From assembly GCA_913055215.1 (NCBI GenBank), contig CAJXJP010000008.1:1-32293 (forward strand): a stretch of 32,293 bases of DNA, written 5' to 3'. A model generated the notes under the pieces. It made no database searches. It saw nothing but the letters and a program-made list of their open reading frames with translations, and was not told the origin of the DNA. Of the stretch, positions 1 through 32,293 are shown piece after piece. The first letter of the stretch is position 1, and the number at the start of each line of letters is the position of its first letter. The translations under genes were made by a program, and so were the position numbers. The stretch is from an uncultured Candidatus Altimarinota bacterium. Its GTDB lineage: Bacteria > Patescibacteriota > Gracilibacteria > BD1-5 > UBA6164.

Positions 1-58
1 GAATAAAATATATTATTTTGTTATACTGAATATATATATTAAATAAAGGAGATATATT

Positions 59-325
59 ATGAAAAATTGAGTTATAGGGACTATTTCCCATTCTAGTTTT
101 GCTGTTTCTGCCATAGAAAAACCATTTAAGTCTGATAATAATACGGATAGAATGAGAGATAATATAGAAAGTCAAACTATTAATATAATAGAAGAAGATC
201 TTCAAAAAGAAGAATTTTCGAAGTTATCTGAAATATTAATTAATGCAACAGTGTTAAAATTTGAAGAGTTATTACCTGCAAGTTACGTTGCAAAAATTTA
301 TGAAGATAATGCATGAAAAAAATAA
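59..325 (+). CDS. Small hypothetical protein, 88 aa
   Basis: I do not recognise this protein. It starts at an ATG preceded at 7 nt by AAAGGAG (45-51), one of only three strong Shine-Dalgarno sequences in the window, which makes the start secure. Read with TGA as glycine it runs to TAA; the TGA codons are at residue 4 and three residues before the end. The N-terminal 20 residues are mildly apolar and Ser/Thr/Ala-rich and could be a weak signal peptide. The rest is acidic and hydrophilic with probable helices. An intrinsic terminator follows immediately, so it is probably the last or only gene of its transcript. No function is proposed. Confidence 0.6.
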
Positions 326-330
326 AAAAA

Positions 331-356
331 ACTCTAAATATTAGAGTTTTTTTTAT
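331..356 (+). terminator. Intrinsic terminator after the 59-325 gene
   Basis: The stem ACTCTAA/TTAGAGT with a 3-nt ATA loop is followed by a run of eight T. Confidence 0.85.
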
Positions 357-363
357 TTTTTCT

Positions 364-391
364 TTGACAAAGAAACTTATTTTCCTAAACT
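364..391 (+). promoter_or_regulatory. Promoter of the padR unit
   Basis: A consensus -35 TTGACA (364-369) lies 16 bp from TAAACT (386-391). The predicted start point, near 398, falls inside the first half of the inverted repeat at 391-412, which fits repression by steric block. Confidence 0.6.
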
Positions 392-476
392 ACCTTGTAA
401 TACAAAGTAGTAATTTTTATGATAAAGCCTATAGAAATTACTTTTTTTGTAGAATACTACTATGTAATACAAGGTA
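391..476 (+). promoter_or_regulatory. Long inverted repeat, candidate PadR operator pair and leader hairpin
   Basis: Arms at 391-412 and 455-476 are reverse complements of each other over 22 positions with two mismatches. Each arm contains the 9-bp palindrome TGTAATACA (396-404 and 463-471). PadR-family repressors usually autoregulate by binding ATGT/ACAT-type palindromes, so these are likely two operators. In RNA the arms could pair into a long stem that buries the AAGG preceding the padR ATG. Confidence 0.6.
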
Positions 477-480
477 TCTT

Positions 481-813
481 ATGTCAGAGAATTTAGAAAA
501 AATATCTTCTCAAATGAGAAAGGGGATACTTGAATATATTATTTTGACCATTATTAATAATTGAGAAGTGTATTCTTCGGATATTATTAAAATATTAAAA
601 GAAAATAATTTAATTGTGGTTGAATGAACATTGTATCCATTACTATCTCGTTTGAGAAAAGATTCAATTATCACATACTATTGGGTTGAGTCGCAATCTT
701 GACCACCAAGGAAGTATTTCAAACTTACAAAGGAATGAAAAGAACTTCATAAAAATATGTGAATTATATGGGGAGAATTACAAATAGCAGTAAAAAATAT
801 TACTGAAAATTAA
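481..813 (+). CDS. PadR family transcriptional regulator
   Basis: A 110-residue winged-helix repressor of the short PadR type. The recognition-helix region EGTLYPLLSRL (residues 48-58), the wing with SGPPRKYFKLT (73-83) and the following EGK are textbook PadR motifs. Three of these conserved glycines (49, 74, 86) are encoded by TGA, which proves both the family and the code. PadR proteins are dimeric repressors that often respond to small molecules or stress and sit beside the membrane protein they control. The next gene, 22 bp downstream, is such a partner (HAAS plus PspC). The upstream inverted repeat is the likely autoregulatory operator. The start is the ATG just after the second repeat arm. 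Confidence 0.9.
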
Positions 814-835
814 AATTTAAAAACTATTTTTTGTT

Positions 836-2425
836 ATGAAAATTAACGGACAAAATTACGAAATATCGGAAACATCATCAGTTTTTCTAAAAAAATATTT
901 AGAAAGAATGAAAAGCTATATTGAAATTAACAATATTGAAATTGAAGTGTATGAAGATATAGAAGAAAGAATTTCTGAAAAATTTACAGAAATTTGAGGA
1001 GAAATATCTGATAAATCTATTATAGATATAGTAAATGAAATTTGAGAACCAGATGAAATATTTTCAGAACTTATTTCAGAAAAAGAAGAAACTAAAGGAT
1101 CTAGATTTCAAAAAAATGCAGAAATGAATTTTAAAAAATATTTTTCTGATAAAAATGAACCACTGACTAAATGTGATGAAAATTCCATTATCGATGGGGT
1201 TTGTTCAGGGATAGCTAAAAGATACGGAATTGATGCATTATGGCTTCGTTTAGCATTTGTTTGTGGATTATTCTTATGAGGATCAACAATAATTCTCTAC
1301 ATTGTGTTAATGTTTATTTTGCCAGATGACAAATCTAAAAAAAAAAGAAATAAACCTGTAGAAGTAAAAGAAAAAAATGAATTTAGGAAATCAGCAGAAA
1401 AAAAGCTAGATAGTACAAAAAAACAATTAGAAGCAATTCCAGAAAAAGCGAAAGTTTTAGGAAAACAATTTGAAAGTTCACAAGTTATGAAAAATACATC
1501 AGGAGGAATTTCTGGTTTTTTCAAAAAAATAGTGAAATCACTGTGTAGTTTTTTTAAAAAATTAATCTATGTTTTATTTAATGTTGTAAGAATAGGGGTT
1601 GGACTAGTATTTCTTGTTGCAGCTATTCCAGCGCTATTAAGTTTACTATTTGTAGTTGGTATCACATTTGTTCAACCAGAATTTAATGGACAATTACTTT
1701 TTGCAGATTTATCATTATTTTTAAAAATTTGACTTGTTTGATTATTATTTTCATTTGTGTTCTTATCAATTTGAATTTTCTTAAAGTTCATGTATGGGAA
1801 AATTTTTGCGAATGCATTAATGATTAGTGGTCTTTTATGAATTTTTGCTTTTGTATTTGTTTCAGGAATTGGTTTTTTCCAAACTTTTGATAACTTTTCA
1901 AATGTTTATACACAAAAACAATCTTTAGAAATAGAAGGGAAATCGATTCAGTTCGAGTCATTAGATTTCATTTGATGAGAAGAACAAATGGGAGGAAATA
2001 TTAATTGGGTAGATAATTTTGATATTATTTCTAAAAAATCATGAAATCTCACAATAGAAATTGAAACAGAAATTAATAGAAAAAACCAAAAAGATGCAGA
2101 TGAAATTTTTAAAAAATTAACTCCAATCACTTTAACGAATAATGAAGGTATTGTAACCATTGATGCAGAAAAAAGTACAGCTTTTTCAGAACCAGTAAAT
2201 TATGCATTTTTAAGAAAAAATATAAAAATATATGTTCCAGAAGATGTAGAACTTAATATTTGAAGATTAGATTATTGAAGATTGCCATATGTGCATAATC
2301 TTTTTAATGAAAATAATCATAGAATATACCGTTTATGGGAATGTGAAAATAAAATGCTTAAATTTAATAATGAATTATGAGGATTTCAATGTATTACAAA
2401 AATACAAAATAATATAGAGCAATAA
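836..2425 (+). CDS. HAAS/DUF1700-like and PspC-domain membrane protein
   Basis: A 529-residue multi-domain membrane protein in one unit with padR. Residues about 10-85 form a helical HAAS (DUF1700-like) domain ending in the typical EIGEPDEIF motif; such domains are normally encoded next to PadR regulators. Residues about 115-165 are a PspC domain (DGVCSGIAKRYGID, then a hydrophobic helix ending in FILPD). After a Lys/Glu-rich linker come further membrane helices (about 243-275 and 295-345). A beta-rich C-terminal region follows (about 350-529) that resembles the adhesin-like ends of LiaF/PspC envelope-stress proteins. PadR plus HAAS plus PspC suggests an envelope-stress sensing pair; the ligand is unknown. 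It reads through 11 or more TGA glycines. Confidence 0.8.
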
Positions 2426-2430
2426 AAAAA

Positions 2431-2457
2431 ACGAATCATAGATTCGTTTTTTTTTAT
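2431..2457 (+). terminator. Terminator of the padR-pspC unit
   Basis: Stem ACGAATC/GATTCGT, loop ATA, then nine T. Confidence 0.85.
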
Positions 2458-2459
2458 TT

Positions 2460-2855
2460 TTATACTCTTTCAAGATTTTCTTCAATTCTTTCCATTACCG
2501 TTTTATTGATGAGAGTATTTCCTGATGAAATCATTTCTAAAATATTATCAATTTTTAAAACAATTACTTCAACTTCACCAATAGCTGTTACAGTTGCGGT
2601 TCTTTCTTCTTCATTAAGTAAAGCAATTTCACCAAAAATATCTCCAGTAGATAATTCAGCAACATGTTGTCATCTTATACTAATAGCAACATGACCTTCT
2701 TTTAATATATATCATTCTCAATTTGATTCTTCTCATTCGAGTAAAATCATTTCATCTTCATGAAATACTTTCGTTGAGCAACCATCGATAATATTATCAA
2801 TAATATTTGATTCGAGACCAGCAAATATTTTTAGCTTATAAATACTTTCTATCAT
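2460..2855 (-). CDS. Cyclic nucleotide-binding domain protein
   Basis: A 131-residue protein that is essentially a single cNMP-binding beta-roll. Visible landmarks are the early LLEGEESNGEGYILKEG segment, then GDIFGEIALLNEEERTATV, which is the phosphate-binding cassette with the usual Gly-Glu and Arg-Thr-Ala. A C-terminal helix follows. There is no helix-turn-helix, so it is not a CRP-type regulator by itself; it may be a stand-alone sensor or bind a partner. Several loop glycines are TGA. It ends 34 bp from the convergent pspC-domain gene. Whether it binds cAMP, c-di-GMP or nothing cannot be told from the sequence. Confidence 0.8.
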
Positions 2856-2867
2856 AATTCTGAGTAT

Positions 2868-2917
2868 AAAAAAAATAATCCTTTCATATGAATAATATCA
2901 TATAGAAAAGATTATTT
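2868..2917 (-). terminator. Terminator of ttcA
   Basis: On the minus strand the arms AATAATC/GATTATT extend inward through a near-complementary CATATGA segment and are followed by a T-run. It lies between ttcA and the start of the cNMP-binding gene. Confidence 0.65.
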
Positions 2918-2923
2918 CAAATT

Positions 2924-3676
2924 TTACATAGTATATCCGTCTTTTTCGTATTTTTCCTTAAAATCTTTAATCAGTGCCCAAAAAGTATTTTCTGTAAATT
3001 TAGGAAAATTCTTTTCATTTTCCCGAACAAGACCAAATTTAATTTTATTTCTCATTGTATCATCTCAAACAGGACAATTACAAGGTGAGAAAGGAATCTC
3101 TCTTTGTCTTACAAGATTTACGATTTCTTTTTCTCTTAAATAAGCCATTGGTCTGATGAATGTTATTTTTCATAGACTCATTTTATTTACAGGAGGCATG
3201 ATTTTCAATTTTCTCCCTTCTATAAGATTCATCATGCTAGTAACAACAATATCATCCATATGATGCCCAAAACAAATTTTTGTTGCACCCCGTTTTTCAC
3301 AAAGTTTAAACATAGCAATTCTTCTTGCATATGCACACCATTGACAACTTTGACCAACACCATCATTTAATTTTGATTCTTTTGGAAGAGAAAGATTGAT
3401 TTTTTCTAGGGGAATATTTAGTTCGTTTTCAAAGTATTCTTTTTTTTCTTGAAAATTGATATCACAATCAATTAAGAAATCTTTAAAAATATATACCGCT
3501 CTTATTTTGAATTTAACTTTTGAATGTTTCAGGATTTGACTCATTAAATATCATAGTGCCATAGAGTCTTTTCATCAAGAAACCCCAATAATGATAGTTT
3601 CTCCTTCTTGGATCATATCAAAATCATGAATTGCATTACGCATTTTTTTCAGTAATTTTTTCTCTAGAGTGCTCAT
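2924..3676 (-). CDS. ttcA: tRNA 2-thiocytidine(32) synthetase TtcA
   Basis: A 250-residue PP-loop ATPase of the TtcA/TilS superfamily that thiolates C32 of tRNAs in the cytoplasm. The PP-loop SGGKDS is at residues 33-38, with both glycines encoded by TGA. CQWC (111-114) supplies the paired cysteines that with a third cysteine (PCNCPVG near the C-terminus) hold the Fe-S cluster of TtcA. The segment GATKICFGHHMDDIVVT is the family signature. It is shorter than the E. coli enzyme (311 aa), mainly at the ends. The start is the ATG at 3674-3676; no SD is evident. It is flanked by terminators on both sides, so it looks monocistronic. Confidence 0.88.
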
Positions 3677-3725
3677 AAATGGCTAAAAATTGATAAATTA
3701 AATTTTTTTACGAAACACAGTATAT

Positions 3726-3767
3726 AAAAAAAGCTAGTATTTACAAACAATACTAACTTTTTTTATA
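3726..3767. terminator. Bidirectional terminator
   Basis: AAAAAAAG plus TAGTATT pairs with AATACTA plus CTTTTTTT around a 7-nt loop. On the minus strand it lies just after the small lipoprotein gene and before ttcA. Confidence 0.75.
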
Positions 3768-3788
3768 TACAATAGATATATGGACTAA

Positions 3789-4028
3789 TTATTTAGCCAT
3801 TTCTTCTGATTCAACTTCAGTAGCAGCTTCAATTTCAGTAGCTTCAACTTCAGTAGCTTCTTCAGCAACAACTTCTTCAGTAGCAGCTTCAACTTCAGCA
3901 GCAACTTCTTCAGCAACAACTTCTACACCAGTAGCAGTAGCTTCAACTTCAGTAGTAACTTCTTCTTTAGTACAAGAAGCAAGGAATGCTAATGAAAGCA
4001 TAGCAATAATTGCGATAATTTTTTTCAT
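3789..4028 (-). CDS. Small Glu/Val/Ala/Thr-rich lipoprotein
   Basis: A 79-residue predicted lipoprotein. The N-terminus is a short signal peptide ending in the lipobox LASC, so Cys19 should be lipidated and the protein anchored on the outer face of the cytoplasmic membrane. The mature part is low complexity: short repeated units such as TEVEA, VVAEE and EEATEVEAT with no aromatic residue and strong negative charge. It probably forms a flexible or helical acidic tether. There is no TGA in the gene, and the DNA shows matching imperfect GAAGTTGAA/GCTACTGAA-type repeats that would favour length variation by slippage. The function is unknown. Confidence 0.75.
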   Translation of the reverse strand: MKKIIAIIAMLSLAFLASCTKEEVTTEVEATATGVEVVAEEVAAEVEAATEEVVAEEATEVEATEIEAATEVESEEMAK

Positions 4029-4226
4029 ATCGTTTATAACCTTACAAAATAAAATTCTTAGGTGCCCATATTATAGGGATTTATGTCAATTTACAATAAA
4101 AATAATGGTAAAAAATATTTTTTAAATTTACAATATATTAAAATGTTTTATAATATAGTATTTTGAATATTTTCCGTTTGTATTTTTTAAATTATTATTT
4201 ATAGTAATCTATATTTAGTTTATAAT

Positions 4227-5642
4227 ATGTATTTCATGACGAGAAAAAGAAGTTCAGTAAGTAAAAATTTGAAAGATTATATGGTGCCAATTGCTGGAGC
4301 TGTACTCGTGTTATTACTTATTATTAGTATATTCACAGGGGGAACAACAGAAACAGAAACAACAAAAGAAAATAAAACAGGTTTTGTCTTAACATTTGAT
4401 AATGATGATACAGAAGCTAAAATAATTTATCCAGGAGGAAAAGAAGTAAAAATAGCATCAGATGCAACTTTATATAAATGAGAAGAAGTAAATGTTATAA
4501 ATGGTTGAGTAAGTATTCAATTAGATAATGTTGCTCAAGCAAAATTAGCGAAACTTGCTGAAACAAAATATACTGACAATGGTGAAATTTATCATAAATC
4601 ATCAGATATTTGGTTAGAATCATTAGCTGATATTAAAGTAATAACAAAATTTACGGATATTGCATTAAGAAATGGTTCTGTACTTTCTATTTCTGAAAAT
4701 GAAATGTCTACAACAGCATATCTATTAAAAGGTTTTGCAGAAATTTCAAACAAAGCAGGGAAGTCTACAGTTTTAGCTCCAGGTCAAAAAATTTCTATTT
4801 CTAGAATGGATGCAAAAAATGAAGATTTTGATGCAAAATTAGCAAAAGCAGATATTGATGATTACTACAAACAATTAGATTGGTTTATTAAAAACAATGG
4901 AGCAAGTTATCTTGATGCATTAAAAAATCCAAATACAGAAGATAAAACATCAACTGGGACAACAACAAAAACTCCAACTCAATCAGGAAATAGAGTTCTT
5001 ACTTTTTCTAATATTTCTGATGGAGCGCAAGTTTCTGATTCAACTGTAAATGTTATTGGGAACTACTCTGATGAAACTATTGTTAAAATCACATTAGCGG
5101 GACAAGAAGCACAATTAAATAAAACAAATAAATCATTTAAATTTGAAAATGTTGATACATCATTAAATGAAAATGATTTAGTATTTAGAGCTATTGATGA
5201 TGCAGGTGATGTATTAGAAAGAAAAATCGTTACAGTTTACTACGATAATGCTGTTTCTGGATCAACTGGTGGAACTTTCCCAGTAAAAAACTATCAAGTA
5301 GATGCAAGCCAATTCTTATTTACGGCACCATCAAAAAATAATGTATTTACAACTACAAATGATTTCATTACGATAAAATGAGTTGTGAAAAATAAAAATA
5401 TATGAAAAGTTACAGTAAATGGTTACCAATTAAAATCATATAATAAAACATATGGAACTTGGAGATATCATGCTGCTACTAAAAATAACAACTTACAATT
5501 AGGATCTAATGTTTATGAAGTGAAATATTATGATAAAGATAATAAAGTAATTTTCAGAAATACTTATACAATTGTTAGAAAAACAGCTGCTGGATGAATC
5601 TCAACACAAAAATCATGAGGGACTTACAGTAATGAAGCATAA
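4227..5642 (+). CDS. Membrane-anchored FecR-like protein with Ig-like domains
   Basis: About 470 residues. A basic N-terminus precedes one membrane helix (about 17-37), so the bulk lies outside the membrane. Residues about 50-200 look like a FecR-type beta domain: YPGGKEVKIASDATLYKGEEV, then NGSVLSISEN and VLAPGQKISI. A Ser/Thr-rich linker (TSTGTTTKTPTQ) leads to two Ig-like or glucodextranase-like beta domains. The second contains GVVKNKNIGKVTVNGYQL and a terminal Trp/Tyr-rich strand. This suggests a cell-surface or periplasmic scaffold, not an enzyme. The start may be ATG 4227 or, more likely, ATG 4236: TATAAT sits at 4221-4226, so 4236 would give a nearly leaderless mRNA. It ends in TAA just before a strong terminator. 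Confidence 0.7.
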
Positions 5643-5646
5643 AAAA

Positions 5647-5674
5647 AGATGAGATATAATCTCATCTTTTTTTT
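5647..5674 (+). terminator. Terminator of the FecR/Ig-like gene
   Basis: Stem GATGAGAT/ATCTCATC with loop ATA and eight T. Confidence 0.9.
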
Positions 5675-5685
5675 GTTTTGAATGT

Positions 5686-6015
5686 TTAACATGAACAACC
5701 AGTTCCGCAAGATCCATCTGAATCTTTACTTCCACAAGATCATCCTTCTCCGCCTCAAATAATACTAATAAACATTGATTTTAGTTCCTCATTTTCAGGG
5801 ATAATTCCTTCAAAAATCGTATCTTGGAAATCAATAGCTTCTTCTTCAATAACAAGAGCAGGTTCTTTTGTTATGCTCAGATCAGTTTTTAATGCTTCAT
5901 CTTGAGTAAGTTCAACTTTTATAAAATCACTTAATCCAAGCTCTTCTAGTACAGTTAATACTTTAGTGTGTAGTTCAGATGTATTTTCTTCAGTTCAAAA
6001 TAATTTAATTTTCAT
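5686..6015 (-). CDS. Thioredoxin-fold protein with a Cys-rich tail and no CxxC
   Basis: A 109-residue protein that begins like small thioredoxin/glutaredoxin-fold proteins (MKIKLFGTEENTSEL...VLTVLEELG, then DFIKVELTQ and a PALVIEE strand). Where the catalytic CxxC should be it has EENT. All five cysteines are in the last 20 residues, in the Gly/Ser-rich tail SCGSKDSDGSCGTGCSC. The tail could bind a metal or act as a redox-active or assembly tag. The start ATG is followed by a canonical first beta strand. It lies downstream of rplY but is separated from it by a terminator, so read-through or its own promoter is needed. Confidence 0.65.
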
Positions 6016-6033
6016 TTTTTTAATATCAATAAT

Positions 6034-6075
6034 AAAAAAGAGTATTCGAATTATATTCGAAATACTCTTTTTGAA
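6034..6075 (-). terminator. Terminator of rplY
   Basis: On the minus strand an AAAGAGTATT...AATACTCTTT stem, extended by ATTCG/CGAAT, is followed by CTTTTTTATT. Confidence 0.8.
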
Positions 6076-6101
6076 AAGTTTTTTCTTGTAGAAATTTATG
6101 C

Positions 6102-6386
6102 TTATTTAGCAGCAAAAAAATCAACGTGTAAGAAATCTCCAGTAACAGGATTTCTTTGAACTTCTTTAACCATAACGTTAAGAGTTTTTCCATCAACTGT
6201 TAGTTCGATAGCATTTTCTTGTCCAGATTTTCTGAAAGTTTTTAAGAATTCAGAGTAGTTAAGTTTAATAACTGTAGCAGCAACTTCTTGACCGTATACA
6301 ATAGCTGGAACCATTTTTTCAGCTCTTACTTCACTTAATTTTTCTTCTGTTGATCTAAGTTCAGCGTTTAATACTAATTTTTCCAT
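6102..6386 (-). CDS. rplY: 50S ribosomal protein bL25
   Basis: 94 residues, the size of the short (E. coli-type) bL25 without the CTC extension. The sequence carries the family marks: RAEKMVPAIVYGQE near residue 25, then FLKTFRKSGQENAIEL, and VKEVQRNPVTGDFLHVDFF at the C-terminus. bL25 binds 5S rRNA in the large subunit. The gene has no TGA; all glycines are GGN, as expected for a highly expressed gene here. It has its own promoter and terminator. Confidence 0.93.
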   Translation of the reverse strand: MEKLVLNAELRSTEEKLSEVRAEKMVPAIVYGQEVAATVIKLNYSEFLKTFRKSGQENAIELTVDGKTLNVMVKEVQRNPVTGDFLHVDFFAAK

Positions 6387-6440
6387 ATGTAATAATTGAT
6401 AGTTTTTAAAAATAGTTTTTTTTTATTAAAAAGCGAACGA

Positions 6441-6468
6441 ATTGTAACAAAAAAAAGGGTTTTGGCAA
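6441..6468 (-). promoter_or_regulatory. Promoter of rplY
   Basis: Minus-strand TTGCCA (6463-6468) and TACAAT (6441-6446) are separated by 16 bp, giving a leader of about 45 nt. Confidence 0.6.
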
Positions 6469-6519
6469 ATGTTTTTTCACTTTTTTTTATTACAGCACTT
6501 TTTTTATTTTTTCCTGTTG

Positions 6520-8430
6520 TTAACGCACGATTATTTTATCATTGCTAATTTCAAAATTGAGTTTGTAAATTCATTTTTTTGAAAGAATTAATGCTTCACC
6601 ATCGCGGTTTACATAAAAGTCTTTAATCTTATCTTGTTCAGCTTCAATTTGTCCAATATACGTTAAACTTGTTGTATTTTTCTTATTTGTTGTATTTGGT
6701 TGAAATACCCAAACTTTATTATTCATCAAAATATATACGTAATTTAAACTCACACCAGCTTTAATTTTAATAGGACTTGTTCCGTCATTTTTGTAGTTTT
6801 TTGGAAGTTTATTTAAAACAATTCCTTCGAGTCTATATTTTGGAGAACGGAAGAATTTTACAATTGAGAGATCAGATTTTAAGATATAAAATCCACCATC
6901 AATACTTATACTTAGGATTTCTCATAATTGTTTTAAATCTTCTTCTTTTAGGTATCAGTCTCATTTATTAAAACTTTTTGTTGAAAGAGCATGTCTATAT
7001 ATTTGGTTATTATCTTGACCAAGTAAGTATAGATTTGAACCGTAGCTGGCAATATCTTTATGTTTTTGCCAAGTTTTTTGTCCGCTTACATCGATAAAAC
7101 TAAAACGTCCACTTTTTGAAAATTGTACAACACGTGATTGATTGGTTGTAAGGTAAATAGATGTTCCAATATTTACTGCTTTTGTGAAAAATTCATCATC
7201 ATTTAGTCAGCTAAACAATGAAGTTTTTGGAGTGTTATTTGTAATAATTGGTCAAATAATACCTTTTTTCTCAATCGAATAGAGTTTTTTATTGTTTTTT
7301 ATAATTTGAATTGAGTTAGATAGATCTGATTCAAATATCGAATTATCTGCATTTGCTCTAAATGACTCTATTTTATTAAATTGTTTTTTAAGAATTCCAA
7401 TTTCATCTTGAATTTTACTTATGTCGTTCAGAAACATTTGTTGAGATTCGATTTCTGCAATGAGTTTTTCTGCTTCTGTGACATGAAGTTCAAAAATATC
7501 CATATTGTTTAAATTTTCACTAGCGAGACTTAAATAAGTTTTTGCTGCTTGAAGATTACTTTTTGATAGTTCTTTTGATTTATCCTCAGTAGTAATATTT
7601 ACAAAAGTAGAAACTAATGAGAATAAAAATACAAGACAAACACTAATTCAACATAAGAAAATTACATTTTTTAATAATTTTGATTGATTCATGATTTTTT
7701 CATGAATATTTTGAAAAGAAGCGAGAGTTCTTTTTGCAAAATTATTATCCAGAAGTTTAATTCCAATTTCTTTTGCTTGTGTAAGATATGGATTTTCTTC
7801 ACTGGCTTCGAAAGTATCGAATTTTTTATACAGAATATTTGAAATTGCGATATTTTCTGAAGTAATTTCAGTTTTTAAAATATCTGTAATATTTTGATGG
7901 AAAATATCAATATTATGATCTTGAGTTAATCCATCTAATATATCACTTTCACTTAAATATTTTTCTGAAGAAGTATTTGTAAAAATAACCACTTCTCCAT
8001 CACTTAATTTTCAATTAGAAATAAATCAAAATTCAAAAGTATTGCTATTATCTTCTGTGAGAGGAATTATTTCATGATCCTTATTTACCAATAGAGCAGA
8101 AGCTTCTCAGATATTTGAAAATACTAAGTTATTTCCATTAAGTATTCAAATAACCATATCAATTTTTACTTCCTTGTCTGTGTCTATTTTCCAAGTTTTT
8201 AAAAAAGCATTAATATTTTCAAGTGCAATAGAGAAATCTTCATAGGTTTCTGTGATTGAAATCTTGTCGATTATATAATCAAGTGAGTTTTTCATTATCA
8301 GTTCACACAGGTTGTGGTTTTTTGAACTAAGAATGATAAAACAGTCTAAATCTGTATCAAGAGAAATGTTTTTTTGTAGGATTAGATTGTCTTTTTGAAA
8401 TTGTAATTTTTCAGATTGTATTTCGAACAT
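6520..8430 (-). CDS. Degenerate PP2C-like, membrane-spanning, propeller-like protein
   Basis: A 636-residue protein in three parts. Residues about 1-240 follow the PP2C phosphatase pattern: KIDMVIGYLNGNNLVFSNIG, a leucine/threonine segment before GKLSDGEVVIFTNTSS, then ESDILDGL. The metal-binding aspartates expected in GDS and SDG motifs are replaced (GEA, NTS), so it is probably a pseudophosphatase. A membrane helix follows (about 258-285, IFLCGISVCLVFLFSLVS) and then a coiled coil (about 290-400). The C-terminal 230 residues contain repeated strand pairs such as SNLYLLGQDNNQIYRH and YVYILMNNKVWVFQP, which suggests an extracytoplasmic beta-propeller. I chose ATG 8428-8430 because upstream in-frame codons offer only a TTG. 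I cannot name a pathway. Confidence 0.7.
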
Positions 8431-8515
8431 TGTTTCTTTTCTATTAAGGGACAAAAATCATAATTTGGAATCTTTTTTTTAAGTATATAGAAAAGAAATA
8501 ATTTTCAAAAATAAT

Positions 8516-8773
8516 TTATAAAAGAAATGCATCATATATTAAAGGAGCAGTGATGAAAATTAAACCAAGCAGTAAACTATGGACGTTTTCTTCTCTATTT
8601 CCTGCATCAGCAAAATTGAGTGCAAAATAGCTAATTATCAGCCAAATTCCGCTAATAATTGAAACTATAAGTAAAACAAATTGAGTACTTCAAGGGAGCA
8701 TTGAAAAGAAGTACCAAGAACTAATACATATTGGATAAAAAACAAATAAGGTAACTAAATATTTTCAAAGCAT
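8516..8773 (-). CDS. Small multi-pass membrane protein, 85 aa
   Basis: The gene reads through two TGA glycines from ATG 8771-8773 to TAA. The product is almost entirely hydrophobic, with three probable membrane helices: residues 4-22, 28-50 (FVLLIVSIISGIWLIISYF) and 62-85. A short polar loop ADAGNREEN separates the last two. It lies head-to-tail upstream of the PP2C-like membrane protein with about 85 bp between, so the two may be cotranscribed. I recognise no family. Confidence 0.55.
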
Positions 8774-8838
8774 AGTGTAAAAATTAATTCGATTATATGT
8801 ATAATATATTATTTATATATCAAAATCAATAGAATTAT

Positions 8839-8865
8839 TTGCATTTTATTTTCTCAGGATATAAT
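8839..8865 (+). promoter_or_regulatory. Promoter of murA
   Basis: TTGCAT (8839-8844) and TATAAT (8860-8865) are separated by 15 bp. Transcription would begin shortly before the AAAAGGAG ribosome-binding site at 8875-8882. Confidence 0.5.
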
Positions 8866-8905
8866 AATTTCACAAAAAGGAGTTTACTTAATAAGTATAA
8901 AAAAA

Positions 8906-10168
8906 TTGTTTAAAATTAATTGATGAAAACCACTTTCAGGTTCAGTAAAAATTAGTGGTTCAAAAAATGCAGCACTTCCTATTTTGGGGGCAGCACTTCT
9001 AGTAAACGGGAAAGTAACTCTTCATGGAATGCCAAAAATTGGAGATGTAATGACATTTCTAGAAATTATGAAAGATGTATGAGTTCAATATACTTTTGAA
9101 TGAAATACTTTGCATTTCGATGCATCTGATTTAAAAAAAGACAACTTAGATATAGAAAAATTAAAAAAAATCCGTGCTTCTATTTTCTTATTAGCACCTT
9201 TACTTCATTTCTTTGGAAGTATTTCAATGCCACTTCCTGGAGGATGTGTTATTGGGAAAAGACCAGTTGATGATCATATTAATGGACTAAAAAGAATTGG
9301 ATATTCAGCAACTATGAAAGAAGAGTCAATTGAACTTGATGGTTCGGTTGAAGCATGAGATAGAACGATTAACGCTGGTTTCTCAGTTTCTGGAACTGAA
9401 AATTTATTAGTAGCAAATGTTTTAAGAAAAGGAACTACTACGATTGAATTAGCAGCAATTGAGCCGCACGTTATGAATTTAATTGATTTCTTAAGAGCAG
9501 CAGGAGCCAATATTAAAATTCGTTATAATCATACAATTATCGTTGAATGAGTTGATTCATTAAGTGATGGATTTGAATTTACGGTTGTACCAGATTATAT
9601 TCAATCAGGAACATATATGGTTATTGCCGCTTTAGCATCTGAAGAATATTTAGATATTGAAAATGCAAGAATCGAGGATCTATATGTTTATATAGAAAAA
9701 TTAAAAGAAGCAGGAGTAAAAGTTGAAGATTTATGAAATGATACTTTAAGAGTATTTAAAGCAAATGAATTAAATGCTGTAAAAGTACAAACAAATGTAT
9801 TTCCTGGATTTCCAACAGATTTACAATCACCATTTGGTGTGTTAATGACTCAAGCTGAATGAACAAATAAGCTTCATGAAGTTATGTTTGAAAATAGACT
9901 AAATTTCTTGTTTGAACTTGAAAAAATGAGAGCAAATGTAGCGATGTTAAATCCACACGAAGCACTGATTTTTGGGAAAAAACAATTAAAATGAGGAGTT
10001 ACAGTAACTTCTTGGGATCTGAGAGCCGGTGCAGCAATGGTTATTGCAGGACTGATTGCTGAAGGAGCAACAACCGTAACAAATGTTGAATATATTCATA
10101 GAGGGTATGAAGATTTTGTAGAAACTTTAAAATCTTTAGGCGCTGATATTGAAGAAATAACTGAATAA
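8906..10168 (+). CDS. murA: UDP-N-acetylglucosamine 1-carboxyvinyltransferase MurA
   Basis: The first committed enzyme of peptidoglycan synthesis; it adds enolpyruvate from PEP to UDP-GlcNAc in the cytoplasm. The sequence is full length: [26 protein letters not shown] at the N-terminus (in parts), [15 protein letters not shown] with the catalytic Cys near residue 114, and [10 protein letters not shown] and [11 protein letters not shown] in the second domain. Several structural glycines are TGA. The start is uncertain. The annotated TTG (8906-8908) is the only standard start before the conserved region, but it is 23 nt from a perfect AAGGAG. An ATA at 8891-8893 stands 8 nt from it and would give [12 protein letters not shown], matching homologues better. 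The next gene begins 22 bp downstream. Confidence 0.93.
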
Positions 10169-10190
10169 TTTATATAATAAAACGATACGT

Positions 10191-10388
10191 ATGAAACTTT
10201 TACCGATTTGATTAATTTTATTTTGAGCTGTTGTAATTTTCTTTCCAGAATTTTTAGCATACTTAATTGGATGATTTTTTGTATTTATGTGAATAAATGC
10301 ATTAATTATTTCAAAACTTATGAAAAAGAAAGATAATATGAAAGGGGATGATTATGTTCAATTTGGAAAATATAAAATATATAAATAA
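10191..10388 (+). CDS. Small two-helix membrane protein (DUF3096-like)
   Basis: 65 residues beginning at ATG 10191, 22 bp after murA and probably in its operon. Two hydrophobic helices (residues 3-18 and 20-45) include the FPEFLAYLIGGFFVFMGINALI segment (in part), which resembles DUF3096-type membrane peptides. A short basic/polar tail (KKKDNMKGDDYVQFGKYK) follows. Four TGA codons encode glycines in the helices. The function is unknown. It is directly followed by a terminator. Confidence 0.6.
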
Positions 10389-10414
10389 AAAGTAGCCGGG
10401 ACGGCTACTTTTTA
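10388..10414 (+). terminator. Terminator of the murA unit
   Basis: Stem AAGTAGCCG/CGGCTACTT, loop GGA, then a T-run. It is unusually G+C-rich for the window. Confidence 0.9.
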
Positions 10415-10480
10415 TTTTGTTTTTCTTGCAAAGAAACAGAAAAACATTTATAATGAAAAAAATTTCTTATTCTACATATT

Positions 10481-11458
10481 ATGTTTGAAAATATATTATT
10501 TTGGCTCATTATCTGATTAATTTCATTTTTCCCAATCGTTCTTTGGGGATATGTTTTTTCGTATATTGATAATTCTGTCGTAAATAAAAAAAGGTTTCTT
10601 GTATGAGTTTTGTGATGAGCCTTATCTGTAATTCCTATACTGTATATGGATAAGATAGGGGACTTGTTACATTTTCCTTATATTAACAGTTTTTATTTTG
10701 CTTCACAAATCCAGAACTTTTTTACAAGTATGCAGTTTTGAGCATCACTTTCTCTCTTTTTTGCTTTTGTGGTTATTTGCTCATTTTTATTTTGAGTATT
10801 TGTTCATAAGTGAAAAAATATAATTACAAGATATACAAAAAATATTCTTACATTTTTGTTGTTTATAGTTTGATTATCTCTGGCTGTATTTTTGATTAAT
10901 TTTGTGCTTTCGTGAATTGATATGGAAATCAAAGATACTGTTGCTTTTTGAGATGTGATTTTCAATTCATTAAAATTAATAATTTTTTATTATGTTATAG
11001 TTGCCTTTATAGAGGAGGCGAGTAAGCATTTTAATTTTTTACAATCAAGTAGTCTTCAAATTACGTCGATTCAGCAATGAGTTTTATATGCTATTTTTGT
11101 TGCATTGGGTTTTGCGTTTATAGAAAATATTTTGTATTTTTCAAGTAGCTATAATCAAAATTGATTTTCTTCGGACTTTATGAAAATTTATTTTTATCGT
11201 TCAACTTTCGCGGTCATTGTTCATGTGTTATGTAGTAGTGTTGTTGCATTTTATTTTACAAAAGCACTACTTTTATATAGGGAAAAAGAATTGAGTTTTC
11301 CATATTTAAAAATATTTTTATTTGGATTATCTTTTTGAGTTTGATTACATCTTTTATTTGATGTGGCGCTGAGTTTAGGTTTTACTTTTATTATGTTTTT
11401 ATATTTTATTGGTTGATATTTATACGTGAGTAGTATTTTCTATACGGATGAAGATTAA
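10481..11458 (+). CDS. PrsW-type intramembrane glutamic protease
   Basis: 325 residues with about eight hydrophobic helices. The catalytic-type motifs of the PrsW family are in place: EEASK near residue 178 (EExxK motif), GFAFIENILYF near 207, the YRSTFAVIVHVLCSS helix with a conserved His, and GLHLLFDVAL near the C-terminus. PrsW cleaves anti-sigma factors such as RsiW within the membrane; a related role in signalling or envelope stress is likely, but no anti-sigma substrate is adjacent. It is rich in TGA glycines. TATTCT ends 7 nt before the ATG (10468-10473), so the mRNA may have almost no leader. Confidence 0.8.
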
Positions 11459-11460
11459 AA

Positions 11461-11489
11461 AAAATCGAGAATTTATTCTCGATTTTTTT
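11461..11489. terminator. Bidirectional terminator between convergent genes
   Basis: Stem AATCGAGAAT/ATTCTCGATT with a TT loop flanked by A-run and T-run. It serves the PrsW gene and the convergent TraB-like gene. Confidence 0.9.
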
Positions 11490-11500
11490 GTTTTTTATAT

Positions 11501-12517
11501 TTATCTTATTGGAAAAAATTCTTTAGTTTCTGTGATTTTCCATTTTGGATCATGATCTTTTAATATTTTTAGTATTCAGTTGAAATGTAATTCGCCGTAT
11601 GTAGCATAAATATATTTATGATCAGAATTGATAATTTCATCTGCAACTACTTCATTTCTATGGTTGAGTATTACATGGAAAAGTTCTTGGTTTGCAAAAT
11701 TGTCGGCAATTACTTTTTGTAAGGCATTAGATTTTGAAATAAAATTGAGTAAACCTTGGTTTATATAATTAATAAGAGCTAATTCTTTTTCTGAACGACC
11801 AGCAAGTTCTTCTACGATTTGATTACTGATATCAACTGGAGGTTTTATATGATGCTCAGTTGTTGAACCAGATTGTAATTTTTCATATTCGCTTACGATT
11901 TCATCTAAGCTCACATCAACATTAAAATCTAAATCATTCACTTGATTTAAAAATAGCATATTATCTTGTGCAACAACTCCGTAAACTTTCGACATATTTC
12001 TATAAAGATCTTCGTTGAATTCTACACCGAGTGCTTTATTAAATTTTTCTTGGTTTTCTTTTGATCCAGGTTTTACTCATTCAAAGTAATATACAGCACC
12101 TTCTTTTTTAGCATTTTCAATATTTGCTCTCACTTGTTCATAAAAATCAGGATTAGCAATATGAATCATTGTTTGAAATTGAAGTGTTTTTTCACCGTTA
12201 GAAAGTGTATATTCCTTCATAGATTTCGGAGCATACTCATTGTTATAATAAAGAAAAGATCAGACTATTACACACAGTAAAGTTAAAATATTTACAGCAC
12301 TTACAAAAAATTTTCTTGCATAGTCTGGAAAGATAAGTGGTTGAGATTTTGTGAAAAACTTCCAAGCTGTATAAAAAAAGAACGTGATAAATAAATAACA
12401 AAGTAATAATAATATGCTAGATAAAAATCAAATAAGCCCTTGAAAGTAGAAAACAACTCATAAGTAAATAGAAAATAAAATTATTGCTATGATTTCTTGT
12501 ATTTTTACAATTTTCAT
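11501..12517 (-). CDS. TraB/GumN-like membrane protein
   Basis: 338 residues. Two N-terminal membrane segments (about 8-48 and 66-95) precede an extracytoplasmic or cytosolic domain. This domain opens with QTMIHIANPDFYEQV and continues with EGAVYYFEGVKPGS, a pattern typical of the N-terminal part of TraB/GumN-like proteins (a histidine after Met-Ile, then an acidic E-G pair). The C-terminal part has NYINQGLLNF and VILNHRNEVVADEI, followed by IYATYGELHFNGIL, again compatible with that fold. TraB-like proteins are putative metalloproteases or signalling regulators, but no activity is claimed here. It is divergent from the pilin gene at 12668. Confidence 0.55.
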
Positions 12518-12605
12518 GATATTTTAAGATAGTAAGTATATATTATGTATAAATATATAGATATTTTAAAAAAAGAAAGAAATATTTTCATAAATATCTC
12601 CATAT

Positions 12606-12634
12606 TTGACAATATATTAGTTATTAAGTATAAT
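12606..12634 (+). promoter_or_regulatory. Perfect consensus promoter of the VirB2-like pilin gene
   Basis: TTGACA (12606-12611), a 17-bp spacer and TATAAT (12629-12634). It is the best sigma-70-type promoter in the window and implies strong expression, consistent with a structural pilin. The leader is about 28 nt. Confidence 0.8.
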
Positions 12635-12667
12635 TTACTTGTTATTTTAAAAATAAAAACAAAAGTT

Positions 12668-13156
12668 ATGAAGAAATTATGAGGAATATTGGTTCTGATT
12701 TTTGGACTGATTTCACTATTTTTTACTCCGAGCGTTTCAGCTTGATTCGTAGATGATATTTTCGGCGGATGATGAGCAGGTGGAGGAAAACAAGTTCCAA
12801 TATGTGCTGATTGAGAATGTAGTATCAATGACTGACTGAGTCAAGTTGAGTGAACAGTTGAAGGTATTGTTACCGATATAACAGCCTCACAATATATTCA
12901 AAAAATTGTACAACATTTGTTAACATTTCTCGGTATAGTAGGGGTAATCTATATTATATTTGCATGATTCCAGGTTCTTGTTTGAGCATGAGATGAAGAA
13001 AAGCTTAAATCATCAAAATCTACAATATTATATGTAGCTATAGGGTTATTGATTATCTTCTTAGCTGCTCCAATATTCCAATTTATTGTGGGAGTCTTTG
13101 ATTCAACAGCTCAGACTGATACAGCAACTGCTACAATATCAATAAATGTTATGTAA
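12668..13156 (+). CDS. VirB2/TrbC-like pilin
   Basis: 162 residues. There is a signal peptide (residues 1-25, ending near SVSAG), then a Gly-rich stretch and the pair CADGEC, which could form a disulfide. Two long membrane helices follow (about 78-105 and 118-142, TFLGIVGVIYIIFAGFQVLVG and ILYVAIGLLIIFLAAPIFQ, each quoted in part) separated by the charged hinge GDEEKLKSSK. This is the topology of VirB2/TrbC conjugative-type pilins, often seen in CPR genomes without a full type IV secretion system. Nearly half of its glycines are TGA despite the strong promoter. It stands directly before the type IV pilus genes, which suggests a shared surface-appendage locus. Confidence 0.7.
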
Positions 13157-13186
13157 TAAAAACTAAAAACATAAAAATTACAAAAT

Positions 13187-13214
13187 GACAAAATGTCAAT
13201 AGGAAAATTTTGTC
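13187..13214 (+). repeat. Inverted repeat between the pilin and pilN-like genes
   Basis: GACAAAAT (13187-13194) and ATTTTGTC (13207-13214) form a perfect 8-bp stem with a 12-nt loop. No T-run follows, so it is more likely an RNA-stabilising hairpin or an operator than a terminator. A second palindrome, TGACA-AAA-TGTCA, overlaps it at 13186-13198. Confidence 0.45.
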
Positions 13215-13266
13215 CCCTGTGATTTATAGTGTTACAATTATCTTATATATTTTATAAATTCTTTTT

Positions 13267-13788
13267 ATGACTACTAAAAATGTATTAATGAAGAAAAGTC
13301 AAAATGCTTATTTAGCAAGTATTATTTTCTTCGCTTGTGTAATCTGTTTTACAATCGGATTAAAATTTTATAACAATTATTTAGAAGGATCAGTTGAAAA
13401 AACAACTGCTGAAATTCAAAATATTGAAACAAAAATTATAAATGTAAATGCCAACAAAAAAGTTAAAATTTACGCATTAGTAAAACAAAATGAAAAATCA
13501 TTAGCAGAATTAGCTAATAGAAGCCAAATTACTAAATATATTAACCATTTAGATGCGCTTTCTAAAAATTATTCATTTAAATATGATGGTTTTGCTTTAG
13601 CAAATGGAGTTGTAACTTCACAATATACTTCAGTTTCTGATGAAGCGGGTATTGCATATCAAAAAGCAACAAAATTTATTTCTGAATATAGAGCTAATGA
13701 AGAAGCTTTATTCGATTTAAAATTTGTAAACCTTATTGCCGGATCGAGTGATAATGTTAAATTTTCTTTAAATTTACCAATCAAATAA
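13267..13788 (+). CDS. PilN-like type IV pilus assembly protein
   Basis: 173 residues with PilN topology: about 14 cytoplasmic residues, one membrane helix (15-35, AYLASIIFFACVICFTIG), a coiled coil (about 40-85) and a small alpha/beta domain ending in FSLNLPIK. It is assigned by architecture and by its place before a PilO-like gene and pilC, not by strong motifs. PilN and PilO form a heterodimer linking the inner-membrane platform to the cytoplasmic ring. There is no TGA anywhere. The -10-like TATAAA (13253-13258) is only 8 nt from the ATG, so the message may be leaderless. Confidence 0.6.
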   Translation: MTTKNVLMKKSQNAYLASIIFFACVICFTIGLKFYNNYLEGSVEKTTAEIQNIETKIINVNANKKVKIYALVKQNEKSLAELANRSQITKYINHLDALSKNYSFKYDGFALANGVVTSQYTSVSDEAGIAYQKATKFISEYRANEEALFDLKFVNLIAGSSDNVKFSLNLPIK

Positions 13789-13815
13789 TAAATTTTAGCT
13801 ATTAAAAATCAGTAT

Positions 13816-14355
13816 ATGTCAATTTATAAAAAAGATAATAAATTTATCTCATACCTAGTTATCTTATTATCATTATTTGTTCTTGTCTTATTTACAAAAA
13901 CAGAAATCATGAATATGCAAGAAAATTTTGATTCAAGAGATACAGTTAACCTTGAACTTCAAGCAAAAACTAACGAATTATCAGAATTAAACGAAATCGA
14001 AAAATCTTTAAAAGAAGATGATTCAGCAACAAAAAGATATGAAGTATCAATCTCTGAAGATAAGTTAATGAATTATTTCTATGGTTACATCGAAACTATT
14101 GATTCTCAAGTAGGATCTGTTGCGATTAAATCAATCTCTATTTCTGAAGAAAAAGAAAATGAATTAGGATTTTTAGAAACATCAGTTACACTGAGTTTGA
14201 ACGTTTCTAATGAAGCTGTTTTAAAACAATTTTTAGACTTTACAGTTCAAGAATCAGCAGATTATCAATTCTTTATTGATTCATTCTTCTTCCCAACTGA
14301 TGGAAGAGAAGGCGGATTCTCAGTAAATCTACCATTAAAGTTATATTATAAATAG
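13816..14355 (+). CDS. PilO-like type IV pilus assembly protein
   Basis: 179 residues with the same plan as the preceding gene: a short N-terminus, a membrane helix (12-27, FISYLVILLSLFVLVLF), a coiled coil (35-70) and a ferredoxin-like domain. The C-terminus, FSVNLPLKLYYK, echoes FSLNLPIK of its neighbour, as expected for the related PilN/PilO pair. It begins 27 bp after the PilN-like stop and 17 bp before pilC. It ends in TAG, one of two TAG stops in the window, and contains no TGA codon. Confidence 0.6.
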   Translation: MSIYKKDNKFISYLVILLSLFVLVLFTKTEIMNMQENFDSRDTVNLELQAKTNELSELNEIEKSLKEDDSATKRYEVSISEDKLMNYFYGYIETIDSQVGSVAIKSISISEEKENELGFLETSVTLSLNVSNEAVLKQFLDFTVQESADYQFFIDSFFFPTDGREGGFSVNLPLKLYYK

Positions 14356-14372
14356 TCCTTAATTAATTCCTT

Positions 14373-15497
14373 ATGGATAATAATTTTTCATCAATCGAAT
14401 CGGAAAATAAAGAAGAAAATCTTTCATCTAAACAAATCATTTTATTTAAAAAAGTATCAATGGTTGATAAATATAACTTTTTTGAATACTTGGCTGTTAT
14501 GATTGATGGGGGAGTTTCAATAACTGAAGCTTTGGATTCAGTAGAAAATAAAATCTCAAGCCCATATTTTAAAGAAAAAGTTAAAGAGTTAATTACCTAT
14601 ATTTCTAGTGGGGACTCATTTTCAAAATCTATGAAAAAAATGCCAGATGTATTTGATGCATCAGAAATTTCAATCGTAGAAGCATGAGAAACAACAGGGA
14701 AATTAGTATTTGCACTTTCTAAATTAAGTGATGATTTGAAAAAAATCTATAACTTAAGAAAAAAAGTAAAAGGGGCTCTTACGTACCCATTAATTATTTT
14801 CCTATTCTTATTGGCAGCTGTATGTATCGTATTAATTTACGTAATTCCAGCAATTATTCCAATGTTTGAAAATGCAAGTGTTGAATTGCCAATGGCTACA
14901 AAATCATTAATAGCAACGTCAGACTTTGTTATCAATAATTTTGCATTTATTGTTCTTTTCTTCATTACACTTTTTGTTCTGTTCATCGGATATAGAAATA
15001 CTGAAAGTGGAAGAATGTCATTAGATGTTTTTGCATTAAAAGTACCATTAGTAGGGAAAGTTTACAGAAACTTCTTACTTGCTTCTATTTCTTCTACTCT
15101 TGGTAGTTTAATTGGAGCAGGTGTAACAGTAGTTAAAACATTAACTCTGACTTGAAAATCAACAAATAATGCTGCATATATGTATTTATTTGATGAAATT
15201 GTAGATCATGTTTCAAAAGGGGATAAAATTGTAGAATCAATGAGAGAAGTTGATCCTGAAAAATATTATTTCCCAGTAGATTATGTTCAAATGTTATCAG
15301 TTGGTGAAAAAACTGCATCACTTGAAAAAATTTCAGAAAAATTAAATGATCAATACGAAAAAGAAGTTGAATATGCTCTTGCAAGTTTAACAAAATGGAT
15401 TGAACCATTGGCAATTCTAGTTGCGGCTATTTTTGTTTCTTGGTTTGCTTTTGCTATCTTTGGTGCGATTTTAAAAGTCACACAAACTATTGCATAA
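14373..15497 (+). CDS. pilC: Type IV pilus inner-membrane platform protein PilC
   Basis: 374 residues containing two T2SS-F domains (about 33-155 and 235-360). Each has the family pattern: FFEYLAVMIDGGVSITEALD, then FDASEISIVEAGETTGKL in the first, with matching GSLIGAGVTVVKTLTLTGK and MLSVGEKTASLEKI in the second (quoted in pieces). Three strongly hydrophobic helices are visible near 135-160, 185-205 and 345-365. Only two TGA codons occur, and the one in EAGETTGK encodes the conserved glycine of that motif. PilC couples the extension and retraction ATPases to pilus assembly. No pilB, pilT or pilD gene is in the window. Confidence 0.9.
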
Positions 15498-15506
15498 AAC
15501 TAAACA

Positions 15507-15546
15507 AAAAAAGAACTAAAATACTTACGGTTTTTTAGTTCTTTTT
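15507..15546 (+). terminator. Terminator after pilC
   Basis: AAAGAACTAAAA pairs with TTTTAGTTCTTT around a 9-nt loop and is followed by Ts. It separates the assembly genes from the prepilin genes. Confidence 0.8.
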
Positions 15547-15582
15547 CTACAAATACTCAATAAATGTTAACACATTTTACCT

Positions 15583-16155
15583 ATGAAATTACATACAAAA
15601 TCAGGGTTTACTCTGATTGAACTTATTATAGCGGTAACAGCTTTTTGTGTAATTGCTTTAACAGCAATTGCTCCATATAATCACTATATAAACAAAGCTA
15701 AATTAAAACAAACAGATAAAGAAGTCAGTCAAATGCTTTATGAAGCGAGAAATATGGCTATAAACGGTATAAGTACATGAAGTGGAAACTTATCGGTAGC
15801 TATATATTTTAACGCTCAATCATGAGGGAATGAGTCTATTGATATTTTAACTATGCCTCATAATTTTACGGAAGATAAAATTGATAGAGTTGTATGATCA
15901 GAAATAACTTTTCATAAAAATTATAAACTTCCCAAATGAGTAAAAATGAAAGAAATTGCATGACATAATAATGCATTATTTTTCTTTGATGCTATTACAT
16001 GAAAAGGAAAATATTATTATTGGAATGTTTCAGGAATTCGCCAAGATCTCACTGATAATGTTATAAACATTGCCTATAATTATAAAGATTCAGATAAGAG
16101 TATTTTTAATCGTTCGATAGAATACTATACTCAAACAAATATTGTAGATTATTAA
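15583..16155 (+). CDS. Type IV prepilin-like protein (major-pilin-type N-terminus)
   Basis: 190 residues. The leader MKLHTKSG is followed by FTLIELIIAVTAF, the classic prepilin peptidase site (Gly-1, Phe+1, Glu+5) and the hydrophobic assembly helix. A globular domain with scattered aromatic residues follows, containing several TGA glycines. Of the four prepilins in the row it has the most canonical site. With no paired C-terminal cysteines, it may be a minor pilin rather than the major subunit. It starts about 37 bp after the pilC terminator, and the next prepilin ORF begins 11 bp after its stop. Confidence 0.85.
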
Positions 16156-16166
16156 TACTGTGAAAA

Positions 16167-16775
16167 ATGAAAAATTTAAAATCAAATAAAAAAGGGTTTT
16201 CCATTATTGAAATTCTTGTAGGAATGTTTGTGTTTTCAATGTGAATAGTCAGTGTATATTTAGTGATTCATTCAATTATTAATATGAATGATTACAATAA
16301 AAACTATATTGTTACATCAAACTTAGCAAGAGAACAAATTGAATTAGTAAGGAATATTCGTGATTCAAATTATCAACAATTAAAAAAATATAACCAAATA
16401 AACCCAGCAAATGCAGAATATGACGCTGTATTTGAAGTATGAAAAAGTTATATTATTGAAAATGACTATAGAGGAATTGCAGATTTTCCAGTAAGAGTAA
16501 CTGAAGTTACAAATCTTGCGGATAAAGAAATGTATAGAATGTGTTTAGATTCAAAAAATCGTTATACATATACATATGGTTGAACAAATCCAGATTGTGT
16601 AAAAGAATTGCAATATTATAGCTATGTTACTGTAAGTCCAGTTGAATTTACTGAGTGAGCAACAACGAAAACTATTTCAGATGCTTTAAAATTCAATGCA
16701 AAAATTGAATGGAATATTAGATGAAAACATACTTTTGAACTTCCTGTAATTATTGCAGACTGGAAAAGATTATAA
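16167..16775 (+). CDS. Minor pseudopilin, PilV-like
   Basis: 202 residues. The N-terminus NKKGFSIIEILVGMFVFSMG is a prepilin cleavage site with Glu+5 and a long apolar helix. The following REQIELVRNIRDSNY segment is typical of PilV/PulI-type minor pilins. Two cysteines (near 132 and 151) could form a disulfide. It is part of a tight four-gene row (gaps of 11, 17 and 5 bp), so it is cotranscribed. Such minor pilins prime pilus assembly and, in competence pili, help bind DNA. Confidence 0.78.
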
Positions 16776-16792
16776 TAATTTAAAAAGAATAT

Positions 16793-17368
16793 ATGAAAAA
16801 AACAAATACAAGAGCTTTTACTCTCGTAGAAATGATTGTTTCTATTACAATTCTTTCATTAATTATGATTTCACTTATTGCTGTATATGTAATTACATCA
16901 GATGTAGCATTAAGATCAGAAATTAACAGAGCTATGCAAGAAAATCTAAAAACGGCTACTGAACAAATTTCAGAAGACCTTAGAAATAATAAACTTACAT
17001 GAGTAAGTTCAAATATTAATTCTTGTAGTTTCAATGCTTTACCTGAATTTTATACAGAATGAACAAAACTTTGTACTTCAGAAAATAGTTATTATTTAGC
17101 TAAAAATGGGGTAAGAGTTATTGATGTTTCAAGTTGTGATGAATTACAAGAACATTGTGTATTATATAAAGAAAGGAAAGGACCTATTACGAATAGTCGT
17201 GTTTCTGTAAAAGATTTAAAATTTACGGTATCTACTGTTTATGAAGATAAAGTGACTATTTCTATGTTACTGCAACCAGCAGCAGGAAAGGGATATAAAC
17301 CATCACTTATTAAAGATAATACTATTAGATTCCAAACGACTATTTCAGCTCGTTCTCTTAACCAATAA
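16793..17368 (+). CDS. Minor pseudopilin, PilW-like
   Basis: 191 residues. MKKTNTRAFTLVEMIVSITI is a prepilin N-terminus with an unusual Ala at -1 instead of Gly (RA/FTLVE), a substitution some prepilin peptidases tolerate. A helix with EINRAMQENLKTATEQISEDLRNN (quoted in part) is typical of PilW/PulJ-type proteins. Four cysteines in the globular part (two in the CDELQEHC segment) suggest disulfides. It lies between the PilV-like and PilX-like genes. Confidence 0.75.
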
Positions 17369-17373
17369 AAATT

Positions 17374-18180
17374 ATGAAAGCAAAACTTAATAATACATGA
17401 GGTTATTCAGTAATTGTCTCACTTTTAGTTGTAGGATTTTTGATTATTTTAACATCAGGTGTATTTAACTTGGTATTAAAAGAAATGAACGATACAACAT
17501 CAATGGGGAATTACTTAAAAGCTTCGGCTTGAGCTGAATCATCTCAAGAATTAGCTCTCTTAAAAATTAGACATGAAGGGTATGGTGTATCAGACTCACT
17601 TGATCATTCATTGAGCAATGAGTCTATAGTTCTTTCAGATGCAAGCTCATTAGCTGATTTTAGGCAAACAAAAGAAGCATTTGTTTCGTATGAAATTGAT
17701 TCAAAAGCAAATGACTATAATGGAACACTGAATCCAGGAGAACACGATATCATTCCACTCTTTTATACAAATGAATATGGTGAACATAAAATTAAAGATT
17801 ATAATTTTTCAGTTACATCACCAAATCAAAATAAATTAGCATGGAATATCGTTGGATCAGAAAAATGAATGTCATGATATGGAGTGTCGAGAACATGAAG
17901 ATTAAAAAAATTAGACGCTTCACAAAATTTTACATTAACTGATACAGATAGAGGATATTTTTTAGAAAATTCAGATAAAAACTATTTAATCGTATTTAAT
18001 AGTGATATATCAGCAATGAATTATTCAATAACATCGGTTCATTCTGGAGAATATTTTACAAAACCGGAAGCAGTTATTTTCAGTTCTGGACAAGTTTGAG
18101 GCTATAAACAAAACCTAAAAACGACTCTAGATAACTCAGAATACCTACAAATTTCAAAATATTCACTCTTTAGTAAATAA
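17374..18180 (+). CDS. PilX-like minor pilin component
   Basis: 268 residues, last gene of the prepilin row, starting 5 bp after the PilW-like stop. The N-terminus is NNTGGYSVIVSLLVVGFLIILTSGVFN (in part): a Gly-Gly-Tyr before a long apolar helix, without the Glu+5, as in PilX/PulK-type proteins that cap the tip complex. The segment YLKASAGAESSQELALLKIR after the helix matches the AxxxGxE pattern of PilX N-terminal domains. The large C-terminal domain is beta-rich and unrecognised. It has eight or more TGA glycines and ends in TAA before a strong terminator. Confidence 0.7.
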
Positions 18181-18181
18181 A

Positions 18182-18218
18182 AAAGAAATGGCTCAAATAA
18201 GCCATTTCTTTTTTTGTT
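18182..18218 (+). terminator. Terminator of the prepilin operon
   Basis: Stem AAAGAAATGGCT/AGCCATTTCTTT with a 6-nt loop and T-run. Confidence 0.9.
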
Positions 18219-18263
18219 TACATGAAGAAAGCCTTATTGCAAGGGAAAAAAGTAGAAAAAAGT

Positions 18264-18291
18264 TTGCAAAGGTTTATTTTTTGGCTAGAAT
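18264..18291 (+). promoter_or_regulatory. Promoter of the HU gene
   Basis: TTGCAA (18264-18269), 16 bp, TAGAAT (18286-18291). A second -10-like TATAAT (18311-18316) lies 8 nt before the ATG but lacks a good -35. Confidence 0.5.
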
Positions 18292-18324
18292 AAACGTGTT
18301 TATATATTAATATAATTTTGTGTT

Positions 18325-18597
18325 ATGAAAAAACAAGATTTTATTAAAGCTGTTGCTACAGAAGCTGGGCTAAGCCAAGACGCTGTATCTAAAGCTTTAA
18401 CTGCTTTCATTGATGTTACTACTACTGAGTTAAAAGCTGGGAATGAAGTAAACATTACTGGATTCGGTGCATTTAAGGTTTCTCAAAGAGCTGCTAGAAA
18501 TGGTGTGAACCCAAGAACTGGGGAATCTATCCAAATCCCTGCTATGAAATCACCTGTTTTCAGAGCTGGTAAAACTCTTAAAGAAGCTGTAAGATAA
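18325..18597 (+). CDS. HU family DNA-binding protein
   Basis: 90 residues, the normal length for HU. Features are MKKQDFIKAVATEAGLS at the N-terminus, the GNEVNITGFGAFKV core, and RNGVNPRTGESIQIPA, which is the DNA-minor-groove arm with the intercalating proline. The C-terminus is VFRAGKTLKEAV. HU compacts and bends DNA as a dimer. All glycines are GGN and there is no TGA, in contrast to most neighbours, pointing to high expression. It is monocistronic between a promoter and a terminator. Confidence 0.96.
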   Translation: MKKQDFIKAVATEAGLSQDAVSKALTAFIDVTTTELKAGNEVNITGFGAFKVSQRAARNGVNPRTGESIQIPAMKSPVFRAGKTLKEAVR

Positions 18598-18611
18598 TTT
18601 TTACAGAAACA

Positions 18612-18650
18612 TAAAAGCATATCATTTTTTAAATGGTATGCTTTTTTTTG
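18612..18650 (+). terminator. Terminator of the HU gene
   Basis: AAAAGCATA...TATGCTTTT stem with one mismatch and an extra CATT/AATG pairing, followed by T8. Confidence 0.85.
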
Positions 18651-18704
18651 CATTCACTCGGTTTTTGTATTATAATAAAATGGATATTTATATATTTGTT
18701 TGTT

Positions 18705-19235
18705 ATGGAAAAACTTTTTATTGATGATTTGTCATGAAATTTTGATAAATCAACATACATAAATGAAATGATTGAAACTCATAATGAAATTCTTTTAGAA
18801 CTTCATTATCTTTCAGATTTTAAAAATGCAAAGATCCTAAGGGATTTTTTAGAAGAATTACTGGTTCAAATGAAAATACCTGCTCAAACGGTCTCACGCT
18901 TTATTTTAGCTGGAGATGAACTCAATAACAATGCTATTGAATATGGAAGTGCTGCGGGCGAATTAAATAAGATGAGAGTGATAGTTAAAAAGGTCGAAAA
19001 AACCTATTCTATACAATTAGAAGTAGAAGATACGGGAACAGGAGAAAAAAGCAAAACAGCAGATGAAATGAGACAAAAACAAAAAGACGTACTTGAAAAA
19101 TGATTCAGAAATCATAGTTCTATTAGAGGAAGATGATTGTTTATGATTATTGTTAAAATAATGGATGAACTATATTTTGAAAATTCACAAAAATGATGAC
19201 TTATTGTCTGAATTAAAAAAGATTTACTTGTTTAA
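18705..19235 (+). CDS. RsbW-like serine kinase / anti-sigma factor ATPase
   Basis: 176 residues with a GHKL (HATPase_c_2) fold. The N box is GDELNNNAIEYGS (residues 70-82), the G1 box is VEDTGTGE, and the G2 box is RGRGLFMIIVKIMDE; the second Gly of RGRG is TGA. This organisation is that of RsbW/SpoIIAB-type kinases, which bind sigma factors or phosphorylate an antagonist. No STAS antagonist or sigma gene is adjacent, so the partner is unknown. Its last 12 bp overlap the 3' end of the convergent ftsQ-like gene inside a shared terminator. Confidence 0.82.
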
Positions 19236-19248
19236 GTAAATCTTTTTT
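19215..19248. terminator. Bidirectional terminator made of two overlapping gene ends
   Basis: A6, GATTTACTT, loop GTTT, AAGTAAATC, T6. The plus-strand stop (19233-19235) and the minus-strand stop (19224-19226) both lie inside the hairpin, and each T-run terminates one transcript. Confidence 0.9.
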
Positions 19249-20177
19249 AAATTCTTTTTACATTGTGCTTCTGTATCTTTTTGGCAATAGAATAATTTAT
19301 TTTTTATTCTTAAGTCCATATAAATTAAATCGGCAGTAGTAATTTTTGCATGTTCTTTGTTGAAAATCGCAAGTTTTTTGATTTGCTCATCTATTTGATC
19401 AGTTAAACTGAAGATAAGAAGTGCATCATCTTCCATTGCTAAATGAACTTCACGAATTTCAGGATAATATAAAATATTTTTTAATTGAATATCAATAATA
19501 TTTTCTTTTGTTAATTGAATGACTTCATCAATTTTCACTAAATAATCTTCTCTTAATATTTGTTTATAATCAAGAAAACCATATTTAGAATAATCTTTTT
19601 TCAATTCTATAGTCTTAAGATTTTCATCTGGAGACTGAGGAATTGCGGTACCATTTCTCGTTAATACATAACTTTTATCATGAATAACGGTGTTATAAAT
19701 ACTCGGTGATGATATTGCACGAATCTTAATACTATCAGGTAATGAAAAACTTAATTTCACATCAGTAATATGGTTTTGATAGCTATTTAGTCTTGATAAA
19801 ACATCAGAAGTATTTATGTCAAAAATCTTTTTTCAACGAATATTGTTTAATGAATCATAGGCAATATTTTGATTTATATTATTATCATCACGGATAATAT
19901 TTATATATTTTATATTAAACGTATTTCAATAATACAAACAGATAAATAAAAATATAAGGATTCATATAAGTGCAAAATAATAGTTTACAATATTATTTCC
20001 GAAAACTTTAAATTTTTGAAGACAAGAAAAGTGAAAATGCAGTTGTCTTTTTCTTTTTTTAAATTCTCTTTTTTTACAATTATTCAGAACAGGTGATGCA
20101 CAAGATTTTCTTCTTTTTTTTCTTTTAGGAATATATTTTTCTAATAATTTCATTAGTTTTTCCTGGATATGCTTCAT
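19224..20177 (-). CDS. ftsQ: FtsQ/DivIB-like cell division protein
   Basis: 317 residues. A very basic cytoplasmic tail (PKRKKRRKS, KKREFKKRKR) precedes a single membrane helix (about 66-88, ALIGILIFLFICLYY). A POTRA-like domain follows: FNIKYINIIRD, then NIRGKKIFDINTSDVLSRL, and VKLSFSLPDSIKIRAIS. This order (a strand, a G-x-x-I-F segment, then V-x-x-S-x-P-x-S-I-x-I) is the FtsQ pattern for the essential septal complex that bridges FtsA/FtsZ with wall synthesis. The start lies 15 bp after the rbfA stop, so the two are an operon. A POTRA-only relative is the alternative, since the C-terminal half is not motif-rich. Confidence 0.65.
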
Positions 20178-20192
20178 ATTTTTAGAAAAAAA

Positions 20193-20531
20193 TTAAATAT
20201 CTAAACTATTTATTGTGTTGTTAATTGATTGTGAAAGTTCTCCAGAATCATCATATCTATAACGAATACGAGGAATTTTACGTAAAACCATTGATTTGTG
20301 GAATCTGTGTTGAATATCTTTATTGTGTTTAGCAAGAGCTTTTGTTAAATTTTCAGGATTTTTAAAAGCACTTACATAAACATCAAGGTATGATAGATCA
20401 GAGCTTAACTTCACTCCACTTACGTTAATAAGTCCAAATTCAGTTTGTGCTTCTTGCATTTCTTCAAGTATAAAGCTTGAGATAAGAGATTGTGCAACAT
20501 TTTCTAATTTTTTTAATCTTTCTGAGTTCAT
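20193..20531 (-). CDS. rbfA: Ribosome-binding factor A
   Basis: 112 residues with a KH-type RbfA fold. Features are MNSERLKKLENVAQSLIS at the N-terminus, GLINVSGVKLSSDLSYLDVYVS in the centre (quoted in part), and RKIPRIRYRYDDSGELSQSINNTI at the end, where family members have P-x-L-x-F-x-x-D-x-S-x-E-x-x-x-x-I. RbfA assists 16S maturation of the 30S subunit. No TGA occurs. It is first in an operon with ftsQ and diverges from the bS21 gene. Confidence 0.9.
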   Translation of the reverse strand: MNSERLKKLENVAQSLISSFILEEMQEAQTEFGLINVSGVKLSSDLSYLDVYVSAFKNPENLTKALAKHNKDIQHRFHKSMVLRKIPRIRYRYDDSGELSQSINNTINSLDI

Positions 20532-20587
20532 TTTATATGTATATATATTAATATTAATTCGTCTTTAATATATTGAGTATTTTTGTT

Positions 20588-20615
20588 TTGACAAATGAAA
20601 TTTTTTAAATAGAAT
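20588..20615 (+). promoter_or_regulatory. Promoter of the bS21 gene
   Basis: TTGACA (20588-20593), 16 bp, TAGAAT (20610-20615); start point near 20622. Confidence 0.7.
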
Positions 20616-20623
20616 CTTTTGGC

Positions 20624-20669
20624 TTTACAGATTTTTATCTGTAAAATTTATTATAAATTTCCTAAGGAG
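20624..20669 (+). promoter_or_regulatory. Structured 5' leader of the bS21 gene with strong SD
   Basis: TTTACAGAT/ATCTGTAAA (20624-20632 and 20637-20645) forms a perfect 9-bp hairpin with a TTTT loop at the predicted 5' end of the mRNA. A second hairpin, AAATTTA/TAAATTT (20644-20660), overlaps its last two bases and ends just before AAGGAG (20664-20669). The arrangement could protect the mRNA or gate the SD. Confidence 0.5.
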
Positions 20670-20679
20670 ATAGAAAAAC

Positions 20680-20880
20680 ATGATTTACGCTACAAGAAAC
20701 GACGGTGAAACTAATGAAAAACTAATTTTAAGATACAAAAAATTATTTTTCCAATCAAGAATCGCTAGCAAAATTAAAACAGAAAGATACGCTGTTAAAC
20801 AAGCAAACAAAAGAAAACAAAGAATTAAAGCGATTGTTAGAGGTAACTACAGAGATCTAAACACTAAAGTTTATTTCTAG
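20680..20880 (+). CDS. rpsU: 30S ribosomal protein bS21
   Basis: 66 residues, very basic. NDGETNEKLILRYKKLFFQS corresponds to the bS21 opening (E-x-x-x-x-A-L-x-R-F-K-R), and the rest is a Lys/Arg-rich helix (VKQANKRKQRIKAIVRGNYR), as in bS21. Length and charge fit. bS21 sits near the 3' end of 16S rRNA and the SD:anti-SD helix. The ATG is preceded at 10 nt by AAGGAG. It has no TGA codon and ends in TAG, one of two TAG stops in the window. Confidence 0.75.
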   Translation: MIYATRNDGETNEKLILRYKKLFFQSRIASKIKTERYAVKQANKRKQRIKAIVRGNYRDLNTKVYF

Positions 20881-20900
20881 TCAACTAGCATAAGCATGAT

Positions 20901-20936
20901 AAAAACACTTTAAAATTTATTTTAGAGTGTTTTTTC
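20901..20936 (+). terminator. Terminator of the bS21 gene
   Basis: AAAAACACTTTAAAAT pairs with ATTTTAGAGTGTTTTT (one mismatch), then T-rich. Confidence 0.85.
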
Positions 20937-20990
20937 TTTACAAAAAAAATCTCAGAGTTACACTTATAAAAATATTTTCAATTATTCGTT

Positions 20991-22343
20991 ATGTTTAAAA
21001 AAATTGTATGACTTGGTTTCTCTACAAAAGGGAAAAAAGCAAAAGATGTAGAAAAATATATTCAATCATTAGTTGAGGGGGGAGCAACTGAGTTTTTTAC
21101 GGGATATAATCCTCCATACTGGTCTGATAAATTTTGATTTGAAGTAAGTCCAAATGGAAGATTTGCCGAACATGAACAAATCACAGATATTGAAACACTC
21201 AAAGCTATTGTGATAGAAGTGCATAAGCATAATTTAGAAGTATTTATTAACCTAAATGCATGGTATTACACTGATGAGACGTTTCCATTAATTCAAAAAA
21301 TGGTTGAAGAATTTGAAGAAATTTGAGTTGATGGAATTATTTGTTGAAATATTTCTATACTTGAGTATTTAAAAGAATCAAACTATAGTGGAAAAGTGAA
21401 TATTTCGACGATTATGGCTGTTTACAATACTCAAGCGATACAATTCATGCTAGATAATTACAAAGTCAATAAAGTGATTTTAAGCCGCGAAGTTACATTA
21501 AAAGAAATTGAGAAAATAGTTACTCATTTTCCTGATGTGTTATTTGAAGTTTTCTGAGAAGGGGATTTCTGTCGTTATAATAATGGTTTATGTTTTGCTG
21601 AACATAAGTATTGAGCAAAAGATATTTGTACAATAGTTGTGAATGATTTAGTGTTAAAAAAGAGATATAGACCAGATTTTAAAAAAATTCTTCAAGATGC
21701 GGAACTTTCAAATGAAGATAAAATTAAAGAATTATCAGATGATTTCAAAAATACATTCGAAGAAATAGAACAATTATTTTTATTAATCGATATTTGATTA
21801 GAGGATAAAGATTCCCTTATTTGAAAACTTGAAACAATAGTAAATCGTAATAAAAATAATGTAGATTTATTTTATGATGCGATGAAACCATTAACTGATA
21901 TAAGAAATAAAAATATACTTACTTTTTTAAAAGCAGTAAAATATATTTCTATAGAAAATGAAGAATATAAATGATTAGCAGATGAGATTGAAAAATCTAT
22001 AAAAACTTGAATGCAATATAATTTAGAAAAAGCTAAAAATATAGGCTGAAGTGCAAAATTAAAAGCAGAAGAACTTGCAAGTTTCTATGCAAAAGGGGAT
22101 AACCTTAATTTATATAGCTATTTATTCTTTTCTCAGTTTTCGAATATTGAAACTGTGAAATTTCCTACAAGAGGGAGAAATTACAATGAAAAAATACAAA
22201 TTATTACAAAAGTCCTCGAATCATGAAAATTAGATGAATCTGAGTATTTTGACAGAGCAATAAATATAGAAAGAACACATTATGATCTAACTTATTTATT
22301 CGGAGATAAACTATGGTTTAGAAAATTACTGAAAAATATGTAA
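20991..22343 (+). CDS. Peptidase U32 family protein
   Basis: 450 residues. The N-terminal TIM-barrel-like part has LVEGGATEFFTGYNPPYW (GGADaxyxG-type motif), VFINLNAWYY and VDGIICGNISILEYL. The family core KVILSREVTLKEIEKI is followed by LFEVFGEGDFCRYNNGLC, the U32 hallmark with paired cysteines. U32 members are mostly RNA hydroxylation factors (RlhA, TrhP) or collagenase-like proteins; an Fe-S-dependent tRNA or rRNA role is plausible. The C-terminal 180 residues are helical and not recognised. It reads through more than ten TGA codons. It is monocistronic, ending in a strong terminator. Confidence 0.85.
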
Positions 22344-22344
22344 A

Positions 22345-22583
22345 AGAAAAAGCCCAGCATTGCTGGGCTTTTTTAGATTTTTTTATTTTTAATCACAGTA
22401 TATAACTTTGAGAGTTCTCAGGTTATGGAATGGTGAGAACATATAATGTGATTGACCATCCTTGGCAGGTTTCCCCATTCAGATACTAACTTCACGATCT
22501 TTGTAGCGAAGACTCCATTAATATCTTTCATCAAAAATAAACAAATCTGTTTAGTGTTTGTTAGAATACTACCTAACAAAGCG
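22345..22583 (-). ncRNA. Structured minus-strand RNA resembling the 23S rRNA 5' domain
   Basis: A stretch of about 330 bp without a gene. On the minus strand it holds a promoter (22590-22616), a hairpin TTTGTTAG/CTAACAAA (22580-22557), then GATGAA (22532-22527). A 9-bp stem AGATATTAA/TTAGTATCT closes just before TGAATGGGGAAACC (22481-22468). A hairpin GTTCTCA/TGAGAAC with ATTCCATA in its loop, an outer AATCACA/TGTGATT stem and the shared terminator complete it. GATGAA, GAATGGGGAAACC and a TCCATA loop occur in the same order in bacterial 23S rRNA near its 5' end. The conserved GGTGGATGCC upstream is missing. It could be a decayed rRNA copy or an rRNA-mimicking RNA. Confidence 0.5.
22346..22374. 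terminator. Bidirectional terminator, U32 gene and minus-strand ncRNA
   Basis: AAAAAGCCCAGC, loop ATT, GCTGGGCTTTTTT. A-run and T-run flank both sides, so it can also end the minus-strand transcript at 22583-22345. Confidence 0.92.
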
Positions 22584-22589
22584 AGATGA

Positions 22590-22616
22590 ATTATATGAAA
22601 ATATAAAATAAGTCAA
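22590..22616 (-). promoter_or_regulatory. Candidate promoter of the minus-strand RNA
   Basis: Minus-strand TTGACT (22616-22611), 15-bp spacer, TATAAT (22595-22590); predicted start near 22583. Confidence 0.45.
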
Positions 22617-22654
22617 TTATTAAAATAAAATACAGAAACTTAGTGTTATAATCG

Positions 22655-22682
22655 TTGACAAAATAGCCAAAATCGTTAGATT
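22655..22682 (+). promoter_or_regulatory. Promoter of yebC
   Basis: TTGACA (22655-22660), 16 bp, TAGATT (22677-22682). Confidence 0.5.
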
Positions 22683-22710
22683 TATATAAATTATTTTCTA
22701 ATTAAAAATT

Positions 22711-23481
22711 ATGGGAAGAGGTCCAGTAGTACAAGCTAGAAAAAATGCAGTAAATGCAGCAAAATGAAAAGTATTTGCTATTCATGCAAAGTTAATTGCC
22801 ATCGCTGCGCAAAAAGGTTGAGATCCAGATCAAAATCCAGGACTTGATGCAGCAATGCATAAAGCTAGAAAAGCAGGAGTTCCAAATGATAATATTGAAA
22901 GAGCTATTAAAAAATGAACAGGGGAAGATAAGGATGCTGCTCAAATCTTAGAAATCAATTATGAAGGATATGCTCCAGGAGGAGTTGCTATTATGGTTTC
23001 TGTACTAACAGATAATAAAAATAGAACAGTAGCAAGTATTCGTCATACATTTACAAAATTTTGAGGAAATATGTGAGAAAATGGGGCAGTTTCATGGATG
23101 TTTCACAGAAAAGGGGTAATTTTCATTGATCCAACAAAACATAATTATGAATCAATTGAAGAAATGGTTTTTGAAACAGCTGCAGAAGATATAATAGGGG
23201 AAGACTCATATATTAAAATTATTACTTCAGTTGATGATTTTCACGATGTTGAAAAATATTTTGAAGAAAAAGGCGTGGAAATAATGGAATCAAAACTTGA
23301 TTTTGTTGCAGATAATGAAATTGAAATTGATGATTTTGATAAAGCGTTAAAATTCAAAAAAATGATGGAGGCTTTTGATGAAGATGAAGATGTAAATACT
23401 GTTTCTACAAATGAAGTTATTTCTGATGAACTCAGTGCAGAAGTAGATGCATTTATTGAAAAAAATACATTTAAGTGTTAA
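22711..23481 (+). CDS. yebC: YebC/PmpR family protein
   Basis: 256 residues, full length for the YebC/TACO1 family. The N-terminus [27 protein letters not shown] is a variant of the usual GHSKWxxIKHRK opening (quoted in part). [29 protein letters not shown] and [29 protein letters not shown] are near-perfect family blocks (in part), followed by [19 protein letters not shown]. The glycines in KKGTGE, FGGN and MGENG are TGA. YebC proteins act as transcriptional regulators or, as shown for relatives, relieve ribosome stalling at polyproline. It is monocistronic. Confidence 0.94.
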
Positions 23482-23512
23482 AAAAAACTATTCCAATTGG
23501 AATAGTTTTTTT
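23482..23512 (+). terminator. Terminator of yebC
   Basis: AAAAAACTATTCC, AATT, GGAATAGTTTTTTT; palindromic and potentially bidirectional. Confidence 0.9.
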
Positions 23513-23530
23513 AATTATTTTTTAATAAAA

Positions 23531-23560
23531 AAAAAGATAATCTTTCGATTATCCTTTTTT
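23531..23560 (-). terminator. Terminator of rpmG overlapping its stop codon
   Basis: Minus-strand GATAATC, GAAA tetraloop, GATTATC, then a long T-run. The rpmG TAA (23551-23549) is inside the first arm, so the last codons encode part of the terminator. Confidence 0.8.
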
Positions 23561-23731
23561 AATTTCTTTCATTTTTAACACTTCGTGTTTTCTAGTTACT
23601 TTGTTGTATTTTCTTAGTTCTGGACCTTTTTTCCCAGCTTCAAAGTTCTTTTTTTGGATGTTTGTAGTGTGAACCATGTTTCCAGTTTCTGTTGAATAAA
23701 ATGCAACGTAAGTTCTTTTACCTTTTGCCAT
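23549..23731 (-). CDS. rpmG: 50S ribosomal protein bL33
   Basis: 60 residues. MAKGKRTYVAFYSTETGNM at the N-terminus and KKGPELRKYNKVTRKHEVLKMKE at the end (in part) match the bL33 pattern, including the LRKYxPxxRKH-type block. The four zinc-ligand cysteines of the C+ form are absent, so this is the zinc-free type. bL33 lies at the E site of the large subunit. There is no TGA. The leader upstream is structured, and the terminator overlaps the stop codon. Confidence 0.93.
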   Translation of the reverse strand: MAKGKRTYVAFYSTETGNMVHTTNIQKKNFEAGKKGPELRKYNKVTRKHEVLKMKEIKKG

Positions 23732-23759
23732 TTTCAGCTACGTTAAGTATATAAATTAT

Positions 23760-23805
23760 ATCTCCAACCTAGTTCTCTAGTTTTCGTCGGAATTTACCGG
23801 GAGAT
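23760..23805 (-). promoter_or_regulatory. Structured leader region of rpmG with a 23S-like hairpin
   Basis: Outer arms ATCTCC/GGAGAT enclose two small hairpins on the minus strand: CGG-TAAATT-CCG (23799-23788) and a CTAG-AGAA-CTAG stem. GGTAAATTCCGAC (23798-23786) differs at one of 13 positions from the conserved 23S segment GGTAAGTTCCGAC (helix 71 region). A -10-like TATAAT lies at 23809-23804 and another at 23760-23755. If the upper one is used, only the inner part is transcribed. Confidence 0.45.
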
Positions 23806-23811
23806 TATATG

Positions 23812-23838
23812 AAAAAACTTTTATTTGTAAAGTTTTTT
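23812..23838 (-). terminator. Terminator of frr
   Basis: AAAAAACTTT/AAAGTTTTTT around a 7-nt loop, just past the frr stop. Confidence 0.8.
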
Positions 23839-23847
23839 ATTCGAAAA

Positions 23848-24393
23848 TTAAACTTTCATAATATCAGCTTCTTTTGCTTTGAAATGTTCTTCAGCATTTT
23901 TGTTTGCTGCGTCTACCATTTTTTGTAAATCAGCTTCACTATCTTTTCTTTCATCTTCAGAAATTTCTTTGTCATCTTCAGCTTTTTTGATAGCTTTCAT
24001 AGAGTCCGCTCTCACATTTCTGATTGAAACTTTTGCTTCTTCAAGCATTGTTTTTGCAACTTTAGCAATTTCTTTTCTTCTTTCTTCTGTCATTGGTGGT
24101 ACTTTGATCATTACAGAGTCAGCCATTGTTTGTGGATTTAAACCAAGACCAGAATCAGTAATAGCTTTTGCAATTGCATGAACTACTCCTTTATCCCAAG
24201 GTTTAATCGATAATGTTTGAGAATCTAAAAGACCAACAGTAGCAGAGTTTTTTAGTGGTTGCATTGAACCATAAGCTTCTACTAAGATGTCTTCAACTAA
24301 AGCAGGGTTAGCTCTCCCAACTTGTAGTTTATTGTATTCTGAATCTAAGTGAGTGATAGCTTTATCTAGTCATTGTTGTGCAGTATCTAACAT
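23848..24393 (-). CDS. frr: Ribosome recycling factor
   Basis: 181 residues, normal RRF length. The N-terminal helix carries HLDSEYNKLQVGRANPALVEDI with the conserved VGRANP (family R-x-G-R-A-x-P), then EAYGSMQPLKNSATV, followed by the PWDKGVVHAIAKAITDSGLGLNPQ domain-II block and VPPMTEERRKEIAKVAK (each quoted in part). RRF splits post-termination ribosomes with EF-G. Only one TGA codon is used (residue 8). It has a good promoter and its own terminator. Confidence 0.95.
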
Positions 24394-24424
24394 ATATTAA
24401 AAATGAATAATTATTAATGACCAG

Positions 24425-24452
24425 ATTATATACTTCGAATGAAATAAATCAA
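24425..24452 (-). promoter_or_regulatory. Promoter of frr
   Basis: Minus-strand TTGATT (24452-24447), 16 bp, TATAAT (24430-24425). Confidence 0.65.
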
Positions 24453-24616
24453 GTTTTTTTCCCTAAAATGAGCCATTTTCGAATATGTATATTTATTTGC
24501 TTCTAGAAAAAAATATTTGAATTTGTAAAGTAAAAATTATATGTTTTCTCTTTACAAATAGCGAAAAGATTATAAACTTACTCACAGAAAAATTTATTTG
24601 TTAGAATTACAAAATA

Positions 24617-25333
24617 ATGAAAATCTTAGAAGTAAAAAGTATACATAAAAAATTAGCTGGAAAAAAAGTTCTTAAAGACGTAACATTTTCAGTAAAATCA
24701 GGTGAAATATATTGATTTCTATGACCAAATGGGGCAGGAAAGACAACAACTATGAAATGTATTATGGGATTAATTGAACCAGAACAAGGAGAAATTTTTG
24801 TATTTGGAGAAAAATGATTAACTCAAAAATCAAAAGAAAAAATAGGATTTATGCCAGAAAATACTTATTTATATAAGCATTTAACAGGAAGAGAATTTTT
24901 AGATTTCAATGGAAAATTTTTCGGATTAACTGGAGAAAAATTAGAAAAAAGAGTCAATAAATTACTTAAAAAAGTTGGATTAGAAGAAGCAGCAGATAAA
25001 AGACTTTCAAGTTATTCAAAAGGAATGCTTCAAAGAGTTGGACTTGCACAATCGATTATAAATAAACCAAAATTACTTTTCCTTGATGAACCAATGAGTG
25101 GACTTGATCCAATTGGGCGTAAAATGGTAAAAGATCTAATAGTTTCGCTTAGAGATGATGGCACTACAGTTTTCTTTAATACACATATTTTAGCAGATGT
25201 TGAAAGTATTTGTGATAAACTGAGTATTATTAATAAAGGTCACTTAATCGTTGAATCTAAAAAAATATCAGATGTAGAATGAGATTTAGAAGATTTTTTC
25301 ATTAAGAAAATTGAAGAACATTCAAAAAAATAA
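24617..25333 (+). CDS. ABC transporter ATP-binding protein (ABC-2 type)
   Basis: 238 residues, a complete ATPase domain. Walker A is GPNGAGKTT (36-44), whose first Gly is TGA. The Q-loop region is [21 protein letters not shown] (in part), the signature SYSKGMLQ (132-139) is a variant of LSGGQ typical of the ABC-2/drug-exporter group, Walker B is LLFLDEP (153-159), the D-loop is SGLDP, and the H-loop is FFNTHIL. No permease gene adjoins on either side, so the membrane partner is elsewhere. TAGAAT (24602-24607) ends 9 nt before the ATG. Confidence 0.92.
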
Positions 25334-25357
25334 AAAACTCCCAATTGGGAGTTTTTT
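25333..25357. terminator. Bidirectional terminator, ABC ATPase and ftsA
   Basis: AAAACTCCC, AATT, GGGAGTTTT with A-run and T-run flanks. It lies between two convergent genes and touches the ftsA stop codon. Confidence 0.88.
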
Positions 25358-26543
25358 ATTTTTTTTCAATATGTGAAATAGCTTTTTTTAGAGATTCTTC
25401 AATAGGATCTTTTTCTTTTTTGATAAAATCAAGTGCGCTCATCATCATAGCATAGATGTTAAGGTTTGATTTTGATGAATCGATATTTTCTAAATATTGA
25501 ATTTTCGGTGTAACAAAAGAAATATCTTTTGCAATTTTGAATGAATATTTATTTAAATTCGTTTCTTGCAAATAATTTTTTAAAAATTTATTTGCTCATC
25601 ATCCAATCATAAAGAAATCACTTGGACAAACTTGTTCTTCTAGTATTTCTTCAAGAGAGACGATGAGAATATCTTTAAAAATATTTAAAAATTCTTCTTT
25701 TTCTTCTCAATATTTATCAGAATCTATATTTTTAATAATTTCAATTTTTGTCTTATCTTGGTTTTTTTGAATATTCGCAATAAGAGCATCTATTCAAACA
25801 GGAACTTTTTTTACTCACAAGATTTGTTTATCTTTTTGAACGATAACAGAGGTGTGAGCATTTCCAATATCAACGATAACAATATCTTTTTTCTTTTTAA
25901 AAAGTTTTGTGATCGCAAATTCACAAGGAAGTATTTGAATTACTTTTTTATCAAGTTCTCTTCCTATTTTTTGTATAATTTCATACTGATGTTGAGGAAT
26001 GAAAATATTTAATAATCCAAGGTTAATTTGTTCAGGAGTAGCATCTAATAGTTTTTTTGTGGCAGTTCCATCAACTTTTATTTCAGAAACTCATCCGATA
26101 ATTAATTTTAAATCACGGGCTTTGTATCCAGATGTTGAGAGAATTTTTTTATAATGTTTTTTTACTGCAATTTGTTCTAAATTATCCATAATAGAAGCCA
26201 ATTCACTTTTTTGAATTGGCTTTTTTGGAAGTGAACGAATATGATTCACTTTGCTTGATTCAATAAATAATTCATCAAAAGGAATATTCATAATAACTTC
26301 AGAAATTTTTTCTCAAGCGTCAGCTTCTGCCTTTTTTATAGCACTTTTAATGCTTTTACAGGCGGCTGGAATATTTGTAAATTCTTGATGAAGAGAAATT
26401 TGTGAATCTTGCCTTTTTTCTCAATATCATATTAATTCTATATCACGATTATGGAAAGAACAAATGGCAACACGTACTTTATAGGTTCAAATATCTATGA
26501 TTCCTATAACTTGAGGAGCCAATTTTTTCTTTATAAAATTCAT
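25356..26543 (-). CDS. ftsA: FtsA-like actin-fold cell division protein
   Basis: 395 residues with an actin/Hsp70 ATPase fold. The phosphate-1 motif GIIDIGTYKVRVAIC is at residues 14-28; KSAIKKAEADAGEKISEVIMNIP follows (in part), which matches the FtsA region before the inserted 1C domain. Phosphate-2 is IVIVDIGNAHTSVIV, with VPVGIDALIANI after it, and the adenosine motif is FFMIGGGANKFLKN. The C-terminus ends with an acidic/basic helix that may serve as membrane tether. PilM is the other actin-like candidate, given the nearby pilN/pilO-like genes, but the order and 1C region favour FtsA. It is the last gene of a unit with the TPR protein (9 bp upstream). Confidence 0.7.
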
Positions 26544-26552
26544 ATAATAGAT

Positions 26553-27071
26553 TTATGTCATAATTTTTTTACCGATCTTTTTTAGAAGGTTATTTCCTTC
26601 AGTGATTTCACCAATTCAGATAAGTGCCATAGCAAGATCTTCAGTGATAAGTTCATCTCCAGGAGCAATATTTAAAGCTCTTTTAAGGATAGTAATACCT
26701 CTTTCGTTTTCTCCATTTAGAGTATAAGCCCAACCAAGATTTCTCAGAACTTCTGAATTATTTCCAAGTAGGTTGTTTGATTTTTCTAAGAAATCAATAG
26801 CTTCAATTACTTTATCTTGTGATAAAAGAATAAATCATTTTAAATAACTTCATGTTGCAGATTCTCCATTAAGGCTCAGTGCGAAGTTAATTGATTTAAT
26901 TGCTTTATCTAACTCACCTTTGTAAAGGTAAATATCGGCTAGTTCTTCATATAAACGGTAATCGTTGTTATGTTTTGCTATATTTGTTTCAAGAATGTCT
27001 ATAGCTTCTTGAAATTTTTGTTCAGATTTTAATGCTTCAATTTGTAATACTATTTCTTTAATGCTATCCAT
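26553..27071 (-). CDS. TPR repeat protein
   Basis: 172 residues built almost wholly of tetratricopeptide repeats: SEQKFQEAIDILETNIAKHN, DYRLYEELADIYLYKGELDK and AIKSINFALSLN, then SQDKVIEAIDFLEKS and SEVLRNLGWAYTLNG, and a last one with DELITEDLAMALIGIGEITEG. TPR arrays are protein-protein scaffolds; no enzymatic domain is present. It lies between dnaN and ftsA with gaps of 32 and 9 bp, so it is cotranscribed and may bridge division proteins, though that is inferred from position alone. Confidence 0.82.
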
Positions 27072-27103
27072 TATTTCGTTTTAAGTTCTAATGATGCCAA
27101 AAA

Positions 27104-28234
27104 TTATATTTTTAATGGCATAATAATATGTTTAAATGTAGATTTATCATCTTGTTTTCCATCAGGATCAACTACAGGAGTGATCATAATAGGAGATAGT
27201 GGGTTTTCAAAGCTAATGCTTACATGAGTAGTTTCGATTACACCGAGAACTTCTAAGAAGTATGTTGAGTTAATCCCAACAATGTTATCTTCTCATTCAG
27301 TAGCTCAAACAAGTCTTACGTCTCCTTCACCAATTTGTGTTTCAGAAGTTTCAAGTAAAACTCATGTTTCTGCACCAATACTCATTTTAATAGAATAATT
27401 ATTTTCCCTTGAGATAAGGTTAATTTTTTTCAAAGCACCCATTAAATCAATTCTATTTATTTCAACTTTTGTTGAAAAAGATGTAGGGAAATAACTTCTA
27501 TAATCTGGGAATTTCCCATTTAATAATCTTGAGAAAATTTTTGTATTTCCAGTAACAAATGCTATTTGACTTTCACCCGATACAATTTTTACTGCATCAG
27601 AATCAGATAATATTGATTTAATTTGAGAAGAAGTTTTACTTGGGATAATCCCAGCGAAACTATTTTGTACGTCTTCTGAAAGATGTGCTGCATATTCTGA
27701 AAGTCTGAAACTATCAGTTGAGGCAAAAATTGCTTTTTCTCCAGAAATATTTACTGAAATCCCAGCAAGAGTAGGACGAATATTTCCTTCTGCTGAAGAA
27801 AATAAAGTTTTATCGATTGATTTTTTTACTACTGCTCCGCTTAATACAAGAGAAGTTTCTTCTTTGATCGAAGGAATAAGAGGGAAGTCATTTGCAGGAA
27901 ATCCTTTTACTTTTAATTTTCCACTTGCTGTTTTCACAGTAATACTTTCATCATTTCCAAGTTCAACATTTACTCTGTCGTCTGTAATAAGCGCGATATA
28001 GTTAGTAAAAAGTTTACTTGGTACACAAAACGATCCTTCAGATGCAATTTCTAAGTCATCATTAATGACGTATTCAATTGCCATTTCTAAATTATTCGAA
28101 GTAAGTACAATATTATTATAGTTTACTTTAATAAGAATATTTTCTAGGATTGGCGTAGTAGTCACCGATGCAGTTGCATGATTTACGATATCTAACCCTT
28201 TTTTAAGAGCAGAAGTATTAATACTAAATTTCAT
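27104..28234 (-). CDS. dnaN: DNA polymerase III sliding clamp, beta subunit
   Basis: 376 residues, full length for the three-domain clamp. Markers are MKFSINTSALKKGLDIVNHAT at the start (in part), ILENILIKVNYNNIVLTSNNLEMAIE, then VKGFPANDFPLIP, SSAEGNIRPTLAGISVNISG and STDSFRLSEYAA in domain II, GKFPDYRSYFP in domain III, and the C-terminal IIMPLKI, the MP-containing tail that lines the protein-binding pocket. I placed the start at ATG 28232-28234, which aligns with family N-termini; a longer in-frame extension has no support. The last 80 residues contain three TGA glycines. No dnaA or DnaA-box cluster is seen, so this is not clearly the origin. Confidence 0.95.
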
Positions 28235-28332
28235 ATTTTTTTTGTGTAAATTGCTAGAATTATATATGTGTATTTGTACTGAATATTTTTTGAAAATCAA
28301 GTACAGAACTGATTTCTTGTTAAAAACTTTTT

Positions 28333-29352
28333 TTAAGAATGAAATATAACAGAAAGCCCTGAGTTACGCATAATTTCAGATTTTATATTTTTTAAAAATT
28401 CATGAAGATTATCACCTTTTATAATAATTTTAAAAAAGTAAGAATTATTACGTTTGAAAGATTTTTCGTTGAGAATAATTTCAATATTTTGATCAATAGA
28501 GAGTTTTTTTAATTTATCAGCAAGTTTTTTTGTAAATTCAAAAGATTTTTGACGATCACTGTGTCGATATTCTAATTCTACCATTTCACAAAATGGCGGA
28601 TAATTGAATAATTTTCTTTCTTCAAGAGTGTGAATAAAAAAATCTTTATAATTATGAAAAGCAAGATGTTGCACAATTTCATTTTCTGGAATAAACGATT
28701 GAATTATAACATCTGTTGTTTCTCAAAGGCGAGAACCACGTCAAAGAAGCTGTTTTATATTTCCAAAAACACGTTCTTTTGTATCATATCAAGGGATTTG
28801 TAATTCTTGTTCTAGGAGTAATACTCCAATTAAACCAATATTTCTAAAATCAAATCATGTTGTGATCATTTTTGTTCCAATGATAATGTCGGCATTTTCA
28901 AGATTTTGAAGTGCGAGGGACTTTTCTGTTTTATTTTTTACTACATCTGTATCAAAGCGAAAAATATTATAATTTTTTCATTGAAAATAGTGTTTTAAAA
29001 ATTCTTCGGCTTGTTGAGTTCAGATTCATATTTTTTGTAAATCTTCAGAATTACATTGTTTACAACGAGAAAATAAGTTTTCTTCATATCAGCAAAGATG
29101 ACAGACAAGTTTTTGAGAAATGTTATGTACATTTAAAGAAACGTCACATTGAGGACATTCATATAAGTGCTGACAAGAATTACAAAGCAGTGACGAATAA
29201 CTTCCGCGCTTATTTAAGTAAATAATTACCTTTTTCTTTTTATTAAGATTGCTCTCAATTTCCTTGATAAGGGTATTGGAAAAGTAATAATTCTGAGAAT
29301 TTTTGTCTTGAGAAAGATTTATTAATCGCATAAAATAGATTAAAAAGTACAT
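28333..29352 (-). CDS. priA: 5'-truncated PriA replication-restart helicase
   Basis: 339 residues that align only with the C-terminal half of PriA (normally about 700). Present are IIYLNKRGSYSSLLCNSC, four CxxC pairs of the zinc-binding domain (LCNSC, ECPQC, VCHLC, RCKQC), helicase motif V as IIIGTKMITTGFDF, motif VI as QLLGRGSRLG, IIQSFIPE and the C-terminal domain. Missing are the 3'-DNA-binding domain and helicase lobe 1 with Walker A and DEAH-type box. An in-frame TAA stands two codons upstream of the ATG, and the upstream 220 bp encode no PriA sequence in any frame. The start could instead be ATG 29329-29331. It is either a remnant or a minimal accessory form. The 98-bp gap to dnaN holds a separate -10-like TATAAT. 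Confidence 0.75.
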
Positions 29353-29378
29353 TAATTATATTTTTATTGTAAAAAAAT

Positions 29379-29407
29379 TTGCATTTTTTTCAAATTTCAG
29401 TTATATT
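29379..29407 (+). promoter_or_regulatory. Promoter of the small RNA
   Basis: TTGCAT (29379-29384), 17 bp, TATATT (29402-29407). The predicted first base, near 29414, is the first base of the RNA's outer stem. Confidence 0.6.
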
Positions 29408-29413
29408 ATATGT

Positions 29414-29517
29414 GAGGCATGTAACGGTATAAGGTTTCCTCCTTTAACCCTTTTGCTGCTATATGTCTCGTATAACTAAAATCTGATAACACCTTTCGAA
29501 AGAAAGGTGTTTTTTTG
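29414..29517 (+). ncRNA. Candidate small RNA with an anti-Shine-Dalgarno loop
   Basis: A free-standing transcription unit of about 104 nt. GAGGCATGTA (29414-29423) pairs with TATATGTCTC (29460-29469) with two G-U pairs. An inner stem GTATAAGGTT/AACCCTTTTGC carries one bulge and one mismatch. The apical loop holds CCTCCTTT (29438-29445), identical to the bacterial 16S 3' end that binds SD sequences. After a short A/T-rich tail comes a perfect terminator. The conserved GGAA tetraloop region of SRP RNA is absent. It may be a trans-acting sRNA that pairs with AAGGAG sites, or a leader attenuator of the 29577 gene. Confidence 0.6.
29490..29517 (+). terminator. Terminator of the small RNA
   Basis: ACACCTTTC, GAAA, GAAAGGTGT and seven T. 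Confidence 0.93.
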
Positions 29518-29576
29518 TGCTTCTAAAAAAAATATGTTAGAATGGGTAAGAATTTAATTTATAGGCGAGCAACTCA

Positions 29577-30332
29577 ATGAACTTACAAAAATTACAATTA
29601 GAGAATCAAGATTTAAAAAGAAAACTACAAATCGCGGAAGCTTGGATGAAACGTGAAGTTCGTCAACAAGTGGCAAGAATATCGGAAGAACAACAAAATG
29701 AAAATGACAATGTCGATGATAATTCAGAAGAAATTATTTCTGAAAAAATCACAGAATTTATAGGAGAAATTCTATTGTTAAACATTCCATCATCAGTTAT
29801 GGAAAATATTATTTCTGCAGAAATTGGGTATCATCATATGCAATCAAGTGCATGATATGATGGACTTTCTGTGATCAGTTCGTATCATAAAGCGTTAGAT
29901 ACTTTGATAGAAAATTTTATTACAAAATGATTTAGAAAATTTGCTCATAAACAAAAACAAACAGTTTTAAGAGAAAATAATGTTTTAGAAAAATCGCTTC
30001 ATGCGGTGGTAAGTAAATGATATATTTTAGGAATTTGAAGATTATTCCATATTCTAAAAGTTATCAAAACGGATGATTCTTTAGGTGATTATGGAAAATG
30101 TTTCAAAAAATATTTAGAAAAATATCGTTATTTAGGAGATTGTCTTTTATCAGATGAAATTTATACAATTTTAGAAGTTTTAGTAAATTCTGAAATTTTA
30201 GGGAAAAAACGTCATGTTTGAAAAATAACATTTGATGAAACAAAAGAAGCTCGTACTTTATTGATTGGGAATTTTCAAAATGAATCATGCCTTTTATATA
30301 GGCTTATTGAAACACAAAGTTTAGATTTCTAA
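29577..30332 (+). CDS. Hypothetical coiled-coil protein, 251 aa
   Basis: I do not recognise this protein. The first 45 residues are a strong coiled coil (LQKLQLENQDLKRKLQIAEA), followed by an acidic linker (ENDNVDDNSEEI). A helical domain of about 190 residues then carries the segments EFIGEILLLNIPSSVM, SAGYDGLSVISSYHKALD and KRHVGKITFDE. No membrane helix or signal is present, so it should be cytoplasmic. It uses about six TGA glycines. It lies just downstream of the small RNA terminator and could be controlled by it if that hairpin is an attenuator. Its own terminator overlaps the stop codon. TAGAAT at 29539-29544 may be its -10. Confidence 0.6.
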
Positions 30333-30348
30333 ACTTTGTGTTTTTTTC
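30312..30348 (+). terminator. Terminator overlapping the stop codon of the 29577 gene
   Basis: A 13-bp perfect stem, ACACAAAGTTTAG (30312-30324) with CTAAACTTTGTGT (30329-30341), loop ATTT, then T-run. The TAA stop at 30330-30332 lies in the second arm. Confidence 0.93.
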
Positions 30349-30404
30349 TTTACAAAACATTTTTCCAAGCTACACTAGAAAAAATTATTTTTAAATATAA
30401 ATCT

Positions 30405-31082
30405 ATGTTATATATCGTTTCGACACCAATTTGAAACTTAGAAGATATTACCTACAGAGCAGTGAGGATTCTAAAAGAAGTTGATGGAATTGCTTGCGAA
30501 GACACAAGAACGAGTGGGACACTGTTAAATCATTATGATATTAAAAAACCATTAATTAGTTTTCATAGTCATTCTGGACAATCAAAAACTGATAAAATTA
30601 TCGAACAATTACAACAAGGACAAGATATCGCTCTTATTTCAGATGCAGGGACTCCTGGTATTTCTGATCCATGATATATTCTTATCAAAGCTGCGATTGA
30701 GGCAGGAATTGAAGTAGTTCCAGTTCCATGAGCAACAGCATTTACAACAGCGTTAGTTGGTTCTGGAATGCAAATGAATCACTTTTTATATCTTGGATTT
30801 ATGCCGATTAAAAAATGAAGAAAAACTTTATTTGAAAGTATTATAGAAAGAAGAAAAACAAAAGTATGAGGGGAAACAGTAGTCGTTTATGAATCAGTTC
30901 ATAGAATCATGAAAACACTAAAAGAAATCGAACAATATTTTGGAGAAGATCACTATATGGTGGTTGGGAGAGAATTAACAAAAAAGTTTGAAGAATTTAG
31001 AAGAGGAACGCCTTCAGAAATTATTGAATATTTTGAAAATACTCCTGGAAAACTAAAAGGAGAATTTGTAATTTGTTTTTAA
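30405..31082 (+). CDS. rsmI: 16S rRNA (cytidine-1402-2'-O)-methyltransferase RsmI
   Basis: 225 residues with a SAM-dependent tetrapyrrole-methylase fold. MLYIVSTPIGNLEDITYRA is the invariant N-terminus (the Gly of PIGN is TGA). Then come IACEDTRTSGTLL, ALISDAGTPGISDPG (residues about 77-91), VVPVPGATAFTTALVGSG (a TGA Gly again), VYESVHRI and MVVGRELTKKFEEF. RsmI methylates C1402 in the 16S decoding centre. It is slightly short because the C-terminal tail found in longer members is absent. It heads a three-gene unit: the next ORF starts 1 bp after its stop. Confidence 0.94.
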
Positions 31083-31083
31083 T

Positions 31084-31368
31084 ATGGATCTTTGAAAATT
31101 TATACTTTCTCCTCAAAAGAAAGCAGCAATCTTAAAATCCTCACTTTGGAATAGTATTATTGAAATATTTTTATGAGAAAAAAATATAAATGTAGAAAAA
31201 TTCCTTGTCTCGATTAATTTGAAAGATACAACTTTTTTTGTGAGTACAAAAAATCCACTTATTAATTCTGAAATTCAAATTTTAGAAAGAAAAATTCTAG
31301 AAAAATTTGAACAAAAATATCTGAAAATGTGATTTGAAAAACAAGATTTTATTATTAAGTGTAAATAA
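31084..31368 (+). CDS. DUF721/DciA-like small protein
   Basis: 94 residues, starting 1 bp after rsmI. The pattern LWNSIIEIFLGEKN, then VSINLKDTTFFVSTKNPLIN and SEIQILERKILEKFEQKYL follows the compact alpha-beta layout of DUF721/DciA proteins (a helix, two strands with a buried hydrophobic pair, then a long helix that reads as the x-x-L-x-x-x-x-x-I-L motif). Similarity is weak and the assignment rests on length and layout. DciA is a replicative helicase loader accessory, so the link would be to DNA replication. Its TAA overlaps the next ATG by one base. Confidence 0.4.
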
Positions 31369-32293
31369 TGAAAAAACAAAACAATCATTTTTGACTCATC
31401 ATATATTTAGGCGTGTCTCATATTTTCATAGTGCTCTTACTGGCAATTTTATTGTCTGTAGAGCATTTTTTTGCGATAATTTTTGCCCTATTTCTATTTA
31501 TTTTTTTGTTATTTGTTCCAATTTTATTATATGGGAAGAGCTATATTAAATATTATTTAATCGTCGTTTGTTTATTCGTTCCGGTTGTTTTTTATTGATC
31601 TATATGAGAAAATACATGAAAATATAAAAACTATTCTTTGGAGTGTGTTGATCCTTGTTCTCAGTACAATATGAATGTATTTAATCTTTTAACTGAAAAT
31701 GAATTAATATTTAGTGCTCTAAGGTTTTCAAACTGGTTTGGGATAGATTTTTGATCTTTGAGCGTAGACAATAAAATATTTTCACAAATAAATAATCAAA
31801 CTATAAATTTACCATCAGGTATTCAAAAATGACTTACCAATAACACAAAAAACACACAATATTACTTACAATATGGGGAAAATTATAAAGTGGGTAATAA
31901 AGTAATATTTTTATTACATTGAAATGGAGGATGATTTTTATTTTATCAAAAATATTTTTCCAAGCTTATAAAAAATAGTGATTACCTGATGGTTTCTCCT
32001 AATTATTGAATGTGATTACGGGATAGAAAAGAAGGAATGGAAAAAATATTGGCTACGAAAAATGATTTAATAAATAAATGAATCATTAGAAAAGATTCAG
32101 AATTCATACTTATGTGAATCTCAAACGGATGAAGAGGTGTTTCTAGGGTTATAGATAGTTCAGAGTATAATATATTCAAAAAATATATTTATTTATCATG
32201 ATTTATTGATACTGAAATAATGCTATCAGATAATTTTAATAAAAATATATCTAATAAAGAATTATTATTAATACATTGAGAAAAAGACAAAAG
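31368..32293 (+). CDS. Membrane-anchored alpha/beta hydrolase (partial, runs off the window)
   Basis: The first 308 residues of a protein cut by the window end. Three apolar helices (9-30, 33-56, 60-80) anchor it. Then a hydrolase domain begins: VIFLLHGNGGGFLFYQ (about 179-194) is the oxyanion HGxGG motif, MVSPNYGMG follows, and LMGISNGGRG (about 248-257) is the nucleophile elbow GxSxG. LLLIHGEKDK near the end precedes the acid or histidine. Many glycines are TGA (GISNGG and HGNGGG each include one or more). It is third in the rsmI unit. The substrate is unknown, and the catalytic histidine is outside the window. Confidence 0.75.

Follow-up and report, generated by a model that had tools for sequence, protein, structure and literature searches.

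We conclude that positions 391-476 very probably hold two palindromic operators that serve the PadR protein encoded immediately downstream, and that the padR-pspC operon would be subject to dual-operator autorepression. This region lies near the start of the 32,293-nucleotide stretch of DNA that was analyzed as a whole (hereafter the window). The initial annotation had proposed that repressor binding to two PadR operators acts together with an RNA stem that masks a ribosome-binding AAGG. The operator half of this proposal, in the form of predicted sites, is supported by conservation, by position relative to the promoter and by the precedent of cdPadR1 (PMC5050560), while the masking half is not supported. 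The features on which the argument rests are as follows:

391-409, strand not applicable: predicted operator 1, TACCTTGTAATACAAAGTA, a palindrome with 8/9 half-pairs symmetric
458-476, strand not applicable: predicted operator 2, TACTATGTAATACAAGGTA, a palindrome with 7/9 half-pairs symmetric
481-813, + strand: padR, 110 aa, read with code 25 (TGA=Gly), PF03551 at 1.1e-17
836-2425, + strand: gene for a PspC-domain (PF04024) membrane protein, 529 aa, co-oriented with padR

The centres of the two operators are 67 bp apart, and operator 2 begins 23 bp 5' of the padR ATG. The arms of the repeat (391-412 and 455-476) match at 20 of 22 positions in inverted register, bearing out the initial description of two 22-bp, near-perfect reverse complements, and the palindrome assigned to each arm, TGTAATACA, is indeed found in both (396-404 and 463-471). 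That description missed that each arm is itself palindromic. A repeat search detected the same elements in two forms, an inverted pair (386-412 and 455-481; 85% complementary over 27 nt) and a direct repeat (389-409 and 456-476; 86% over 21 nt), indicating that each arm is approximately its own reverse complement. The two arms are thus complementary to one another because both are copies of one palindromic operator, and no RNA function is needed to account for the pairing. Single operators from different genomes provide a control, since they are unable to form a stem with each other; these were complementary at 14.5 of 19 positions on average, and 12% of pairs reached the 17 found in the window. 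Similarly, when arm 1 of the window was compared with operators from 49 other loci in reversed orientation, the mean was 15.3, with 7/49 at 17 or above. This cross-genome complementarity implies that a shared consensus explains most of the complementarity between the arms. One point that counts against the operator reading is that the two 19-mers of the window match slightly better in inverted register (17/19) than in direct register (16/19, counted by eye), a difference that duplication of an operator would not by itself require.

The window has many AT-rich inverted repeats, with 78 pairs in its first 1,200 bases, and a chance or low-complexity repeat devoid of function might be suspected on this ground, but we regard this as having almost no probability. 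The symmetric 19-mer pattern occurs without mismatch at just two places in the 1.39-Mb genome, both of them upstream of padR, and the site is conserved across the class and the phylum, as detailed below. Moreover, inverted pairs matching at 20/22 or better within 120 bp number four in the real window, and none were present in two mononucleotide-shuffled copies. Conservation, the genome-wide uniqueness of the mismatch-free sites and the shuffled-window control together refute the chance reading. The other three inverted pairs in the window are located at:

316-362: overlapping the repeat at about 317-361 described below with the promoter
3720-3770: an inverted repeat of 21/22, possibly a terminator
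25321-25368: an inverted repeat of 20/22, possibly a terminator

A third TGTATTACA is present at 2390-2398, towards the end of the gene for the PspC-domain protein, with flanks unlike those of the operator.

The padR product is a member of the PadR family, with a PadR winged-helix domain that scores 64.2 bits against a cut-off of 27 for PF03551, and probably belongs to subfamily 2. Subfamily 2 proteins are characterized by a length of about 110 aa and a single C-terminal dimerization helix that carries a conserved Trp. The closest solved chain is 5h20 (1.4e-31), and in the sequence alignment W97 of the 110-aa protein aligns with a Trp of that chain. The genome reads TGA as glycine, with five in-frame TGA codons in padR and thirteen in the gene at 836-2425. 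Since padR adjoins the gene for the PspC-domain membrane protein, the pair displays the adjacency characteristic of the HAAS-PadR-PspC dyad. Residues 1-171 of the partner gave no Pfam match besides PspC at E up to 1; a likeness to HAAS/DUF1700 is apparent by eye, and by inspection the N-terminal part contains a GEP compatible with the GxP motif.

Protein searches found padR in 21/48 genomes of the family, 25/77 of the order and 55/353 of the class. An upstream 19-mer agreeing with the consensus at 14/19 or more positions was present at 24 of the 25 order loci. For the class, there were 57 matches, of which all but the five weakest were fetched, giving 52 loci; 49 of these carry an upstream site of at least 13/19 and 45 one of at least 15/19, nearly all with one strong site. 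Loci with no site of 13/19 (L021, L033, L034, L055 and L061) were counted as misses and omitted from the operator profiles. In the phylum sample, for which the cut-off was 15/19 within 200 bp and from which the already-counted loci L076 and L078 were omitted, 11/21 loci reached the threshold, compared to 0/420 shuffled stretches of other phylum loci. One locus, L065, is the same as L032 and falls outside the phylum sample, and the phylum count without it is 10/20. Columns 391-409 of operator 1 are invariant in the three genomes with two sites (the window and its closest relatives, G040 and G041), and we consider operator 1 to be the orthologue of the single operator found elsewhere. Located in the predicted promoter of padR and conserved along with the gene, the palindromic site has the placement expected of PadR autorepressors with palindromic operators. 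When up to two mismatches were allowed, the genome of the window contained the pattern no more often than a reversed control (6 vs 9), and no further target of a wider regulon is named. Neither TGTATTACA nor TGTAATACA was found under PadR in the literature searched, which lay mostly outside subscription journals.

The distribution of the module showed further features. A scan of a genome-contig collection returned three relatives, among which only L032 carried the operator. This locus (L032/L065), in a genome labelled Cyclobacteriaceae, encodes a PadR that is 59% identical, a partner that appears PspC-like by eye, and the operator TACCTTGTAAAACAAAGTA; the module is either shared since ancient times or has been transferred. 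Within the class, the occurrence of padR is patchy, and the proteins of G144 and G135, which belong to distant families and are without in-frame TGA, are closer than those of most loci from the same family. The patchy occurrence and the close proteins in distant families hint at transfer.

The position of operator 1 relative to the predicted promoter is informative both for repression and for what the mRNA would contain. The relevant elements are:

about 317-361, + strand: perfect inverted repeat of 21 bp that has a 3-nt loop and a T-run, probably a terminator for ORF 59-325 upstream, absent from the program's terminator list
364-369, + strand: -35 element (TTGACA) of the predicted padR promoter, 10/12 together with TAAACT at a spacer of 16
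386-391, + strand: -10 element TAAACT, the last base of which is the first base of operator 1 and of arm 1

The inverted repeat at about 317-361 probably ends the upstream gene, separating ORF 59-325 from padR. A generic promoter scan of the window was not significant (27 sites vs 26.5 expected), and it is the fixed position across genomes, rather than the scan itself, that supports the promoter. A TTGACA/TATAAT-like pair, with a -10 element that ends on the first base of the operator or immediately ahead of it, exceeded the 5% level of shuffles in 16/20 family loci, and the same geometry was beyond shuffle level in 20/50 operator loci overall. In G040 and G041, TTTACA, 16 bp and TATACT are found at the same place. 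Transcription usually starts some 6-9 nt after the -10 box, which puts the expected 5' end of the padR mRNA near 396-400, within operator 1. From this placement, operator 1 appears to be positioned as for blocking initiation. In addition, given that the -10 element ends on the first operator base, the expected mRNA would be without the UACCUU strand that must pair with AAGG.

This last point bears directly on the proposal that the element is dual-purpose, with the arms serving as DNA operators and also as a 22-bp RNA stem that hides the AAGG and represses padR translation. The motif concerned is:

471-474, + strand: AAGG, which belongs to the right half of operator 2 and precedes the ATG by 6 nt, a Shine-Dalgarno distance; not conserved

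The stem is predicted to form as had been guessed, with a fold of -28.5 kcal/mol (z -4.75) for 385-500, and the AAGG is fully paired (predicted unpaired probability 0.00) if the transcript begins at 391; however, for transcripts that begin from 397 to 401 the probability rises to 0.33-0.50, and it is at about 396-400 that transcripts from the conserved promoter should begin, without the masking strand. The predicted accessibility of the ATG is about 0.35 whichever start is used and is independent of the stem. The pairs responsible for masking (391-396 with 471-476) are intact in the window (6/6) but broken in the relatives (3/6 in G041 and 1/6 in G040), where operator 2 keeps ACTATGTAATAC (G041) or GTATGTAATAC (G040) and has lost AAGG without a compensating change. 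The compensatory changes for which the initial annotation had suggested comparing related genomes are missing from the masking pairs; across the stem, 1/23 pairs, at the inner edge, had changed on both sides (AU to UG), which is no excess over shuffles (171/500). Homologous loci keep a TGTAATACA-type site and not a second complementary arm, which is the outcome that the initial annotation had named as refuting its proposal. Nor is the AAGG a shared feature: at Shine-Dalgarno distance it was found at 0/49 other operator-bearing loci, and AAGG or a similar motif was present there at 2/55 padR loci, namely the window and a distant locus without the operator. Shine-Dalgarno-like 4-mers precede 3/30 gene starts in the window (59, 481, which is padR, and 20680) and are missing from the other 27, and the window genome seems to start translation mostly without such motifs. 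A search of Rfam identified no known family, the two matches (E 0.56 and 0.68) being far below gathering scores. Based on the folding from alternative starts, the pair counts in the three two-site genomes and the Shine-Dalgarno surveys of 55 padR loci and 30 window gene starts, translational masking was rejected, and we judge the dual-purpose reading to be highly improbable. The RNA stem, which is unconserved in relatives, is most likely a by-product of the paired operators. Equally improbable, in our estimation, is a variant in which silencing depends on the start site, so that the short mRNA from padR's own promoter would be translatable, and read-through RNA from upstream would fold into the 22-bp stem and hide the AAGG.

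A different role for RNA is suggested by the leader. The two operators are separated by about 50 nt, and this segment is predicted to fold locally as an alternative to the long stem between the arms:

about 401-451, + strand: local RNA hairpin (predicted fold)

According to this reading, the segment would form a 5'-terminal hairpin that stabilizes the mRNA, and operator 2 would be a second site of older origin that was moved away when the segment was inserted. The hairpin has a z of about -5 in the window and -3.3 in G040, but with -1.8 it is not significant in G041; the comparison comprises three AT-rich sequences, and the insertion is presumed. The spacing offers some further support. Among class loci, 18/50 have a weaker second site 17 bp downstream of the principal operator (e.g., L023, L038, L042, L045 and L051), compared to 1.1 at the average offset, and 67 equals 17 + 50. 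We consider the leader hairpin possible, if rather unlikely, and it is an addition to the operator reading and not a replacement for it. An offset of 10 also stands out (20/50 loci), and this signal is taken as arising from half-site overlap within one operator. The frequent 17-bp second sites suggest that adjacent PadR dimers are a usual arrangement, and they indicate that second dimer sites are ordinary in the group, the lineage of the window differing mainly in distance. By pattern, the 67-bp two-site layout is confined to 3/353 class genomes (the window, G040 and G041), so that the conservation of operator 2 is weakly tested, a further point against the operator reading. In the window, operator 2 scores nearly as high as operator 1 (27.4 vs 29.2). 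Operator 2 of G041 is weaker, at 67 bp, with a score of 15.3 and a background chance of 7e-6 per position; that of G040 is degenerate, at 67-68 bp, with a score of -0.9 (background P of about 4e-4 per position).

Taken by analogy, the proposed dual-operator autorepression in the window fits precedents from cdPadR1, Listeria and HAAS/PspC systems. In Clostridioides difficile R20291, cdPadR1, a subfamily 2 protein with proposed autoregulation, binds two inverted repeats of its own promoter, of which one lies 25 bp from the ORF and the other, 52 bp upstream, covers the predicted -35/-10 region (PMC5050560). The window likewise has two inverted-repeat sites upstream of its own padR, one of them near the ORF. 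Its sites, however, are predicted from sequence, with TACCTTGTA-like half-sites, a spacing of 67 bp and operator 1 after the -10 box, whereas the cdPadR1 site is given as TACT(N11-12)AGTA, a motif found at about 200 places in that genome compared to the two mismatch-free places of the window motif (PMC5050560). LmrR of Lactococcus lactis is also described as a PadR dimer that binds palindromic motifs upstream of its own gene, with multiple dimers proposed (PMC4534193), and its consensus is ATGT/ACAT, the spacer being 8-10 nt long (PMC5050560). The predicted sites of the window resemble this arrangement upstream of a padR-family gene, but LmrR regulates an ABC exporter. The Listeria proteins LltR, LftR and LstR are reported to be small PadR-type autorepressors, and LftR to bind its own promoter region at an operator that is in part palindromic (PMC6624303, PMC6457526). 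The operon of LltR also encodes a DUF1700 membrane protein (PMC6624303), in contrast with the PspC-domain partner in the window. Finally, a HAAS-PadR dyad linked to PspC has been proposed to function in membrane-stress signalling (PMC11237479). As in that dyad, a stand-alone PadR wHTH gene lies beside one for a membrane protein with PspC, but the partner in the window is without a Pfam DUF1700/HAAS match, its N-terminal likeness having been noted by inspection.

From these data and precedents, we infer that a PadR dimer would occupy operator 1, after the -10 box and over the start site, and would block RNA polymerase, so that padR and the pspC-domain gene behind it would be autorepressed. Operator 2, the right half of which includes the AAGG before the ATG, may serve as a second dimer site that tightens repression through cooperative or multi-dimer binding, as a roadblock or by looping. 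Repression would presumably be released upon a membrane or ligand signal, perhaps via the partner membrane protein.

These findings also illustrate how operator palindromes within a 5' leader can be mistaken for a regulatory stem in the RNA; the two are distinguished by reading the arms as a direct repeat, by where the -10 box lies and by relatives that carry a single site. Should start-site-dependent silencing prove true despite its low probability, padR would be expressed solely upon transcription from its own promoter, and one half-operator would double as a ribosome-binding site in this lineage. If the 67-bp layout is functional, it would extend the known range of multi-site PadR promoters by one geometry. 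Bacteria of this group, which read TGA as glycine, are mostly uncultured, and the predicted operator provides a concrete, testable sequence for a PadR-PspC stress operon in them.
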